Positions 1 through 64,000 of a stretch of 64,000 nt of DNA are shown here, one piece after another. Both the position numbers and the translations under genes were made by a program. Origin of the DNA: Pseudomonadota bacterium (GTDB taxonomy: Bacteria > Pseudomonadota > Alphaproteobacteria > GCA-2746255); contig JBFMHN010000004.1 of NCBI GenBank assembly GCA_040752895.1, forward strand, positions 1 through 64,000, read 5' to 3'. Under the pieces are notes generated by a model, which saw only the letters and a program-made list of their open reading frames with translations, was not told where the DNA came from and did no database searches. Each line of letters begins with the position of its first letter. Position 1 is the stretch's first letter.

Positions 1-20
1 AGGGGGCAGTCGGCACGCAA

Positions 21-395
21 ATGGCCGAAGGCTTCACGCCGATCCCCTCGCCGATACGCGCCGGCCTTGCAAGGCGCTGCCCGCGCTGCGGGAAAGGCAA
101 ACTCTTCCAGGCCTATCTCAAGGTCGCAGACCGGTGTTCGGTCTGCGGCCTTGATTTTTCGACCTTCGAGAAAGCCGACGGTCCGGCCGTTTTCATCATT
201 CTTATCCTTGGCTTCCTCGTCGTCGGCCTCGCCCTTGTCGTCGAGGCCCTGTACCAGCCGCCGTTCTGGGTTCATGCGCTGCTTTGGCTCCCGCTTGTCC
301 TGGGGGGCGTCTACGTCATGCTGCCGCCGCTCAAGGGCTGGATCGTCGCCGCCCACTATAAGTACCTCTCAAACCAGCGTGGCAAGGCACCTTAG
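21..395 (+). CDS. DUF983 family small membrane protein
   Basis: A 124-residue protein with two CxxC pairs (C20/C23 and C39/C42) in its first third, like a small zinc ribbon, followed by two hydrophobic segments at about 56-76 and 84-103. This is the DUF983 layout. DUF983 genes sit beside cytochrome c oxidase assembly genes in alphaproteobacteria, and here SURF1 begins one base after the stop, so the two are almost certainly co-transcribed. The gene for cytochrome oxidase subunit III probably lies just before the window (inference). The ATG is preceded by a purine-rich AGGGGGC at good distance. A role in haem-copper oxidase assembly or membrane metal handling is suggested by context only. Confidence 0.85.
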   Translation: MAEGFTPIPSPIRAGLARRCPRCGKGKLFQAYLKVADRCSVCGLDFSTFEKADGPAVFIILILGFLVVGLALVVEALYQPPFWVHALLWLPLVLGGVYVMLPPLKGWIVAAHYKYLSNQRGKAP

Positions 396-396
396 A

Positions 397-1101
397 ATGG
401 CGTTCCGCTTTCGTCCGACCTTGTGGCCGACGCTGTTGACCATTCCCGCCCTGCTTACCCTGGTGGCGCTGGGCAATTGGCAGATGGAGCGGTTTGCCTG
501 GAAGCGCGAGCTTCTGGCGACACTGGAGGCGCAGCTCGGCCAGCCGTCGGTGATCCTGCCGGCCAGCATCGCCGCGCCGGAAGCGTGGGAGTTTCGCCGC
601 GTCCGCGTGGAGGGCGTTTTTCTCCACGCCAAGGAAATGCATTTGAGCGGCCGCGCCCGCGGAGGCGTTCCCGGCGTTGAGGTCGTAACCCCGCTTCGCC
701 GGGCGGACGGCAGCGTGCTTCTCGTGAACCGGGGCTGGGTGCCGCTGGCCGAGCAGGACCCGGCCGCCCGGCCGGAAGGCTATCTTGTCGGGGGCCAAAC
801 GGTCGAAGGCGTGCTGCGCACGGAGAAACCGAAAGGGTGGTTAACACCCCCGAACGAACCGGCGAACGGCCTATGGTTCCGCCTTAGCCTTGCCGAAATG
901 GGAAAGTGGGTGGACGCAGGCCCGGTCCTGCCGGTTTTCCTTGAGGCGAGCCCGAGCGGCGTTCCGGGCCGCTACCCGGCTGGCAAAGCGCCTGAGGTTG
1001 ATCTTCCGGAAAACCATCTCGGCTACGCCATCACCTGGTACGCGCTGGCGGTTGCGCTCGTCCTTATCTATCTTATCTATCATGGGCGCCCGCGCGCCTG
1101 A
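397..1101 (+). CDS. SURF1 family cytochrome c oxidase assembly protein
   Basis: A 234-residue protein with the SURF1 topology: one transmembrane helix near the N terminus (about residues 11-29, followed by GNWQMERF), a periplasmic domain, and a second helix at the very C terminus (AITWYALAVALVLIYL). SURF1 proteins assist haem insertion into subunit I of cytochrome c oxidase. The frame is open further upstream, but that part runs through the DUF983 gene; the ATG at 397, one base after the DUF983 stop, gives the family's usual N terminus. The ETFDH-like motifs of redox enzymes are absent, as expected for an assembly factor. Confidence 0.92.
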   Translation: MAFRFRPTLWPTLLTIPALLTLVALGNWQMERFAWKRELLATLEAQLGQPSVILPASIAAPEAWEFRRVRVEGVFLHAKEMHLSGRARGGVPGVEVVTPLRRADGSVLLVNRGWVPLAEQDPAARPEGYLVGGQTVEGVLRTEKPKGWLTPPNEPANGLWFRLSLAEMGKWVDAGPVLPVFLEASPSGVPGRYPAGKAPEVDLPENHLGYAITWYALAVALVLIYLIYHGRPRA

Positions 1102-1131
1102 CCCCCGTTTGACGGATTCGGTTGACTGAAA

Positions 1132-2637
1132 ATGGCCTCGAACGCCCTCTCGCCTTACGCGCAACTCGAAGCGCGTTTCCGCAAGGTGATGCACCTTCGG
1201 GATGCGGCCGGCATGCTGCAATGGGACATGGCGACGACGATGCCGCCGGGGGGCGCCGCGTCGCGGGCCGACCAGCTCGCCACCCTTGAGGTCGTCTGCC
1301 ACGAGACGCTGGCGGATGCCGCTCTTGAGGATTTGATGGGCGCGGCCGAAGCCGAGGAAGGCACCGTGGACCCTTGGCGGGCCGCGAACCTGCGCGAGAT
1401 GCGAAGGCTCTGGCTGCACGAGAACGCCCTGCCGGTTGCTCTCGTCGCGGCGCTGGCGCGCGCTATCGCCGCCTGCGAAATGACCTGGCGGGAAGCCCGC
1501 GCCAGAGACGATTTCAAGATGCTTTGCCCCAAGCTCGGGGAGGTTCTCAGTCTGGTGCGCGAGGCAGCCGCGGCGAAGGGAGCGGTATTGGGCTGCGGCG
1601 TCTACGACGCGCTTCTCGACAGCCACGATTCGGGTCGGACGACGGCGGAGGTAGACCGCATCTTCGGTTGGTTGGAGCCGTTCCTGCGGGACTTTCTTCC
1701 GACCGTGCTCGAACACCAAAAGGCGCACCCGCCGCTCGCCGTGCCGGCCGGGCCGTTCCCGGTGGCGAAGCAGAACGAAGTAGCGACCCATTTCATGAAG
1801 GTGCTCGGCTTCGAGTTTCACAACGGTCGGCTTGACGTCAGTCACCACCCCTTCTGCGGCGGCACGCCGGACGACGTTCGGATCACGACCCGCTACGATA
1901 CGGAAGACTTCGCTTCGTCCCTGATGGCGGTTCTGCACGAGACGGGACATGCCCTCTACCAGCGGGGCCTGCCCCAGGTCTGGCGCGATCAACCGGTCGG
2001 CCGCATGCGCGGCATGACGCTCCACGAAAGCCAGTCCCTTCTTATCGAAATGCAGGCCTGCCGCGGCCGGGAATTTATTGCCTTCGCCGCTCCCTTTCTG
2101 CGCCAAGCCTTCGGCAGCGAAGGCGCGGCGTGGGAGGCTGAGAATCTTTACCGCCTCTACACCCGTGTCGCGCCCGGTTTCATCCGGGTGGACGCGGACG
2201 AGGTGACCTACCCGGCCCATATTCTTCTGCGCACCAAGCTCGAACGGGCGATGATCGCAGGCGATCTTGCGGTCAGCGACCTGCCCGGGGCCTGGCGGGA
2301 CGAGATGCGGCGGCTTTTGGGCATCGTCCCGGAAACCGATCGGGAAGGGTGTCTCCAGGATGTCCACTGGCCGGGCGGCGATTTCGGCTATTTCCCGACC
2401 TATACGTTGGGCGCGATGACGGCGGCCCAGCTTTTCGACGCCGCCAAGCGGCAACTGCCCGAACTTCTTTCGGCCCTCGCCAAGGGGGATTTCGCGCCGC
2501 TTCTCGGCTGGTTGCGGACCAACGTCCACCGCAAGGGGGCGCTTCTTGACGCGGAGGCCCTCCTACAGGAGACGACCGGCCAGCCCTTGCAGCCGGCCAT
2601 CTACCAGCGCCATCTTGCGGACCGCTATCTGGCCTGA
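1132..2637 (+). CDS. Carboxypeptidase M32 (Taq-type metallocarboxypeptidase)
   Basis: A 501-residue cytoplasmic metallopeptidase of family M32, which removes C-terminal residues from peptides using a divalent metal. The HExxH motif reads HETGH at residues 269-273 and the further glutamate ligand is in HES at 298-300. The length is the family's usual one of about 500 residues. There is no signal peptide. It lies 30 bases after SURF1, and threonine synthase follows on the same strand, so it may be part of a housekeeping run, though nothing links it functionally to its neighbours. Confidence 0.93.
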   Translation: MASNALSPYAQLEARFRKVMHLRDAAGMLQWDMATTMPPGGAASRADQLATLEVVCHETLADAALEDLMGAAEAEEGTVDPWRAANLREMRRLWLHENALPVALVAALARAIAACEMTWREARARDDFKMLCPKLGEVLSLVREAAAAKGAVLGCGVYDALLDSHDSGRTTAEVDRIFGWLEPFLRDFLPTVLEHQKAHPPLAVPAGPFPVAKQNEVATHFMKVLGFEFHNGRLDVSHHPFCGGTPDDVRITTRYDTEDFASSLMAVLHETGHALYQRGLPQVWRDQPVGRMRGMTLHESQSLLIEMQACRGREFIAFAAPFLRQAFGSEGAAWEAENLYRLYTRVAPGFIRVDADEVTYPAHILLRTKLERAMIAGDLAVSDLPGAWRDEMRRLLGIVPETDREGCLQDVHWPGGDFGYFPTYTLGAMTAAQLFDAAKRQLPELLSALAKGDFAPLLGWLRTNVHRKGALLDAEALLQETTGQPLQPAIYQRHLADRYLA

Positions 2638-2711
2638 TGTCCGGCCTTAAGCTTGCCGCCCGGGCGGACGGCGGGTAGGTTCAAGGCGGCCGATTTCGGA
2701 GACGTTGCGTT

Positions 2712-4118
2712 TTGCATTACATCAGCACCCGGGGCGAAGCGCCGGAGCTTCCTTTCGATGAGGTCTTACTCGCCGGTCTGGCGCGGGATGGCGGGCTTTA
2801 CGTGCCGGCCGACTTTCCGCGTGTCGAGGCGGCAACCCTTGAAGGGTGGCGGGACCTTCCTTACGCCGAGCTTGCCGTCCGGGTCATGACGCCCTTTCTC
2901 GACGGCAGCATCGGCGCGGCGGATTTTGCACGCCTCGTCCATGAGGCATACGCCTCTTTCGACGATCCCCGCGTCGCTCCCTTGCGGAAGTTCGACGGCA
3001 ATGGCTGGCTGCTCGAGCTTTTTCACGGGCCGACGCTGGCCTTCAAGGACTATGCCCTGCAACTCCTCGGGCGCCTCTTCGACCACGTCCTCAAGGCGCG
3101 CGGAAGCCGCCTCACGGTTCTCGGCGCCACTTCCGGCGACACCGGCTCGGCCGCGATCGAGGCGTGTCGGGGCCGCGACGCGATCGACGTCGTCATTCTT
3201 CATCCAAAGGGACGGGTTTCGGAAGTGCAGCGTCGCCAGATGACGACCGTTCTGGCGGCGAACGTTCACAACCTCGCAATCGAGGGAACCTTCGACGATT
3301 GCCAGGATCTCGTGAAGGCGATGTTTCAGGACGTTGCCTTCCGCGATAGGCTCAACCTTTCCTCGGCGAACTCGATCAACTGGGTGCGTATCCTTGCCCA
3401 GACGGTCTATTATTTTTCGGCCGCCCTGGCGCTTGGCGCACCGAAGCAGGGCATAGCCTTCGCCGTGCCGACGGGGAATTTTGGAAACGTCTACGCCGGC
3501 TATGTGGCGAAACGCATGGGCCTTCCGATCACAAGGCTTATCATCGGAACCAACCGGAACGACGTTCTAACCCGCCTTTTTACGGAAGGCGAGATGCGGA
3601 TCGCGGCGGTCGCGCCCAGTTTAAGCCCGGCGATGGACATCCAGATTCCAAGCAATTTCGAACGTCTCCTGTTCGATCTCTACGATCGGGACGCCTCCCG
3701 TGTGCGCGCCGCGATGGCGGCTTTCCGCCGGGAGGGCCGGCTGAAGCTGGAAAAGGCCATGCTCGATCGGGCGTCCGAGACGTTTTCTGCCGTCCGGATC
3801 TCCGACCAGGCGACCCTTCGCACGATCGCCAAAATCCATGAAGAAAGTGGCCTTCTGATCGATCCGCACACGGCGGTTGCCGTCGCCGCCGCCCGCCGGA
3901 TGGCGCCGGAAGCCGGCGTTCCCATCGTGGCTCTTGCTTCGGCCCACCCGGCGAAGTTCCCGGATGCGGTCGAACAGGCGACCGGCCTTCGACCCGAGCT
4001 TCCCCCCCGCCTCTCCGACCTTTTCGAACGCGAGGAACGAATGGCGATACTGCCGAACGATCTCGGCAAGGTCGAAGCCCATATCCAGGCGCGGGTTTCG
4101 AGCCGGGGCATTGCATGA
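2712..4118 (+). CDS. thrC: Threonine synthase
   Basis: A 468-residue PLP enzyme that converts O-phosphohomoserine to threonine, the last step of threonine synthesis. The PLP lysine is K112 in LAFKDYA, and the phosphate-binding GATSGDTGSAA loop is present. The start is a TTG: it gives the family N terminus (HYISTRGEAP) and has GGAGA about ten bases before it; no suitable ATG is close. Homoserine kinase, which makes the substrate, is encoded about 5 kb away on the other strand. The stop overlaps the start of the M16 peptidase gene by four bases, so the two are translationally coupled. Confidence 0.95.
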   Translation: MHYISTRGEAPELPFDEVLLAGLARDGGLYVPADFPRVEAATLEGWRDLPYAELAVRVMTPFLDGSIGAADFARLVHEAYASFDDPRVAPLRKFDGNGWLLELFHGPTLAFKDYALQLLGRLFDHVLKARGSRLTVLGATSGDTGSAAIEACRGRDAIDVVILHPKGRVSEVQRRQMTTVLAANVHNLAIEGTFDDCQDLVKAMFQDVAFRDRLNLSSANSINWVRILAQTVYYFSAALALGAPKQGIAFAVPTGNFGNVYAGYVAKRMGLPITRLIIGTNRNDVLTRLFTEGEMRIAAVAPSLSPAMDIQIPSNFERLLFDLYDRDASRVRAAMAAFRREGRLKLEKAMLDRASETFSAVRISDQATLRTIAKIHEESGLLIDPHTAVAVAAARRMAPEAGVPIVALASAHPAKFPDAVEQATGLRPELPPRLSDLFEREERMAILPNDLGKVEAHIQARVSSRGIA

Positions 4119-5371
4119 CGGTTCGGGTCTCCACCCTTGCGAACGGGCTTTGCGTCGCTGCGGACCGCATGGAAGGCGTCGCCAGCGCCACCGTCGGCAT
4201 GTGGGTCGGTGCGGGCACGCGTTACGAGAAGGCGGACATCAACGGGGTGGCGCATCTTCTCGAACACATGGCGTTCAAGGGGACGGAAACACGCTCAGCC
4301 CAGGCCATCGCCGAGGAAATCGAGGCCGTCGGCGGACAGTTGAACGCCTACACTTCGCGGGAACACACCGCCTACCATGCGCGCGTTCTAAGCGCGGACA
4401 TTGGCCTTGCCGTTGACCTTCTGGGTGACATCCTTCAGCACTCCGTCTTCGACGAACAGGAGCTTGCCCGCGAACATACGGTCGTCGCCCAGGAAATCGG
4501 CCAGGCCGAGGATGCGCCCGACGACGCGGTCTTCGATCGTTACCAGGCGGTCTGCTACCCGGCCCAGCCGATGGGCTGGCCGGTGCTGGGAACACCGACA
4601 ACGCTCAAAAACCTCACGCGCGAAACGGTCCTCGACTACCTGGCCGGGCATTACCGGGCCTCCGCCATGGTGTTGGCAGCGGCCGGCGACGTCGCGCACG
4701 AGCATCTGCTCGAACTCGCCGAAGAACGTTTTGCCGGGCTGGTGCGGGAAAAAGCGGCCCCGCCGCCGCCGGCGCGCTATGTCGGCGGAGAGATCCGGGA
4801 ATCGCGCGATCTCGAACAGTTGCACGTCGTGCTCGGGTTTAACGGCATCGGCTACCTCGATCCCGATTTCTACGCGCTTTCTGTTTATTCGACGCTGCTG
4901 GGCGGCGGCATGTCGTCGCGTCTTTTTCAGGAGGTTCGGGAAAAACGCGGCCTCGTCTATTCGATTTACAGCTTCATCTCTTGTTATGCCGATGGCGGGA
5001 TTTTCGGAATCTATGCCGGGACTGGCGAGAAGGAAGCAAGGGAGCTTATCCCGGTTGTCGCCGAGACCATCCAGGCGGCAACGCGCCAAGCGACGGAGGA
5101 GGAGCTTGAGCGCGCGAAAGCGCAGATCAAGGCCACCATCCTCATGTCGCTGGAAAGCTCGGCCGCGCGCTGCGAGCAGCTTGCGAACCAATTGCTTGTC
5201 TATGGGCGTCCCTTTTCGCCGGCGGAGATCGTGGCGAAAGTCGAGGCGGTGGACCTCGCCGCCATTGCCCGCGTCGCGCGCCGGTTATGCATGAGCGAAC
5301 CGGCTCTCGCCGCCCTGGGGCCGGTCGACCGGCTCGAGGGTTTCGATCAGTTAAAGAGACGTTTCGATTAG
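4115..5371 (+). CDS. M16 family zinc peptidase (mitochondrial processing peptidase-like)
   Basis: A 418-residue M16 (pitrilysin) peptidase of the short type related to the mitochondrial processing peptidase beta subunit and to PqqL/YmxG. The inverted zinc motif HxxEH reads HLLEH at residues 47-51, followed by MAFKGT, and the third-ligand region contains EHTVVAQEI. The C-terminal half is the inactive second M16 domain. Its coupling to thrC by ATGA overlap is a familiar arrangement in alphaproteobacteria. The substrate is unknown. No signal peptide is visible. Confidence 0.92.
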   Translation: MTVRVSTLANGLCVAADRMEGVASATVGMWVGAGTRYEKADINGVAHLLEHMAFKGTETRSAQAIAEEIEAVGGQLNAYTSREHTAYHARVLSADIGLAVDLLGDILQHSVFDEQELAREHTVVAQEIGQAEDAPDDAVFDRYQAVCYPAQPMGWPVLGTPTTLKNLTRETVLDYLAGHYRASAMVLAAAGDVAHEHLLELAEERFAGLVREKAAPPPPARYVGGEIRESRDLEQLHVVLGFNGIGYLDPDFYALSVYSTLLGGGMSSRLFQEVREKRGLVYSIYSFISCYADGGIFGIYAGTGEKEARELIPVVAETIQAATRQATEEELERAKAQIKATILMSLESSAARCEQLANQLLVYGRPFSPAEIVAKVEAVDLAAIARVARRLCMSEPALAALGPVDRLEGFDQLKRRFD

Positions 5372-5399
5372 CTCGATTGGAAAGGGCGGATAGCGGCCG

Positions 5400-5978
5400 T
5401 CAGGCGTTCCCAATTTCGCTGGAAAGCTTGCCCCAGTCGACGCCGATCTTCGCCATCGCCTTTTCCCATTTCCCGTCCATGTCGCCGTCGAAGATCAAGG
5501 GTTCGTCGGCCATGACGTTAAGCCAGCCATTGCTCCGCATTTCCATTTCCAACTGGCCGGGCGCCCAACCGGCGTAGCCGAGCGCGACCATGCTTTTCCG
5601 CGGGCCGCGGCCTTCCGCGATGTCGCGCAGAATTTCGGCGGACGCCGTCAGCGCCACGTTGGTGTCGATGCAGAGCGTGTTGTCTTGCTGATAGTCGGCG
5701 GAATGCAGGACGAAGCCGCGTTCGGATTCGACCGGTCCGCCGAAGAAAAGGCCAATCTCACGGTCGTCGCTGACGGCGTCAATTCCAAGCTGGGAAAGCA
5801 AGTCCGGCAAGGGCGCCGTGCCGATGCGCCGGTTGACGACCAGGCCCATTGCGCCTTCCAGGCTATGGGCGCACATATAAATGACGGCTCGCGCGAATCG
5901 CGGATCCTGGATTTGCGGCGTCGCAATCAAGAGTTGCCCCGCCAGATAGCCCTGGGAATTCGTTTTCATCGCTTCCAT
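5400..5978 (-). CDS. YqgE/AlgH family protein
   Basis: A 192-residue protein of the YqgE/AlgH family (DUF179), with the usual GYLAGQLLIATPQI and GLVVNRRIG segments near the N terminus and FFGGPVE in the middle. The biochemical role is not established; in Pseudomonas a homologue (AlgH) affects alginate regulation. I chose the ATG at 5978; the frame is open to a TTG at 6023, which would add 15 hydrophobic residues that are not typical of the family. Another ATG three codons on is also possible. Divergent from the ScsB/DsbD gene, with an AT-rich interval between. Confidence 0.88.
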   Translation of the reverse strand: MEAMKTNSQGYLAGQLLIATPQIQDPRFARAVIYMCAHSLEGAMGLVVNRRIGTAPLPDLLSQLGIDAVSDDREIGLFFGGPVESERGFVLHSADYQQDNTLCIDTNVALTASAEILRDIAEGRGPRKSMVALGYAGWAPGQLEMEMRSNGWLNVMADEPLIFDGDMDGKWEKAMAKIGVDWGKLSSEIGNA

Positions 5979-6060
5979 AAGACCATAAGTTTGGGCGAGC
6001 AGCGGTAAAGACAAGCTTACCAAAGCATAAAACTTTCGTGAACGCCCGCAATCCCGGTGT

Positions 6061-6080
6061 CGAATACATAATATAATAGG
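6061..6080. promoter_or_regulatory. AT-rich divergent promoter region with a TATAAT box
   Basis: The interval between the yqgE and ScsB/DsbD genes is strikingly AT-rich for this genome and contains TATAAT at 6072-6077 on the plus strand. No convincing -35 box lies 16-18 bases before it. If this box were used, transcription would begin close to 6084, leaving almost no leader for the ATG at 6086, so translation could start at an in-frame ATG at 6101 or 6110 instead. Tentative. Confidence 0.3.
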
Positions 6081-6085
6081 ATGGT

Positions 6086-8287
6086 ATGCGGCGCTTTATA
6101 ATGCTTTCAATGTGTATACCCCGCCGCTTCCGCCAAGCTGCCCCGGGGCGAGGACTTGGCATCGCAGCGCTGCTTGGCGCGGTCTTGTTGCTTGGCCTTG
6201 CCGGCCACGGCCTGGCAGCAAGTTCGCCCTGGACGAGCCAGCTGAGCTCGGAGGAGGCGCCGGCCCGCCTGCGTCTGCTGGCAGCACCGGCGGGGGACCG
6301 GGACGAGCTTCTGCTCGGGCTTGAGTTCGAATTGCTGCCGGGCTGGAAGATTTATTGGCGGACGCCAGGAGACGCCGGCTTCCCGCCGGAGATCGACTGG
6401 GCGGGCTCGGAGAATCTGGATCGCTCTTCGATCCTGTGGCCGGCGCCGGAACGGTTTCGCGTGCTGGGCCTTGACACATTTGGCTACCGCGACCGGGTCG
6501 TGCTGCCGATCCGTGCCGGCCTCAAGGACGCGACGCAACCTTTGCGCGTCCGCGCCCACGTTTCCTACCTCGTTTGCGACGTCGTCTGCATTCCCGGAGA
6601 AGCGAAGCTCGCGCTCGATGCGGCGGCGGGCATGGCGGCATCCTCGGAAAGTGAGGTGATCGCGCGGTATTTGGCCCGGGTGCCGGGGGCCGGCGCCTTC
6701 GCGGGCCTTGTCCTCGAACGGGCCGAGTTTGCGGAAACGCTTGGGCGCCTCTCGGTCATGGCGCGGGCGGAAAGCCCTTTCCACAAGCCCGACCTCTATG
6801 TGGAGGGGCCGGAAGGCTATGCCTTCGGAGCCCCGGAGGTGCGCTTCTGGGAAGGCAAGCGCCGGGCGCTCTTCCACCTGCCGGTGACGCGGTCCGCTTC
6901 TGCGCCACCGGCTTCCGCTCTGCTCGGCGCGGGCCTCCGCTTCACTCTGGTTGACGATCTGGCAAAATCGCGCCCGCGCGCGGTCGAGCGCGTCCTTCCC
7001 GTGGTCCCCGCCTCGGCCGATGCGCTTCCCGGCCGCACCCTTGCCGCCGTGCTGGCGCTCGCCTTCGTCGGCGGGCTCATCCTCAACCTCATGCCTTGCG
7101 TGCTGCCGGTTCTTTCCTTGAAGCTTTTGGCCGTCGTCGGCCATGGCGGCGCGCCGCGGGCGGAAGTACGCAAGGGTTTTCTGGCGTCGGCCGCCGGCAT
7201 CCTTGTCGCCTTTCTTACACTGGCGGGGGGGATCGCCTTTTTGCGCGGTGCCGGGGTGGCGGTCGGCTGGGGGTTTCAGTTCCAGTCCCCCTTCTTCCTT
7301 CTCGCCATGACGGCCGTGCTCGTGCTTTTTGCCGCCAATCTCTGGGGCCTCTTCGAAATCCGGTTGCCTTCAAGCCTACAAAGCGGGCTGGCCGAACGGG
7401 GCGGCGGGCATGGCTTGACCGGCCATTTCCTGACCGGCGTTTTCGCCACCTTGCTCGCCACGCCGTGTTCGGCGCCCTTCCTTGGCACCTCGATCGGTTT
7501 CGCCCTTTCGCGGGGGCTGCAGGAAATCTTCGCCATTTTTCTGGCGTTGGGGGTGGGCTTTGCTTTCCCCTATCTTCTCGTCGCTCTGTTCCCGGGGGTT
7601 GCCTCGCATCTGCCGAGGCCGGGGCCCTGGATGGGGCACTTGCGGCGCCTTTTGGGTGTAGCCCTCATCGGGACGGCGGTTTGGCTGCTTGGGGTGCTGG
7701 CGGCGGGTGTAGGCGCGCCTTCCGCCTTCGCCATCGGCGGTCTGTTGGCGCTTCTCCTGCTCGTCCTCGTGCTTGGCGGGCGGTTCCCGGAAAGAAAAGC
7801 CGCGTTTCGCGTGCTGGCGGCCGTCTTGCTGCTCTCGCCTTTGCTGATCACGGTCGCTGCCCCGCCGCCTGGGCCAGGCGTTGCCGGGAAAACGGACGCC
7901 GGCCCTTGGCGGGCCTTCGACGCCGCGGCGATCCCGGCCTTGGTGGAGGAAGGCCGCGTCGTCTTTGTGGACGTCACGGCGGAATGGTGCCTCACCTGCC
8001 AGGCGAACAAGGCGATCGTCCTCGACCGCGGTGCGGTGGCTGAAAAACTGAACAGCGGCGCCGTTATTGCCATGCGCGCCGACTGGACGCGGCCCGATGC
8101 GGAAATCGCCGCCTACCTCGCCCAATTCGGCCGCTTTGGCATTCCCTTCAACGTCGTTTACGGGCCGGGCGCGCCGACCGGCATCCCTTTGCCCGAGCTT
8201 CTGTCCGGCGAGGCCGTGCTCGAGGCCATGGCGCGGGCGGCCCGGACCGCCGCGCCGCCGCTTGCCAAAAGCCCTTATGGAAATTGA
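6086..8287 (+). CDS. ScsB/DsbD-type protein-disulfide reductase
   Basis: A 733-residue membrane protein that moves electrons from cytoplasmic thioredoxin to the periplasm. In order: an N-terminal signal segment (to about residue 46); a periplasmic domain with the pair C164/C168 in CDVVC; a multi-helix DsbD membrane domain (about 315-600) with cysteines C338 (MPCVLP) and C461 (TPCSAPF); and a C-terminal periplasmic thioredoxin domain with C635LTC638. The large N-terminal domain with a GWKIYWRTPGDAG motif resembles ScsB proteins, linked to copper tolerance, more than classical DsbD; ScsB is the better label but the partner (ScsC) is not visible next door. A peroxiredoxin follows on the same strand. 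Confidence 0.9.
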   Translation: MRRFIMLSMCIPRRFRQAAPGRGLGIAALLGAVLLLGLAGHGLAASSPWTSQLSSEEAPARLRLLAAPAGDRDELLLGLEFELLPGWKIYWRTPGDAGFPPEIDWAGSENLDRSSILWPAPERFRVLGLDTFGYRDRVVLPIRAGLKDATQPLRVRAHVSYLVCDVVCIPGEAKLALDAAAGMAASSESEVIARYLARVPGAGAFAGLVLERAEFAETLGRLSVMARAESPFHKPDLYVEGPEGYAFGAPEVRFWEGKRRALFHLPVTRSASAPPASALLGAGLRFTLVDDLAKSRPRAVERVLPVVPASADALPGRTLAAVLALAFVGGLILNLMPCVLPVLSLKLLAVVGHGGAPRAEVRKGFLASAAGILVAFLTLAGGIAFLRGAGVAVGWGFQFQSPFFLLAMTAVLVLFAANLWGLFEIRLPSSLQSGLAERGGGHGLTGHFLTGVFATLLATPCSAPFLGTSIGFALSRGLQEIFAIFLALGVGFAFPYLLVALFPGVASHLPRPGPWMGHLRRLLGVALIGTAVWLLGVLAAGVGAPSAFAIGGLLALLLLVLVLGGRFPERKAAFRVLAAVLLLSPLLITVAAPPPGPGVAGKTDAGPWRAFDAAAIPALVEEGRVVFVDVTAEWCLTCQANKAIVLDRGAVAEKLNSGAVIAMRADWTRPDAEIAAYLAQFGRFGIPFNVVYGPGAPTGIPLPELLSGEAVLEAMARAARTAAPPLAKSPYGN

Positions 8288-8339
8288 GGATGATTTTAGT
8301 TCGGTGTTCCCGTTAACCTAAGGGCTTCGGGACAAGAAC

Positions 8340-8357
8340 GCGCCCCGTTCGGGGCGC
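8340..8357 (+). other. GC-rich hairpin between scsB-like gene and peroxiredoxin
   Basis: Perfect inverted repeat GCGCCCC-GTTC-GGGGCGC (7-bp stem, 4-base loop) in the short gap before the peroxiredoxin. No T run follows, so it is not a standard intrinsic terminator. It may end or stabilise the upstream transcript or sit in the peroxiredoxin leader; a GGGGAGAG ribosome site follows at 8361-8368. Confidence 0.4.
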
Positions 8358-8375
8358 TAAGGGGAGAGAACGCGA

Positions 8376-8858
8376 ATGGCAATCAAGGAAGGCGACAAGA
8401 TTCCATCGGTAACGGTTCACCGGATGACGAAGGAAGGACCGAAGACGGTCTCCACGGACGAACTCTTCAAAGGAAAGCGCGCCGTCCTCATCGGCGTGCC
8501 CGGGGCCTTCACGCCGGTCTGCTCGAACCAGCACCTGCCCGGCTTCGTGAAGAACGCCGGCGTCATCAAGGGAAAAGGGGTGGACATGATCGCCTGTATT
8601 TCCGTGAACGACGCGTTCGTGATGGATTCGTGGGCGAAATCTCAAAACACCGGCGACGATGTCGTCATGCTTGCCGACGGCAATGGCGCCTTCACGAAGG
8701 CGGCCGGGCTGGAGCTGGACGGCAGCGGCTTCGGCCTCGGCACGCGTTCCCGGCGTTTCGCGATGGTCATCGAGAACGGCGTCGTGAAGACCTTGAAGCT
8801 CGAGGAAGGCGGCAAGCTTGACGTCAGCACGGCCGAAAACATCCTGGCCGCCCTCTAG
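8376..8858 (+). CDS. Peroxiredoxin, Prx5 type
   Basis: A 160-residue thiol peroxidase of the Prx5 (AhpC/TSA redoxin) family, reducing hydrogen peroxide and organic peroxides. The peroxidatic cysteine is C49 in the motif PGAFTPVCS, and no second conserved cysteine is placed for an atypical two-Cys mechanism beyond C69 in the IACISVND segment, so reduction may depend on glutaredoxin or glutathione as in bacterial Prx5 proteins (family knowledge). A strong GGGGAGAG ribosome site precedes the ATG. It converges on rnhA with a four-base overlap of stop regions. Confidence 0.93.
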
Positions 8859-9322
8859 CCGTTTCTTTCTCCGCCTTTATTTTCGGCCGCTTCCCGGATG
8901 GCCTGGCGGGCGAGTTCGTCGGCGCGTTCGTTTTCGGGGTGGCCGGTATGGCCGCGGACCCAGTGCCACTCGACCTCGTGGGCGCTCAAGGCCGCCTCGA
9001 GGCGCCGCCATAAATCCTGGTTCTTTACCGGCTTCCGATTCGCCGTCCGCCAGCCGTTCGTCTTCCAGTTCTTAAGCCAGGCGGTGATGCCTTCCTTGAG
9101 GTAGGTGCTGTCCGTATAAAGCCGCGCCTTGATGGGTCGCTTGAGCGCCTCAAGCGCCTGGATCGCCGCCATCAGCTCCATCCGGTTGTTCGTAGTCTCC
9201 GCCTCACTGCCCAAGATTTCGCGGGTTTTATCGCGAAAGCGCAGGATGGCGCCCCACCCGCCGGGGCCCGGGTTGCCGCTGCACGCCCCGTCGGTGAAGA
9301 TGTCGACGACCTCTTCTTTCAT
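8855..9322 (-). CDS. rnhA: Ribonuclease HI
   Basis: A 155-residue RNase H that cuts the RNA strand of RNA-DNA hybrids. The acidic active-site residues are visible at D11 ([11 protein letters not shown]), E49 (NRMELMAA), D71 (YTDSTYL) and D135 (NERADELA), and the handle-type basic region ([16 protein letters not shown]) is present as in E. coli RNase HI. The ATG at 9322 is preferred over the GTG immediately before it. Homoserine kinase lies ten bases upstream in the same direction, a common pairing in alphaproteobacteria. Confidence 0.96.
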
Positions 9323-9332
9323 CACCTTCTCT

Positions 9333-10295
9333 TTACACGATCCCGTAGGCGGCCGGGCTTTCGATGCCGGCGTGAAAGCGGAGCCGACGCAGAAATTCGA
9401 GCGGGTCTTTCGGCCGCACGAGCGCGCCTTCCGACTGGTTCAGCCAATCGTAAAGCCGGGTCAGCAGAAACCGCATGGCGGCTCCGCGGGCGAGGACGGG
9501 GAGCGCGGCAACTTCTTCTTTGCTCAGCGTGCGCACGGCGCGGTAGGCGGTGATCAGCTTGCCCGCCTTCGTGATGTTGAAATCACCCGCCGGCTCGAAG
9601 CACCAGGCGTTCAGGCATATCGCAAGCTCATAGGCGAAGAAGTCGTTGCAGGCGAAATAGAAGTCGATGATTCCGGAAAGCCGGTCGCCGAGAAAGAACA
9701 CGTTGTCCGGGAAAAGGTCGGCGTGGATGACCCCTATCGGCAGGTTGTCCGGCCAGTCTCGCCGCAGCGTCAGAAGCTCGGTGCGGATTTCCTGGGCGAG
9801 CCCCGTCCGCACGCGATCCGCTTGCCCCGCGCAAGCCTGAAACAGTTTCTCCCAGCCTTCCGGTCCCAGGTCGTTTTGGCGAAACACCTTGAAGCTTTCG
9901 CCGGCCAAATGCATGGCGGCTACCGCCTTCCCAAGCTCCACGCAGTGCTCGGGCAAAATCCGTCTGGGCCACATGCCTTGCAGGAAGCTCACGATAGCGG
10001 CTGGCTTGCCGCACAGGCTGCGCAGCGCTTGCTGGTCGCGTCCATGGAGCGGTGTCGGGCAGGGTACGCCGTGCGTCGCCAGATGCTCCATAAGCCCGAG
10101 GAAAAAAGGCAGATCCTTCCGCGCCACCCGCTTTTCATAGAGCGTCAGGATGTAGGCCTTCTTCTCCATTTGCAGGAGGTAATTGGAATTTTCGACTCCC
10201 TCGGCGATCCCCTTGAAGGCGACGAGCTTGCCAAGGTCGTATTCGGCGACGAATTTTGTCAGGTCTTCGTCGGATACTTCGGTATAGACGGCCAT
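9333..10295 (-). CDS. thrB: Homoserine kinase (ThrB type II)
   Basis: A 320-residue homoserine kinase of the aminoglycoside-phosphotransferase fold used by alphaproteobacteria and pseudomonads, not the GHMP type. It phosphorylates homoserine for threonine synthase. The kinase motif [11 protein letters not shown] followed by [11 protein letters not shown] gives the catalytic Asp/Asn and metal Asp. The ATG at 10295 gives the usual [12 protein letters not shown] start; the frame is open 34 codons further but that extension is not family-like. Co-directional with rnhA. Confidence 0.95.
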
Positions 10296-10537
10296 GAAAC
10301 GAAGATATTTCGGTTGGGAGAGGGGGTGGCGGAGGTTGGCTTGTACGGCATCCGTTCGGGCAAGGCGGGTTGAACGTTTACCCATACGTTCGCCCACCTT
10401 ACCCGTTCCAGCGCCTCTTGAGCAACGACCGCCAGTCCTCTAAAATCAGGGGCCGAAAGGGGGCCGCCGATGCCCTTGACATAACCGGCCGTGGCGGACG
10501 ATGCGCAAGGCCGGGACAAACCCGAAGGGATGAAGGG

Positions 10538-11107
10538 GTGCGGAGAGACCATTTCGTGCGCGCCGGTCGATTTTGTTTGGGTGGTCCCGTTCTCGCGCTT
10601 GTCCTTCTTGCCGGTTGTTCGAGCATCGGCTCGACGGTCCGAAGCGTTTCCGAAACCGTCGTCCCCAGTTGCCCGGGCGCTTCGTTCCTGCCCGACGCTT
10701 CCAAGTTGACGCGCTTTCGGGAGGGGTCCTTGGGCGATCTCACCGACGTTCGTTTCGAAAGCGAAATCCGCCGCGTCGATGCGAGCTGCTCCTGGGAGGG
10801 GGATGCCGTCGTCGCCAACCTCGAGCTTGAATTCGTTCTGGCCAAGGGGCCGGCCTTTACCGGAGAGAATCCGGAGATCGTCTATTTTGTCGGGACGACG
10901 GATAAACACCGCGCGGTGATTTCGAAAGAGAAATTGACGACAACGGCCGTCCTTCCGCCCGATGCGAAGGCGCGCGCTTGGAAGGAAAAGCTCGCCCATC
11001 GGATCCCCCTGGCTGAGGGGAAGAGCGGCAGCGATTATTCCATCTTCATCGGATTCCAGCTCAGCCGGGAGGAGCTCGACTATAACCGCCGATGGTATGG
11101 CCGATGA
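10538..11107 (+). CDS. Small lipoprotein, function unknown, first gene of the glycine cleavage operon
   Basis: About 189 residues from a GTG start that follows a purine-rich GGGATGAAGGG stretch; the frame is open upstream but that part looks random. The N terminus has a short basic region, a hydrophobic stretch and a lipobox (VLLAGCSS), so the mature protein should be lipid-anchored at the cell envelope. The rest is a beta-rich soluble domain I cannot assign to a named enzyme. Its stop overlaps the gcvT start in an ATGA, so it is coupled to the glycine cleavage genes, though no functional link is evident. Divergent from thrB across roughly 240 bases in which I see no convincing promoter. Confidence 0.75.
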   Translation: MRRDHFVRAGRFCLGGPVLALVLLAGCSSIGSTVRSVSETVVPSCPGASFLPDASKLTRFREGSLGDLTDVRFESEIRRVDASCSWEGDAVVANLELEFVLAKGPAFTGENPEIVYFVGTTDKHRAVISKEKLTTTAVLPPDAKARAWKEKLAHRIPLAEGKSGSDYSIFIGFQLSREELDYNRRWYGR

Positions 11108-12210
11108 CGGCGGGAAGCCCGCTCCGCACCCCGCTTCATGCCTTTCACCTTCGGCACGGCGGCAAGATGGTCGCCTTCGCCGGCTATGAGCTGCCGGTCC
11201 AATACGCAGGCGGCATCCTGGCCGAACATCGGCATACGCGGAACGCCGCCTCCCTTTTCGATGCGTCTCACCTGGGTCAAGTGTTCGTACATGGGGAGAA
11301 CCAGGCCGAGGCGCTGGAGCGGCTGGTGCCGGGCGATCTCCTGGCGTTGCCGGAAGGCCGCATGCGCTACACGTTGTTCACGAACGCCGGCGCCGGCATC
11401 CTCGACGACCTCATGGTGATCAACACCGGCAACCCGTGGTCGCTCGTCATCAACGCCGGACCGAAGGCCGCCGACCTTCGGCATCTGCGCGCGCATCTGG
11501 GCGAAGACAAAGTCGAATATCTCGAAGACCGGGCGCTTCTTGCGCTGCAGGGGCCGGCGGCGTCGGCGGTGCTTTCCCGTTTTGCCAGGGGCTGCGAAGG
11601 CATGCCCTATCTTTCGGCCAGGACGTTTTCGATCGCCGGTACGGAAGCCTTCGTCACGCGTTCGGGCTATACCGGCGAGGACGGCTATGAGATTGCCGTG
11701 CCCGGTGCTGCGGCGGACGCGCTGGCCGAGAAACTTCTCGAACAGCCGGAGGTCGCGCCGGCCGGGTTGGGCGCCAGGGACAGCCTCCGGCTTGAGGCCG
11801 GGCTTTGCCTTTACGGCCACGACCTCGATGCGACGACGACGGTGGTGGAGGCTGGGCTTGCCTGGACGGTCTCGAAACGCCGCCGCGCCGAGGGGGGCTA
11901 CCCCGGCGCCGAGACCGTCCGCCGCGAGCTGGCCGAGGGGCCAAGGCGAAAGCGCGTCGGGCTTCGACCCGCCGGCCGGTCACCGGTCCGAGAGGGTGCC
12001 GCCATCGTGAGCGGGGCGGGCGAAAAGATCGGCCAGGTGACGAGCGGGGGCTTTGGCCCGACCGTGGAGGGACCGGTCGCCATGGGGTATGTTGAGGCGT
12101 CTTTCGCAACGCCGGGGACGGCGGTCGGGCTTGAACTTCGCGGCCGGACGGTGGAGGCTGCGGTAACTAGGCTTCCCTTCGTTCCGACGCGTTACCACAA
12201 GGGCGAATAA
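11104..12210 (+). CDS. gcvT: Aminomethyltransferase, glycine cleavage T-protein
   Basis: A 368-residue T-protein: it takes the aminomethyl group from the lipoyl arm of H-protein, releases ammonia and passes the methylene to tetrahydrofolate. The family start (TPLHAFHLRHGGKMVAFAGYELPVQY) is present, as are the conserved FDASHLGQ and the RSGYTGEDGYEI motif. The ATG at 11104 overlaps the lipoprotein stop; an earlier in-frame start inside the lipoprotein gene is less likely. It is followed after 19 bases by gcvH and then both P-protein subunits. Confidence 0.96.
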   Translation: MTAGSPLRTPLHAFHLRHGGKMVAFAGYELPVQYAGGILAEHRHTRNAASLFDASHLGQVFVHGENQAEALERLVPGDLLALPEGRMRYTLFTNAGAGILDDLMVINTGNPWSLVINAGPKAADLRHLRAHLGEDKVEYLEDRALLALQGPAASAVLSRFARGCEGMPYLSARTFSIAGTEAFVTRSGYTGEDGYEIAVPGAAADALAEKLLEQPEVAPAGLGARDSLRLEAGLCLYGHDLDATTTVVEAGLAWTVSKRRRAEGGYPGAETVRRELAEGPRRKRVGLRPAGRSPVREGAAIVSGAGEKIGQVTSGGFGPTVEGPVAMGYVEASFATPGTAVGLELRGRTVEAAVTRLPFVPTRYHKGE

Positions 12211-12229
12211 ACATCTCGGGGGCAAGGCA

Positions 12230-12607
12230 ATGAGCGGGTTTCGGTACACGAAGGATCACGAATGGGTTTTCCTGGAAGACGGGATCGCCACCCTTGGAAT
12301 TACGGCCTACGCCCAGGGGCAGCTTGGCGACATCGTTTTTGTCGAATTGCCCGAAATCGGCAAGACGGTGAGCCGGGGCGAGGCGGCGGCGGTCGTTGAA
12401 TCCGTGAAGGCGGCAAGCGAGGTCTACGCGCCGGTGACCGGCGAGGTCGTCGAGGTGAACGCGGCCCTTCAGGCCGATCCGGCCATCGTCAACGCCGACC
12501 CGACCGGCAAGGGCTGGTTTCTGAAGCTGCGCCCACAGGATCTCGCCGAGTTGAATTCGCTTATGGATGAACCTTCCTACCAGGCTTACGTGAAGGAACT
12601 CGCCTGA
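12230..12607 (+). CDS. gcvH: Glycine cleavage H-protein
   Basis: A 125-residue lipoyl carrier protein that shuttles the aminomethyl group between the P, T and L proteins. The lipoylation lysine is K60 in the motif [14 protein letters not shown]. The length is typical. A clear ribosome site precedes the ATG (GGGGGCAAGGCA). The stop shares its last base with the ATG of gcvPA. Confidence 0.97.
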
Positions 12608-13944
12608 TGCGTTACCTGCCGCTGACGGACGCGGACCGTCAGAAGATGCTGGAAACGATCGGGGCCGCTTCCGTCGATGCTCTGTTCGTGGACGTGCCGA
12701 AGGCGGCCCGGCTTGCAGCACCCCTCGATCTTCCCGACCATCTGGGCGAGATCGAAGTTGAGCGGGCGGTCGCCCGCCTTGCCGCGAAGAATCTGGACGC
12801 CGGTTCGGTTCCAAGCTTTCTCGGCGCCGGCCTTTACCGGCACTTCGTTCCCGCCGCCGTCGATTACCTGATCCAACGGGGTGAATTTCTGACCGCCTAT
12901 ACGCCCTACCAGCCGGAGATTTCCCAGGGCACGTTGCAGGCCCTGTTCGAGTTTCAGACGCAGGTCGCTCTGTTGACCGGTATGGAAATCGCGAACGCTT
13001 CCCTCTACGATGGGGCGACGGCGGCGGCCGAGGCGATGCTGATGGCCAGGCGGCTGTCGCGCCGCGAGCGCGTGCTTGTCTCCGGCGGTCTTCATCCCCA
13101 TTACCGGGACGTCGCGCGCACGATGGCGGGAGGCGTCATCGAGGTCTTGCCGCCGAAACTCGGGGGGGGGGAGGAACTGGCCTCGAAAGTGGACGGGACG
13201 ACCGCTTGCGTGGTCGTCCAGAACCCAGATTTCTTCGGCAATATCCGGGACTTGAGCGGTATCTCGGCGGCCTGCGCGGCGGCCGGCGCCCTGCTTGTCG
13301 TCGTCGTCACCGAGGCACTTTCCCTGGGTGCCATCCGTAGCCCGGGCGAGATGGGCGCCGACATCGTTGCGGCGGAAGGTCAGTCGTTCGGCAACGGCTT
13401 GAATTTCGGCGGGCCCACCGTCGGTCTCCTCGCCTGCCGCGAAAAGTTCCTCCGCCAGATGCCAGGCAGGCTGTGCGGACAAACGGTGGACATCGAAGGA
13501 AGGCGCGGCTGGGTGCTGACCTTGTCCACGCGCGAGCAGCACATCCGCCGGGAGAAGGCGACCAGCAACATCTGCACGAATTCCGGCCTATGCGCGCTCG
13601 CCTTCACGATCCACGCGGCACTTCTGGGCGAGGAGGGTTTGAAGCGCCTTGCCGCCATCAACCACGAGAAGGCGGTCGCGCTTGCCGAGAGGCTCGGGCG
13701 TCTGCCGGGCTGCGAGGTTACGACGCCCGCCTTCTTCAACGAGTTTACCTTGCGCCTGCCCCTGCCGGCCGCTTCGGCTGTCGAGCGCTTGGCCGAGGAC
13801 GGCGTCCTTGCCGGCGTCCCGCTTTCCCGTCTCTACCCGGAAGCGGAGGCCCTTGCCAATCATCTCCTCGTTGCAGTTACCGAAGTGACGGAGGAAAGCG
13901 ACATGGCGGCGCTGGCCGCCGGCCTCGAAGGGTTGCTGCCGTGA
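12607..13944 (+). CDS. gcvPA: Glycine dehydrogenase (decarboxylating) subunit 1
   Basis: A 445-residue N-terminal-half subunit of the two-subunit P-protein. It has the family start [15 protein letters not shown] and the [17 protein letters not shown] segment. It lacks the PLP lysine, which is carried by subunit 2. The start overlaps gcvH by one base and the end overlaps the GTG of gcvPB, so the stoichiometry is likely set by coupled translation. Confidence 0.96.
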
Positions 13945-15446
13945 CGGGCACGACCTCTGGCCATCGTGGCCTCGATTTCGAGGAACCGCTCCTCTTCGAG
14001 CAAGGTGCCGAAGGACGCACGGGTGTTGACCTTCCGAAGCCGGCGGGCAAGGCGAACCGCCTGGGCGGGCTTGAGCGGAAATCCCCGGTTGGTTTGCCCG
14101 GCCTTTCCGAGCCGCAGGTGATCCGCCACTTCACGCGGCTCAGCCAGAAGAATTACGGCATCGATTCCGGCTTCTATCCGCTCGGCTCCTGCACGATGAA
14201 GCACAACCCGAGGCTCAACGAAAAGCTGGCGCGGCTGCCGGGCTTCGCCAGCCTTCACCCGTTGCAGCCGTGGAGCACCGTGCAAGGGGCGCTCGAGTTG
14301 ATCGAGCAATTGGCGGACTGGCTGAAAAAATTGACCGGCCTGCCGGCGGTTGCGCTGTCGCCGGCGGCGGGCGCCCATGGCGAGCTTTGCGGCATGATGG
14401 CGATCCGGGCGGCGCTGGCCGACAGGGGCGACAAGAGGGCCCGCGTGTTGGTGCCGGAATCGGCCCACGGGACGAACCCGGCGACGGCGGCCGCACTTGG
14501 CTACCGGGTGGACTCGGTGCCGGGGAATGCGCGTGGGCGGATGGATTTGGAGAGCTTCCATTCGAAGCTGGGCGAGGACGTGGCCGCCGTCATGCTGACC
14601 AACCCGAACACCTGCGGCTTGTTCGAAGACGAGATCCTGGAAGTCGCCGCCGCCATCCATGGCGTCGGCGGTTTTCTTTATGCGGACGGGGCGAATTTCA
14701 ACGCAATCGTCGGCCGGGTGCGGCCGGCCGACCTCGGCGTGGACTGCATGCACATCAACCTGCACAAGACCTTCTCGACCCCCCATGGCGGCGGCGGACC
14801 CGGCAGCGGACCGGTCGTCCTTTCAGAAGCCCTAAGCCCCTTCGCGCCTTACCCCTTCCTGGTGCGGGACGCGAAGGGCCTGCGTCTGGCCGAAGGGCCG
14901 GGCGAGGTGCCGGAAGGCGCCAAGCCCTTCGGCCGCCTCAAAGGTTTCCACGGCCAGATGGGCATGTTCGTCCGCGCGCTTGCCTACATGCTGAGCCACG
15001 GCGGGGACGGTCTCAAGCAGGTGGCGGAAGACGCGGTCCTAAGCGCGAACTACCTGTTGGCCACGCTCAAGGACGAGCTTTCCGCGCCTTACGCGGGGCC
15101 TTGCATGCACGAGGCGCTGTTCGACGACGCGGCCTTTCGGAAACACGGGATCACGACGCTCGACTTCGCGAAGGCGTTGATCGACGAGGGCTTCCATCCG
15201 ATGACGATCTATTTCCCGCTTGTCGTGCACGGGGCGCTTCTGATGGAGCCGACGGAAAGCGAAAGCAAGGAAGGCCTCGACCGTTTCATTGCAACGGTGA
15301 GGGCGTTGATGGCGCGCCTAAAATCCGGTGACGTCGTCCACTTCCAGCAGGCGCCGCAATTTACGCCGCGCCGCCGTCTCGACGAAACCCTGGCCGCCCG
15401 TCACCCAGTCTTGCGCTGGCGGGCGGGGGCGGAAGTCCAGGACTAA
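13941..15446 (+). CDS. gcvPB: Glycine dehydrogenase (decarboxylating) subunit 2
   Basis: A 501-residue PLP-bearing subunit of the two-subunit P-protein. The PLP lysine is K276 in [16 protein letters not shown]. The start is the GTG at 13941, overlapping the gcvPA stop as GTGA; the same frame is open far upstream inside gcvPA but that part is a shadow. The family N terminus (LIFE-like [10 protein letters not shown]) follows soon after. The gene ends four bases from the convergent atpF stop, with no terminator hairpin between them. The dihydrolipoamide dehydrogenase (L-protein) is not in the window. Confidence 0.96.
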
Positions 15447-15450
15447 GGAA

Positions 15451-15933
15451 TCAGTGCAGTTTGGCGGGGAGGTCGGCGATGGCGCGCGCGATCAGCCGTT
15501 CCGTCGTCTTCGGCTCAAGGCTTTCCGCCAGCACCTTCGTCGCGGATGCGATCGCAATCTCGACGGCGCGGCCCCGGATTTCGCGCACGGCTTCCCGCTC
15601 GGCCTGGGCGATACCGTCGGTGGCCATGCGCTCCCGCCGCTCGAGGGCGGCGTTCAAGTCCGTTAGGCCCCGTTCCCGGAGGCGTCCCGCCTCTTCTTTC
15701 GCGCGGGCAAGAATTGCGGCGGCTTCCTCGATCGCTTCCCGCTGCTTCCGCTGGAAATTGGCGAGGGTGGCTTGGGCTTCCTCGCGAAGCTTTTCCGCCT
15801 CTTCGAGGGAGGTGCGCACATGCTGGATACGCGCATCCAGCATGCCAAGAAGCTTGTTCCGGATTGGTTTGAAAACCGCGCCCACGAAGATCGCGAAAGC
15901 GAGGATTTCCCAGAAGACGATCGATTCGAACAT
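15451..15933 (-). CDS. atpF: F0F1 ATP synthase subunit b
   Basis: A 160-residue peripheral-stalk subunit: an N-terminal membrane helix (about residues 5-22) and a long charged coiled coil that links F0 to F1. It is the last gene of the F0 operon and its start overlaps the last base of the b' gene. The two b-type genes together are typical of alphaproteobacteria and other phototroph-related lineages. F1 genes are not in this window, which is also the usual alphaproteobacterial arrangement. Confidence 0.94.
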   Translation of the reverse strand: MFESIVFWEILAFAIFVGAVFKPIRNKLLGMLDARIQHVRTSLEEAEKLREEAQATLANFQRKQREAIEEAAAILARAKEEAGRLRERGLTDLNAALERRERMATDGIAQAEREAVREIRGRAVEIAIASATKVLAESLEPKTTERLIARAIADLPAKLH

Positions 15934-16424
15934 TACGCCCCGCCTTTCAGCACGGCGTCAACGGCCAGGCTTGCCCGGTCCTTCGGCACCTCCATGCCGA
16001 TCAGCTTCGCGGCGACGTCGGCCGCGGCCTCGACGGCCACTTCCCGGGTCGCGGCCAGCGCTTCCGCCTTCGATTCCGCGATGCGCTTCTCCGCCGTCTT
16101 CGCTTTCTCGGCCAAGATCGCCTCGAAGCTTGCCGTCCGCTTCACGGCTTCCGCGGCAAGCTCCTGCGCCGCCTGGCGCAGGGCGGCGTGTGCCGCCTCA
16201 CGCGCCTGGCGCAGGGCTTCCTCGTAGGCGTGGATGGCGGCGTCCGCCTCTTCCTTTAAGGCGGTGGCTCGCTCCAGGTTGGCGTCAATGCGTTTTCGGC
16301 GCTCCTGCAGAACCCGCTCGACCCGGGGAAGTGCGACCTTCGCCATGACGACGTAAAGCGTCAGGAAGGTGATGACGAGCCACACGATCTGCGGCGCGTA
16401 GTCCGGGATGACCATCTGGGGCAT
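15933..16424 (-). CDS. F0F1 ATP synthase subunit b'
   Basis: A 163-residue second b-type stalk subunit. The N terminus MPQMVIPDYAPQIVWLVITFLTLYVVMAKVALP is the conserved b' start, with one membrane helix followed by an alanine- and glutamate-rich coiled coil. It pairs with subunit b as a heterodimer. Order on the minus strand is atpI-atpB-atpE-b'-b. Confidence 0.94.
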   Translation of the reverse strand: MPQMVIPDYAPQIVWLVITFLTLYVVMAKVALPRVERVLQERRKRIDANLERATALKEEADAAIHAYEEALRQAREAAHAALRQAAQELAAEAVKRTASFEAILAEKAKTAEKRIAESKAEALAATREVAVEAAADVAAKLIGMEVPKDRASLAVDAVLKGGA

Positions 16425-16467
16425 GCGTCTCTCCGAAAGGCTTCGACGGCGTCCTTCGTGCTTCGGC

Positions 16468-16734
<267 letters not shown>

Positions 16735-17469
16735 TCAGTGGTGGAGATGGATCGCATCGCTGATGTAAATGCAGGTCAGAACGGCGAACACGTACGCCTG
16801 CAGAAAGGCGATCAGCGTCTCGAGCCCGTACAGCAGAACGATGAAGATGAAGGGGGCCACCCCGAAAAAGCCGAGCGCCACGACGAAGCCCGCGAACACG
16901 GCCAGCATCGTGTGGCCGGCCAGCATGTTGGCAGCCAGACGAACGGAAAGGCTGACGGGACGCGAAAGGTAGGAAACGAGTTCGATGGGCACAAGCAGGG
17001 GCGCCAGATAGATCGGCACGCCCGGCGGCAGGAAAAGGCCGAAGAACTTGAGCCCGTGGCGGAGGAAGCCCAAAACCGTCACGCCGAGGAAGATGGCCGC
17101 CGCCAAGGCGAAGGTGACGATGATGTGGCTCGTCACCGTGAAGCTGTGCGGGATAAGCCCCAGCACGTTGCTGAACAGGATGAACATGAAGAGGCTGAAT
17201 ACGAACGGGAAGAACCGCTTTCCCTCGCTGCCGATGTTGTCCCTGACCGTCTTCGCGATCCACTCGTAGCTGAGCTCGGCCAGCATCTGCCAGCGGCCCG
17301 GCACCATGGCGCGGCTTCGTACGCTCAGGATCAGGAACAGGGAGGCGAGAACGACGGCGATCACCATCATCGCCGAGGAATTCGTGAACGAGGCATCGAG
17401 GCCGCCGATCCGGATATCCACGAGGCGCGTGATCGCGAATTGCTGTAGGGGGCTGTGCTCGGCGGCCAC
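16735..17469 (-). CDS. atpB: F0F1 ATP synthase subunit a
   Basis: A 244-residue multi-helix membrane subunit that forms the proton half channels. The essential arginine is R177 in PVSLSVRLAANMLAGH. The N terminus HSPLQQFAI and the C terminus with ISDAIHLHH are typical for alphaproteobacteria. It lies between atpI and atpE on the minus strand. Confidence 0.97.
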   Translation of the reverse strand: MAAEHSPLQQFAITRLVDIRIGGLDASFTNSSAMMVIAVVLASLFLILSVRSRAMVPGRWQMLAELSYEWIAKTVRDNIGSEGKRFFPFVFSLFMFILFSNVLGLIPHSFTVTSHIIVTFALAAAIFLGVTVLGFLRHGLKFFGLFLPPGVPIYLAPLLVPIELVSYLSRPVSLSVRLAANMLAGHTMLAVFAGFVVALGFFGVAPFIFIVLLYGLETLIAFLQAYVFAVLTCIYISDAIHLHH

Positions 17470-17499
17470 TTGGTTTCCTTTCGGCGCTGGGCGGGCGGC

Positions 17500-17835
17500 C
17501 TATTTGCCGCTTTCTTCCCCGGGCCTTCTTTCTTCTTCTTCGGGCTGGGCGTTCAGGCGTCTTCCCGTCCGGTACGCGTTTAACAAGCCCCCGGCACTTC
17601 CGAGGAGCAAAAAAATCAACAACAGCCACGGCCCGGTTCCCAACCACCGGTCGAGAGCCCACCCCATGGCGGCACCGACGAAAAGGACCGACGCCATCTC
17701 GACGGCTAGGCGAAGCGTTTGCCCGGCGGGCGATGGGTTGGGCGCGCCGGGTTCTTCCCCAAGTCTCGCGTCTTTGGCCTTCCGAATCCGGTTTCCCAGA
17801 TCGTCGAGAGCGGAAGGCGGTTCGTCCTTTGTCAT
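17500..17835 (-). CDS. atpI: ATP synthase protein I
   Basis: About 111 residues with two hydrophobic helices separated by a short loop (around residues 48-95) and a conserved GWALDRWLGT turn between them. AtpI helps the assembly of the c ring. The ATG at 17835 gives the family start (DDLGNRIRKAK); the frame is open upstream, but that extension would run through the promoter. First gene of the F0 operon. Confidence 0.88.
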   Translation of the reverse strand: MTKDEPPSALDDLGNRIRKAKDARLGEEPGAPNPSPAGQTLRLAVEMASVLFVGAAMGWALDRWLGTGPWLLLIFLLLGSAGGLLNAYRTGRRLNAQPEEEERRPGEESGK

Positions 17836-17886
17836 CGGCACGTTGCGCCTGCCTTTGCCGCAAGCCCTCGCCGTGAAATCGGGGGC

Positions 17887-17915
17887 AAGATAGGTGCGGG
17901 GTTCCCCCCTGTCAA
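17887..17915 (-). promoter_or_regulatory. Sigma70-type promoter for the F0 ATP synthase operon
   Basis: Read on the minus strand, TTGACA (17915-17910) is followed after exactly 17 bases by TATCTT (17892-17887). Transcription would start near 17880, about 45 bases before the atpI ATG at 17835. The -35 box is a full match and the -10 box a four-of-six match. It is the only convincing candidate in the 157-base gap between smc and atpI. Confidence 0.6.
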
Positions 17916-17992
17916 GCGCGCCAAACGGCAACGGAAAGTGCGAGAAAGGGCTTCTTCGTCATGCGGTTACACAAGCACCGTTGGGCGGCGGC

Positions 17993-20900
17993 CTAGGCTG
18001 TCGCCCGCATCCGTTCGGCGCCTTGCAGATCGACGGAAACAAGTTTGGAAACGCCGCGCTCTCCCATCGTCACGCCGAACAGGCGATCCATCCTCGCCAT
18101 CGTCATCCGATGGTGGGTGATGACGAGAAAACGCGTCTGCGAGGTGTGCGCGATCTCGCTGACCAGGGTGCAGAACCGATCCACGTTCGCATCGTCGAGC
18201 GGCGCATCAACCTCGTCGAGGACGCAGATCGGCGTCGGGTTGGTGAGAAAGACGGCGAAGATAAGGGCGAGCGCGGTCAGCGCCTGCTCACCACCGGAAA
18301 GCAGCGACATGGTCTGCAGCCGCTTTCCCGGAGGGCTTGCCATGATCTCGAGCCCCGCCTCGAGGGGGTCTTCCGATTCCGTTAGCTTCAGATGGGCTTG
18401 GCCGCCGCCGAACAGCCGGACAAAAAGTTCGCGGAAATGGGCGTCCACTTTTGCGAAGGCCGCGAGAAGACGCTCTTCCCCTTCGCGGTTGAGCTCGGTA
18501 ATGCCGCGTCGCAGCTTGGCGATGGCCGCGACCAAGTCTTCGCGCTCCGCCGTCATCTCATCGATGCGGACTTGCAGTTCGTCGGCTTCCGTCTCCGCGC
18601 GCAGATTGACGGGGCCGATGCGTTCGCGTTCGCGCTCGTAGCGGTCGAGCTTGGCTTCGATTTCCTCGATCGGGGGAAGCGCTTCGCCTTCCTTCAGATC
18701 CGCCAGCCCGATCGCGTATGCGGGTTCGCAATCGAGGCGTTCGCGGATGCGCTCAATGATCACCTCGCGGGCCTGAACGTCCTGCGCGACCTGGGCTTCG
18801 AGCCGGATGCGGTTCTCGCGGCTTTCCGCCAGCGCCGCCTCGGCGGCCTTCAAGGCCTTGTCCTTTTCGGCCATCTGGCTTTCGCCCGCTGCCAGGCGGT
18901 CGGCGGCCAATGCGCGGACTTTTTCGGCCGCTTCGAGGCGGGTGGCAAGCTCGCCGCGCTGGGCGGCCAATGCGTCGGGAAGGGCGGCGAGCCGCTCGCG
19001 CTCTTCCTCGGCGGCCTGGTGCCGGTTTTGCAGCAATTCCTGCTGATGCGCGGCGCCTTCCGCCTGCTTTTGCCAGGAGATGGCCTCGGCCTCGATCGCA
19101 TGGAGCCGCGAACTCCGCGCCGCGCCGGCTTGACGCAAACGTTCATGGTCGGCCTGGCATTCGAACATCACGATCCGCCGCTTCGAAAGCGTGTGCCGCT
19201 TCTGCTCGACCTGGCTTCTGGCTTCCGGCAGGTCGCCAAGCCGGGCAAGCGAATCCTTGACCGCGGCAAGGCGGGTCTCGGTCTCCCGCCGGTCGAGCGT
19301 GATCCGTTTCTCGGCTTCTTCAAGGGCGAGAAGATGTGAATCCGTCTCGGCGCTTTTGCGGGTGATCGTTGTCTGGGCCTGGTGGGCGCGGGCAAGGGTG
19401 GCTTCCGCTTCTTTGAGCGTCTCGCGCGAGGTGCGCTCGGCCGCCGCCGCCGCAGCCGCCGCAGCGAGCGCTTCCTGGCATGTCTGGCTGCACGCCGTCA
19501 CGCCGGGTTCCGCCCGGGCAATCGCTTCGTGCAGTTCCTGAAGGCGGTTGCGCTGGTGCAGCCGGGTTGCCGCCGACAGGCGCGCGCCGGCCTTTATCCG
19601 GAAGCCGTCCCACCGCCAAAAATCGCCCGTTCGGCTGACCAAGCGCTGGCCCTGCGTCAGCTCGGCGGCCAGCCTTTCGCCAGTTTCGTGGTCCGGGACG
19701 AGGCCGATTTGCGAAAGCCTGCGGTGGAGAACCTCCGGGGCGCGGACATGGACGGTAAGCGGGATGGCGCCGGCCGGCAGGGACGGGTCTTCCGTCTTCG
19801 CCGACGTCAGGCGCCAATAAACCGGCGCCTCCTCCGGCCCGGCCGCCGCCTCCAAATCGTCGCCGAAAGCCACGCCGAGGGCCGTCTCGAAACCCGGCTC
19901 GACGGTGATCGCATCGAAAAGCGGCGTCCAGTCTTCGCCTTCCGCCCTTTCGAGAAGGGCGGTCCAGGCCGCCGCCTCGGCGCGGAGCTGCACCAGGGCG
20001 GATTCCGCCTCGTGCAGCCGGTTGCGGGCATCGTTTGCCGTCTCGTTCGCGGCGTGACGGGTTTCGTTCGCCTTCTCCATCGCCTCGCGCGCCTGGGCGA
20101 GGCGGGCGGAAGCGATAGCCACCGCATGGTCCGCTTCGTTCCGGATTGAAATGTCGACGCCTTCGGTCGCGAGCCTCTCGCGGCGGGCATCTATCTCTGT
20201 CGTCTGCTGGCCGATGCGGTCAAGGCGTTCCTCCAGATCGCGAAGCTCTTCAAAAAGTTTCGTCTTGCGCGCTTCGTCGGCGGCGACACGCTCGGTGAGT
20301 TCGGTAAGGTCGTTTTCAAGGGTCTCCACCTCGGCGCTTACGGCGGCCAGCCGTTTGGCGGCTTCCGCCAGCGCTTCGGTTTCCCCCTCGCCGGCGGCGG
20401 TCAGGGCCTTTTGCTCTTCTTCCAGGCGGCTCAAGGCCGACGCCGCGTCCCGGGCCAGTGCCTGCTCGCGTAGAAGATCGCTTTCGATCTGGGCCAGGCG
20501 ATTCGCGCATTCGGCCTGGGCGGCCTGCAGGCGCGCCTCTTCCGCGTCCAGTCCGTCGCGGGCCAGCAGCAAACGCTGCAACTCGGCCGCCGCTTCGGCT
20601 TCTTTTTTGCGAAGCTCCGGCAGCGTCGCCGCCACTTCGGCTTGCGCGCCGGCCGCCGCCGCCGCGACGCGGGTGCGCTCGATGACTTCGGCGTTGCCTT
20701 GGGCGAGCTGGCTTTCCGCCGCTTCGACCTTGGCGCCGGCGGCAATCCATTTCAGGTGCAGAAGAAGCGCCTCGACGCTGCGCATGCGTTCGCTCAACCG
20801 GCGGTAACGGGAGGCCTGCCGGGACTGACGCTTGAGCCCCTGCATCTGGGTTTTCAGCATTTCGATCACGTCGTTGACGCGGGCGAGGTTGGTTTCGGCC

Positions 20901-21457
20901 CCCCGCAACCGGAGTTCGGCCTCGTGCCGGCGCGCATGTAGGCCGGCGATGCCGGCCGCCGCCTCGAGAAGGCCGCGCCTTTCCTGGGATTTTGCGTTGA
21001 TGACGGCGCCGATCCGGCCCTGGCTTACGAGCGCCGTCGAGCGCGCGCCGCTCGTCGCATCGGCAAACAGAAGCTGAACGTCCTTTGCCCGGACGTCCCG
21101 CCCGTTCACCCGGTAAAGGGAACCTTCGCCGCGCTCGATCCGCCGCGCCACCTCAAGCTCGTCCGCGTCGTTGAAGAGGGCGGGCGCGGTGCGCTCCTGG
21201 TTGCCGAGCTGAATGACGACCTCGGCCAGGTTGCGGGCGGGGCGGTTGGCGGTGCCGCTGAAGATGACGTCATCCATCTCGCCGCCGCGCATCTGCTTGG
21301 CGGACGTCTCGCCCATCACCCAGCGCAGCGCCTCGACCAGGTTCGACTTGCCACAGCCATTCGGCCCGACGATGCCGGTCAGCCCGGTCTCGATCGACAG
21401 CTCCGTCGGATCGACGAAGGACTTGAATCCGCTCAGCGTGATCTTCAGGAATTGCAC
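17993..21457 (-). CDS. smc: Chromosome segregation protein SMC
   Basis: A 1154-residue SMC ATPase that compacts and segregates the chromosome with ScpA/ScpB. The Walker A motif GPNGCGKSN is at residues 31-39; two long coiled-coil arms flank a hinge at about 500-640; near the C terminus are the ABC signature LLSGGEQALTALAL and Walker B VLDEVDAPLDD. It is the last gene of the minus-strand run dciA-dsbA-smc, one base after dsbA, the conserved alphaproteobacterial arrangement. scpA and scpB are not in the window. Confidence 0.97.
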   Translation of the reverse strand: MQFLKITLSGFKSFVDPTELSIETGLTGIVGPNGCGKSNLVEALRWVMGETSAKQMRGGEMDDVIFSGTANRPARNLAEVVIQLGNQERTAPALFNDADELEVARRIERGEGSLYRVNGRDVRAKDVQLLFADATSGARSTALVSQGRIGAVINAKSQERRGLLEAAAGIAGLHARRHEAELRLRGAETNLARVNDVIEMLKTQMQGLKRQSRQASRYRRLSERMRSVEALLLHLKWIAAGAKVEAAESQLAQGNAEVIERTRVAAAAAGAQAEVAATLPELRKKEAEAAAELQRLLLARDGLDAEEARLQAAQAECANRLAQIESDLLREQALARDAASALSRLEEEQKALTAAGEGETEALAEAAKRLAAVSAEVETLENDLTELTERVAADEARKTKLFEELRDLEERLDRIGQQTTEIDARRERLATEGVDISIRNEADHAVAIASARLAQAREAMEKANETRHAANETANDARNRLHEAESALVQLRAEAAAWTALLERAEGEDWTPLFDAITVEPGFETALGVAFGDDLEAAAGPEEAPVYWRLTSAKTEDPSLPAGAIPLTVHVRAPEVLHRRLSQIGLVPDHETGERLAAELTQGQRLVSRTGDFWRWDGFRIKAGARLSAATRLHQRNRLQELHEAIARAEPGVTACSQTCQEALAAAAAAAAAERTSRETLKEAEATLARAHQAQTTITRKSAETDSHLLALEEAEKRITLDRRETETRLAAVKDSLARLGDLPEARSQVEQKRHTLSKRRIVMFECQADHERLRQAGAARSSRLHAIEAEAISWQKQAEGAAHQQELLQNRHQAAEEERERLAALPDALAAQRGELATRLEAAEKVRALAADRLAAGESQMAEKDKALKAAEAALAESRENRIRLEAQVAQDVQAREVIIERIRERLDCEPAYAIGLADLKEGEALPPIEEIEAKLDRYERERERIGPVNLRAETEADELQVRIDEMTAEREDLVAAIAKLRRGITELNREGEERLLAAFAKVDAHFRELFVRLFGGGQAHLKLTESEDPLEAGLEIMASPPGKRLQTMSLLSGGEQALTALALIFAVFLTNPTPICVLDEVDAPLDDANVDRFCTLVSEIAHTSQTRFLVITHHRMTMARMDRLFGVTMGERGVSKLVSVDLQGAERMRATA

Positions 21458-21458
21458 G

Positions 21459-22106
21459 TCAGGCCGCCTCGGCTTTTTTCAGGAGGGGAGCTAGAATCTT
21501 GTCGAAGTCCTCGATGAGCATGTCGCCGACATGCTTTTCGCCATCGATGATGAAGGTGGGAGTCGATCGCACCTTGTAGGCCTTTTCCCCATATAGGCGT
21601 TCCTTGAGGATGGTGTCGGCCAGCGTCGAATCGTTCAGGCAGGCGTCGTAGGTTTTTTCGTCCATGCCGACCATTTTTGCGAGACTGGCCAGCGCCGCCC
21701 GCGGGTCGGCGGATTCTGCCCAGCTCCGCTGACGGGAAAACAGCAGAGTCAGAAAGTTGAAATAATTATCTTTCGGCGTGCAATCGGCAAGCATGGCGGC
21801 CTTGTGCGCGAGGTTGTCCAGCGGGAAATTCCGGTAAAGCAGCCGCACCTTGCCGGTGTCGATATACTTTGCCTTGAGTAGCGGCAGCGTCTCGACCTCG
21901 AACTTTGCACAGTGCGGGCAGGTGAGTGAGGCGAAGACAACAATAGTGACGGCCGCCTCCGGGTTGCCGAGCAGCCGAGTCGGCAGGCGGGACGCGTCAA
22001 AAGTGGCCTCTTCGTCCGTTTTTCCGCAGCCATAGGCGGTCAACAGGAGCAAGGAGAAAAACAGGATATGGCGGAAAAACCGCCTCGCTTCCACAAGATA
22101 TAGCAT
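21459..22106 (-). CDS. DsbA-family thiol:disulfide oxidoreductase
   Basis: A 215-residue periplasmic or membrane-anchored thioredoxin-fold protein. The N terminus is a hydrophobic signal (about residues 12-25) that ends in AYGCGK, a loose lipobox. The active site is C63PHC66 in SLTCPHCAKFE, and the cis-proline loop reads RSTPTFIIDG. This is the DsbA/BdbD-like protein regularly placed before smc in alphaproteobacteria. The ATG at 22106 is selected since the longer upstream frame overlaps dciA. Its envelope substrates are unknown. Confidence 0.9.
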   Translation of the reverse strand: MLYLVEARRFFRHILFFSLLLLTAYGCGKTDEEATFDASRLPTRLLGNPEAAVTIVVFASLTCPHCAKFEVETLPLLKAKYIDTGKVRLLYRNFPLDNLAHKAAMLADCTPKDNYFNFLTLLFSRQRSWAESADPRAALASLAKMVGMDEKTYDACLNDSTLADTILKERLYGEKAYKVRSTPTFIIDGEKHVGDMLIEDFDKILAPLLKKAEAA

Positions 22107-22183
22107 GCTGGCGGCCAGTATAGGGGCGAGAAGGCAGAAGCGGCAAGCCGCGCGTTGAACGGACCGTCCGCTTTTTATCCGGC

Positions 22184-22705
22184 CTATTTCTTGGCGCCGC
22201 CGCGGGCGTGTCCGGCACCCAGAACGCGCTGGCGCGCCTCCACCGCGCGGCCGAGGCGGGCCAGCGCTTCCTCCAATCCCGATTCCGTCTCCGCGCCTTC
22301 TTGGCCCGGGCCCGGCGTTCCGGCCGTTTCCGTCTTTTCCGAGAGGCGGTCTTTCGCCGGCAGGGCGGTCGCGTTCCGAACCAGCATGTCCTGAACAAGC
22401 TTCAGCCGGTGGACGGCGGCATAACCGAGAAAGCCGTTGATCCGTTCGACGATCAGGGGCTCGAGATGCTGCAGCTCCGTCGCCAGGCTGCCGGCCACCG
22501 CGACGTGCAGCGTCGCACCCTCGCGCGCCCCCCGCGGAAAGACAAGCTTGCGCGGCAGGCTGGCCCGTCCGAGGACAGGACCGACAATATCCGACCATTT
22601 CGTGACGAGGCTGGCGACCATGACGCCCCGCCGGCCAAGGGCGCGAACGGCGATGCGGGGGACAAGCTGGGCAAGGGAGCGCGTGCCTTGGCGGGGCGGC
22701 GACAT
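22184..22705 (-). CDS. dciA: DciA-like DUF721 protein, probable replicative-helicase loader
   Basis: A 173-residue DUF721 protein. The conserved DUF721 core runs from about residue 30 to 125, including the W-x-x-IVGP motif (KWSDIVGPVLG) and LVFPRG...LHVAVAGSLATELQHLEP. DciA is the ancestral DnaB loader in bacteria without DnaC/DnaI, so this protein is likely to act at replication initiation. The C-terminal 50 residues are charged and poorly conserved. It heads the dciA-dsbA-smc run and is divergent from mutY. Confidence 0.88.
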   Translation of the reverse strand: MSPPRQGTRSLAQLVPRIAVRALGRRGVMVASLVTKWSDIVGPVLGRASLPRKLVFPRGAREGATLHVAVAGSLATELQHLEPLIVERINGFLGYAAVHRLKLVQDMLVRNATALPAKDRLSEKTETAGTPGPGQEGAETESGLEEALARLGRAVEARQRVLGAGHARGGAKK

Positions 22706-22822
22706 GGCGACGTTTCCTCTTTTTCCCGGGTTGGCCAGATGCCGGGCTCGCGTCCTATGCTAGGCCCAACGCCGGTGAGCGGCAATCGCCGAGAGGGCGG
22801 GAAAAAAAGGCCGGGAGAAAAC

Positions 22823-23959
22823 ATGGCGACCACACGCCGCACATCGCCGAGTAAGAAGGCCGTCCCGGACGCCGCCCGTCTGGCGCGGGCGTTGCTTCGC
22901 TGGTACGACCGCGGCCACCGTTCCTTCGTGTGGCGGGCCGAGCTTGGGGAGCGCGCCGATCCCTACCGCGTCTGGCTCAGCGAAATGATGCTGCAGCAAA
23001 CCCAGGCTGCCACCGTCGATCCCTATTTTCGGAAATTCGTCGCGCGCTGGCCGACACTTGCGGACTTGGCGGCGGCCGATCTCGACGACCTGCTTCACGC
23101 CTGGCAGGGCCTTGGTTACTACAGCCGGGCGCGCAACCTGCACCGTGCGGCGCGGATTCTCGTTCAGGAGATGGGGGGACGCCTCCCCGAGGACGAGGCG
23201 GCGCTGCGCGCGCTTCCCGGCATCGGTCCCTACAGCGCCGCCGCCATCGCCGCCATCGCCTTCGGCAAGCCGGCCGTGGTCGTGGACGGCAATGTCGAGC
23301 GGGTCATCGCGCGCTTCTTCGCGGTGAAGGAGGCCTTTCCCAAAGCCAAGGGAAGGGTTCGGGAGCTTGCGGCGGGGCTTACGCCGCGCGCCCGCCCCGG
23401 GGATTACGCGCATGCCATCATGGAACTCGGCGGCGCCGTCTGCCGGCGGTCGCAGCCGGATTGCGGCCGCTGCCCATGGGCGTTCGCCTGCCGGGCTTAC
23501 GCGGAAGGGCTGACCGATCGGCTGCCCCGGCGGGCAAAACGGGGCAGGCGGCCGCTCCGCCATGGGGTCGCCTTCTGGCTTCAGCGCGGCGACGGCGCCG
23601 TCCTTTTGCGGCGGCGGCCGGAGAAGGGCCTGCTCGGCGGCATGATGGAAATTCCCTCGACCGTCTGGCGGGACGACGCATGGACCCTTGGCGAGGCGTT
23701 GCAGCACGTCCCCGTGCCGTCGGCCAGGCTTCGCCGCAAGCGGCTCTTGCCGGGCGTCGTCCGCCACGAATTTTCCCACTTCCGGCTGGAACTCCGCGTC
23801 GTGGCGACAGCCACCCAAGGCCGGGTAAAAATGTCGGAGGATATGGTCTGGTGTCGGCCGGAACGCTTCGCCGATTATGCGCTGCCTTCGGTCATGCGGA
23901 AACTCATCGCCCATGTTCTTGATGGCGAGATTCCTGGCGGCGAGGCTCTTGACCTTTGA
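22823..23959 (+). CDS. mutY: Adenine DNA glycosylase (A/G-specific)
   Basis: A 378-residue DNA repair glycosylase that removes adenine mispaired with 8-oxoguanine. The helix-hairpin-helix is LPGIGPYSAAAIAAIAFG and the catalytic aspartate is in VVDGNVERVIAR. The iron-sulphur ligands follow the C-x6-C-x2-C-x5-C spacing (CRRSQPDCGRCPWAFAC). The C-terminal NUDIX-like domain (about 240-370), which recognises 8-oxoguanine, is complete. The start at 22823 is an ATG after a GGGAGAAAAC sequence; the longer upstream frame runs into dciA on the other strand. Convergent with the response regulator, the stops being adjacent. Confidence 0.96.
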   Translation: MATTRRTSPSKKAVPDAARLARALLRWYDRGHRSFVWRAELGERADPYRVWLSEMMLQQTQAATVDPYFRKFVARWPTLADLAAADLDDLLHAWQGLGYYSRARNLHRAARILVQEMGGRLPEDEAALRALPGIGPYSAAAIAAIAFGKPAVVVDGNVERVIARFFAVKEAFPKAKGRVRELAAGLTPRARPGDYAHAIMELGGAVCRRSQPDCGRCPWAFACRAYAEGLTDRLPRRAKRGRRPLRHGVAFWLQRGDGAVLLRRRPEKGLLGGMMEIPSTVWRDDAWTLGEALQHVPVPSARLRRKRLLPGVVRHEFSHFRLELRVVATATQGRVKMSEDMVWCRPERFADYALPSVMRKLIAHVLDGEIPGGEALDL

Positions 23960-24802
23960 TCAGCCGCCGCCCGCCCGCGCGGCGGTTTTTGCCTCGCATC
24001 TTGCCGCGACCTCCGGGTAGGTGGCTCGCAGCTGGCTTAGCGAGGCGGCCAACATGCCGTCGACCTCGCCGGTCAGCACGAAGGCAAGTGCGGCGTTGCC
24101 GTGCTTGCAGGCCTTCTCGATGGCGGCGGCGTGGCGGCTCAAGCGCGTGAACCCGCAATTACCGGCGACGCTTTTGAGGTCGTGCGCGTTTTCGGAGAGG
24201 AGAAGAAGGTCCCGTTTTTCCGTTGCCAGGCGGATGCCGTCGGCGTGGACGCGTACCGTTTTGTCGAACAGCACGAGCAGTTCGATGGTTGACTGCAAGC
24301 CGATCATCGCCTCGAAATCGGCTAGCGTCATCGGCTCGAACAGGGGCAGGGGACTTTCCTTTCTTGCTTCGGTTCTTGCCTCGGCCGGGCAAGGTTTTTC
24401 CTGGGTCCAGCGTTCAACGAGCGCGACCAGCTCGTTGGCGGCAATCGGCTTCGCCGCGAAGTCGTTCATGCCGGCCTGGTAGAAACGCTCCTGATCGTCC
24501 AGCGTCACGTGCCCGGTGAAGGCGACGATGGGGACCTTGCTTTTTCCGTTCGGCAGCGCACGGATCGCCTTCGTCGCCTCGATCCCGCTCAACTTCGGCA
24601 TCTCGACGTCCATGAGAACGAGGTCGTATTCACCCGCCGCGATTGCTTCGACCGCGGCGATACCGTTGTCGACGTTTTTCGTATCGAAGCCAGCCAGACC
24701 GAGGATCGTTCGGACGATCTCCTGCATGGCCGGGTTGTCGTCGGCGATCAAGACGCGCGACGCCTTGTGTGGTTGAGTGGAAAGCGCCTTTGCGTTTTGC
24801 AT
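23960..24802 (-). CDS. Response regulator with C-terminal Hpt domain
   Basis: A 280-residue two-domain signalling protein. Residues 15-135 are a receiver with phosphate-accepting D65 (LMDVEMPK), acidic pair DD at 21-22 and K118 (AAKPI). Residues 160-270 form a histidine phosphotransfer domain with H207 in NAHDLKSVAGNCGF. There is no output DNA-binding domain, so the protein relays phosphate inside a multistep phosphorelay. No kinase gene is adjacent. A CtrA-type site lies 89-103 bases before its ATG, which hints at cell-cycle control (inference). Confidence 0.88.
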   Translation of the reverse strand: MQNAKALSTQPHKASRVLIADDNPAMQEIVRTILGLAGFDTKNVDNGIAAVEAIAAGEYDLVLMDVEMPKLSGIEATKAIRALPNGKSKVPIVAFTGHVTLDDQERFYQAGMNDFAAKPIAANELVALVERWTQEKPCPAEARTEARKESPLPLFEPMTLADFEAMIGLQSTIELLVLFDKTVRVHADGIRLATEKRDLLLLSENAHDLKSVAGNCGFTRLSRHAAAIEKACKHGNAALAFVLTGEVDGMLAASLSQLRATYPEVAARCEAKTAARAGGG

Positions 24803-24852
24803 GGCTTGCTTCCTTCATCCTTCCCCTTTCCTTTATCACACGTAAAAGGGGA

Positions 24853-24870
24853 TGTATAAAAGTTTATACA
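24853..24870. promoter_or_regulatory. Perfect 18-base palindrome upstream of the response regulator
   Basis: TGTATAAA-AG-TTTATACA is a perfect inverted repeat with 8-base arms, 51-68 bases before the response regulator ATG. It looks like an operator for a dimeric regulator, or part of the core promoter. The regulator is unknown. Confidence 0.45.
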
Positions 24871-24890
24871 ACTATTAGACGAGTTAGTGG

Positions 24891-24905
24891 TTAACAAAGA
24901 CTTAA
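24891..24905. promoter_or_regulatory. CtrA-type binding site TTAA-N7-TTAA
   Basis: TTAACAAAGACTTAA is an exact TTAA-N7-TTAA, the full CtrA recognition pattern of Caulobacter and relatives, with a G on its 5' side. It is in an AT-rich island upstream of the response regulator-Hpt gene. In the CtrA regulon such sites lie at promoters of cell-cycle and motility genes. The exact match is seen; binding is inferred. Confidence 0.5.
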
Positions 24906-24907
24906 GC

Positions 24908-24916
24908 TGTGGATAA
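24908..24916 (-). promoter_or_regulatory. Single DnaA box
   Basis: TGTGGATAA is the reverse complement of the perfect DnaA box TTATCCACA. It begins two bases after the CtrA-type site. Only one box is evident, so this is more likely a regulatory site than an origin. Confidence 0.4.
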
Positions 24917-24937
24917 TTATTTAACTATCTGAAAAAT

Positions 24938-24951
24938 ATAAGAATTCTTAT
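24938..24951. promoter_or_regulatory. Perfect 14-base palindrome in the AT-rich gap
   Basis: ATAAGAATTCTTAT is self-complementary. It lies between the CtrA-type site and the restriction gene, about 135 bases before the response regulator. The 3' end of the restriction gene is at 25079, so 24803-25078 is gene-free and holds only these sites. Confidence 0.3.
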
Positions 24952-25078
24952 GGATCATAGATCAATGGGGAAAAAGACGAACATCGGATGTATGGCCCGA
25001 TTGCAGGGCGGCTCGGGCCAGTGCCACCGTTGTGGTGCGGCGAGCCTAAGGGGGGCGTGGTGCCAACCATTAGTTGTT

Positions 25079-25753
25079 TTAGTTGTTTCCGGGTAACTGT
25101 CTTTCGATTTCCGCCCGGACCGGTTGGATGGCTAGTAATTCTCTCGTAAAATATTGGAAGTTTTTGATTTGATGTTCCTGCCGAAATTTTACGATTTCCT
25201 CATAATCAATACTGAGCAACTGACAGAATTCTTGGCCCGTCATGGCTTCCTCCGTCGTAATTTTGCGCTTAAAGCCGTCAACAATCGCCCGACGGTTATT
25301 TTGGTTAAAGCAGCAAAAATGAGTGGTGATTGTAAACCGGACGAGAGGAGCAATAACATTGACAAAGCGATGCATACTCTCTCGCTCCCCTGCCGCCTTC
25401 TTAGTATCGAAGGCGTCCCCATCTTTTAATTCTATGATGTAACAATGTTGGCGAGAGGGGCGACGTTGAAACACCACGAAATCTGGCTCGGCCGAGACAG
25501 AAACAATCGTTTTGCATTTTTTGATTGCCGCTTTTGTCGCTATACACACACTTTCAGGGTAAGTGTCTTGCTGGAGAAAGACATCTAAGTCCTTAATAAT
25601 ATTTGATCTTTCTATTATGAGCTTTTCAAGCTCATTGCCGGACGCAATAACAGCGCTTTGGATACGGCTGATAAGGTTTCCAAGTTCAGGATCGCCAAAA
25701 AGGCGCGTGTAGCCCCCATCACCCCGCCCCCGCCTATCACGGATTAAGGCCAT
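25079..25753 (-). CDS. Putative type II restriction endonuclease (PD-(D/E)xK)
   Basis: A 224-residue protein I cannot place in a named endonuclease family. It has a plausible PD-(D/E)xK nuclease core: P90-D91 in EPDFVVF and E108-L109-K110 in YIIELKDGD, with 16 residues between D91 and E108. It directly follows a DNA methyltransferase gene, with one base between them, which is the classical layout of a type II restriction-modification pair. The cleavage specificity is unknown. Codon use and base composition are less GC-rich than in the neighbours, suggesting recent arrival. A non-restriction role cannot be excluded. Confidence 0.65.
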   Translation of the reverse strand: MALIRDRRGRGDGGYTRLFGDPELGNLISRIQSAVIASGNELEKLIIERSNIIKDLDVFLQQDTYPESVCIATKAAIKKCKTIVSVSAEPDFVVFQRRPSRQHCYIIELKDGDAFDTKKAAGERESMHRFVNVIAPLVRFTITTHFCCFNQNNRRAIVDGFKRKITTEEAMTGQEFCQLLSIDYEEIVKFRQEHQIKNFQYFTRELLAIQPVRAEIERQLPGNN

Positions 25754-25754
25754 T

Positions 25755-26546
25755 TTAGCCCCTGATATCGCAGCCTAGAAATTGCCGGTTCGTTCGTGCG
25801 CAGGCCTTCAATATGGAATAACTACCCGCCGCCGGATCAATCACAATATCGCCGGCATTGGTAAGGGCTTCTATGAGGCGGCTCTGCAGGCCGATCGGTT
25901 TGGCGTGGGGGCCGTCGTTCGTTACTTTTTCATCCCAGACGTCGCGAATATCGTGGAGGGACCATACACCTTTGGCGCGGCGCGGCGCTTTTTGCAGGAC
26001 GACCAGGTACTCGCTGACGCGGCGGCTCCGGTATCCCATGCCCATGCGCAGCTTGTTCCAGACGATAAGATCCACCACGTCCAGATTGGTTTTCTCCAGC
26101 CACGGCCCGAGACCCGTGCAGAGATGGAACTTGTCCGTCCATAAAAGCAGATGGCCGGACCGCATCAGCACCCGGTCAATTTCACGAAGGAATCGTTTGA
26201 TCTCGGCTTCCGACATTTGCCGCAATTCCGATCGCGCACGTTGGCGTTCGCCTTCGTTGCCGTAGTTCTGATGATCGAGGACGCCGCGGTATTGCGGGTC
26301 GAAGAAACAAAGCAGCAAGCTTTCCGGTTGGAGTTTTTTTAAGAAGGACACACCTTCGTGTTTATTGCGGCGGTTCGGCTTGATGCCCTTGGGAAGGGAA
26401 AGGGAAGGCTGAAGGATTTTCTGCCGGTTGCCATAGACGGATTTCTTGCGGACAGACGGTGTTACGGTCTGCGCGAAATCTTCGTTGGCGGTATTGATCG
26501 GCCCAATAATTTCCGTGCGGTTTTTCATCTTTTTCCGGACTGGCAT
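25755..26546 (-). CDS. Site-specific DNA methyltransferase, beta class
   Basis: A 263-residue SAM-dependent DNA methyltransferase with motifs in beta-class order: catalytic motif IV D83PQY86 (in LCFFDPQYRG), the W163NK region, motif X around H214AKPIG, and SAM-binding motif I D237PAAGS242 close to the C terminus. The DPQY tetrapeptide replaces the common DPPY. It is transcribed ahead of the endonuclease-like gene and should protect its target site. It is not CcrM: it is about 100 residues shorter and lacks the CcrM C-terminal domain. The base modified (N6-adenine or N4-cytosine) cannot be told from sequence alone. Less GC-rich than its surroundings. Confidence 0.82.
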   Translation of the reverse strand: MPVRKKMKNRTEIIGPINTANEDFAQTVTPSVRKKSVYGNRQKILQPSLSLPKGIKPNRRNKHEGVSFLKKLQPESLLLCFFDPQYRGVLDHQNYGNEGERQRARSELRQMSEAEIKRFLREIDRVLMRSGHLLLWTDKFHLCTGLGPWLEKTNLDVVDLIVWNKLRMGMGYRSRRVSEYLVVLQKAPRRAKGVWSLHDIRDVWDEKVTNDGPHAKPIGLQSRLIEALTNAGDIVIDPAAGSYSILKACARTNRQFLGCDIRG

Positions 26547-26593
26547 ACGGGCCGCTTGTTGATCAACCTGGCCAAAATGCGAATCTTCTATTT

Positions 26594-27229
26594 CTAGGTA
26601 TTTGCCAAACTACCCTGTGGGATTGCGCGACTCAAGATACGGGGAATGGGTTGGAAATGCCGCCGGTGGTGAAGGGTCGCGCCGTGGGTCCAAAGTGCCG
26701 CCCGGTGCTCGGCCGTGCCGTAGCCCGCGTTCCGCTCCCAGCCATAGGCCGGGTGGCGCTTGCCAAGTGCGGCCATCAGCCGGTCGCGCGTCACCTTGGC
26801 CAGGATCGAGGCGGCGGCGATTGAAAGGCTGAGGTTGTCTCCCCCGACGACGGTGCGAACCGGACAGGGAAGGGAAGGGGCGACGTTGCCATCCACCAGG
26901 GCAAGTGCGGGCGTGGTTCCAAGCGCCGCCACGGCGCGCGCCATCGCAAGCAAGCTCGCCTGCAAGATGTTGAGGCGGTCGATTTCGTGAACGCTCGCTG
27001 CGCCGATGCCGATGCGGCCCAGGGGAAGGATCGCCCGGAACAGCCGTTCGCGTTTCCCCGGCGTGAGAAGTTTCGAATCCCGCACCGTTGCGCCAAGGTC
27101 CTTCGGAAAAGTGAACGGATCGAGGATGACGGCGGCGGCGACGACCGGTCCGACCAGCGCGCCCCGGCCCACTTCGTCGATCCCGGCGACCGGACCTTGG
27201 GCTTCCATTTCGAGGGAAAAATCCGGCAC
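26594..27229 (-). CDS. rnhB: Ribonuclease HII
   Basis: A 211-residue RNase HII that removes ribonucleotides from DNA. The acidic motif GIDEVGRGALVGPVVAAAV is at the N terminus and the third aspartate is in LALVDGNVAP. The GTG start at 27229 gives the common MPDFSLE-type N terminus; an ATG at 27208 would remove the first seven residues. In many alphaproteobacteria ccrM lies directly beside rnhB; here the neighbour is a restriction-modification pair. Confidence 0.95.
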   Translation of the reverse strand: MPDFSLEMEAQGPVAGIDEVGRGALVGPVVAAAVILDPFTFPKDLGATVRDSKLLTPGKRERLFRAILPLGRIGIGAASVHEIDRLNILQASLLAMARAVAALGTTPALALVDGNVAPSLPCPVRTVVGGDNLSLSIAAASILAKVTRDRLMAALGKRHPAYGWERNAGYGTAEHRAALWTHGATLHHRRHFQPIPRILSRAIPQGSLANT

Positions 27230-27288
27230 GTCCCTGCTCTTTCGCGGAAATCGTTTTGGGGGATTCTACTCCGGAACCCATTTCCCTT

Positions 27289-28365
27289 CTACCCGAACAG
27301 GTTGAGTTGATCGCCGGCCGCGGGTGGCGGACGGAAGTGGTCGCGATCCAGCCCTTGCGTTTTTTCGTTCAGGCCGAGCCGCCGGCAGGCGAGGTGGAAC
27401 CGCTTTTCAAGCAACTCGGCGTAGGGGCCGGCGCCCCGTCGGCGCAGGAAGAAACGGGAATCGTAATCCTTGCCGCCCCGCGCCCCTTGCACGAGGTGCA
27501 TCACGTGGCGCGCCTTGCCGGGCGCGTTGGTCTCTAGCCATTCGCGGAAAAGAGGCGCTACTTCGCGCGGCAGGCGGATCAGGGTGTAGCCGGCTTCCCT
27601 GGCCCCGGCCTCGGCGGCCTTCTCCAGAATCGCCTCCATCTCCGAATCGGTGAGGAAGGGGATAAGCGGTGCCGTCATGACGCCGACCGGGACGTTGGCG
27701 CGGGCAAGCTCGCCGATCGTGGCCAACCGGCGGTCGGGCCTCGCCGCCCGCGGCTCCAGCGTGCGGGCGATCTCGGGCTTGAGGCTCGTCACCGAGACGA
27801 ACACCTTGACCAGGTTGCGTTCCGCCAGCGCCCGCAAAATATCGAGATCGCGCAGGACGAGCGCCGATTTCGTCACCAAAGTGACCGGGTGGGAGAAGGC
27901 CAAGAGCGTCTTAAGGATCGCCCGCGTGATCGCATAGGTCCGCTCTACCGGCTGGTAGCAATCCGTGTTGGTGCCGAGCGCGATCGGCGCGCAGCGGTAG
28001 CCGGGCTTGCGAAGTTCGGCCGCGAGCAGTTCCGCCGCGTCGGGCTTGGCAAACAGGCGGCTTTCGAAATCGAGACCGGGCGAGAGACCTAGATAGGCGT
28101 GGGTGGGGCGGGCGAAGCAATAGACGCAGCCATGCTCGCAGCCGCGGTAAGGGTTGATCGAGCGGTCGAAGGGAATATCCGGCGAATCATTCCGCGTGAG
28201 GATCGTGCGCGTCGTGTCCACCGCGACGGTCGTGCGAAGGGGGGGGTCCGCTTCCGCCGTCCAGCCGTCGGCGACCGCGATCCGCGCCTGCGCGTCGAAA
28301 CGGGGGCGCGGGTTGCTGACGGCGCCGCGGCCTTTCCTGGGCTGGGGTGACAGGGCGTCAACCAT
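27289..28365 (-). CDS. PA0069-type radical SAM protein
   Basis: A 358-residue radical SAM protein. The iron-sulphur motif CxxxCxYC reads CEHGCVYC inside the family signature NPYRGCEHGCVYCFARP. The family is distantly related to spore photoproduct lyase (SplB) and its substrate is not known. The N-terminal RKGRGAVSNPRPRFD segment and the ATG are typical. Divergent from the arsenosugar-type glycosyltransferase genes. Confidence 0.92.
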   Translation of the reverse strand: MVDALSPQPRKGRGAVSNPRPRFDAQARIAVADGWTAEADPPLRTTVAVDTTRTILTRNDSPDIPFDRSINPYRGCEHGCVYCFARPTHAYLGLSPGLDFESRLFAKPDAAELLAAELRKPGYRCAPIALGTNTDCYQPVERTYAITRAILKTLLAFSHPVTLVTKSALVLRDLDILRALAERNLVKVFVSVTSLKPEIARTLEPRAARPDRRLATIGELARANVPVGVMTAPLIPFLTDSEMEAILEKAAEAGAREAGYTLIRLPREVAPLFREWLETNAPGKARHVMHLVQGARGGKDYDSRFFLRRRGAGPYAELLEKRFHLACRRLGLNEKTQGLDRDHFRPPPAAGDQLNLFG

Positions 28366-28417
28366 GCCGGAAGGCTAGGCGGAGAATAAGAACAAATCAA
28401 GAACATTTAACGCCGCC

Positions 28418-28437
28418 CGCCGCCCGCTTGGGCGGCG
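28418..28437. other. GC-rich hairpin in a divergent intergenic gap
   Basis: CGCCGCCC-GCTT-GGGCGGCG is a perfect inverted repeat with an 8-base stem and GCTT loop between two divergently transcribed genes. There is no T run on either side, so it is not a usual terminator. Function unknown. Confidence 0.35.
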
Positions 28438-28505
28438 TGGCAGCCGTTAGCTTCTGTGCTAAACAGGCCGCAATCCATCGCCTTTGGAAGAAGTTTCGCA
28501 AACCT

Positions 28506-29210
28506 ATGCCGAACGGTCCTTTGCTTAGCGTCCTGCTGCCGACCCGCAACGCCGCCAAGACGCTGGCTGCGACGCTGCCCAAGCTGGCGCCGATCCGCGA
28601 AGCCTTTCCTTGCGAGGTGATCGTGGCCGACGGTGGCTCGACGGATGACACGGTCGCGGTGGCGGAAAGCTTCGGCGCAAAGGTGGTGCGGCTTCCCCCC
28701 GGCATGCCGCCGGGTCGCGGCCAGCAGCTTCGCAACGCCGCCCTTGCGGCGCGTGGGGAATGGCTTTTCTTCCTGCACGCGGACAGTCAGCCGGGGACGG
28801 GTTGGAGCGAAGTAGTACGGAAGTTTACCGCAGAGCCTGAGAATTACCACGTTGCCGCCGTCTTTCGCCTGGCGCTCGACAGCGAGCGTAAGGCCGCGCG
28901 GCGGATCGAGCGGCTTGTCGCCTGGCGCTGCCGGGTGTTCGGCCTGCCTTATGGCGATCAGGGGCTCCTTCTCTCGCGCGCCCTTTACGACGCGGTCGGC
29001 GGCTTTGCGCCGATCCCAATCATGGAAGACGTCGAGATCGTGCGCCGGCTGGGTAAGGACCGGCTTGCCTTTCTCGACGCGCCGCTTGTCACCTCGGCGG
29101 AACGCTACGAGAAGGGGGGCTACTGGCGAAGGCCGTTTCGGAATCTCGTTTGCCTTGCGCTCTATTTCCTTGGCGCCTCGCCTGCGCGCCTTCGCCGCTT
29201 CTACGGATGA
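28506..29210 (+). CDS. GT2-family glycosyltransferase, TIGR04283 arsenosugar type
   Basis: A 234-residue GT-A fold glycosyltransferase: LSVLLPTRNAAKTL at the N terminus, VIVADGGSTDDT, and the HADSQPG metal-binding motif. It matches the TIGR04283 group, first named from arsenosugar biosynthesis clusters. The ATG at 28506 is chosen over an earlier in-frame start. The stop overlaps the ATG of a TIGR04282-type partner, the usual pairing. No arsenic methyltransferase or radical SAM ArsS-type gene is adjacent, so the true product here is open. Confidence 0.85.
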   Translation: MPNGPLLSVLLPTRNAAKTLAATLPKLAPIREAFPCEVIVADGGSTDDTVAVAESFGAKVVRLPPGMPPGRGQQLRNAALAARGEWLFFLHADSQPGTGWSEVVRKFTAEPENYHVAAVFRLALDSERKAARRIERLVAWRCRVFGLPYGDQGLLLSRALYDAVGGFAPIPIMEDVEIVRRLGKDRLAFLDAPLVTSAERYEKGGYWRRPFRNLVCLALYFLGASPARLRRFYG

Positions 29211-29872
29211 AACGTCACCCGTCCGGGAAGCCTCCGCCCAAGAAACGCCGCCGTGAATTCGCGCGTCACCTGGTTCTTTTTACGCGCGCCCCGCGCCTGG
29301 GTCGGGTAAAGCGAAGACTTGCCGCCTCGCTCGGCGCCATAGCCGCCCTTCGCTTCCACCGGGCGGCGATGGCGACCGCGCTCGCGCGCTTCGGGCGGCA
29401 CCCTTCCTTCCGTCTCTGGCTTGCGGTCACGCCGGATGACGCCGGCGGCATCGCCAGCGCCTGGCCTCGGGCGAAAGGGGTGGCGCGCCTTCGGCAAGGA
29501 CCGGGCGATCTTGGCCGGCGCATGGGGCGCGTCGTTCGGGTCTTGCCGCCGGGGCCGGTCGTCATCGTCGGTTCCGACATCCCGGAGGCGCGGGTGGGGG
29601 ATGTCCGGGACGCCTTTCGCGCGCTAACCCGGTTCGATGCCGTCTTCGGTGCGGCCGGGGATGGCGGCTATTGGCTGGTCGGCTTCCGGCGCGTCGTCCT
29701 TCCCTTCCGCCCTTTCCGAAACGTCCGCTGGTCCTCCGCTCACGCGCTGCAAGATACGCTTCGCAACCTGGGGCCTTGTTCCCGCGTGGCCAGGGTTGCA
29801 ACGCGCGAGGACGTGGACGATGAAAGAAGTTTCCGCCGCTGGCGCGAGCGGGAAAAAAGGAAGCAGCCTTAG
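29207..29872 (+). CDS. DUF2064/TIGR04282 glycosyltransferase-like protein
   Basis: A 221-residue nucleotidyl/glycosyltransferase-fold protein with LVLFTRAPRLGRVKRRLA at its N terminus, VVIVGSDIPEAR, and FGAAGDGGYWLVGF, as in the TIGR04282 group. It is translationally coupled to the previous gene by an ATGA overlap. Proteins of this pair occur in clusters for arsenosugar-type or other small glycolipids; function inferred only from family context. Converges on moaB with a four-base overlap. Confidence 0.83.
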   Translation: MKRHPSGKPPPKKRRREFARHLVLFTRAPRLGRVKRRLAASLGAIAALRFHRAAMATALARFGRHPSFRLWLAVTPDDAGGIASAWPRAKGVARLRQGPGDLGRRMGRVVRVLPPGPVVIVGSDIPEARVGDVRDAFRALTRFDAVFGAAGDGGYWLVGFRRVVLPFRPFRNVRWSSAHALQDTLRNLGPCSRVARVATREDVDDERSFRRWREREKRKQP

Positions 29873-30396
29873 CGTTCCTTCAGGCGGGGCATGAGCTCGA
29901 CGAAATTGCAGGGACGGAAGCGGCTGTCGAGTTGCCAGCGCAGGATGCCGTCCCAGCCGTCCTTGCAGGCCCCCGGCGAGCCGGGCAGCGCAAAGAGGAA
30001 GGTGCCGTTCGCAAGGCCCGCGGTCGCTCGCGACTGAATCGTCGAGGTGCCGATCTTCTCGTAGCTCAGCCTGCGGAAAAGTTCGCCGAAACCCTCGATC
30101 TCCTTCTCATAGACCGCGCGAAAGGCTTCCGGCGTCGTGTCGCGCCCGGTGAGGCCGGTGCCGCCGGTGGCGATGACGACGTCCACGTCCACGTCCGCGA
30201 CCCATTCGCGAAGCTTAGCCGTGATGGCGGGCGCGTCGTCCCGCACGATGGCCCGCCCAGCCAGATGGTGGCCCGCCTCCTTCACGCGCTCGACCAGCAC
30301 GGCGCCGGATTTGTCGTCCGCCGCGCTTCGCGTATCAGAGACGGTGAGGATCGCGATGCGAACGGGAAGAAAAGGCCGGGACTCGTCAATCGCCAT
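29869..30396 (-). CDS. moaB: Molybdenum cofactor biosynthesis protein B (MoaB/Mog family)
   Basis: A 175-residue molybdopterin adenylyltransferase-like protein. The molybdopterin-binding motif TGGTGLTGRDTTPEA and SYEKIGTSTIQSRATAG are present. The ATG at 30396 has GGAGG nine bases upstream on the minus strand; a TTG three codons further is not needed. It overlaps the 3' end of the lytic transglycosylase gene by 11 bases, so they are co-transcribed. Confidence 0.94.
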   Translation of the reverse strand: MAIDESRPFLPVRIAILTVSDTRSAADDKSGAVLVERVKEAGHHLAGRAIVRDDAPAITAKLREWVADVDVDVVIATGGTGLTGRDTTPEAFRAVYEKEIEGFGELFRRLSYEKIGTSTIQSRATAGLANGTFLFALPGSPGACKDGWDGILRWQLDSRFRPCNFVELMPRLKER

Positions 30397-32242
30397 ATTT
30401 GGCAACCTCCGTTTCTTCCTTGAAGGCGCGGCCTTCCTGCAAGGGATTGGAGGCGACGTAAATCGGCCATTCCCCGCCGAGCAGCGCGTCCAACGTCGGG
30501 GTCGGTTTCCCCAGCCGTTCCTGGTAGATCCAGAGGTTCCGAAAGACGCGCTTCACGAAGATGCGCGTTTCGTTCGCAGGGATGCTCTCGAGGAAAAGAA
30601 GGGCGTCGTTGTCGTAAGACAGATTGCGCTGCCATCTTGCGACCCGGTTCTCGCCCGCGTTGTAGGCCGCCGTCAGCAGAAAGAGGTTGCCCCCCACCTT
30701 CGCGTGCCGGAGAAGGCGCAGGATGTATTTCTGGGCGATCGAAAGGTTGAGCTCCGGCTCGAAAAGCTGGGCGCGCTGCGTCCCGCGGAACGGCTGGCCG
30801 TCCACCATGAGGTTCGCCGTCTGCGGCAGCAATTGCATGAGCCCATGGGCGCCAGCCGGGCTTTTTGCCCGCACGTTGAACGTCGATTCCTGATGCATGA
30901 TGGCATAGAGAAGGGCGCGATCGACGAGGAAACCTTCGGTCGGCACCCATGGCGGGATCGGGTAGGTGCCCCCGAGACGCTCCGCGTTGTTGCCGAACAG
31001 CCCCGCGAGGCGAACGGAAAGAGACGGAAGCTGGAAGTGCGTCGCCAGGGCGAACACGGGCTCCGCCAGTTCGGGTTCGGCGGCAACGCCGCGTAGTTCC
31101 CGCTCCGCCCGGTAGGACTGGTCCACTTCGAGCAGGGCAAGCGCGCGCGCCCCGCGCGCCGTCGCCGCGATGCGGCGGACGTCTTCCTCGCTTAGGCTGG
31201 GCAAGTTCCACGTGTAGTTCGCCTTCCGCCCGAGCGCCCGGCGGGCCAGGATGCCGTAGAAGGTCTGCGGGTATTCCGCCGCCAGTTCAAGCCAGTGGCT
31301 GACGTTCTGCGGCCGGCGGTTGACCAATGCGTTGCGCGCCGCCCAATAGGCGCCAGCCGCTTTCCAGGCGGCGGCGGCCCCTTCCAGCTCGGCCAGCGCC
31401 TCGAAATGGGCGCCCGCCGCGTCCGGCCGCTTGAGCCGCCAGGCGGCCAGGCCGGCCATCCAATGTGCCTTCGGTACCGCCCTACCCGAACGCGCCGCGC
31501 TTGCAAAGGCTAGAGTGTAAGCTTCTTCGTCCTCGCCCTTGCCGAAATAGCCGGCGGCGACATCGGCCTTAAGACCGTCATAGGCGGCCGTTCCCACGTG
31601 CCGGCTGGCGGCCTTATCCAGAAGGGCCCGCTCGGCGCGTTCGGGTTTCCCCTTGCGCAGATGGTTGCGGACCGTTGCCTGAAGCTTGTGCAACGCCTGC
31701 CGGGCTTCCGGCGAAGCGGGTCGCAGCATCGCCGCCGCCTCGGCCACCCGCTCGAGACCGGTGATGTAGGTGCCGACGGGCGGCCTCGGCGGGCGGGCAT
31801 CCCGCGGCTTCCGGTGAAGGGCAAGCCGATAGATGCGCGCGGCGTCCGGATGATCGGCGTAGGTGTCCATCCACCCTTGCAGTTCTCGGTAGTTCGAGCG
31901 GTAGGCCGTCGGATGAAGGTAGCGTTGGGCCAGGAGGTGCCCGACCAGGAGCCGGTTTTGGATCTGCCGGATGCGGCGATCGGCGGCCGGCCATTTCCCG
32001 TCTTCCTGAAGGGCGAAGGCTTCCCGGTAAAGTTCGCGGTCGTGGTCCGTAAGGACAGGCGGAACCAGGTTTTCCAAGGGGGCGGTCAAAAATTGACCGG
32101 TGTCCGTTTCGGAAGGGATGGCCAAAGCCTTTCCCGCCCCGGCCAGGATGAGGGCAAGCAGAAAACCGGCAAGAAGGCAGGTAATTCTTTCCGCCGACGC
32201 GGGTTCTCTCTTTGTTTTTGGCAGGGCCGACCGGGGGAACAT
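30386..32242 (-). CDS. Soluble lytic murein transglycosylase
   Basis: A 618-residue periplasmic SLT70-like protein. It begins with a basic region and signal peptide (to about residue 42, ending AGAGKALA). The long middle part is an alpha-helical superhelix, and the C-terminal SLT domain has the catalytic glutamate in MHQESTFN, then GLMQLLPQTA and AAYNAGENRV. It cleaves the glycan strand of peptidoglycan to 1,6-anhydro products. The ATG at 32242 is preferred as it starts the signal peptide. Followed by moaB. Confidence 0.93.
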   Translation of the reverse strand: MFPRSALPKTKREPASAERITCLLAGFLLALILAGAGKALAIPSETDTGQFLTAPLENLVPPVLTDHDRELYREAFALQEDGKWPAADRRIRQIQNRLLVGHLLAQRYLHPTAYRSNYRELQGWMDTYADHPDAARIYRLALHRKPRDARPPRPPVGTYITGLERVAEAAAMLRPASPEARQALHKLQATVRNHLRKGKPERAERALLDKAASRHVGTAAYDGLKADVAAGYFGKGEDEEAYTLAFASAARSGRAVPKAHWMAGLAAWRLKRPDAAGAHFEALAELEGAAAAWKAAGAYWAARNALVNRRPQNVSHWLELAAEYPQTFYGILARRALGRKANYTWNLPSLSEEDVRRIAATARGARALALLEVDQSYRAERELRGVAAEPELAEPVFALATHFQLPSLSVRLAGLFGNNAERLGGTYPIPPWVPTEGFLVDRALLYAIMHQESTFNVRAKSPAGAHGLMQLLPQTANLMVDGQPFRGTQRAQLFEPELNLSIAQKYILRLLRHAKVGGNLFLLTAAYNAGENRVARWQRNLSYDNDALLFLESIPANETRIFVKRVFRNLWIYQERLGKPTPTLDALLGGEWPIYVASNPLQEGRAFKEETEVAKYGD

Positions 32243-32289
32243 ATGGCCTCCCTTAACGAAATCGCGTGGCGTCGGCAAGGGCGCGGTCC

Positions 32290-33093
32290 CTAACGGCTTG
32301 CCTTGAGTTTCGCCTGGACGGCGAGAAGGTCGGCCCAAACGGCGCGCTTCTGAATCGGCGTGCGCAGAAGGTAGGCGGGGTGGAAGGTCGCGATCGCCGG
32401 AATGGGACGGCTCATGCCGACGCTTTCATAGTCGTGCCAGGTGCCCCGCAGCTTCATGATCCCCTCGTTCCGTGCCAACAGGGTTTTTGCCGCCACCCCG
32501 CCGAGGAGAACGAGGATTTCGGGGTCAACCAGTTCGATGTGCCGCTCGACGAAGGGCAGACAGGCCGAAATCTCCGGGGGCGTCGGTTGCCGGTTGCCGG
32601 GCGGGCGCCAAAAAAGGACGTTCGAGATATAGACGGAGGTTCGATCCAGCCCGATCGCCGCCAGCATCCGGTCAAGCAACTTGCCGCTGGCCCCCACGAA
32701 GGGAAGGCCAAGCCGGTCTTCTTCGGCGCCGGGCGCTTCGCCGATCAGCATAACCTTCGCGGTCGGGTTGCCGTCCGCGAAAACGAGATTTGCCGTCTCC
32801 TTGAGCGCGCAGCCGTTGAAAAGCAGCAACGCCTCGCGAAGCTCGGCCAGGTTTTTTGCCGCGTCGGCCAGGCTTCGCGCGCTCGACGTTTCGAAGGCGA
32901 GGGCGAGAGGCGTTCTTGGTTTTTGCGCCGGTCCGTGCGCGGGCGGTGCTTGCGGCTCCGACGTCTGCCCGGGCGCCTCGACCTCGACCGCGCGTTCCGC
33001 ATAGCGGTTGTGCGGCCTCTCGCCGATCGCCTCGTCGGCGCCCGCTTCGATCAGCCACTGAAGGTGGGAAAGACAAGCCTGCATGGTGGCCAT
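32290..33093 (-). CDS. Uracil-DNA glycosylase, family 4
   Basis: A 267-residue family-4 type uracil-DNA glycosylase. Motif 1 is [17 protein letters not shown] and motif 2 [27 protein letters not shown] is also typical. The CALK in [14 protein letters not shown] is one of the expected iron-sulphur ligands; the first CxxC of thermophilic homologues is reduced to a single cysteine, as I recall for alphaproteobacterial members. The N-terminal 90 residues are a low-complexity extension. It is divergent from the ETF-ubiquinone oxidoreductase. Confidence 0.9.
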
Positions 33094-33199
33094 CCGGTCA
33101 GTCTAGCACGCACCCGCATGAGGCGCATCCCATGCTAGACTAAAGGTTCCCAATTGTTTAAGGCCGCAAAGCGGATTGAACGGAAAAGGCGGGGAAGCG

Positions 33200-34846
33200 A
33201 TGGAACGGGAATCGATGGCTTATGACGTCGTCGTTGTCGGCGGCGGGCCGGCCGGTCTCGCGGCGGCGATCCGGCTGAAGCAGTTGGCGGGCGAAGCGGG
33301 GGCGGAGCTTGGCGTCTGCGTGATTGAGAAGGGCTCGGAGATCGGCGCCCATATCCTTTCCGGCGCCGTGCTGGAGCCGCGCGCGCTCGATGAGCTTTTG
33401 CCGGACTGGAAGGAGAGGGGGGCCCCGGTTCGTACCGCCGTCGCGGAAGAAAAATTCCTCTTCCTTTCCGAAAAGGGCGGCCTTGCCTTTCCGACTTTCC
33501 TGCTGCCGTCGGCCATGCACAATCGCGGCAACTACGTCATCAGTCTTGGCAATCTCTGCCGGTGGCTAGGACAGCAGGCGGAAGCGCTTGGCGTCGAAAT
33601 CTATCCGGGCTTCGCCGCGGCGGAAGTGCTCTACGACCAAGACGGCGGCGTGCGGGGCGTCGCCACCGGCGACATGGGCGTGGGCCGCGACGGCGAAAAA
33701 CTTGCCACCTATCAGCCGGGGATCGAACTGCATGCGAAATACACATTCTTCGCGGAAGGCTGCCGGGGCAGCCTCGGCAAGGGGCTGGGTGCGCGTTTCG
33801 GCTTAAGCGCGGGCGCCGAGCCCCAGACCTATGGCCTTGGCATCAAGGAACTTTGGGAAGTCGAGGCGGGCAAGCACCGGCCGGGCACGGTGCTGCACAC
33901 GGCGGGCTGGCCTCTCACCAGTGACGTTTATGGCGGGGCGTTCCTCTACCATCTCGAGGATCGCCAGGTCGCGGTCGGCTTCGTCGTCGGGCTGGATTAC
34001 GCGAACCCTTACCTCAGCCCTTACGACGAATTTCAGCGCTTCAAGCAACACCCGCAAATCCGCCCCCTCTTCGAGGGCGGGAAACGCGTTGCTTACGGCG
34101 CGCGCGCGCTGAACGAGGGTGGCCTGCAGGCGCTTCCCAAACTCGTCTTCCCCGGCGGCGTTCTCATCGGCTGCGAGGCGGGCACGCTGAACGTGCCGAA
34201 GATCAAGGGCACCCACACGGCGATGAAGTCCGGCATGCTGGCGGCGGAAGCGGCGTTCGCGGCCATCCGCGCCGGGCGCCAAGGCGACACGCTGGCGGCC
34301 TATGCGGAGGCCTTCCGCAATTCCTGGGCCCATGACGAACTGCACCGGGCGCGGAACGTGCGGCCTTCCTTTCACTGGGGCCTGTGGGCCGGCACGCTTT
34401 ACACCGGCATCGACCAGTTGCTTTTCCGGGGCCGGGCGCCCTGGACGCTCCGCCACGGGCGCGCCGATCACGCGCGCCTGCGCACGAAGACCCAAGCCCG
34501 GCCCATCGCCTATCCGAAACCGGATGGCGTCGTCAGCTTCGACAAGATGTCTTCCGTTTTTCTTTCGAATACGAATCACGAGGAGAACCAGCCAAGCCAT
34601 CTCGTGCTGAAGGACCCGAAGACGGCGATCGCCGTCAATCTGGAGCGTTTCGATTCGCCGGAGTCGCGCTATTGCCCGGCCGGCGTCTACGAGATTGTCC
34701 GGGACGACGCCGGCGCCAACCCCAAGCTTCAGATCAACGCCCAGAATTGCGTCCACTGCAAGACCTGCGACATCAAGGACCCGACCCAGAACATCCAATG
34801 GGTGGTGCCGGAAGGCGGCGGCGGGCCGAACTACCCGAATATGTGA
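33200..34846 (+). CDS. Electron transfer flavoprotein-ubiquinone oxidoreductase
   Basis: A 548-residue membrane-associated flavoprotein that passes electrons from ETF (fatty-acid and amino-acid oxidation) to ubiquinone. FAD-binding GGGPAGLAAAIRLK is near the N terminus; the C-terminal [4Fe-4S] ligands are in YCPAGVYE and NCVHCKTCDIKDP. The length is usual. The ATG at 33200 has GGGGAAG just before it; an in-frame alternative start eight codons earlier is possible. A terminator candidate lies about 105 bases after the stop. Confidence 0.95.
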   Translation: MERESMAYDVVVVGGGPAGLAAAIRLKQLAGEAGAELGVCVIEKGSEIGAHILSGAVLEPRALDELLPDWKERGAPVRTAVAEEKFLFLSEKGGLAFPTFLLPSAMHNRGNYVISLGNLCRWLGQQAEALGVEIYPGFAAAEVLYDQDGGVRGVATGDMGVGRDGEKLATYQPGIELHAKYTFFAEGCRGSLGKGLGARFGLSAGAEPQTYGLGIKELWEVEAGKHRPGTVLHTAGWPLTSDVYGGAFLYHLEDRQVAVGFVVGLDYANPYLSPYDEFQRFKQHPQIRPLFEGGKRVAYGARALNEGGLQALPKLVFPGGVLIGCEAGTLNVPKIKGTHTAMKSGMLAAEAAFAAIRAGRQGDTLAAYAEAFRNSWAHDELHRARNVRPSFHWGLWAGTLYTGIDQLLFRGRAPWTLRHGRADHARLRTKTQARPIAYPKPDGVVSFDKMSSVFLSNTNHEENQPSHLVLKDPKTAIAVNLERFDSPESRYCPAGVYEIVRDDAGANPKLQINAQNCVHCKTCDIKDPTQNIQWVVPEGGGGPNYPNM

Positions 34847-34951
34847 AAAAAGGCCCTTGGTAGAGGCCGGTTATTACCCCATATGCCGTGTGAAAAAGCG
34901 CCCCCGCGGCTTGCGGGGCGGGCGGAAAACCCCTAGTTTTAGCAAAGCGTT

Positions 34952-34972
34952 GCCTGCCTTGGGCGGGCTTTT
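34952..34972 (+). terminator. Candidate intrinsic terminator after ETF-QO gene
   Basis: GCCTGCC-TTG-GGCGGGC forms a seven-pair stem (one G-U) with a three-base loop, followed by TTTT. It separates the ETF-QO gene from the TPR gene. A second GC-rich hairpin with one bulge lies just before it at 34899-34920 without a T run. Confidence 0.55.
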
Positions 34973-35014
34973 CCTAAAGCGACGTAAGCGAATTTACACA
35001 AAGGAATAGCGTCG

Positions 35015-36772
35015 GTGCTGGCGTTCTTTCCCAAGAATCGTTTCCAGAATCCAAGCGGCCTGCGCCGCCGATGCGGTGTTTTGTCGCTCGGCCTCGGGCT
35101 GGTTCTGCTCGTTGCGGCCTGCGACGATGGCCGGAAGAAAGAAACCGCCGCGCCGCAGACTTCCGCTCAGGCCGAACTCGAGGGCGGTTTCGCCGGCCGT
35201 TACCTCGCCGGCCGTCACGCCGCCATTACCCGGGATTTCACCGCCGCCGCCGACTTCATGGCCGCCGCCCTGGCTTACGACCCGGAGAACGCCGACCTTC
35301 TGCGCCGCACCTTCTACCTGATGGCCGACGAAGGGCGGTTCGAGGAGGCCGATAGGCTTGCCGAGCGCGTCCTCGTCATCGAGCCGGAGGATCCCATCGC
35401 GGGTTTCTACCGAATGGCCCGCAGCTTCCGGGCCGGCAACCCCGCCACCGCCCTCGACGATCTGGAGAAGATGCCGCGGCGGGGCTTGAACGCCTACCTC
35501 CAGCCGCTTTTTTCGGGGTGGATACACTTCGCCCTAGGCGACGGGGAAAAGGCCGTCGAGGCGCTTGGCCGGCTTGCGCGGGCGGAGGATTTCCAGACGA
35601 TCTACCACTACCACCTGGCCTTGCTTTACGACCTTGAAGGCAAGGACGACGTGGCGGAAGACAATTACAAATTGGCTCTTGATGACCACCCGCCTTCCTT
35701 GCGCGGCATCGAGGCGCTTGGAAATTTTTACGAACGCCATAACCGGCGGGAAGAAGCGCACAAGCTTTACGGTGAATACGTTTCCGATGACAGTCCCTCG
35801 CTTCTCCTGATTGAGCGGCAGGAACGCTTGGCCGGGGGCAAGCCGCCGGCCCGCCTTATCGGATCGCCCGCCGAAGGGCTGGCGGAGGCCTTCTTCAATC
35901 TTGCCGGGCTTCTTCAGCAACAAGGCGCGCATGAATTCGCGCTGGTTGCGGCCCGTTTGGCGATGGACCTGCGCGCCGATTTTTATGATGTCCATATGCT
36001 GGTGGCGGAGATTTACGAGGCACAGGAACGCTACCGCGCGGCCATCCACTTGAGCGAACAGATCCCGTCGGAAACGGCGTGGGGCTGGCTTGCCCAGCTT
36101 CGCACCGCGCGAAACTATGACCTCCTCAACGAGGAGAAGAAAGCGATTCTTCTGCTGAAGGACATGGCGAAGAAACGGCCGGAAAGGATTGACGCGCCGA
36201 TCGAGCTTGGCACGCTTTTGCGCATGCGCGAGCAGTATGGGGAGGCGATCGTCGCCTACGACGAGGCGATAAAACGAATCAAAAAAGTCGCGCCGCGTCA
36301 CTGGACGATTTTCTATGCGCGCGGCATCGCGTTCGAGCAGTCCGGCAAGTGGGAAAAGGCGGAGGCGGACCTGCTGCGCGCGCTACAGCTTCAGCCCGAT
36401 CAGCCTTACGTGCTGAACTATCTGGGTTATTCCTGGCTGGAGCACGGCCAGCAACTGGACCGGGCGCGGCGCTATATCGAACGCGCCGTCGAGCTGCGGC
36501 CAGACGACGGCTACATCGTGGACAGTCTTGGTTGGGCTCTCTACCGCACCGGGGCGTACGAAGAGGCGCTTCCCCATCTTGAACGCGCCGTCGAGCTGCG
36601 GCCCAACGACCCGATCATCAACGACCATTTGGGCGACGTCTATTGGCAGGTCGGCCGGCGGTACGAGGCCCGCTTCCAGTGGAAGCGCGCGCTGACCTTC
36701 AACGCCGATCCGAAGCTGGGCGAAAACATTCAGACAAAACTGGAAAGCGGACTTCCGGAAAAAGACGGTTGA
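35015..36772 (+). CDS. TPR-repeat lipoprotein
   Basis: A 585-residue tetratricopeptide protein. The N terminus has a signal with lipobox LLVAACDD, so it should be lipid-anchored in the envelope. TPR-like helical pairs run through the protein (for example GRYLAGRHAAITRDFTAAADF, and near the C terminus two near-identical copies of the HLERAVELRPNDPIINDHLGD type). The start is a GTG at 35015; an ATG is not available nearby. TPR lipoproteins of this size in alphaproteobacteria are often linked to outer-membrane or cell-wall assembly, but no specific role is evident. ispE follows six bases later. Confidence 0.87.
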   Translation: MLAFFPKNRFQNPSGLRRRCGVLSLGLGLVLLVAACDDGRKKETAAPQTSAQAELEGGFAGRYLAGRHAAITRDFTAAADFMAAALAYDPENADLLRRTFYLMADEGRFEEADRLAERVLVIEPEDPIAGFYRMARSFRAGNPATALDDLEKMPRRGLNAYLQPLFSGWIHFALGDGEKAVEALGRLARAEDFQTIYHYHLALLYDLEGKDDVAEDNYKLALDDHPPSLRGIEALGNFYERHNRREEAHKLYGEYVSDDSPSLLLIERQERLAGGKPPARLIGSPAEGLAEAFFNLAGLLQQQGAHEFALVAARLAMDLRADFYDVHMLVAEIYEAQERYRAAIHLSEQIPSETAWGWLAQLRTARNYDLLNEEKKAILLLKDMAKKRPERIDAPIELGTLLRMREQYGEAIVAYDEAIKRIKKVAPRHWTIFYARGIAFEQSGKWEKAEADLLRALQLQPDQPYVLNYLGYSWLEHGQQLDRARRYIERAVELRPDDGYIVDSLGWALYRTGAYEEALPHLERAVELRPNDPIINDHLGDVYWQVGRRYEARFQWKRALTFNADPKLGENIQTKLESGLPEKDG

Positions 36773-36778
36773 GGAACG

Positions 36779-37666
36779 GTGACGGCAAGCGGTGCTCCCG
36801 GTGAATTCTGGCTTTCGGCGCCGGCCAAGCTGAACCTCTACCTCCACGTGCTGGGGGAGCGGGACGACGGCTATCACCTCCTCAACAGCCTGGTTGCCTT
36901 CGCCGGCCTCCGGGATGAACTCGTCTTCCGGCCCGACGACACCTTAAGCCTTTCGATTCGGGGCCCGTTTGCCCCGGCGCTGGAGGAGGTCCCGCTTGAG
37001 GAAAACCTCGTGCTGCGGGCGGCGCGCCGGCTGGCGGAAGCCATCGGCGTGCGCCAGGGGGCGGCGATCACGCTGGTCAAGAACCTGCCCGTCGCCGGCG
37101 GCATCGGCGGCGGCTCGGCCGACGCGGCGGCGACACTTCGCGGGCTTATCCGCCTGTGGGGGGTCGCGTGGGAGCCGGGCCTGCTTGGCGCGCTTGGCCT
37201 CGCGCTTGGCGCGGACGTGCCGGTTTGCCTTGCCGGACAGGCGGCCTTCCTGGGCGGCATCGGCGAGGAATTGACGCCGGCTGGAAAACTGCCGGAGGCG
37301 GGCCTCGTGCTCGTCAATCCCGGTGTTGCCCTTTCGACCGCCGCCGTCTTCCGGGCGCATGGGAAGGCGGTTTCCGAGGCCGCGCCCATCCGATCTCTTC
37401 CTGGCGATGCGGAGGGCCTGGCCGAATTTTTGAAGGCTAGGCGCAACGACCTGACGGAGGCCGCGCTTCGCCAGGCACCCGTCGTCGGGGAAGCGCTGGA
37501 GGAAATCGCCGGGACGGCCGGTTGCCTGCTTGCCCGCATGTCGGGCAGCGGGGCGACCTGCTTCGGGCTTTACCGCGATCTTGCCGCCGCCAAGGCGGCA
37601 GCCGCCGCGCTTCGCCGCCGGCCTTCCGGCTGGTGGATCGCGGCGACAACTTTTCTTGCCGGTTGA
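36779..37666 (+). CDS. ispE: 4-diphosphocytidyl-2-C-methyl-D-erythritol kinase
   Basis: A 295-residue GHMP kinase in the MEP isoprenoid pathway. The N terminus APAKLNLYLHVLGERDDGYH is diagnostic, and the ATP-binding glycine-rich loop is PVAGGIGGGSADAAA. The C-terminal motif MSGSGATCFGLY is also present. Start is a GTG six bases after the TPR gene stop, so they share a transcript. Confidence 0.96.
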   Translation: MTASGAPGEFWLSAPAKLNLYLHVLGERDDGYHLLNSLVAFAGLRDELVFRPDDTLSLSIRGPFAPALEEVPLEENLVLRAARRLAEAIGVRQGAAITLVKNLPVAGGIGGGSADAAATLRGLIRLWGVAWEPGLLGALGLALGADVPVCLAGQAAFLGGIGEELTPAGKLPEAGLVLVNPGVALSTAAVFRAHGKAVSEAAPIRSLPGDAEGLAEFLKARRNDLTEAALRQAPVVGEALEEIAGTAGCLLARMSGSGATCFGLYRDLAAAKAAAAALRRRPSGWWIAATTFLAG

Positions 37667-37685
37667 GGCGGCGTGGGAGAGCGCG

Positions 37686-38858
37686 TCAGTCGGCGGGACG
37701 ACCCGCCGACTGGGAGACCGAACGGAGTTCCTCGAGTAGCGCCTTCGAAGCCTTGCCGTCGGTCGGCAAATTCCCGAACGCCTGGTAAAGCCGGATCGCG
37801 GCTTCCGTTTTCTCCGTCACGACGCCGTCCGCCGGTCCCGGCTCGAAGCCAAGCCCGACCAGCAAACGCTCAAGCGTTTCGATTTCGCCCTGGGTAAGGG
37901 CTTCCTCCGGTTTTGTTTCGTCGAGGACGACAATCTGTACGTCGCCTTCGGTTTCTTCCTGAGGGCTTGCCGCGCCTTCGGCGCTCATCCGCCAGCGGCG
38001 CGCCGCCTCGGTATCCTGTGCCACCCCTGCGCCCGCCTCGTAAAGGTCGGCCAAACGGTACATGGCCGCGACGTGGCCCTGTTCGGCGGCTTGGCGAAAG
38101 TAAGCCGCCGCCTTTTGGGCGTCCTTACCGACGCCGGCGCCCTCGGCATAGGCGATGGCGGATCGGAACTGGGCCTCCCGATGGCCCTGCTCGGCGGCGC
38201 TTTGGAACCAGAAGAAGGCTTCGATGAGGCTCTGCGTCACCGCGCGGCCTTGTTCGTAAAGCAGGCCTAGCCGGTACTGGGCTTCGGGGTGGCCGTGGAG
38301 AGCCGCTTTCTCGAACCATTCGGCCGCGGCTTGATCGTTCTTCGGGACCCATTCGCCGAGCGCGTAGCGCTGGGCAAGGTCGAACTGGGCTTCCCGGTCG
38401 CCGGCCTGGGCGGCGGCGCGGATCCGCTCGAGCGAAGCAGCGGAAAGATCCGCGGGATGACCGGCGGCCGTTTGGAGGCTGCCCGCGTTGGGGGAGGGCG
38501 CACCGTTCTCACCCACCCAGAGAAGCCCGAAGCCAGCCACCGCAAAAATCAGGACGACGAGAGAACTCGCCGCGAGCCAGCGAAGCTGCCGTTGCAGACG
38601 GGAAGACGGCGGCGCATAGCCTTTATAGCCGATAGCCGGTGTTTCCGTTTCCGTCGCCGTTTCGGGCAGCCGTTCGAGCTCGGGCACCGTCTCCGTTTGT
38701 TTCGCGCGCCCGCTTTCGCCAATACCTCGCGCGCGTCGCAGGATTACCGCCTCGACCCATTGCTCGACCGGGATGCCGGCCTGGCGGGCGGCTTCCGTGG
38801 CAGCCTTTCGCGCTTCCGGGCGTACGCCTTTCGGCTGCCAAGCGGCTTGCGTCGTCAT
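37686..38858 (-). CDS. PodJ-like Sel1-repeat protein with peptidoglycan-binding domain
   Basis: A 390-residue bitopic membrane protein: an N-terminal motif (residues 7-43, W..KGVRPEARKAA..AAR.AG...EQW) shared with the next two genes; a transmembrane helix at about 92-115; at least four Sel1 repeats from about 145 to 300; and a C-terminal peptidoglycan-binding domain (about 335-378, LLVGLGFEPGPADGVVTEKT). This is the architecture of the periplasmic half of Caulobacter PodJ, a polar organiser, but the long cytoplasmic coiled coil is absent. I chose the ATG at 38858, which matches the starts of the two paralogous genes; an earlier ATG at 38906 adds 16 residues and lies five bases from a tetranucleotide repeat. 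Confidence 0.78.
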   Translation of the reverse strand: MTTQAAWQPKGVRPEARKAATEAARQAGIPVEQWVEAVILRRARGIGESGRAKQTETVPELERLPETATETETPAIGYKGYAPPSSRLQRQLRWLAASSLVVLIFAVAGFGLLWVGENGAPSPNAGSLQTAAGHPADLSAASLERIRAAAQAGDREAQFDLAQRYALGEWVPKNDQAAAEWFEKAALHGHPEAQYRLGLLYEQGRAVTQSLIEAFFWFQSAAEQGHREAQFRSAIAYAEGAGVGKDAQKAAAYFRQAAEQGHVAAMYRLADLYEAGAGVAQDTEAARRWRMSAEGAASPQEETEGDVQIVVLDETKPEEALTQGEIETLERLLVGLGFEPGPADGVVTEKTEAAIRLYQAFGNLPTDGKASKALLEELRSVSQSAGRPAD

Positions 38859-38910
38859 GTCATCGGCCCGAAGCTTTCCCGGTTCTTCGTTATCTCGCGC
38901 GTCCATACAG

Positions 38911-38936
38911 TCTATCTATCTATCTATCTATCTATC
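38911..38936. repeat. Tetranucleotide tandem repeat (TCTA, 6.5 copies)
   Basis: 26 bases of uninterrupted TCTA repeat directly upstream of the PodJ-like gene (GATA on its coding strand). It starts five bases before the alternative ATG at 38906 and 53 before the preferred ATG. Such repeats often vary in copy number by slippage. Confidence 0.9.
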
Positions 38937-38981
38937 ACAGCTTTGGCCGGGCGGAACGGTTTGACCTTGCGGAGGGAATGG

Positions 38982-39491
38982 TCAGGGCAGATTGAACAGG
39001 CGGGCGAGCCGGCCGCGATGGGGGCGGCGTCTCTCTTGAGCGGTGGGTTCCGGCCCTTCCATTTTTTCCATCCGTTCCGTCAACCGCTGCAAGGCGCGCT
39101 CCATCGGTCCGGTGGCAATGCCGGTTTTCTCGCTCACCTCATGGAGGTGAGCGGCAAGCTCTTCGACCTTCTTGGCGATCGGTGCGACTGTTTCCTGGGT
39201 AGCCTGCTCGATGTGCTCGACCCGCTGGATGAGGTGCTGGATGCTTTTGAGGATTGCCTCTTCCGTCAACGCCGGCGGCGAGGGGCCTGCAAAATCGCCT
39301 TCGCCGCCGCTTGCCGTCCATTCGGCGGGCGTCTTCTGGCCGCCGCGTTTCAATTCGTTGGCGGCGGCGGCAAGGATCGTGCGGGTAAGCCAACCGCCCA
39401 GTGTCATGCCAGTCTTGCGTGCCGCCATCTTGGCGGCCTCGCGCGCTTCCGGCTCGATCCCCTTGATGCTCCAGGGGGCGTGGGAAGCCAT
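38982..39491 (-). CDS. Coiled-coil protein with PodJ-type N-terminal motif
   Basis: A 169-residue protein of unknown function. Residues 7-43 repeat the motif of its neighbours (WSIKGIEPEAREAAKMAARKTG, then GGWLTRTIL). A heptad-rich coiled coil follows at about 88-150 (RVEHIEQATQETVAPIAKKVEELAAHLHEVSEK). No membrane helix or signal is visible, so it is cytoplasmic. With the downstream gene it resembles the cytoplasmic half of PodJ. The ribbon-helix-helix-like pattern of the motif leaves open a DNA-binding or dimerisation role. Confidence 0.72.
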   Translation of the reverse strand: MASHAPWSIKGIEPEAREAAKMAARKTGMTLGGWLTRTILAAAANELKRGGQKTPAEWTASGGEGDFAGPSPPALTEEAILKSIQHLIQRVEHIEQATQETVAPIAKKVEELAAHLHEVSEKTGIATGPMERALQRLTERMEKMEGPEPTAQERRRPHRGRLARLFNLP

Positions 39492-39541
39492 ACCGTCTAT
39501 CCTTTCGGTTGCCCTTCAGATTCCAGGTAGTACCACCGAGA

Positions 39542-39560
39542 ATCCATTGAAAACATGGAT
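39542..39560. promoter_or_regulatory. Inverted repeat upstream of the coiled-coil gene
   Basis: ATCCAT-TGAAAAC-ATGGAT, 6-base arms with a 7-base spacer, lies 51-69 bases before the ATG of the coiled-coil gene in an AT-richer gap (39492-39611). An operator candidate; the binding factor is unknown. Confidence 0.3.
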
Positions 39561-39611
39561 AATGCTATGGAGTTGGCCTGCTTAAGTCAAGAAAGGTAGG
39601 GCCATATTCGG

Positions 39612-39782
39612 CTAGTCGGGCGCGGTCCCGGCGGACGCCTTTTTTTCCTCGGCGGCCTCAAGGGCGGCCTCGAGAATGATGCGGCTCAGCCACTCGCCCA
39701 CGGCAAGCTTCTCGCGCCGCGCCGCCTGTTTTGCCGCTTCCCGTGCTTCTCCGGATATGTTTTCGAGCTTCCAGCCGGTCAT
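39612..39782 (-). CDS. 56-residue protein that is little more than the shared PodJ-type motif
   Basis: The ATG at 39782 is chosen since AGAGGGGAAG lies directly before it; a start 14 codons upstream is possible. The protein is MTGWKLENISGEAREAAKQA at its start, then an AAR...GEWLSRIILEA segment, almost exactly the 40-residue motif seen at the N termini of the next two genes. It is too short to hold another domain. Ribbon-helix-helix regulators and antitoxins have similar length and pattern, so it may be a DNA-binding or dimerisation partner for its neighbours (inference). Confidence 0.68.
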   Translation of the reverse strand: MTGWKLENISGEAREAAKQAARREKLAVGEWLSRIILEAALEAAEEKKASAGTAPD

Positions 39783-39949
39783 CTTCCCCTCTTCTGTTCC
39801 GGCCGGGATAGTACCTTCGGCCATCTCAATGGGACAAGGGGTAGCGCCAGCCCGTTCAAGGTAGTTGAGGGAAATTTCCCCCTTCTTCGTTACCCGACGG
39901 CTCTCTCTTGCAGGGGGGCGGGCTTTCCGCCTACTTTCTGCCCGCGCGA

Positions 39950-40023
39950 TGGGGCGTGGCCAAGTGGTAAGGCAACGGGTTTTGATCCCGTGATCGCAGG
40001 TTCGAATCCTGCCGCCCCAACCA
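39950..40023 (+). tRNA. tRNA-Gln (anticodon TTG)
   Basis: A cloverleaf of 74 bases including encoded CCA (40021-40023). Acceptor TGGGGCG pairs with CGCCCCA (40013-40019), discriminator A at 40020. The anticodon stem ACGGG/CCCGT encloses the loop TTTTGAT, giving anticodon TTG (39982-39984), which reads CAA. The TTCGAAT T-loop is standard. It marks the edge between the core genes and the glycan cluster. Confidence 0.96.
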
Positions 40024-40490
40024 AGCGGTCCCGATTGCTACCTCGCCTTTACCCAATTTCAGCCACGGGCGCGCCGCCACTGCCGCCGCGATGCCCTGGG
40101 ATGAGCCCGAACGATTCGCTCTCGCTCCGACCGGTCAAACGCCGGAACGAAACGGCGGCCGGATTGTGGGAGCTGGAATCACGGTCCATGGGCCGGCACG
40201 TAACCGGCAGAGAATAAATATCGGTCGTCGGGGCCTGAATGGTCCGCGCCATCGGCGTGCCATGGCGACGCATGAACGAGACCGCGGCATCGAAAGAATT
40301 CCAAATGATCCGTAAGGCGCCGGCGGCGACATCGGGTGGGATAAGCGCCGCCGCTTGGGTTTGGGCATACCCCCGGCCGGCCGGCTTTCCAGCGGAGGCC
40401 CCCCGAGACTCCCCGGCAGGCCAAGGCGGAGGATAGGCTAACAATTTGATTTAAAATCATAAATCTAGAAAAACTGCCCAGGCCGTATCG
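40024..40490. other. Gene-free stretch after the tRNA
   Basis: About 470 bases between the tRNA and the first operator of the glycan cluster. Short frames occur on both strands but none shows a recognisable domain, ribosome site or consistent codon bias. It may contain a degraded gene, but I see no identifiable remnant, integrase or insertion sequence. The last 50 bases (from 40436) become AT-rich toward the promoter. Confidence 0.5.
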
Positions 40491-40503
40491 TTCACATTGT
40501 GAA
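40491..40503. promoter_or_regulatory. Operator candidate 1: TTCA-N5-TGAA
   Basis: TTCACATTGTGAA, a perfect palindrome around a single central base, 10 bases before the -35 box of the predicted promoter. First of three copies of the same half sites. Confidence 0.6.
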
Positions 40504-40512
40504 TTTCAAACC

Positions 40513-40541
40513 TTGACCATGCCCGCGGCGGGTGATATTCA
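40513..40541 (+). promoter_or_regulatory. Predicted sigma70 promoter of the glycan operon
   Basis: TTGACC (40513-40518), 17-base spacer, TATTCA (40536-40541). Transcription would start near 40548, so the leader is about 30 bases before the regulator ATG. The second operator overlaps the -10 box and the third covers the start site, the classic layout of a repressed promoter. Confidence 0.5.
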
Positions 40542-40550
40542 AATTCTGAA
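40538..40550. promoter_or_regulatory. Operator candidate 2: TTCA-N5-TGAA
   Basis: TTCAAATTCTGAA. It has the same TTCA and TGAA half sites and the same 5-base spacer as operators 1 and 3, and it overlaps the predicted -10 box. Confidence 0.58.
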
Positions 40551-40551
40551 T

Positions 40552-40564
40552 TTCACACCATGAA
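40552..40564. promoter_or_regulatory. Operator candidate 3: TTCA-N5-TGAA
   Basis: TTCACACCATGAA, beginning 14 bases after operator 2 and ending 12 bases before the regulator ATG. It would sit at the predicted transcription start. Confidence 0.58.
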
Positions 40565-40576
40565 TGAGAGCGCCCC

Positions 40577-41221
40577 ATGACCGGCAAGCCGAAGGCGCAC
40601 GCCGAGCTCGACTTTCTAGCCGCGATCGAACGGGGCGAGATCGTCACCCAGATGACGTTGCGGCGGCAGATCGGGGTGTCCGTCGGCATGGTCAATGCGC
40701 TGGTAAAGCGGGCCGTTGGCAAAGGCTATGCGAAGGTGAGCCAGGCGCCCTACAAGCGCTATGCTTACTACCTCACGCCGCGGGGGTTTACCGAAAAGAG
40801 CCGGCTGGTTGCGGAATATCTGGAAACTTCGCTCGATTTCTTTCGCGCTGCCCGCAGCGAGTATGCCGAAATCTTCGTACGCACCCAGCATATGGGCGTG
40901 AACAGAATTGCCTTGGCGGGCTGCGGCGAGCTCACGGAGATCGCGGTGCTGGCCGCCCTCGGCGAAGGCGTCTCGATCGATGCCATTCTTGAGCCCGAGG
41001 CGAACGAGGCCGAACGGTATGGTGTCAGGATTATCCGAGACCTGTCCGAGGCGCCCGCCATCGACGTGGTGATCATCACCGAGACGAAAGCGCCACAGGC
41101 CGCCTACGAACAGATGTGCGCGGCTTTTGGCGCGGCGCGGGTCTTTGCGCCGCCGCTGCTGCGCATCACGCCGAACCGGCGAGAGCTGATTGCCAGGGCG
41201 GGGCAGGAGGAGAACGCCTGA
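40577..41221 (+). CDS. Winged-helix transcriptional regulator with Rossmann-like C-terminal domain
   Basis: A 214-residue protein. The N-terminal 75 residues form a winged helix of MarR/ArsR type (ELDFLAAIERGEIVTQMTLRRQIGVSVGMVNALVKRAVGKGYAK, then a YYLTPRG wing). Residues 105-205 look like a nucleotide-binding Rossmann fold (RIALAGCGELTEIAVLAAL, then IDAILEPEANE), so it may sense a nucleotide sugar or cofactor. Three palindromes lie around its own promoter, so autoregulation is likely. It is the first gene of the glycan operon and its stop overlaps the start of the RfaH-like gene. Ribosome site weak (GAGAG). Confidence 0.82.
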   Translation: MTGKPKAHAELDFLAAIERGEIVTQMTLRRQIGVSVGMVNALVKRAVGKGYAKVSQAPYKRYAYYLTPRGFTEKSRLVAEYLETSLDFFRAARSEYAEIFVRTQHMGVNRIALAGCGELTEIAVLAALGEGVSIDAILEPEANEAERYGVRIIRDLSEAPAIDVVIITETKAPQAAYEQMCAAFGAARVFAPPLLRITPNRRELIARAGQEENA

Positions 41222-41718
41222 TGCGCTGGTACGTGGTCTGTTGCCAGGCTCGGCAGGAAGCGCGCGCCGATCTCAACCTGCGCCGCCAGGGTTTCGAGTC
41301 TTGGCTGCCCCGCTTGCGGTGGACGCGGCGCCATGCGCGGCGTGTCGATAACGTGCTCGTGCCATTGTTTCCCGGCTATTTGTTCGTGCGCTTGGGTCTG
41401 GACGTTCATCTGTGGCGTTCGATCAACGGCACGTTTGGCGTGCGCCGCCTCCTCTGCGAGAACGAGCGGCCGGCGCCGGTCGCCGCAGGGTTTGTCGAGA
41501 CTCTGCGGGAAACCGTAGACGAAGAGGGCCTGGTCGTCGCACCGCAAGACGCCTTCAAGTGCGGCGATCCCGTGCGCCTGATCGCGGGGCCGTTTGCCGA
41601 CATGGTTGGTACGCTCGCGCGCTTGACCGACAAGGACCGGGTCGCGGTGCTGCTGAATGTGCTGGGGCGTGAGGTCCAGGCGATAGTTTCGCGCCGCGTA
41701 CTGATACCGGCCGGCTGA
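41221..41718 (+). CDS. RfaH-like NusG paralog, transcription antitermination factor
   Basis: A 165-residue NusG-family protein. The NusG N-terminal domain starts MRWYVVCCQARQE and contains PLFPGYLFV at 48-56 and INGTFGVRRLL at 69-78, as in RfaH (PLFPNYLFV, INATRGV in E. coli). The C-terminal KOW domain spans about 112-162, with VAVLLNVLGREVQAIV aligning to the RfaH LLLNLINKEIKHSV segment. Specialised NusG paralogs keep RNA polymerase going through long polysaccharide operons. It follows the regulator by overlapping stop and start, and an ops-like element lies 83 bases after its stop. The general nusG would be elsewhere. Confidence 0.88.
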   Translation: MRWYVVCCQARQEARADLNLRRQGFESWLPRLRWTRRHARRVDNVLVPLFPGYLFVRLGLDVHLWRSINGTFGVRRLLCENERPAPVAAGFVETLRETVDEEGLVVAPQDAFKCGDPVRLIAGPFADMVGTLARLTDKDRVAVLLNVLGREVQAIVSRRVLIPAG

Positions 41719-41738
41719 GCCAAGTCTGACCGACCGAC

Positions 41739-41758
41739 CGCGCCGCAAGCGCGGCGCG
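41739..41758 (+). other. GC-rich hairpin in the leader after the RfaH-like gene
   Basis: CGCGCCGC-AAGC-GCGGCGCG: perfect 8-base stem with AAGC loop, 20 bases after the RfaH-like gene stop, followed by CTTTG. Too few Ts for a strong terminator, but it could pause or partly terminate RNA polymerase upstream of the ops-like element. Confidence 0.55.
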
Positions 41759-41775
41759 CTTTGAACGGTACCGTC

Positions 41776-41797
41776 TGGGTGACACCGCTTTCACCCA
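41776..41797 (+). other. Second leader hairpin, directly before the ops-like element
   Basis: TGGGTGA (41776-41782) pairs perfectly with TCACCCA (41791-41797) across an 8-base loop. It ends three bases before GGCGGTAGCGTG. Such a nascent RNA hairpin at the exit channel would be well placed to influence pausing at the ops-like site. Confidence 0.5.
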
Positions 41798-41800
41798 AAC

Positions 41801-41812
41801 GGCGGTAGCGTG
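41801..41812 (+). promoter_or_regulatory. ops-like element GGCGGTAGCGTG
   Basis: An exact 12-of-12 match to the operon polarity suppressor (ops) core of enterobacterial JUMPstart sequences, to which RfaH is recruited on paused RNA polymerase. It is in the sense orientation, 83 bases after an RfaH-like gene and 33 bases before the ATG of the first sugar gene, exactly where a functional ops would be expected. Confidence 0.78.
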
Positions 41813-41845
41813 CCACAAAACCCACTTTTCATACGCATATCCGAC

Positions 41846-42955
41846 ATGGCTGCTCCCCTCAAGGTTCACCTGATCGCAGGGGCGAGACCGAATTTCATGA
41901 AGGTCGCGCCGCTGTGGCACGCGCTCGCGCGCACGACCTGGTGCGCGCCCGCGCTGGTACACACCGGGCAGCACTACGATGACGCGCTCTCCGGCCGCTT
42001 GCTGGAGGAACTTGGGCTTCCGCACCCGCACCACGCGCTTGGCGTGGGCAGCGGAAGCCATGCGGAGCAGACGGCCAAAGTCATGATCGGCTACGAACGC
42101 GTGCTTGAGGAGGCGCCGGCTGATTTGGCGGTGGTGGTCGGGGATGTCAATTCGACGCTGGCGGCGGCGTTGGTGGCGGTCAAACGTGGCGTAGCGGTCG
42201 CGCACCTGGAGGCCGGGTTGCGCAGCGGCGACCGCGCCATGCCCGAGGAGATCAACCGCATCGTAACCGATTCGGTGGCGGATATTCTGTGGACGCCGTC
42301 GCCGGACGGCGATGAAAATCTCGTCCGCGAAGGGGTGTCAAAGACGCGCATTACCCGCGTCGGCAACATCATGATCGATGCCTTCGAGTTGATGCGCCCG
42401 CGCATCGCCGCCGATGAAACGGTGCGCCATTTGCGCCTTGCCGAGGGGCGATACGGCGTTGTCACGCTGCACCGGCCCTCGAATGTCGATGACGTGGCGC
42501 AGTTGACTGCCATCGTCGATGCGTTGTGCCGGATAGCGCAAGAATTGCCTCTCGTATTTCCGGCGCACCCCCGCACCCGCGCGCAACTCGCTCAGGCGAA
42601 ACTCGACGATCGGTTGGTGGGCGGCGGGGTAACGCTCATCGACCCGCTCGGCTATGTCGGTTTCATGCGGCTTGTGACAGGGAGCCGCATTGTGGTGACG
42701 GATTCCGGCGGTGTGCAGGAAGAGACATCGTATTTGGGCATACCCTGCCTCACTCTGCGCGCCACCACAGAACGCCCGATCACGGTAACGCATGGCACGA
42801 ATCGGTTGGTAGCCGCCGATACCTTGCTTGCGGCGATGGCGTCCGCCGCACCACGCCGCCGGCCTTCCGCGATTCCGCTCTGGGATGGCGCAACCGCTTC
42901 GCGCGTGGTCGCCGACATCGCGCATCGCTTTGCCGTCGGGCGTCATGCCGCCTGA
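41846..42955 (+). CDS. wecB: Non-hydrolysing UDP-N-acetylglucosamine 2-epimerase
   Basis: A 369-residue GT-B fold epimerase that interconverts UDP-GlcNAc and UDP-ManNAc, or a 3-substituted uronic acid version (WbpI-type). Motifs: AGARPNFMKVAPL, HTGQHYDD, VVGDVNSTLAAAL, HLEAGLRSGDRAMPEEINR, VTLHRPSNVDD and TDSGGVQEETSYLG. The start is the ATG at 41846; the frame is open back to a GTG inside the ops-like site, but that start would lack a family N terminus. First structural gene of the glycan operon; overlaps the next start by 11 bases. Confidence 0.92.
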   Translation: MAAPLKVHLIAGARPNFMKVAPLWHALARTTWCAPALVHTGQHYDDALSGRLLEELGLPHPHHALGVGSGSHAEQTAKVMIGYERVLEEAPADLAVVVGDVNSTLAAALVAVKRGVAVAHLEAGLRSGDRAMPEEINRIVTDSVADILWTPSPDGDENLVREGVSKTRITRVGNIMIDAFELMRPRIAADETVRHLRLAEGRYGVVTLHRPSNVDDVAQLTAIVDALCRIAQELPLVFPAHPRTRAQLAQAKLDDRLVGGGVTLIDPLGYVGFMRLVTGSRIVVTDSGGVQEETSYLGIPCLTLRATTERPITVTHGTNRLVAADTLLAAMASAAPRRRPSAIPLWDGATASRVVADIAHRFAVGRHAA

Positions 42956-44249
42956 CAGCGCTGTCTTGGACCTTGTCTCCGCGCGGGCCGATTACGCCGT
43001 GGCGATTGTGGTGCAGGGTGTCCCGCACCCCAGCGAAGGGGCGAGCGCCGTCCTGTTTTTCCAGTATGCCAAGGCGATTGCCGATGCGGGCTACCGTGTC
43101 ATGACCATAGTTCTTGCGCCGCAAGGCGCCGAAACCACACGTCAGCTATCGCGCTATGAAGACGCAATAAACCATGCCTCGCACGTGGTCCGCCAAATCC
43201 CGATTCGGGGCGCGGTGGTTCGCCCCAGCCGTTTCGGCTTGCAGGTCGATGGGGCGGCGATTGCCGGTGTCGGCCGGGTATGGGACGACGTTGCGCCGGA
43301 CGCCATCGTTGCCTTCGATGTCGGCCCGGCGCGGTGTGCGGCCGGCGTCTCTGGCGGCAAGCGGATCGCCTGGCTCGGCGATCTCGGGTTCGAGTCGAAC
43401 TGGTACCACTATCTCTATGGCTTCAAGGAGGACTGGATGTTGCTGCGGCGTCTGCCCTACGCCCTGGCGCAGACGGCGGCGTGGAAGCGGTTTTATCGCA
43501 CGGCGCTTTCCGGGTTCGATCGCCTTATCGTGGCCTCCAAGTCGTCGGAGCGTCCGCTTGGGCGCTTAGGCCTTGCCGCGCATTTCGCACCCTATCCCTG
43601 GCCGGAAGCCAAGGGCCGTATCGCCGGTCCGCGCCGTGGCCCCAAAGAGAAGCCCCGGTTCTTGTTCTATGGGCATCTCTCCGGGCTTGGCTCCCGCTCG
43701 GCGCTGCATTTCCTTTGCGACCGCCTCTATCCGGAACTTGTGGCGGCGTGGGGCGAGGACGGGTTCGAGATCGTCATCGGCGGGCGGGAGCCGCCGCCGG
43801 CGTTTTTTGCGGCCAAGATCGATCGCCTTCCAGCGCTTTCTTGCGTCGGTTTTATCGAGGATTTGGATGCGATGATGACCACGGTTCACGCGGTGATCGC
43901 GCCGCTTGATGTGCCGGTCGGCAACCGCAGCCGCCTGTTGACCGCCATGGCGAAGGGCGCATTGATCGTCGCGCATGAAAATGCGGCGCTTGGCAATCCG
44001 ATGCTGGTCGCAGGGCAGACGGCGCTGCTGGCGCGCGATGCGGCCGGGTTTGCGCGGCACATGCGTTTGGCGGCGCAGGATCCGGACGCTTGTGCGGCCA
44101 TTATTGATCGGGCAGAAAAGGCGTATCTTGAACACTATGCGCCGGCGGCGGCGGCGCGCGCTCTTGTGCAAGCCATTGACGAAGAGTTGAAGATCGCCCT
44201 CACCCCCAAGACGGCGACCGCCAAAACGGTCCAGGGAAAAACGGAATGA
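42945..44249 (+). CDS. Glycosyltransferase, GT4-like
   Basis: A 434-residue GT-B glycosyltransferase: VVQGVPHPSEGASAVLFFQYAKAI at the N terminus, a donor domain with FLFYGHLSG at about 240, and the GT4-type C-terminal region (DVPVGNRSRLLTAMAKGALIVAHENAALGNP). The donor and acceptor are unknown. It begins inside the last codons of the 2-epimerase gene and its stop overlaps the next start, so it belongs to the operon. Confidence 0.82.
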   Translation: MPPDSAVLDLVSARADYAVAIVVQGVPHPSEGASAVLFFQYAKAIADAGYRVMTIVLAPQGAETTRQLSRYEDAINHASHVVRQIPIRGAVVRPSRFGLQVDGAAIAGVGRVWDDVAPDAIVAFDVGPARCAAGVSGGKRIAWLGDLGFESNWYHYLYGFKEDWMLLRRLPYALAQTAAWKRFYRTALSGFDRLIVASKSSERPLGRLGLAAHFAPYPWPEAKGRIAGPRRGPKEKPRFLFYGHLSGLGSRSALHFLCDRLYPELVAAWGEDGFEIVIGGREPPPAFFAAKIDRLPALSCVGFIEDLDAMMTTVHAVIAPLDVPVGNRSRLLTAMAKGALIVAHENAALGNPMLVAGQTALLARDAAGFARHMRLAAQDPDACAAIIDRAEKAYLEHYAPAAAARALVQAIDEELKIALTPKTATAKTVQGKTE

Positions 44250-45505
44250 CGACACATCACGACTTGCCGTTGGGCAAAATTGACCATTGCCAGGTCTGCG
44301 GGGGCCGCAATCTGCACGATGTGCTGGATCTCGGGCATCATCCGCCGTGCGACAGTTTGCTCTGGCCGCGTCAATTGGACGAGGCCGAGAAAACCTATCC
44401 GTTGCGATTCCAGGTCTGTCGGGATTGCTCGCTCGGGCAAATCGACTATGTCGTATCGCCCGAGGTGCTATTCTTCCCGGACTACCCGTACCGGAGCGGC
44501 ATTACCGCGACACTCGTTGAAAAGCTCAGCAAGACCGCCGTATCGACTCTTGCGCGCTTTCCGCTGCCCGAAGGCAGCCTGGCCATGGATATTGGCTCCA
44601 ACGACGGCACGGTGTTGATGGCGTTCAAGGAGCGCGGCATGCGCGTGCTTGGGGTGGAGGCAACCAACATCGCCAAGATCGCCAATGAAAGCGGCATCGA
44701 AACCCTGCAGGCGTTCTTCGACGAAAGGCTCGCCGACCGGATCGTTGCGAGTCATGGCCAGGCTGGCTTCATAACCGCGACCAACGTGTTCGCGCACGTC
44801 GCGGGACTGGGGGGCATCCTGCGTGGGGTCTCCAAGCTGTTGCAGGATGGCGGGGTGTTTGTGACCGAGTCCCACTATCTGCTCGATCTTCTCGCGACCA
44901 CGCAGTACGACTCGATCTATCACGAGCACCTTCGCTACTACACGCTGAAGTCGCTCATTCGGCTTTTCGATCAGTACGATTTCACCGTCACGGATGTCGA
45001 GCGTATCGACAACTATGGCGGATCGGTCCGGGTGTTCGCCTGCAAGGGAAAGGGCCTTCCGGTTTCGCGCGCGGTCACGGATTTGTTGGCCGAAGAAGAA
45101 GGGGCGGGGCTCTATGGGACCGAAGTGTATGACCGTTTCGCCGAACAAACCCGCAAGGCGCGGCGCGATCTCCTGGCCCTTGTCATCGGCGCGAAGGCGG
45201 CGGGCAAGTCGGTTGTCGGGATCGGCTGCCCCGGCCGTTGCAGCACGCTTCTCAACTACACCGGCCTTGATCCGGACCTGATGCCCTACATCGCGGAGCA
45301 GCCCACGTCGCTAAAGCTTGGCCTGTTTCTGCCCGGCAAGCACATCCCCATCGTTGATGAGAAACGCATGTTCAAGGAGCAGCCGGACTACGCGATCATG
45401 TTGTCCTGGCACTATGCCGAGCCGATTATCCGCAAGCTCCGCGAAAAGGGGCTGAAGTCGACGATCGTCGTGCCGCTTCCCGATGTGCGCGTGTTTGAGG
45501 GCTGA
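44246..45505 (+). CDS. Sugar C-methyltransferase, class I SAM-dependent
   Basis: A 419-residue protein with three parts: an N-terminal zinc-binding segment (CQVCGG at 15-20 and CRDCSLGQIDY at about 58-68), a central SAM-binding Rossmann domain (LAMDIGSNDGTVLMAF), and a C-terminal domain (around GIGCPGRCSTLLNYTGL). This layout is that of NDP-hexose C-methyltransferases such as TylC3 and EvaC. The sugar methylated is unknown. ATGA overlap with the upstream glycosyltransferase. Confidence 0.88.
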   Translation: MTTHHDLPLGKIDHCQVCGGRNLHDVLDLGHHPPCDSLLWPRQLDEAEKTYPLRFQVCRDCSLGQIDYVVSPEVLFFPDYPYRSGITATLVEKLSKTAVSTLARFPLPEGSLAMDIGSNDGTVLMAFKERGMRVLGVEATNIAKIANESGIETLQAFFDERLADRIVASHGQAGFITATNVFAHVAGLGGILRGVSKLLQDGGVFVTESHYLLDLLATTQYDSIYHEHLRYYTLKSLIRLFDQYDFTVTDVERIDNYGGSVRVFACKGKGLPVSRAVTDLLAEEEGAGLYGTEVYDRFAEQTRKARRDLLALVIGAKAAGKSVVGIGCPGRCSTLLNYTGLDPDLMPYIAEQPTSLKLGLFLPGKHIPIVDEKRMFKEQPDYAIMLSWHYAEPIIRKLREKGLKSTIVVPLPDVRVFEG

Positions 45506-45506
45506 A

Positions 45507-46628
45507 GTGGGCCATCTCGACGGCACCGCCAAAGGCCAGTTGCGGATCGGTGTCATTGGCATGGGTTTTGGGGCGGGCGTTCACCTTCCGGCGCTCGGCA
45601 CGCTCGCCAACGTCGTGGTTTCGGGAGTGGCCGACGCCGGCTCGGGGCGGGCCCGGATCGCGGCCGCGAAGTACGCGCCTCGGGCGCGTGTGTTCGATAA
45701 CGGGCACGCCCTTGCGGAATGGCCGGGAATCGACGCCGTCAGTATCGCGGTGCCGCCCCGCCAGCAAGCCGCGATCGTGCGGACCGCGATCGATGCGGGC
45801 AAACATATACTTTGCGAGAAACCCTTCGGCGCCGGCCTTGATGAGATCACAGGGCTTGCCGCGGACGCCATGGGCAAGGGGCTGGTGACGGCGATCGGTT
45901 ACGAATTTCGCTATGACACGGCCATCGCCGCGCTTTGCAAAGCGGTGCGGGAGGGACGCATCGGGCCAGTCCGGCGGATTGCCGTGACCTGGCTGACGGG
46001 GGGTGGGCTCGACCCGAATCGCCCGTGGTCGTGGCGGCACGACGCGGGGGCATGTGGCGGCGTTCTCCTCGATTGGTGCAGCCACGTGATCGACTACGCC
46101 TTTTTGATCGCCGGCGCCGACGTGACGGAAATCTCGGCGCGGACGTCGATCACGGTACTTAAGCGGCCGGACGGCCGCGGCGGCGTGGCGGATGTCACGG
46201 CACCCGATAGCTGCGAGATCGCGTGCCTGTTTGCTAACGGCGTCGTCGGACGGTACACGGTGTCCAATGTGCAGGCGGCCGGCATCGGCCATAAAATCGA
46301 GGTCTATGGCGACAGCGGGCGGATCGTTTTTCACCATGCCCCGCCGTTCACCTCGCGCAGCAAGACGCTGACGCTATACGATTCGAACGATGAGGGGCTC
46401 GTGGTGCCGATTGCGGAAACCGGCGCCGCCGACGGCGAGGATGGCAACGGGGACGACCGCGTTGCCGCGTTTCGCGAACTGGCGCAGGATTTTTCCGCGG
46501 TCGCGCAAGGCAGCACCACCGCCGGCCGGTTCCCCGATTTTGCAGCCGGCGAGAGGGTTTGGCGGGTGCTGGAAGCGGCGCGAAACTCGGCCGCTCAAGG
46601 TTCGGCCATGCGAGTTCAAGCGGCGTGA
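45507..46628 (+). CDS. Gfo/Idh/MocA family sugar dehydrogenase (first copy)
   Basis: A 373-residue NAD(P)-dependent oxidoreductase: nucleotide-binding RIGVIGMGFGAGVHLPAL, then AVSIAVPPRQQAAIV and the catalytic lysine in HILCEKPFGA. Such enzymes oxidise nucleotide sugars, for example at C3 in WbpB/WlbA. Start: the GTG at 45507 follows GAGGGCTGA; an ATG at 45483 is also possible. Overlaps the cytidylyltransferase as GTGA. A second copy follows two genes later. Confidence 0.86.
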   Translation: MGHLDGTAKGQLRIGVIGMGFGAGVHLPALGTLANVVVSGVADAGSGRARIAAAKYAPRARVFDNGHALAEWPGIDAVSIAVPPRQQAAIVRTAIDAGKHILCEKPFGAGLDEITGLAADAMGKGLVTAIGYEFRYDTAIAALCKAVREGRIGPVRRIAVTWLTGGGLDPNRPWSWRHDAGACGGVLLDWCSHVIDYAFLIAGADVTEISARTSITVLKRPDGRGGVADVTAPDSCEIACLFANGVVGRYTVSNVQAAGIGHKIEVYGDSGRIVFHHAPPFTSRSKTLTLYDSNDEGLVVPIAETGAADGEDGNGDDRVAAFRELAQDFSAVAQGSTTAGRFPDFAAGERVWRVLEAARNSAAQGSAMRVQAA

Positions 46629-47362
46629 CCGTCGTTCAACCCGGCAAACCGACTGGAAAGCGCGCCCGGATTTTCGCGATAGTTCAAGCGCGCATGTCCT
46701 CAAGCAGGCTTCCCGGGAAAGTGCTGAAGTTGGTTTGCGGAAGACCCATGCTTTCCTATCTGCTGGACCGATTGAAACAATGCGGGGAACTGGACGGCGT
46801 GATTCTCGCAACGTCCGACCAGGCGGCCGATGATCCGATCGCGGACTTTGCGGAGAAGGCTGGTATCGGCTGCTACCGAGGGAGCCTTGAAGACGTGGCC
46901 GGTCGTCTAGTGGCGGCCGCAGACATGGTTGCGGCCGAAGCTCTTGTCCGCGTCAGCGGCGACAGCCCGCTTTTGGATAGCGCATTGGTCGATAGGCTTG
47001 TGGCGATGTTTCGGAAAAAGGATTCAGTCGATCTCGTGACAAATGTGCAGAAACGAACTTTTCCGAAGGGGCAATCGGTCGAAGTCCTGGCGTTGGAAAG
47101 TTTGCGACGGGTTCATCGATCGGAGTTGAGCCGTAGTGAGCGAGAGCACGTCACATCTCACTTCTACCGGCATCCCGATCGGTTCCGCATCGTCAACGTG
47201 GAACACGAAGCGCCGCTCGGGTCGCTTCAGCTTTCCATCGACACGGCAAGTGACCTCGACCGCTTCGAGGCCTTGCTGGGTGTTCTCGGAGAGCCTGTGC
47301 AGGAGCATGGGTTGGGCGCCGTGGTGGCCGCGGCGCTTCGGTTGGAGGCCGTGCGGGTTTGA
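46625..47362 (+). CDS. SpsF-type cytidylyltransferase
   Basis: A 245-residue nucleotidyltransferase of the SpsF/acylneuraminate cytidylyltransferase family. The nucleotide-binding motif is IVQARMSSSRLPGKVL, followed by LVRVSGDSPLLDS. It would activate a sugar acid or polyol as a CMP derivative. Start is a GTG overlapping the previous stop. A NeuB-type synthase gene lies downstream in the same operon, a natural partner for a CMP-nonulosonate synthetase. Confidence 0.83.
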   Translation: MTVVQPGKPTGKRARIFAIVQARMSSSRLPGKVLKLVCGRPMLSYLLDRLKQCGELDGVILATSDQAADDPIADFAEKAGIGCYRGSLEDVAGRLVAAADMVAAEALVRVSGDSPLLDSALVDRLVAMFRKKDSVDLVTNVQKRTFPKGQSVEVLALESLRRVHRSELSRSEREHVTSHFYRHPDRFRIVNVEHEAPLGSLQLSIDTASDLDRFEALLGVLGEPVQEHGLGAVVAAALRLEAVRV

Positions 47363-48366
47363 CGGTGACAAAAGTCAAGGCGGGAATCATCGGGCTTGGC
47401 GTCGGCGAAAAGCATATCGACGGGTATCGTGCGAGCGACGCGGCCGAGGTGATCGCCCTTTGTGACAGCGACCCCGCGAAGCGCGATATGGCAAAGAAAA
47501 AATATCCGGATTGCCGTGTGTATGACAACGCAGAAGCCCTCATAGATGACCCCGATGTCACCGTGGTTTCCGTTGCCAGTTACGATCACCAACACGCCGC
47601 CCAGGTGGTGCGGGCCTTGGACTGTGGGAAGCACGTATTCTCGGAAAAGCCACTGTGCACCAGCGAAGAGGACTATGTTTCCATCCGCCGGGCGCTGGTG
47701 CGCAACCCGGGTCGAAGGCTCTCGACCAATACGGTTCTGCGAATGAGCGAGCGTTTTCGTGACGTCCATGCGCGTATTCGCGCAGGCGACCTTGGTCAAC
47801 TGTACTGCGTCGAGGCGGACTACAATTATGGCCGGCTGCACAAGGTCCTGGATGGTTGGCGGGGCGATATTGCGGACTACTCCGTCATGCTTGGCGGCGG
47901 CGTTCACATGGTGGATCTGCTGCTGTGGCTGACGGGAAGTGGCATCGTCGAAGTTAGTGCGGTCGGCAACAAGATATGCAGCGCCGGCGCGAAATTCACG
48001 ACCCCCGACATGGTGGTTGCGTGGCTAAAGTTTGGTAACGGCGCGATCGGAAAAGTCGGCGTCAATTTCGGCTGCGTGCAGCCCCATTTCCACCGTGTTT
48101 TACTCTATGGCACAAAGGCGACGTTCGAGAATGCGCTCCCGTCGGCGTTACTCTACCGCTCGCGTGATGCGAGTATGCCGCCGGAGAAGATCGAGTCCGC
48201 TTACCCGGGGGTCGACAAGGGCGATTTGCTGCCAAGCTTTGTCGATGCCATTCTCGGCCGTGGCCTGGCCCTGGTGGAAGAAGCCGATGTTTTTGCAGCA
48301 ATGTCAGCCTGTCTAGCGATCGAAAGATCCCTGCGGACCGGCAAACCGGAACACGTGCGTAACTGA
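47359..48366 (+). CDS. Gfo/Idh/MocA family sugar dehydrogenase (second copy)
   Basis: A 335-residue oxidoreductase with VKAGIIGLGVGEKHIDGY and the catalytic lysine in HVFSEKPLCTSEED. It differs clearly from the first copy in sequence. The TTG at 47359 has GGAGG ten bases before it and overlaps the cytidylyltransferase stop; a GTG two codons later is possible. Together with the DegT aminotransferase that follows, it fits a ketosugar-forming step that is then transaminated. Confidence 0.86.
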   Translation: MTVTKVKAGIIGLGVGEKHIDGYRASDAAEVIALCDSDPAKRDMAKKKYPDCRVYDNAEALIDDPDVTVVSVASYDHQHAAQVVRALDCGKHVFSEKPLCTSEEDYVSIRRALVRNPGRRLSTNTVLRMSERFRDVHARIRAGDLGQLYCVEADYNYGRLHKVLDGWRGDIADYSVMLGGGVHMVDLLLWLTGSGIVEVSAVGNKICSAGAKFTTPDMVVAWLKFGNGAIGKVGVNFGCVQPHFHRVLLYGTKATFENALPSALLYRSRDASMPPEKIESAYPGVDKGDLLPSFVDAILGRGLALVEEADVFAAMSACLAIERSLRTGKPEHVRN

Positions 48367-48369
48367 AAA

Positions 48370-49533
48370 ATGTCCGACGGCTCTACGCGCAACCTACCAT
48401 TCGGCAAGCCGATCATCGGCGAAGAAGAGCGCAACGCGGTCATGGACGTGTTGCGGGGGCCGCAATTGGTTCATGGCCCGCGGGCCGAACGGTTCGAGGC
48501 GGATTTTGCGGCGTTTGTCGGGGGCGGCCGGGCGTTGAGCGTGGCCTCCTGCACGGCCGGCCTGCATTTGGCGTATGTCTATCTGGGCATCGGGCGGGGA
48601 GACGAGGTGATCGTGCCGGCCCAGACCCATGTCGCCACCGCTCACGCCGTTGAATATACGGGCGCCAAGCCGGTCTTTGTCGATGTCGTGGCGGAAACCG
48701 GCAATATTGACATCGACCAAATCGAGGCGGCTATCGGCCCCGGCACCAGGGCGATCTGCGTCGTTCACTATCTTGGCCTGCCGGTCGATATGGATCGGGT
48801 CAACGCATTGGCGAGAAAGCACGATTTGTTTGTCGTCGAGGATTGCGCGCTATCCATCGGCGGCCGCTATAAGGGTGTGCACACCGGGTTGCTCGGCGAC
48901 GTTGGCGCCTTCTCTTTTTATCCGGTTAAACACATTACGACAGCCGAGGGCGGCATCTTCCTCAGCCGGCGCCCTGAAATAACCGAGCAGGTTCAGAAGA
49001 TTAAGTCGTTCGGATACGACAAGCCGCTGGGGGAGCGGGTGGTGCCCGGCCTCTACGACGTGAATAGGCTTGGCTACAATTACCGCATGAACGAAATGGA
49101 GGCCGCCCTCGGCATCGAGCAGTTGAAACGGGTTCCCGGTTTCCTGCGCAAACGCCGGGAAAACGACGCGGTTTTGCGCCATGAACTGGCCGACATCCGC
49201 GAAATTTCTTTGCTCGGAGCGGGTGGCGGGGACTACGAACACGCCAACTACTGCATGGGTGTGGTGCTGAGCGAGGCAATCTCGAGCCGGCGTTTCGACA
49301 TCCTGGCGTCCTTGCGCAACGCAGGCGTAGGAACAAGCGTCTACTACCCCGGCCCTGTCCCCCATCTGACTTACTACAAGGAGAAATACGGCTGGGGCGC
49401 CGTTCCGTTCCCAAACGCCACGCGTATCAGCGACCAGTCGATCGCGCTTTCGGTCGGACCGCATCTTGACGGCGACGATATGTGTTATATCGCGGCCGCT
49501 CTTAAATCCGCCATCAAGGGAGCCCTTTCGTGA
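48370..49533 (+). CDS. DegT/DnrJ/EryC1/StrS-type sugar aminotransferase
   Basis: A 387-residue PLP-dependent aminotransferase that makes amino sugars from keto sugars. The PLP lysine is in FYPVKHITTAEGG, and the PLP-phosphate region is VASCTAGLHLAY. It follows a Gfo/Idh dehydrogenase by three bases and overlaps the NAD-dependent epimerase gene, so the dehydrogenase-transaminase pair is plausible as WbpB-WbpE (C3 amination). Confidence 0.9.
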   Translation: MSDGSTRNLPFGKPIIGEEERNAVMDVLRGPQLVHGPRAERFEADFAAFVGGGRALSVASCTAGLHLAYVYLGIGRGDEVIVPAQTHVATAHAVEYTGAKPVFVDVVAETGNIDIDQIEAAIGPGTRAICVVHYLGLPVDMDRVNALARKHDLFVVEDCALSIGGRYKGVHTGLLGDVGAFSFYPVKHITTAEGGIFLSRRPEITEQVQKIKSFGYDKPLGERVVPGLYDVNRLGYNYRMNEMEAALGIEQLKRVPGFLRKRRENDAVLRHELADIREISLLGAGGGDYEHANYCMGVVLSEAISSRRFDILASLRNAGVGTSVYYPGPVPHLTYYKEKYGWGAVPFPNATRISDQSIALSVGPHLDGDDMCYIAAALKSAIKGALS

Positions 49534-50564
49534 ATATTGAACTTCAAGGCAAGCGGATTGCGCTTATTGGGGGCGCTGGATTCATCGGCCACAATCTGGC
49601 GCTCAAACTGAAGGAGATGGGGGCGATCCCCCATATCATCGACAGCCTACAGGTCAATAATCTTGGGGCGTTCACCAGCGATTTCGAGACTAACGAAAAC
49701 GCCCGGTTGTATGTGGAATACATCAACGAGCGCCTGGATCTGCTGCGTAAAGCCGAGATCCCGCTACACATCGTCGATGCGCGTGATTACCACCTTCTCT
49801 CGCCGCATCTTGCGTCAACCAAGCCCGACGTCGTCATTCATTTGGCGGCAGTCGCGCATGCGAATAGGGCTAATAAGGACCCCTACCACACGTTTGATCA
49901 CAGCATGCGCACGTTGGAGAATGCCCTGGACAGTGTTCGCGGCTACATGCCCCAGTTCATTTATTTTTCCTCGTCCATGGTCTATGGGCATTTCGAAGGG
50001 GAGGCGGTGACCGAGGACCGGGTATGCCAGCCCCTCGGCATCTATGGTGCGCTCAAACACTCGGGCGAGACGCTGGTCAAGGCATACAACCAGGTGTTTG
50101 GACTGCCCTATACGATTATTCGTCCGTCGGCGCTCTATGGCGAGCGGTGCGTGAGTCGCCGCGTCGGGCAGGCTTTTATCGAGGGCGCCATCCGAGGCCG
50201 GAACTTGACCGTCAACGGCGACGGCTCGGACGAATTGGATTTCACATATATTCAGGACCTTGTTCGCGGCGTCGTTCTTTGCATTACGCGGGAGGAGGCG
50301 AAGAATCAGACATTCAACATCACGTATGGTTCCGCCCGTTCCCTGAAGCAGATGGCGGCAATTGTCATGAAGCATTTTCCCGGCATCGAATTGGAATTCA
50401 AGCCGCGCGACCAATTAATGCCCGAGCGAGGTACGCTAAGCATCGAGAAAGCCCGGAAACTCTTGGGTTACCGGCCGGCGTATTCGCTGGAAGACGGGTT
50501 TGTCGGCTATATCGAATGGTGCAAGGCGCTGGCGGCTCGTCGTCCCGATCTCTTTGGTGGCTAA
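49530..50564 (+). CDS. NAD-dependent epimerase/dehydratase (extended SDR)
   Basis: A 344-residue extended SDR. The NAD-binding GGAGFIGHNLALKL is near the N terminus and the catalytic YxxxK is YGALK in QPLGIYGALKHSGETL, with SSSMVYG as the serine/threonine part. The C-terminal region fits sugar 4-epimerases and 4,6-dehydratases; I cannot tell which. Start is a GTG overlapping the previous stop. Confidence 0.87.
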   Translation: MNIELQGKRIALIGGAGFIGHNLALKLKEMGAIPHIIDSLQVNNLGAFTSDFETNENARLYVEYINERLDLLRKAEIPLHIVDARDYHLLSPHLASTKPDVVIHLAAVAHANRANKDPYHTFDHSMRTLENALDSVRGYMPQFIYFSSSMVYGHFEGEAVTEDRVCQPLGIYGALKHSGETLVKAYNQVFGLPYTIIRPSALYGERCVSRRVGQAFIEGAIRGRNLTVNGDGSDELDFTYIQDLVRGVVLCITREEAKNQTFNITYGSARSLKQMAAIVMKHFPGIELEFKPRDQLMPERGTLSIEKARKLLGYRPAYSLEDGFVGYIEWCKALAARRPDLFGG

Positions 50565-50601
50565 TGCAGAGCCGCATCCAGGAAACGCATCTTATTTGCC
50601 G

Positions 50602-51348
50602 ATGAAGTTTAGCAGCACGGCCGATATCTGGCTGAGCGGTATTCTCGGGCGCCCGTGTTTCAACGTGCGGCATGTGTCCGGCGATTTGAGTGCGGATCAA
50701 CTCGTCGCCGGCTATGCGAAGCCCGGCATCTTCGCAGCCGCCAAGGTGCCGGCGATCGAGACGGCCGCTTCGCTGGAATTGCAGAAGGCCGGGTTCCGTC
50801 ATATCGAGATGGCGCTGACCCTTGACTGGCTTCACCCGGCGGTCGATTTCGAACTTTCGAGGGTCCGGTTCTCCGTTGCAAGCGACGTCGGCAGTGTTGC
50901 CGCCATTGCGGAGAGCGCCTTTCGTTATTCCCGGTTCCACATGGACGCGGCGATTCCAAATACCTTGGCAGACAAAGTAAAGAGAGCTTGGGCGGAAAAT
51001 TATTTCTCGGGCAAGCGCGGCGACGCCATGATCGTCGCAGAGGCCGATGGCCAGGTGGCCGGTTTCCTTCAACTGTTGCGCGGCCAGAACGGTGCGGTGG
51101 TCATTGATCTGGTGGCGGTGCACCCAAGTGCGGCCCGGCGCGGCTTGGCGCGCGAGATGATCGGCCTTGCCGCGACGCAAGGTATCGGGGACGGCGCGCC
51201 GGAGCGCCTTAGCGTCGGTACGCAGGCGTGCAACGTTGCATCGGTGGATTTGTATGAATCGATGGGGTTCCGGCTTGCCGGCGCACAGCACGTGCTGCAC
51301 TTCCATGGTCCCATGCCATCCGAATCCAGGGCGGGTCGGGCGTTATGA
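50602..51348 (+). CDS. GNAT-family N-acetyltransferase
   Basis: A 248-residue protein whose C-terminal half is a GNAT fold: VIDLVAVHPSAARRGLAREMIGLA gives the acetyl-CoA loop, followed by VGTQACNVASVDLYESMGFRLAG. The N-terminal half resembles that of WecD-type dTDP-fucosamine acetyltransferases. It would acetylate the amino sugar made by the DegT protein. The ATG at 50602 lies 37 bases after the previous stop. Confidence 0.84.
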   Translation: MKFSSTADIWLSGILGRPCFNVRHVSGDLSADQLVAGYAKPGIFAAAKVPAIETAASLELQKAGFRHIEMALTLDWLHPAVDFELSRVRFSVASDVGSVAAIAESAFRYSRFHMDAAIPNTLADKVKRAWAENYFSGKRGDAMIVAEADGQVAGFLQLLRGQNGAVVIDLVAVHPSAARRGLAREMIGLAATQGIGDGAPERLSVGTQACNVASVDLYESMGFRLAGAQHVLHFHGPMPSESRAGRAL

Positions 51349-52352
51349 GAATTGGCCACGTTGATCTTGACAGGGAAGTGCTTCTGATCGCCGAAATCGG
51401 CAACAACCATGAGGGGGACGTGGCACTTGCCGAAAGGCTTGTCGGACTCGCCGCAGAGGCCGGGGCGCAGGCCGTAAAATTTCAGACGATCGCGCCCGAA
51501 CGCCTTGTTTCCGCCGAAGATGAGGCAAGGGTCAGGCAACTTCAGAGGTTCGCCTTGAGTCGTCGGGACCATGAGCGACTGGCCAGGGCAGCGGAAAACG
51601 CCGGCGTGATTTTCATGTCGACGCCGTTTTTTCTTGAAGCCGTTGACTGGCTCGAATCCCTTGTTCCGGCGTTTAAGATCGCTTCCGGCGATAACGACTT
51701 CGATCCCTTGCTGGCGCGGGTGGCCGCGACGGGAAAGCCGGTTGTCCTGTCCACCGGTATGGCGACCCTTGAGGATATACGGCATGCGCGCTCCGTCCTT
51801 GGGTCGGTGTGGACGGAACGCGGGGTTCGGCCCGGCCTCGGACTTTTGCAATGCGTTTCGGCCTATCCGGCAGCCCCCGAAGCGGCAAACCTGGCGGCCA
51901 TGCACGCCCTGAGGCCATTGTGCGATGCCGTGGGCTATTCGGACCATACGCTGGGCAACGAAGTTGCCGTTCTGGCGGTCGCGGCCGGTGCGCAAATTAT
52001 CGAAAAACATTTTACGATCGACAAACAGTTCTCATCGTTCAGGGATCACCGGCTTTCGGCCGATCCTGTCGAACTGAAGCAGCTTGCCCAACGCATTCGA
52101 GAGGCATCGCGTACCCTTGGCCGCCCGGAAAAATATGTCGATGCAAGCGAGGCGCAGCTATCCATCGCTGCGCGGCGGAGCATTGTCGCGCGGCGGGACC
52201 TTGCGGCTGGGCACGTGATCGGGCTGGACGATCTGGACTGGTTGCGCCCAGCGGGCGGTCTTGCGCCGTGCAGAACGGCCGAAGTCCTGGGCAAGAAGCT
52301 GGCGCGGGACGTGCGTGGCGGCGAGCGCCTGGAACCGAATATTCTGCTCTGA
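51345..52352 (+). CDS. neuB: NeuB-family N-acetylneuraminate/nonulosonate synthase
   Basis: A 335-residue NeuB-type condensing enzyme: LLIAEIGNNHEGDVALAERL, KFQTIAPERL, PAFKIASGDNDFDPLL, LSTGMATLEDI and AVGYSDHTLGNEV, with a C-terminal SAF antifreeze-like domain (RRSIVARRDLAAGHVI). It joins phosphoenolpyruvate to a 2-acetamido hexose to give a sialic, legionaminic or related nonulosonic acid. No PseB/LegB dehydratase is visible, so the exact sugar is open. ATGA overlap with the GNAT gene. Confidence 0.9.
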   Translation: MRIGHVDLDREVLLIAEIGNNHEGDVALAERLVGLAAEAGAQAVKFQTIAPERLVSAEDEARVRQLQRFALSRRDHERLARAAENAGVIFMSTPFFLEAVDWLESLVPAFKIASGDNDFDPLLARVAATGKPVVLSTGMATLEDIRHARSVLGSVWTERGVRPGLGLLQCVSAYPAAPEAANLAAMHALRPLCDAVGYSDHTLGNEVAVLAVAAGAQIIEKHFTIDKQFSSFRDHRLSADPVELKQLAQRIREASRTLGRPEKYVDASEAQLSIAARRSIVARRDLAAGHVIGLDDLDWLRPAGGLAPCRTAEVLGKKLARDVRGGERLEPNILL

Positions 52353-52354
52353 CC

Positions 52355-54193
52355 ATGTGCGGGATAGCTGGATTTCTTGGTTCACGACCCCTCGCGGACG
52401 ACCGCCTCAAGGCGTGCCAGGCGTTGATGCGGCGGCGCGGACCCGACGCCGAGAATAGGGTTGCGTTAAGGACGCGATCGGGCAGCCACCTTCATTTGCT
52501 CCATTCGCGCCTTAGCATCATCGATCTGGATCACCGTGCAGACCAGCCCTTTTCGGTCGACGGGTGCGTTCTGTCCTACAACGGCGAGGTGTACAACTAC
52601 CCAGAGCTGCGCGCGGCTCTTGAAAAAGAGGGGGAGAAATTCTCGACCAGCAGCGATACCGAGGTTCTCGCCCGGCAACTCGTGCGCAAGGGGATCGAGG
52701 GCGTGCGGGCGTGCGAAGGCATGTGGGGATTCGCCTGGTACGACGCGAACACCGGCAGCCTCTATCTGTGCCGCGACCGTTTCGGCGAAAAGCCTCTCTA
52801 TGTGTATCGGAACGAGGAGGGGGTCTATTTCGGATCCGAGCCCAAGTTCATTTTTGCCCTTCTTGGAAGGGCGCTTCCCGTCAACCGGCGGCAGCTGTCC
52901 CGCTATCTCGTGAACGGATACAAGGCCCTCTATAAGACGCGGGAGACCTTTTTTGAGGGGCTGCACGAGGTGGCGGCCGGCGCTTATCTCGAATGCGACG
53001 GGCGGGCCGCAAAACCCGAGACGTTCTACTGGCGGCCGGCGTTTGACACCGAGCAGCAGGACATGTCCTACGACGAAGCGGTTGCCGGCGCGCGCGCCGC
53101 GCTGGTGCGCTCCGTCGAGTTGCGGCTGCGCGCCGACGTGCCGATCGCTTTCTGTTTGAGCGGCGGCGTGGATTCAAACGCGTTGATTTCGATCGCCAAG
53201 CGCCAACTCGGCTACGACGTGCACGGCTTCACCATCATGAATACGGATTCCCGGTACGAGGAACGAAGCATGGTCGAAACCGCGGTCGGCGACCTCGGCC
53301 TTCGGCACACCCAGGTGCCCGTTTCCACCGAGAACTTTCTGCCCAATCTGCGGACGCTGGTCCGTTATCACGACGCACCGGTCTACACCATTACCTACTA
53401 CGCCCAATGGCGTTTGATGGAGGCAATCCGCCAGGCGGGGTACAAGGTGTCGGTAAGCGGAACGGCCGCCGACGAACTCTTCAGCGGCTATTTTGACCAC
53501 CACAACGCGTACCTCGCCGCGATGCGGATCGAGGACGGGCGCCTCCATCGGCAGGCTCTGGAAGATTGGCGCTCGGTTGTGGCGCCCATCGTTCGCAATC
53601 CCTACTTACAGGATCCGGACTATTTCGTGAAATGCCCCGAATCCAGAGCCCATATCTATTTGGACGCGGCTCTGTTCGCCGCGTTTCTTACCCGGCCTTT
53701 CGATGAGCCCTTCCAGGAAGCCGCCTATGCCGGCTCGCTCTTGCGGAACCGCATGGCAAACGAACTGTTTCATGAATCCGTTCCGGTGATCCTGCACGAG
53801 GACGACCTGAACGCGATGTACTACTCCATTGAAAACCGGTCGCCCTTTCTCGATACGGCTCTGTTCGATTGGTGCCAAAGGATTCCAACCCGGCATCTGG
53901 TGAAGAAGGGGCGGGCCAAAGCCGTGTTGCGCGATGCCGTGCGCGGTCTTGCCCCGGATGCCATCGTGGACAACCCGCGCAAGGTGGGGTTCAACGCGCC
54001 AATGCACGGTTACCTTGATACGGGGTCCCGGGTGGTGCGCGACGCGTTGCTGGCTGACAGTCCGGTTTTTGATGTGATACGGCGCGATCGCGTTTCGGAA
54101 CTGCTGGATTTGGAGGAGTTTCCCAATAGCCGCAGCAAATTTCTGTTCAATTTTGTTTGCGCGAAGATTTTTCTGGAGGAATACGCGGCGTGA
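52355..54193 (+). CDS. Asparagine synthetase B-like amidotransferase
   Basis: A 612-residue glutamine-dependent amidotransferase: catalytic C2 in MCGIAGFLG followed by an N-terminal nucleophile glutaminase domain (to about 215; RGPDAE, LSIIDL, SYNGEVYNY), then an AsnB-like synthetase domain with the pyrophosphate loop S269GGVDS274. In glycan clusters such proteins amidate sugar acids rather than make asparagine. It overlaps the WbpG-type gene by four bases, so it may feed ammonia to it or act on the same sugar. The same frame is open upstream inside neuB; that part is ignored. Confidence 0.88.
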   Translation: MCGIAGFLGSRPLADDRLKACQALMRRRGPDAENRVALRTRSGSHLHLLHSRLSIIDLDHRADQPFSVDGCVLSYNGEVYNYPELRAALEKEGEKFSTSSDTEVLARQLVRKGIEGVRACEGMWGFAWYDANTGSLYLCRDRFGEKPLYVYRNEEGVYFGSEPKFIFALLGRALPVNRRQLSRYLVNGYKALYKTRETFFEGLHEVAAGAYLECDGRAAKPETFYWRPAFDTEQQDMSYDEAVAGARAALVRSVELRLRADVPIAFCLSGGVDSNALISIAKRQLGYDVHGFTIMNTDSRYEERSMVETAVGDLGLRHTQVPVSTENFLPNLRTLVRYHDAPVYTITYYAQWRLMEAIRQAGYKVSVSGTAADELFSGYFDHHNAYLAAMRIEDGRLHRQALEDWRSVVAPIVRNPYLQDPDYFVKCPESRAHIYLDAALFAAFLTRPFDEPFQEAAYAGSLLRNRMANELFHESVPVILHEDDLNAMYYSIENRSPFLDTALFDWCQRIPTRHLVKKGRAKAVLRDAVRGLAPDAIVDNPRKVGFNAPMHGYLDTGSRVVRDALLADSPVFDVIRRDRVSELLDLEEFPNSRSKFLFNFVCAKIFLEEYAA

Positions 54194-55311
54194 AGTGGTG
54201 CGCGAGCTGCGTTTTACCCGACACGCGCCCCAATCTTCGCATCGAAAGCGACGGTCGCTGCAACGCGTGCCATGCCCATGAAAGCAAGAAGAGCATCGAT
54301 TGGCCGGCACGCGAACGCGCTTTGCAAGATGTCGTAAAACGGGCCAGGTCACGGTCGCAAGGGTACGATTGCCTAATTCCGGTCAGCGGCGGCAAGGACA
54401 GCACGTGGCAGACGGTGAAATGCCTCGAATACGGCCTGAAGGCGCTTGCGGTTACCTGGAGGACGCCGGGACGCACGGAAATCGGCCGGCGGAACCTGGA
54501 GAACCTGGTCGCCCTGGGTGTCGATCACATCGACTACCGGATCAACCCGAAGGTCGAGGCGCGGTTTATGCTTAAGACGTTCAAGCGGCTCGGCTCGACC
54601 GGCATTCCCATGCATTTGGCCCTGTTCAATATCCCGTTGACGCTGGCGGCGCGTTTGCAGATTCCGTTGGTGGTTTGGGGGGAGAATTCGGCATTTGAGT
54701 ACGGTAGCGCCAAGGATGCCCATACCGGATTCCGGCTGGACGCGGATTGGCTCAAGACCTATGGCGTCACGCACGGGACCACGGCCGAGGACTGGGTTGG
54801 CGAAGACCTCTCGCGGTCGGACCTGACCGCCTATTTCGGCCCCGCCCCGGAAGAACTCCGTGCGGCCGGAATCGATGCGGTGTTCCTTGGCTACTACCTG
54901 CCGTGGGATCCCGACGCGACCCATGCGCTAGCGAAGGCGCACGGTTTCAAACGCAACGAGGGGGTGGCCCGCACCGGGTACTACGACTACGCCGATATCG
55001 ATGACGATTTTATCTCTCTGCACCACTGGATGAAGTGGTTCAAATTCGGATTCACGCGCACATTCGATAACCTTTCGCTGGAGATTCGCAACCGTCGCCT
55101 GTCTCGCAGTCAGGCGATTGCGTATTTGCGCGAACGGGGCGATGAAACACCGCATGGCGATATCGGGAAGTTCTGCGAGTTTGCCGGGGTGAGCAGGCCC
55201 GAGTTTTCTGCGATCGCCGAAAAATTTCGTAATGCCAGGATTTGGGAGCGCCGTTCGGATGGCGTGTGGCATATGCCAGGGTTCCTTATTCCGGACTGGA
55301 ACTGGTCATGA
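54190..55311 (+). CDS. N-acetyl sugar amidotransferase (WbpG/PseA-type)
   Basis: A 373-residue ATP-pyrophosphatase family protein. The N-terminal zinc-binding cysteines are WCASCVLPDTRPN and CNACHAHE; the ATP-binding P-loop-like motif is PVSGGKDSTWQ. WbpG and PseA change an N-acetyl group to acetamidino, using ammonia from a HisH-type glutaminase. No hisH or hisF homologue is present nearby; the preceding AsnB-like gene is translationally coupled by GTGA. Start: GTG at 54190. Confidence 0.87.
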   Translation: MKWCASCVLPDTRPNLRIESDGRCNACHAHESKKSIDWPARERALQDVVKRARSRSQGYDCLIPVSGGKDSTWQTVKCLEYGLKALAVTWRTPGRTEIGRRNLENLVALGVDHIDYRINPKVEARFMLKTFKRLGSTGIPMHLALFNIPLTLAARLQIPLVVWGENSAFEYGSAKDAHTGFRLDADWLKTYGVTHGTTAEDWVGEDLSRSDLTAYFGPAPEELRAAGIDAVFLGYYLPWDPDATHALAKAHGFKRNEGVARTGYYDYADIDDDFISLHHWMKWFKFGFTRTFDNLSLEIRNRRLSRSQAIAYLRERGDETPHGDIGKFCEFAGVSRPEFSAIAEKFRNARIWERRSDGVWHMPGFLIPDWNWS

Positions 55312-55694
55312 AGTTTGTTGAGAAGCGCCCGCCCCGTGAGTTCGAGGTGGGGAACGCCGTCCGCTTTCCCATGAGGGATTGCGGTACGGTGGCGCTCGAC
55401 CCCAACGAGCAAGTGACGCTGACCACGGAAAGCGGCGGCGAATACGACGTAGCGCGCAAAGAATGGGGATTCTACGCGACGCCGTCGCTCAACGGCCGCT
55501 TGCTTAACCATGGTCTGCGCGGCGTATTGATCCGCAACAAATTGACGGGGCGGTATTTTGTTTTTCTCGTCGAAAGCGGCAAGGAACCGTCTTTCGAGGA
55601 ATACATGGCGCAGGAAAGCCTGGAGGTGGTTGCCTGGCTTGACAGCACCGAATCTCTCGATCGTTTGCGCCGGGGGATCGGCAATACCGAATGA
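55308..55694 (+). CDS. Small conserved-looking protein of unknown function
   Basis: 128 residues (MKFVEKRPPREFEVGNAVRF at the start), from an ATG overlapping the amidotransferase stop; its own stop overlaps the next start. No signal, membrane segment or known motif is seen. Predicted mostly beta, with a short charged helix near the C terminus (FEEYMAQESLEVVAWLD). Its tight coupling to the WbpG-type gene suggests an accessory or carrier role for that enzyme. I cannot assign a family. Confidence 0.75.
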   Translation: MKFVEKRPPREFEVGNAVRFPMRDCGTVALDPNEQVTLTTESGGEYDVARKEWGFYATPSLNGRLLNHGLRGVLIRNKLTGRYFVFLVESGKEPSFEEYMAQESLEVVAWLDSTESLDRLRRGIGNTE

Positions 55695-56542
55695 CTTGCC
55701 AGCCGACCCTCCGCTGTCCTTGCAACGGTGCGCACCTACGGGAGGCGTTCTCGTACGATGCGCCGCCGGAAGGCGAAACCCGTTTCGACCTCAAGGGCGT
55801 TCCCTATAAACGCGCCTACGACCGCTGCGAGCTGTGCGGGCACTTTTTTGCGCGGCACGCCATGGACCTGTCGGCGTTGTATTCCGCCGAATACGTGGAT
55901 GCGACCTATGGCGGGGTCGAGGGCATGCGGGCGCGCTTGGAGGCGCTTAAGGCCCTCCCTCCGGATCGGTCCGACAACGCTGGCCGCGTTGCGCGCATCT
56001 TGGAGTACGCACAGGTAGTTCTTCCAAAACGTTCCGCGCCGCCAAGGGTGCTTGACGTGGGCGCCGGGATAGGGATTTTCCCGGCGGCGATGCAGCAGGC
56101 CGGCTGGCACGTCACCGCGGTTGAGCCCGATGCCAGGACGGCTGGGCATCTGCGCGAGGCCGTGGGCGTGGCCGCCAGGAACGGAACGCTTTACGAGCTT
56201 GACCCGGAAGATACCGGCCGGTTCGACGCCGTGACGTTCAACAAGGTCCTCGAACACGTCGAGGACCCGGTGGCGTTGCTGCGGAAAGGCGCCGAGTTCG
56301 TGGCGGCGGACGGATTTCTCTATGTCGAGTTGCCCGACACAGCGGCGGCGGCGGAAGGCCCGGGCCGCGAGGAGCTTTTTATCGAACACCACCACGTCTT
56401 CAGTCCGCAATCCTTTGCTGCGTTGGCAGAGAGAGCCGGGTTGTCCCTGAACACGATGGAGCGCTTGCGCGAACCCAGCGGCAAATGGACGCTACGGGGA
56501 TTTTTAACTAGATGTCCGTTGCAACTTGAGGTGCGGACATGA
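55691..56542 (+). CDS. Class I SAM-dependent methyltransferase with zinc-ribbon start
   Basis: A 283-residue methyltransferase: an N-terminal segment with CPCNG and RCELCGHFFAR cysteines, then the SAM motif VLDVGAGIGIFPAAMQQAGW and post-motif FDAVTFNKVLEHVEDP. Typical of sugar methyltransferases in surface-glycan clusters. Acceptor unknown. Both ends overlap the neighbouring genes. Confidence 0.85.
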   Translation: MTCQPTLRCPCNGAHLREAFSYDAPPEGETRFDLKGVPYKRAYDRCELCGHFFARHAMDLSALYSAEYVDATYGGVEGMRARLEALKALPPDRSDNAGRVARILEYAQVVLPKRSAPPRVLDVGAGIGIFPAAMQQAGWHVTAVEPDARTAGHLREAVGVAARNGTLYELDPEDTGRFDAVTFNKVLEHVEDPVALLRKGAEFVAADGFLYVELPDTAAAAEGPGREELFIEHHHVFSPQSFAALAERAGLSLNTMERLREPSGKWTLRGFLTRCPLQLEVRT

Positions 56543-57660
56543 CCGCATGGCAGCGCGTTGCCTCGTTCGGCGGAATGCCAGAGAGTCGATCGGACGAAAC
56601 ATGGATTTACGAGCCGGATATCGGTCCAGCACAGAAATTTCCTGTGCATGTGACGAATGGCAAGCCCTTTAACGTATTGGGACTCAAAGGTGCGGACCTC
56701 GATGAGATTCGAAAATATGCGGCCCATCTAAGGCGTACTGCGAAACAATTGTATGGGCCCGGAATTCCCCGTCGCCGTGTCGAGACTTGCCCCTGCTGCC
56801 TGATGGCAACCGCTGGCAATACAGTTGACGAACATTGCTTCATCGGCGTGACCTACCATAGATGCACAAACTGCGCCCACGGGTTTGTCTTGGAGCAGCC
56901 AACCGAGGAGGCGCTCAATGCCGTTTTCGAAAATTCAACGGCTCATGCCTCTGCCTATGTAAATCACGATTCCCTTGAGGCGCGAATGCGGGAAATCATT
57001 TCCCCGAAGGTAAACTGGACCCTATCCACCTACCGCGAGGTATACAGCACGACACCGAAGACAGGTGTCGATGTTGGTGCTGGAGGAGGACATTTTGTGG
57101 AAGGCATGCGGCGTGCCGGCATTGATGCTGCGGGGTATGAATTGAACCGATCGTCGCGTCAGTTTGCCAAGGAAGCGTTTGGTCTGGATTTACGCAAGGA
57201 GGACTTCCTCAAGATTGGCAGCGATCCCGTCGACCTTGTCGCTTTCTGGGGAATGTTAGAATACGCACCTGAGCCTAGACGTTTCCTTGAGGTTGCGCGC
57301 CGTCAACTCATACATGGCAAAGGGTTATTGGTGGTTGAAGTGCCTAGGTTTGATTGCCTTGGCACGGCGGTACAAATGGAAAACCCATTCAACATTGCCC
57401 GTCATATGGACCCTACATCGCATATCAACACGTTTTCCGACGCTTCGCTGGCCACGGCCCTGGTGGAAACAGGATTTCGCCCCGTCGCGGCCTGGTATTT
57501 CGGCATGGATGTGTACGAATTCTTGATTCAGGCTGCCCTGCGCCTGGACGATGGCGCCGTCATTGAAAAATTGGCTGACATGATTCCAACTTTGCAGGCG
57601 GGGCTGGATCAGAGCCGTCAGTGCGACGATCTTGTGGTAGCCGCGGTTCCCATGAAATGA
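56539..57660 (+). CDS. Class I SAM-dependent methyltransferase (second)
   Basis: A 373-residue methyltransferase with cysteine pairs in CPCCLM and CTNCAHGF near residue 80-115, and SAM motif GVDVGAGGGHFVEGM. A 75-residue N-terminal extension has no motif I recognise. The gene is less GC-rich than its upstream neighbours. Its start overlaps the previous methyltransferase. Confidence 0.83.
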   Translation: MTAWQRVASFGGMPESRSDETWIYEPDIGPAQKFPVHVTNGKPFNVLGLKGADLDEIRKYAAHLRRTAKQLYGPGIPRRRVETCPCCLMATAGNTVDEHCFIGVTYHRCTNCAHGFVLEQPTEEALNAVFENSTAHASAYVNHDSLEARMREIISPKVNWTLSTYREVYSTTPKTGVDVGAGGGHFVEGMRRAGIDAAGYELNRSSRQFAKEAFGLDLRKEDFLKIGSDPVDLVAFWGMLEYAPEPRRFLEVARRQLIHGKGLLVVEVPRFDCLGTAVQMENPFNIARHMDPTSHINTFSDASLATALVETGFRPVAAWYFGMDVYEFLIQAALRLDDGAVIEKLADMIPTLQAGLDQSRQCDDLVVAAVPMK

Positions 57661-57678
57661 CCGCGCCAATTTGCGTCA

Positions 57679-58878
57679 ATGACTAAGCCCCTATTTGTCT
57701 TCGGAGTTGCCCGTGCCGGCACCAACTTGATCGCCGGTATGTTGAACGCGCACCCCAATGTGGAATTGGCGCTTGACCCATTGCTTCCCTTTTTCAAGGC
57801 GCTCCGGACTGCGCTGTTGATCGCATCGGGCGACCGCAATTTGCAAGCGAAGTTTCCTTCGGAGGCGCCGTTTCAAGATGGCTACTACGACAGCCAGGGG
57901 TATCGTCTGCTGGACCTAGTTTTGACCGGCCGGCTTGACGTCCCTATGGGTGATGAAAACGAAACGTTGAGCGCCGCTATTGCCGATCGCGCGGCCTTGG
58001 AAGCACCGGAATTTGCCCGACGACTGCGCGATGTCAACGGCCAGACCTTCACAGACGTGCTCGATCAAGTTTTTGACAGGGTATCTTCAGCGCGACTTTC
58101 CAACGTGGTCTGGCGTGGGGTCAAGGAGGTATGGACTACGGAATTTATTCCGTTGTTGGCGCGAGCATATCCGGAGGCTAGGTTTATCATTGTGCGCCGC
58201 GATCCCCGGGGTATTGTGGCGTCTCTACTCGCATTGGCGAAGAAGAATCCGTCACAGGCCGCGCACACGATTTCTTACATGCGCCATTGGCGTAAAGAGG
58301 GTGCTGTTGGCGCGGCATTGATGAACGACAAGTTTCTGGATGGCCGCGTTATGATGCTGTCCTACGAGACAGTCGCTAGCGATCCGGAGCAGGGGGTAAA
58401 AAGTCTCTGCGCGTTTCTCGACCTGGATCTGGATCGGGCCATGCTGTACCCCATTCAAGGAACGGGTGGTGCAGGTGATGGCAACAGCAGTTTTGGTAAG
58501 ATTGTCGGTGTAAGCAATATCTCCGTAGAACGCTGGCGAAACGTGTTGAGCGCGGCCATGATTCAAACCATCGAATTTTTTTGCGGGGCGGATATGCGCT
58601 TAGAAGGCTATGCGCTGGTAGGAAGCCTTCCAACACTGCTGAACGAGGCTATAACCGAGATTGTCAGGGACGCCGACCTTAGCCCTGGGGCTTGGCGCAG
58701 CGACTTCGGAACGATGGAGGCGAATCTGGCACATGAGGAGGCGCGGTGGCGTCTGTTGAGCGGCGCGCCCGAAGCCTTACGCGATGCGGATGAAATCCGG
58801 CGCCATTTCTTGTTCGAATCCTATTTTTACCGTCTTCGCGCGGCCGTATTCCCTAATCCACAGCCAGCAATAAGCTGA
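57679..58878 (+). CDS. Sulfotransferase family protein
   Basis: A 399-residue PAPS-dependent sulfotransferase-like protein. The 5' phosphosulphate-binding loop is FVFGVARAGTNLIAGML and the 3' phosphate region is EARFIIVRRDPRGIVASLL. It would sulfate a sugar or lipid. This gene is visibly less GC-rich than the flanking operon and is preceded by an 18-base gap rather than an overlap. The C-terminal 100 residues lack a known motif. Confidence 0.83.
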   Translation: MTKPLFVFGVARAGTNLIAGMLNAHPNVELALDPLLPFFKALRTALLIASGDRNLQAKFPSEAPFQDGYYDSQGYRLLDLVLTGRLDVPMGDENETLSAAIADRAALEAPEFARRLRDVNGQTFTDVLDQVFDRVSSARLSNVVWRGVKEVWTTEFIPLLARAYPEARFIIVRRDPRGIVASLLALAKKNPSQAAHTISYMRHWRKEGAVGAALMNDKFLDGRVMMLSYETVASDPEQGVKSLCAFLDLDLDRAMLYPIQGTGGAGDGNSSFGKIVGVSNISVERWRNVLSAAMIQTIEFFCGADMRLEGYALVGSLPTLLNEAITEIVRDADLSPGAWRSDFGTMEANLAHEEARWRLLSGAPEALRDADEIRRHFLFESYFYRLRAAVFPNPQPAIS

Positions 58879-58893
58879 GGCGTAAACAGAATC

Positions 58894-59649
58894 ATGTCCG
58901 AAAAATTCGCCTACCATGATTATGTAAAGGACGAAAGGTTTCTCGCGGAATACAACGCCTATCAGGCCCGTTACGCCGACACCATTCGCGAGAGTGACAA
59001 GGTCATCCTCTCCATCGTCAAGGACCTGGCAGAGAAAGCCGACGGCCGCACGCTGAGGCTTCTCGATATTGGCTGTTCCACCGGGAACTTGCTGAAGCAT
59101 CTCAAGCGCGTGGTGCCCGGGGTGCAATACACCGGGGGCGATCTGGCGCAATCCTCTCTGGAGATGTGTCGGAAGAACCCGGATTTGAGCGATGTCGCGT
59201 TCGAAGAGATGGATATTTTGAACCTTCCGGCTGATGCGTTTGACGTGATCGTCGTCAATGCCGTTCTGTATATGTTTGATGACGCGCAGTACGAAAAGGC
59301 GATCGAGAGCCTGGGAGCCAGCCTGGTGCCAGAAGGCAATCTGATCATCTACGATTTTGCACATCCCTTCTCTCACCAGAATTTGACGATCTATGAGACC
59401 ACAATGATGCACCCCGATGGGCTTAGGCTGTGTTTCCGTCCCATGAAGAAAGTGAGCGAGGTGGCGGCACGGGCCGGGTTCGCCGAGATCGACTTTCGCC
59501 CGTTCGAGTTGCCGATCGATCTCCCGATGCCGGGGTACGACGAAGAGGTGGTGACCTATACGGTCAACGGACAGGCGGGGAACCGAATGATGTTTCGGGG
59601 CGCGCTGTTTCAGCCCTGGTGCCACATGATCGCACGGAAGGCCACTTGA
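58894..59649 (+). CDS. Class I SAM-dependent methyltransferase (third)
   Basis: A 251-residue methyltransferase: LRLLDIGCSTGNLLKHL (SAM motif I), FDVIVVNAVLYMF, and a C-terminal beta-rich cap. The substrate is unknown. It lies between the sulfotransferase and FkbM genes. More GC-rich than the preceding gene. Confidence 0.86.
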   Translation: MSEKFAYHDYVKDERFLAEYNAYQARYADTIRESDKVILSIVKDLAEKADGRTLRLLDIGCSTGNLLKHLKRVVPGVQYTGGDLAQSSLEMCRKNPDLSDVAFEEMDILNLPADAFDVIVVNAVLYMFDDAQYEKAIESLGASLVPEGNLIIYDFAHPFSHQNLTIYETTMMHPDGLRLCFRPMKKVSEVAARAGFAEIDFRPFELPIDLPMPGYDEEVVTYTVNGQAGNRMMFRGALFQPWCHMIARKAT

Positions 59650-59662
59650 GAGCCCGCGCAAC

Positions 59663-60727
59663 ATGACGGTTTTGGAACGGCGAACCGCATTGGGCGCGAC
59701 GATCTGGGATCTCGCCTTAAGGCCGGTGCTGGAAGCCGGCGTGTCTCCGCGGGTCGTGGATGTCGGCGCGCGCAACGGCATGTTTTTGCTGCCGGCCGAG
59801 TACGCATCGGTGGCGACGCTGATCGGGTTCGAACCGAACCGCGAGGAATACGAGAAGCTCACCACGGGTTCGACGGATAGGCACGCCTGGAGCGCGCATC
59901 GCGGCCAGGAGATTCCAAAGTTCAAGAAAGAACACTACTTCGATTGCGCCGTCTGGGACGCCGAGGGCGATCACACTATCTATATCACGCAGGGACTGGG
60001 GGCCTGCACGCTCATGGGCCCCACCGCGCCGCTATTGGAGAACACCTATTTCCTCTACCCCTGGGGAGACGCGAGGCGCCGCCGGAGCGTCCATGATCTG
60101 CACACGCGAATCGTGTCGGAGGATAAAGTCGCGTGCCGTCCCCTGGACGCGCTTCTGGGTGCCGGCGAGACGGTCGATTTCTTGAAGGTCGACGTCGAAG
60201 GCGGGGAGCTGAAGGTTTTCAAAGGGGCGCAGCGGCTTTTTGATGAGCGGCGGATTCTGTTCGTTCAGGCCGAGTTTCAAGCCTTCCCCTACTATCGGGA
60301 TCACCCCGTTTTTGGCGACCAGCATGCGTTCTTGACGCGGAACGGGATGCGCCTGATCGATCTCGATTTCGACCATCCGCGATATCGGCGCGGGCCCGTT
60401 GATCTGCCCGATGCTTGCGGCCGCGCGCCGCTATTTGCCGGCGACGCGCTGTTCATGATCGATCCTGACCGGAACGCCATTGCGCCGTTGGATCGCCAAA
60501 GGCTGGCGCTGATCCTGCTAGCGTTCGGCTTCAATTCCCTCGCCGTCGGCTTGCTCGTCGAGGCGGCCCTGTTGAGCGGGGAAGAGCTGGAAGCGATAAA
60601 ATCGGCCATTGCCGCCCGCCCGGACAAATCCAGGAAGCGCCGGATGCTGGACGCCTGGAACAGAATTCCCCTTGCCGTGCATGGCGCGCTTTCGTCGGCG
60701 CTTCGCCTGTCCCGGAAACGGCGTTGA
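59663..60727 (+). CDS. FkbM family methyltransferase
   Basis: A 354-residue protein with the FkbM layout: VVDVGARNGMFLLPAEY as motif I, FEPNREEYEKL, and a C-terminal region with DFLKVDVEGGELKVFKGA. FkbM-type enzymes are O-methyltransferases found in many glycan clusters. ATG at 59663; its stop overlaps the TTG of the next gene. Confidence 0.86.
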   Translation: MTVLERRTALGATIWDLALRPVLEAGVSPRVVDVGARNGMFLLPAEYASVATLIGFEPNREEYEKLTTGSTDRHAWSAHRGQEIPKFKKEHYFDCAVWDAEGDHTIYITQGLGACTLMGPTAPLLENTYFLYPWGDARRRRSVHDLHTRIVSEDKVACRPLDALLGAGETVDFLKVDVEGGELKVFKGAQRLFDERRILFVQAEFQAFPYYRDHPVFGDQHAFLTRNGMRLIDLDFDHPRYRRGPVDLPDACGRAPLFAGDALFMIDPDRNAIAPLDRQRLALILLAFGFNSLAVGLLVEAALLSGEELEAIKSAIAARPDKSRKRRMLDAWNRIPLAVHGALSSALRLSRKRR

Positions 60728-62247
60728 ACAAACCTTCGGTCTTGTTTGTATTTACGGCCGAATCCTACCACCGCGAATCCGCGCCGGTAATAAGCGAATT
60801 CGTGCGGCGCGACTGGAACGTTACGGTGTTGCTCGGGTTCCAATCCGATGACGCGACGCGAATTTTCGAATCCTGCCGGCAAGAAGGGATAGCGGTCGAA
60901 TTCGCACCGGGCACGGTCACCTATGGCAAGGCCGCCGGTACCGATCGCACGGCGGCTGCCGCCGGCCCGAGTCGGCGTCGAACCGCCGATGGCGCGGGCA
61001 ACCCGTTGCACGGCGTGCGCAGCCTGGTTCGCAAAACCGGATTGATGCGACTGATTGGGTTCCCCGCCAAGGTCGCGGCATGTTTCAGAAAACGAAAAGC
61101 GGCCGAGGCCATCGTCGCCAGGCTGGCGCCAAGCGTTGTTGTCGCCGGGCCTTTCCATAGCGCCGGGCAGTTCGACAACGCGATTGCGCGCGCCTGCCGA
61201 AAGCGGGGAACGGCAATGTATTGTCTGCCGAACTCGCCCTATCTGGGCGAGAGGATCCTGCGGGTGGCGCGGCCGCATCACCTCGATCACGGCATGGCCG
61301 GCCCCGTGATCACGGTGGAATACGACTGGCTAAACCGGCTGCTGGGATGGATTTTTCCCAAGTGGACCCGGCGGGTGGCGGACGGTCGCCGGTTGTTCTA
61401 TTGGGACCCTCTGCACGTCCTTGCCGCCGAGCTGGCGGGCTTGCAGATGAACCGGTTGTGGCTGAAGCCGAGCCTGGATTTCAAGCGGGTTTTCGTTCAT
61501 TCGGCGTATTCGCGCGACCTTCTTTTGACGGACGGATACCCAGCCGAGCGCATTGTGGTTAGCGGACCACCGCTGCTTGATGCGGTCTGGGCGCAGATCG
61601 GCGACGCTGCCCACGAAACTAGGCTATTCGCCCATATCCGACTGCCGGTTGGGTCGCCTTTCATCCTGTTCAACGTGGAGCCGTCCGCGGAGCACGACTA
61701 CTGCGACTGGGACCGCCATTGGTCGCTGTTCCACGAAACCATGGCCGCGGTTATCAAATGCGGGTTGCCGGTCGTTCTGTCGCTGCACCCGCTCTGCCGA
61801 TACGAAGACTACCGGTTCGCCGAAGACAAATACGGTGTGACGATCTGCACGGAGTATAGAATCCACGCGTTATACCCGTATTGCACGGTCAGCGTCTCTT
61901 TTCCGTGCTCCACCAACCTGCTGTGCGATGTGTTCGGAAAACCCCTGGTGATCTACGATCATTTTGGGCTGACGATAGGGGAAGGTGAAAGTTGCAACAT
62001 GCATCTGGTTCCGGGCGGCATGGTTGCACGTTCTGCCGCGGAGCTCTGCCAGCACATCAAATCGATCATTGCTCGTTGCGTCGGTGCGGAGACTGGGCGC
62101 GACGTTGGTGGTCGCATTGTTGCTTCCTCGGGGTTGATCGTGGATGTAGTAGAATCAGATGTCCAGGCCACCGCTGAGGGACAAGTTTTACGCCGGCAGG
62201 CTCGGGGGGATACAGTGCAGTGTGAGGAAATTCGCACCAATGGTTGA
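60724..62247 (+). CDS. Putative glycosyltransferase or surface-glycan export-type protein
   Basis: A 507-residue protein with a TTG start overlapping the FkbM stop. The first part (SVLFVFTAESYHRESAPVISEF) and the later segments FILFNVEPSAEHDYCDWDRHWSLFHE and FPCSTNLLCDVFGKPLVIYDHFG suggest a GT-B fold related to glycosyltransferases or CDP-glycerol-type transferases. I cannot name the family. The last 40 residues are low in structure. Donor and acceptor unknown. Confidence 0.65.
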   Translation: MNKPSVLFVFTAESYHRESAPVISEFVRRDWNVTVLLGFQSDDATRIFESCRQEGIAVEFAPGTVTYGKAAGTDRTAAAAGPSRRRTADGAGNPLHGVRSLVRKTGLMRLIGFPAKVAACFRKRKAAEAIVARLAPSVVVAGPFHSAGQFDNAIARACRKRGTAMYCLPNSPYLGERILRVARPHHLDHGMAGPVITVEYDWLNRLLGWIFPKWTRRVADGRRLFYWDPLHVLAAELAGLQMNRLWLKPSLDFKRVFVHSAYSRDLLLTDGYPAERIVVSGPPLLDAVWAQIGDAAHETRLFAHIRLPVGSPFILFNVEPSAEHDYCDWDRHWSLFHETMAAVIKCGLPVVLSLHPLCRYEDYRFAEDKYGVTICTEYRIHALYPYCTVSVSFPCSTNLLCDVFGKPLVIYDHFGLTIGEGESCNMHLVPGGMVARSAAELCQHIKSIIARCVGAETGRDVGGRIVASSGLIVDVVESDVQATAEGQVLRRQARGDTVQCEEIRTNG

Positions 62248-63082
62248 GAAAATAGGAACAGACATACATTCCGCAGTCTATTGGTCCCAAAAGGCGGACA
62301 GCTATGTCGAAGGTATCAGAGGCCCCTATCATCGTCACCGTCTGGAAGTAGTAAGAGCGCTCATAAGTGATGTCGATCTGGCAGGCCGAATTTGCTTGGA
62401 CTTTGGCTGCGGCGACGGGATTTTCTCAAGCTGTTTGGTGCAAGGAGGCGCCAAAGTCATCGGGTACGATACTGACGCGCAAATGATTGAAGTTGCCCGT
62501 CAGCGATTCTCGCACACGCCATTCTCGGACGCTTTCAAAATGGGGGGCGTTGAGAGATTGGGTTCGTTTGATAGCCAGTCGGTCGATGCAGTTTTTGCTT
62601 TGAATGTCTTGGCTTATTTGTCCAAGGACGAAGAGGAAGAGTTCTACAAACAAAGTGCACGAATTACGCGCCCTGGAGGAAGATTGGTCGTTACTCACTC
62701 GAACGAATTGTTCGATATGTATACCCTAAATCAGTATACGGCGATGTTCTTCCAGCATCATTTTGGCACTCGGGCTTGTCCATGTGATGTTTCCTCGTTG
62801 CTGACTTTTCCGGACAAGCCTGACCGCAAGACATTCTCCGTTCGTGAAAATCCACTGAGCTATCGATACAAGTTGGCAAAATACGGTTTTACAGAACAAG
62901 CGCAGGAATTTGCTAACTTGCATCCTCTGCCGCCGCTGCTGATTCCGGATTGGGATGCAGACGATATCAACGCACGGCAATATATGGATACGTTGAATTG
63001 GCCGGCCGAGCACCGGTGGAAGCTAATGTTCATGTGCAGCATGTTCGGTTCGCATTCCCGGCGGGAGCCCGCGGGTGAGTGA
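62240..63082 (+). CDS. Class I SAM-dependent methyltransferase (fourth)
   Basis: A 280-residue methyltransferase: ICLDFGCGDGIFSSCLVQGG is motif I and VDAVFALNVLAYL a later core motif. The ATG at 62240 follows GAGGAAA, so it is favoured over a start 27 codons earlier. The gene is markedly less GC-rich than its neighbours. It overlaps the DUF4910 gene by eight bases. Confidence 0.85.
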   Translation: MVEKIGTDIHSAVYWSQKADSYVEGIRGPYHRHRLEVVRALISDVDLAGRICLDFGCGDGIFSSCLVQGGAKVIGYDTDAQMIEVARQRFSHTPFSDAFKMGGVERLGSFDSQSVDAVFALNVLAYLSKDEEEEFYKQSARITRPGGRLVVTHSNELFDMYTLNQYTAMFFQHHFGTRACPCDVSSLLTFPDKPDRKTFSVRENPLSYRYKLAKYGFTEQAQEFANLHPLPPLLIPDWDADDINARQYMDTLNWPAEHRWKLMFMCSMFGSHSRREPAGE

Positions 63083-64000
63083 CGCGCCGGATATGATCGG
63101 TTTGGCGCAGGCCTTGTGCGCCTTTCGCGCCGGTGTCGTCGCCGATGGGAACGATGGCCTGTTCGCGCGTATTGCCGAGGAAGTGCCGCTCGAAATCTTC
63201 CGTTTTGCCTCCGGCGACACCCACAACGGATGGGTGGTGCCGGACAATTGGCGGGTGAAACGGGCGAAATTGTTTCGCGATGGCGTCGAGGTGTTTGACG
63301 GCACCGCCCACACGCTTGGGGTGGCCTATTACTCCAAGTCGTTTTCCGGTGAGTTGGCATGGGACGCGCTCAAGCCGTATCTGGTGACCAACCCCGATCT
63401 GCCCGAAGCCTACATGTTTCACTGCATGTGGCAGTATCGGCCGTGGGATGCCGACTGGGCGTTGTGCGTGCCCTATCGCATCTATCGGAAATTGGGCCCC
63501 GGCCGCTACCGTGTCGAGCTGGAGACCGAGCGCGTTCCGGGTGAAATGCTGGTCGCCCACGCGGAAGTCAAGGGCCGTGGCGAGCAGACGATCGTCTTCA
63601 ACTCCAACACCTGTCATCCGCACATGGCGAACGACGGGTTTGCCGGTACGGCGGTTCTCATCCGATTGATGCAGTGGCTCGCCGGGCGCGACAATCGTTA
63701 CACCTACCGTTTGGTTCTGGGGCCGGAGCATCTTGGGAGCGTGTTTTATCTGCGCGATTTGCCCGAGGACGAAATCGCGCGCATGGCGTGCGGCGTTTTC
63801 GAGGAAATGCCCGGCACCCAAGGGGCGATCAAGGCGGCAAGCACCTTTAACGGGGGGCACAAAATCGATTTGGCGTTCGCCAACGCCCTCAAGCACCACA
63901 CCAAGGGCTACGCGCTTGTGCCCTGGCGGAAGGGGGCGGGCAACGACGAAACCGTGTGGGAGGCGCCGGGCTACGAGGTGCCGTTTGTCGAAGTAACGCG
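63075..64000 (+). CDS. DUF4910/aminopeptidase-like protein, cut by the window end
   Basis: An open frame of more than 300 codons from a GTG at 63075, still open at the window end. It begins MSDAPDMIGLAQALCAF when the GTG is read as Met. The segments NSNTCHPHMANDGFAG and GPEHLGSVFYL belong to the DUF4910 aminopeptidase-like (M28-related) family, often found in glycan clusters. The histidines and the aspartate fit metal ligands. It overlaps the preceding methyltransferase gene. Its role in the cluster is not known. Confidence 0.82.
   Translation, partial: MSDAPDMIGLAQALCAFRAGVVADGNDGLFARIAEEVPLEIFRFASGDTHNGWVVPDNWRVKRAKLFRDGVEVFDGTAHTLGVAYYSKSFSGELAWDALKPYLVTNPDLPEAYMFHCMWQYRPWDADWALCVPYRIYRKLGPGRYRVELETERVPGEMLVAHAEVKGRGEQTIVFNSNTCHPHMANDGFAGTAVLIRLMQWLAGRDNRYTYRLVLGPEHLGSVFYLRDLPEDEIARMACGVFEEMPGTQGAIKAASTFNGGHKIDLAFANALKHHTKGYALVPWRKGAGNDETVWEAPGYEVPFVEVT

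Follow-up and report, generated by a model that had tools for sequence, protein, structure and literature searches.

Among the closest described counterparts of the locus reported here are the antiterminators of the UpxY, RfaH and LoaP type in polysaccharide operons. As in these systems, a gene for a NusG-like protein stands at the head of the operon that the NusG-like protein probably serves. In the present case, however, the antiterminator gene lies under a conserved operator and follows the gene of a conserved DNA-binding regulator; RfaH is described, in PMC7593976, as having no common gene neighbours. Two further families resemble the regulator itself. TIGR04176 MarR_EPS (MarR family EPS-associated transcriptional regulator, NCBIfam) has a homologous winged helix, but the regulator scores below the cut-off of that model, is twice as long and carries an extra Rossmann-like domain. 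Rex redox-sensing repressors share with it, as predicted here, an N-terminal winged helix combined with a C-terminal Rossmann domain, whereas this domain of the regulator matches succinyl-CoA synthetase and WbaP equally well and lacks a Rex match by sequence.

The locus lies in a stretch of 64,000 nucleotides (the window) from an alphaproteobacterial genome of 2.29 Mb. We propose, with a probability of roughly 85%, that the palindromes upstream of the regulator gene serve as operator for its 214-residue product, which would act as an autorepressor limiting expression of its own gene, of the antiterminator gene and of the glycan genes.

Putative operator copies and promoter ahead of the regulator gene

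Three TTCA-N5-TGAA palindromes with common half sites and spacer had been listed in the initial annotation, one flanking a TTGACC-17-TATTCA promoter, one overlapping its -10 box and one covering the probable start site. Sequence matching verified all three copies as exact (O1, O3 and O4 in Table 1), with no others in the window, and located both promoter boxes with the 17-bp spacer as described there. A fourth copy that was absent from this list, O2, is degenerate. The four copies are arranged as two tandem pairs with a step of 14 bp (40491/40505 and 40538/40552), and the regulator gene begins 13 bp after O4. The TTGACC-17-TATTCA promoter was not called by a strict sigma-70 scan, owing to the missing T at the end of TATTCA, which by its sequence would be a weak -10 box. 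About 470 bp 5' of the operator array we noticed a tRNA-Gln (TTG) gene (39950-40023, + strand) with no obvious gene in between; tRNA genes beside such clusters may indicate a point of insertion.

Table 1. Operator copies, promoter boxes and genes of the locus (positions in the window).
Feature	Position	Strand	Basis and remarks
O1, operator copy TTCACATTGTGAA	40491..40503	.	exact match; 9 bp 5' of -35; family conservation
O2, operator copy TTCAAACCTTGAC	40505..40517	.	degenerate, 1 mismatch; overlaps -35; 14 bp from O1
-35 box TTGACC	40513..40518	+	sequence; TTGAC frequent at fixed offset beside palindrome in orthologues
-10-like box TATTCA	40536..40541	+	sequence; 17-bp spacer to -35
O3, operator copy TTCAAATTCTGAA	40538..40550	.	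exact match; overlaps -10 and expected start site
O4, operator copy TTCACACCATGAA	40552..40564	.	exact match; in probable 5' leader; 14 bp from O3
Regulator, 214 aa	40577..41221	+	MarR-like winged helix (~9-98) and C-terminal Rossmann-like domain (~101-207)
NusG/RfaH-like gene (specialised NusG paralogue)	41221..41718	+	start overlaps regulator stop
UDP-GlcNAc 2-epimerase (WecB type)	41849..42955	+	TIGR00236, 283.6 bits
Rest of putative glycan (nonulosonic-acid-like) operon	42906..54193	+	domain matches

The product of the gene next to the regulator gene contains the NusG N-terminal domain (PF02357, 66.8 bits, above the cut-off of 22.2) and reaches 107 bits with the RfaH model TIGR01955, below the equivalog cut-off of 144.5. 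The genes behind wecB code for a glycosyltransferase, a C-methyltransferase, Gfo/Idh/MocA oxidoreductases, a cytidylyltransferase, a DegT aminotransferase, an epimerase, a GNAT protein, NeuB and an asparagine-synthase-like protein, a gene content that suggests synthesis of a nonulosonic-acid-type glycan. Since all of these genes lie on the same strand with short gaps, we infer a single transcription unit.

Short palindromes may happen to lie near a promoter by chance, and 2 of 100 shuffles of the whole window, in which 0.48 copies are expected, indeed reached at least three copies. This origin is nevertheless extremely improbable in view of the clustering of the copies, their tandem register and their conservation over 84 loci (see below), and it was rejected on the shuffles and on the family-wide count. 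When the 137-bp upstream region was shuffled 20,000 times with dinucleotides preserved, three copies never arose and two arose once, and three copies within 74 bp are expected about 0.0005 times per genome at the genome's own site density. The whole genome has 35 exact copies, 32 of them beyond the array. Frequent chance occurrence in other intergenic DNA, which had been named as a possible objection, is not seen: a single one of these 32 copies lies outside open frames of 100 or more codons, the other 31 inside, and about three quarters of the non-coding copies belong to this promoter, with the reservation that an open frame is no proof of a gene. The tandem pattern TCA-N5-TGA-N3-TCA-N5-TGA without mismatch matches twice in the genome, both times in this array, and a search of the same genome with tandem and double-site patterns found no second array.

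Conservation and co-occurrence with the regulator

Relatives of the regulator were collected from a sample of 385 genomes of its class, 77 of which have one (the window's genome is among these), and from nine named contigs, among them contigs of Chelatococcus, Hyphomicrobium and Kiloniella. Removal of near-duplicates left 84 loci including that of the window, the other regulators being 30-55% identical to the window's protein. In 74 of them an exact TTCA-N5-TGAA lies no more than 300 bp before the regulator gene. The ten remaining loci are mostly more diverged, and nine of these have a copy with one mismatch, typically GTTC-N7-GAAC; the palindrome is thus kept beside orthologous regulators, the place where the initial annotation had proposed to look for it. 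Among all 4-mer palindromes with gaps of 0-12, counted in the 250 bp upstream, TTCA-N5-TGAA ranks first (71 regions versus 0.33 in shuffles). Its density amounts to 5.93 per kb upstream of the regulator gene, as compared with 0.028 per kb over the remainder of these loci. The NusG/RfaH-like gene follows directly downstream of the regulator gene, with a gap of 0-51 bp, in 66 of the 84 loci.

The distances between copies are not random. They amount to 22-25 bp in most loci and to 33 bp in some, and several loci among those nearest to the window's have distances of 14 or 28 bp. TTGAC starts 6 bp before a palindrome in 46 of the 84 loci, and an alignment of 43 promoters reads TTGACG-TTCA-N5-TGAAC-G-N3-TA-N3-T with little conserved outside. 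In the commonest layout of the family, one operator fills the 18-bp spacer between the -35 and -10 boxes and a second operator abuts the -10 box. The array of the window has the 14-bp tandem form, not this 23-bp layout, and its copies are without the paired G...C flanks that are present in 106 of about 130 family copies. Three Chelatococcus promoters (L019, L020 and L022) contain three copies in 14-bp steps, of which the middle one is degenerate and ends in TTGAC exactly like O2, with the -35 box at the identical offset. Judged by sequence, these promoters link the 14-bp tandem form with the commonest form of the family.

The same layout bears on the direction of control. A palindrome that fills the 18-bp spacer, as is commonest in the family, can also suit a MerR-type activator, so that the regulator might bind its sites as an activator, or as activator and repressor, either by MerR-like remodelling of the promoter or by helping the polymerase from the upstream copy. 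We regard this as unlikely. The second family copy usually abuts or overlaps the -10 box and the start region, and the copies of the window overlap the -35 box, the -10 box and the start region, where a bound protein should block the polymerase. In addition, the TTGAC box is near consensus and should therefore need little help from an activator. Repression by the regulator fits these positions better.

The operator-promoter TTGACR-TTCA-N5-TGAAC also tracks the presence of the regulator in the genome sample, which was drawn over many families: it was found in 40 of 77 regulator-positive and in 0 of 308 regulator-negative genomes (Fisher 3e-33, a type of p-value that overstates the number of independent events because the genomes share ancestry). 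A looser double site occurs in 34 of the 77 and 5 of the 308 genomes, respectively. Two of the double sites in the five regulator-negative genomes, one at an alanine racemase gene and one at a GntR-type gene, were inspected; they are without the G...C flanks and were therefore taken as background. Before the GntR-type regulator gene (L161:1641-1680) the double TTCA-N5-TGAA is accompanied by TTGACA, possibly an independent use of a similar site.

By visual comparison of coordinates, 40 of the 47 places with TTGACR-TTCA-N5-TGAAC precede a regulator gene and 7 do not. Sites away from the regulator gene stand before RmlD-like and CapD-like genes in a genome congeneric with the window's (L159), before a gene for a hexapeptide-repeat acyltransferase (NeuD-like; L156), before a sulfotransferase and an asparagine-synthase-like gene, facing an ABC exporter-like gene (L157), before CapD-like, epimerase and NeuB genes (L207), before a CapD-like gene (L208) and before genes for a nucleotidyltransferase and a PIG-L deacetylase (L210). 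A site at a contig end (L158) repeats the promoter sequence of that genome's own regulator. In L209 (623-1552) the operator-promoter lies about 0.9 kb before an ABC exporter gene, without an open frame of at least 100 codons between them on that strand; the interval may be a long leader or contain a small gene. The autoregulatory operator set assumed in the initial annotation is consequently supported by the conservation beside orthologues and by the co-occurrence, but was too narrow a description, as other glycan genes also follow the promoter in several genomes.

Alphaproteobacterial LexA also reads GTTC half sites, which the family motif GTTC-N7-GAAC resembles. The sites could accordingly be owned by another factor (LexA, or one of the CRP/FNR or ArsR type, for example) and merely co-occur with the operon. 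However, the direct repeats expected for LexA, GTTC-N7-GTTC or GAAC-N7-GAAC, are present in 0 of the 84 upstream regions, and no GTTC-N7-GTTC repeat lies near the site of the window. The operator-promoter moreover follows the presence and the gene position of the regulator, and its half site is kept by related winged helices in other proteins (see below). Ownership by another factor is thus very improbable, and the regulator remains by far the better candidate.

The regulator and its winged-helix relatives

Residues 10-98 of the regulator match TIGR04176 with 47.1 bits (E 2e-12; cut-off 88 bits, not reached), and the Pfam family MarR_2 is matched with 20.1 bits (E 7e-4; gathering score 27 bits, not reached). 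All ten aligned orthologues match TIGR04176, and MarR_2 is likewise matched by ten of ten orthologues with a best E of 6e-5. A search of solved structures gave weak MarR matches only. Nearly invariant in the family are a helix of the predicted HTH and the stretch following it, APYKRYAYYLTP.

The AlphaFold model, built from ten sequences, is of low quality in the winged helix (pLDDT ~50) and good for residues 91-200, which appear Rossmann-like. Structural neighbours of this C-terminal domain at Z 9-10 include succinyl-CoA synthetase alpha, a WbaP domain and Rex-family repressors; the superposition on the Rex-family chain 3wg9_B has a Z of 9.4 over 94 residues with an rmsd of 3.1. Many Rex chains match at Z 8-9, and so do other Rossmann proteins. 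A Pfam scan of the C-terminal half alone returned nothing above cut-off, and the matches to CoA_binding_3, PglD_N and NeuD in orthologues are weak. The Rex family model gave no match to the regulator by sequence, MarR_2 alone being reported at E ≤ 0.1. Because the modelled residues 91-200 are Rossmann-like and have Rex among their neighbours, it is plausible that the C-terminal domain senses a ligand, as in Rex.

The half site extends beyond the long regulators. Of 18 loci with short TIGR04176 proteins, most of them belonging to other classes of the phylum, 15 carry GTTCA-N5-TGAAC in front of the gene. Most of the short members inspected have one operator, and a NusG-like gene was detected within 1.5 kb in 1 of the 18 loci. 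A further arrangement was noticed in one alphaproteobacterial family, where ATP sulfurylase and APS kinase domains are joined to a TIGR04176-like winged helix (L195-L205; for instance L196:1495-3285, + strand), and all 11 of these fusion genes have upstream the form GTTCA-N4-TGAAC or GTTC-N6-GAAC, with a gap of 4 instead of 5. The fusion resembles a sulfate-activation enzyme that regulates itself. The retention of the half site by related winged helices with different partners supports direct reading of GTTCA by the winged helix.

Proposed mechanism and significance

The following course of events would account for these observations. A dimer of the regulator presumably binds each TTCA-N5-TGAA through its winged helices. 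Occupied sites would cover the -35 box, the -10 box and the start region, denying access to RNA polymerase, and the regulator would thereby limit synthesis of itself, of the antiterminator and of the glycan enzymes encoded behind. The block is probably lifted when the C-terminal Rossmann-like domain binds a small molecule, which may be a nucleotide sugar, a CoA compound or an NAD(H) compound. The NusG/RfaH-like protein from the next gene would then aid the polymerase along the long operon.

A broader reading, which we put forward tentatively and hold to be slightly less probable than its opposite, is that of a widespread, undescribed control system for surface glycans in Pseudomonadota. One lineage of winged helices would read GTTCA in combination with different partners, namely none, a Rossmann sensor together with an antiterminator gene, or ATP sulfurylase-APS kinase, the gap changing from 5 to 4 in the last case. 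The regulator of the window would then be a metabolite sensor that gates initiation and, via the co-transcribed NusG paralogue, elongation.

An operator before the gene of its own regulator is ordinary; the family-wide pair of protein and site and its reach over glycan operons are new. In the open-licence papers that we searched, neither the motif nor the family name nor similar wording led to a description of the operator. The result equips a regulator family that has had no more than an automatic name with a signature for operator and promoter, and with so clear a half site, tests of binding and of ligands are simple to set up. With a simple pattern search, glycan gene clusters could be tied to one regulator over many unstudied Alphaproteobacteria. 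The constant pairing of regulator and antiterminator genes contrasts with the lack of common gene neighbours ascribed to RfaH in PMC7593976 and may therefore be useful to that field. The result as a whole also suggests that surface-polysaccharide operons are controlled jointly at transcription start and through antitermination.
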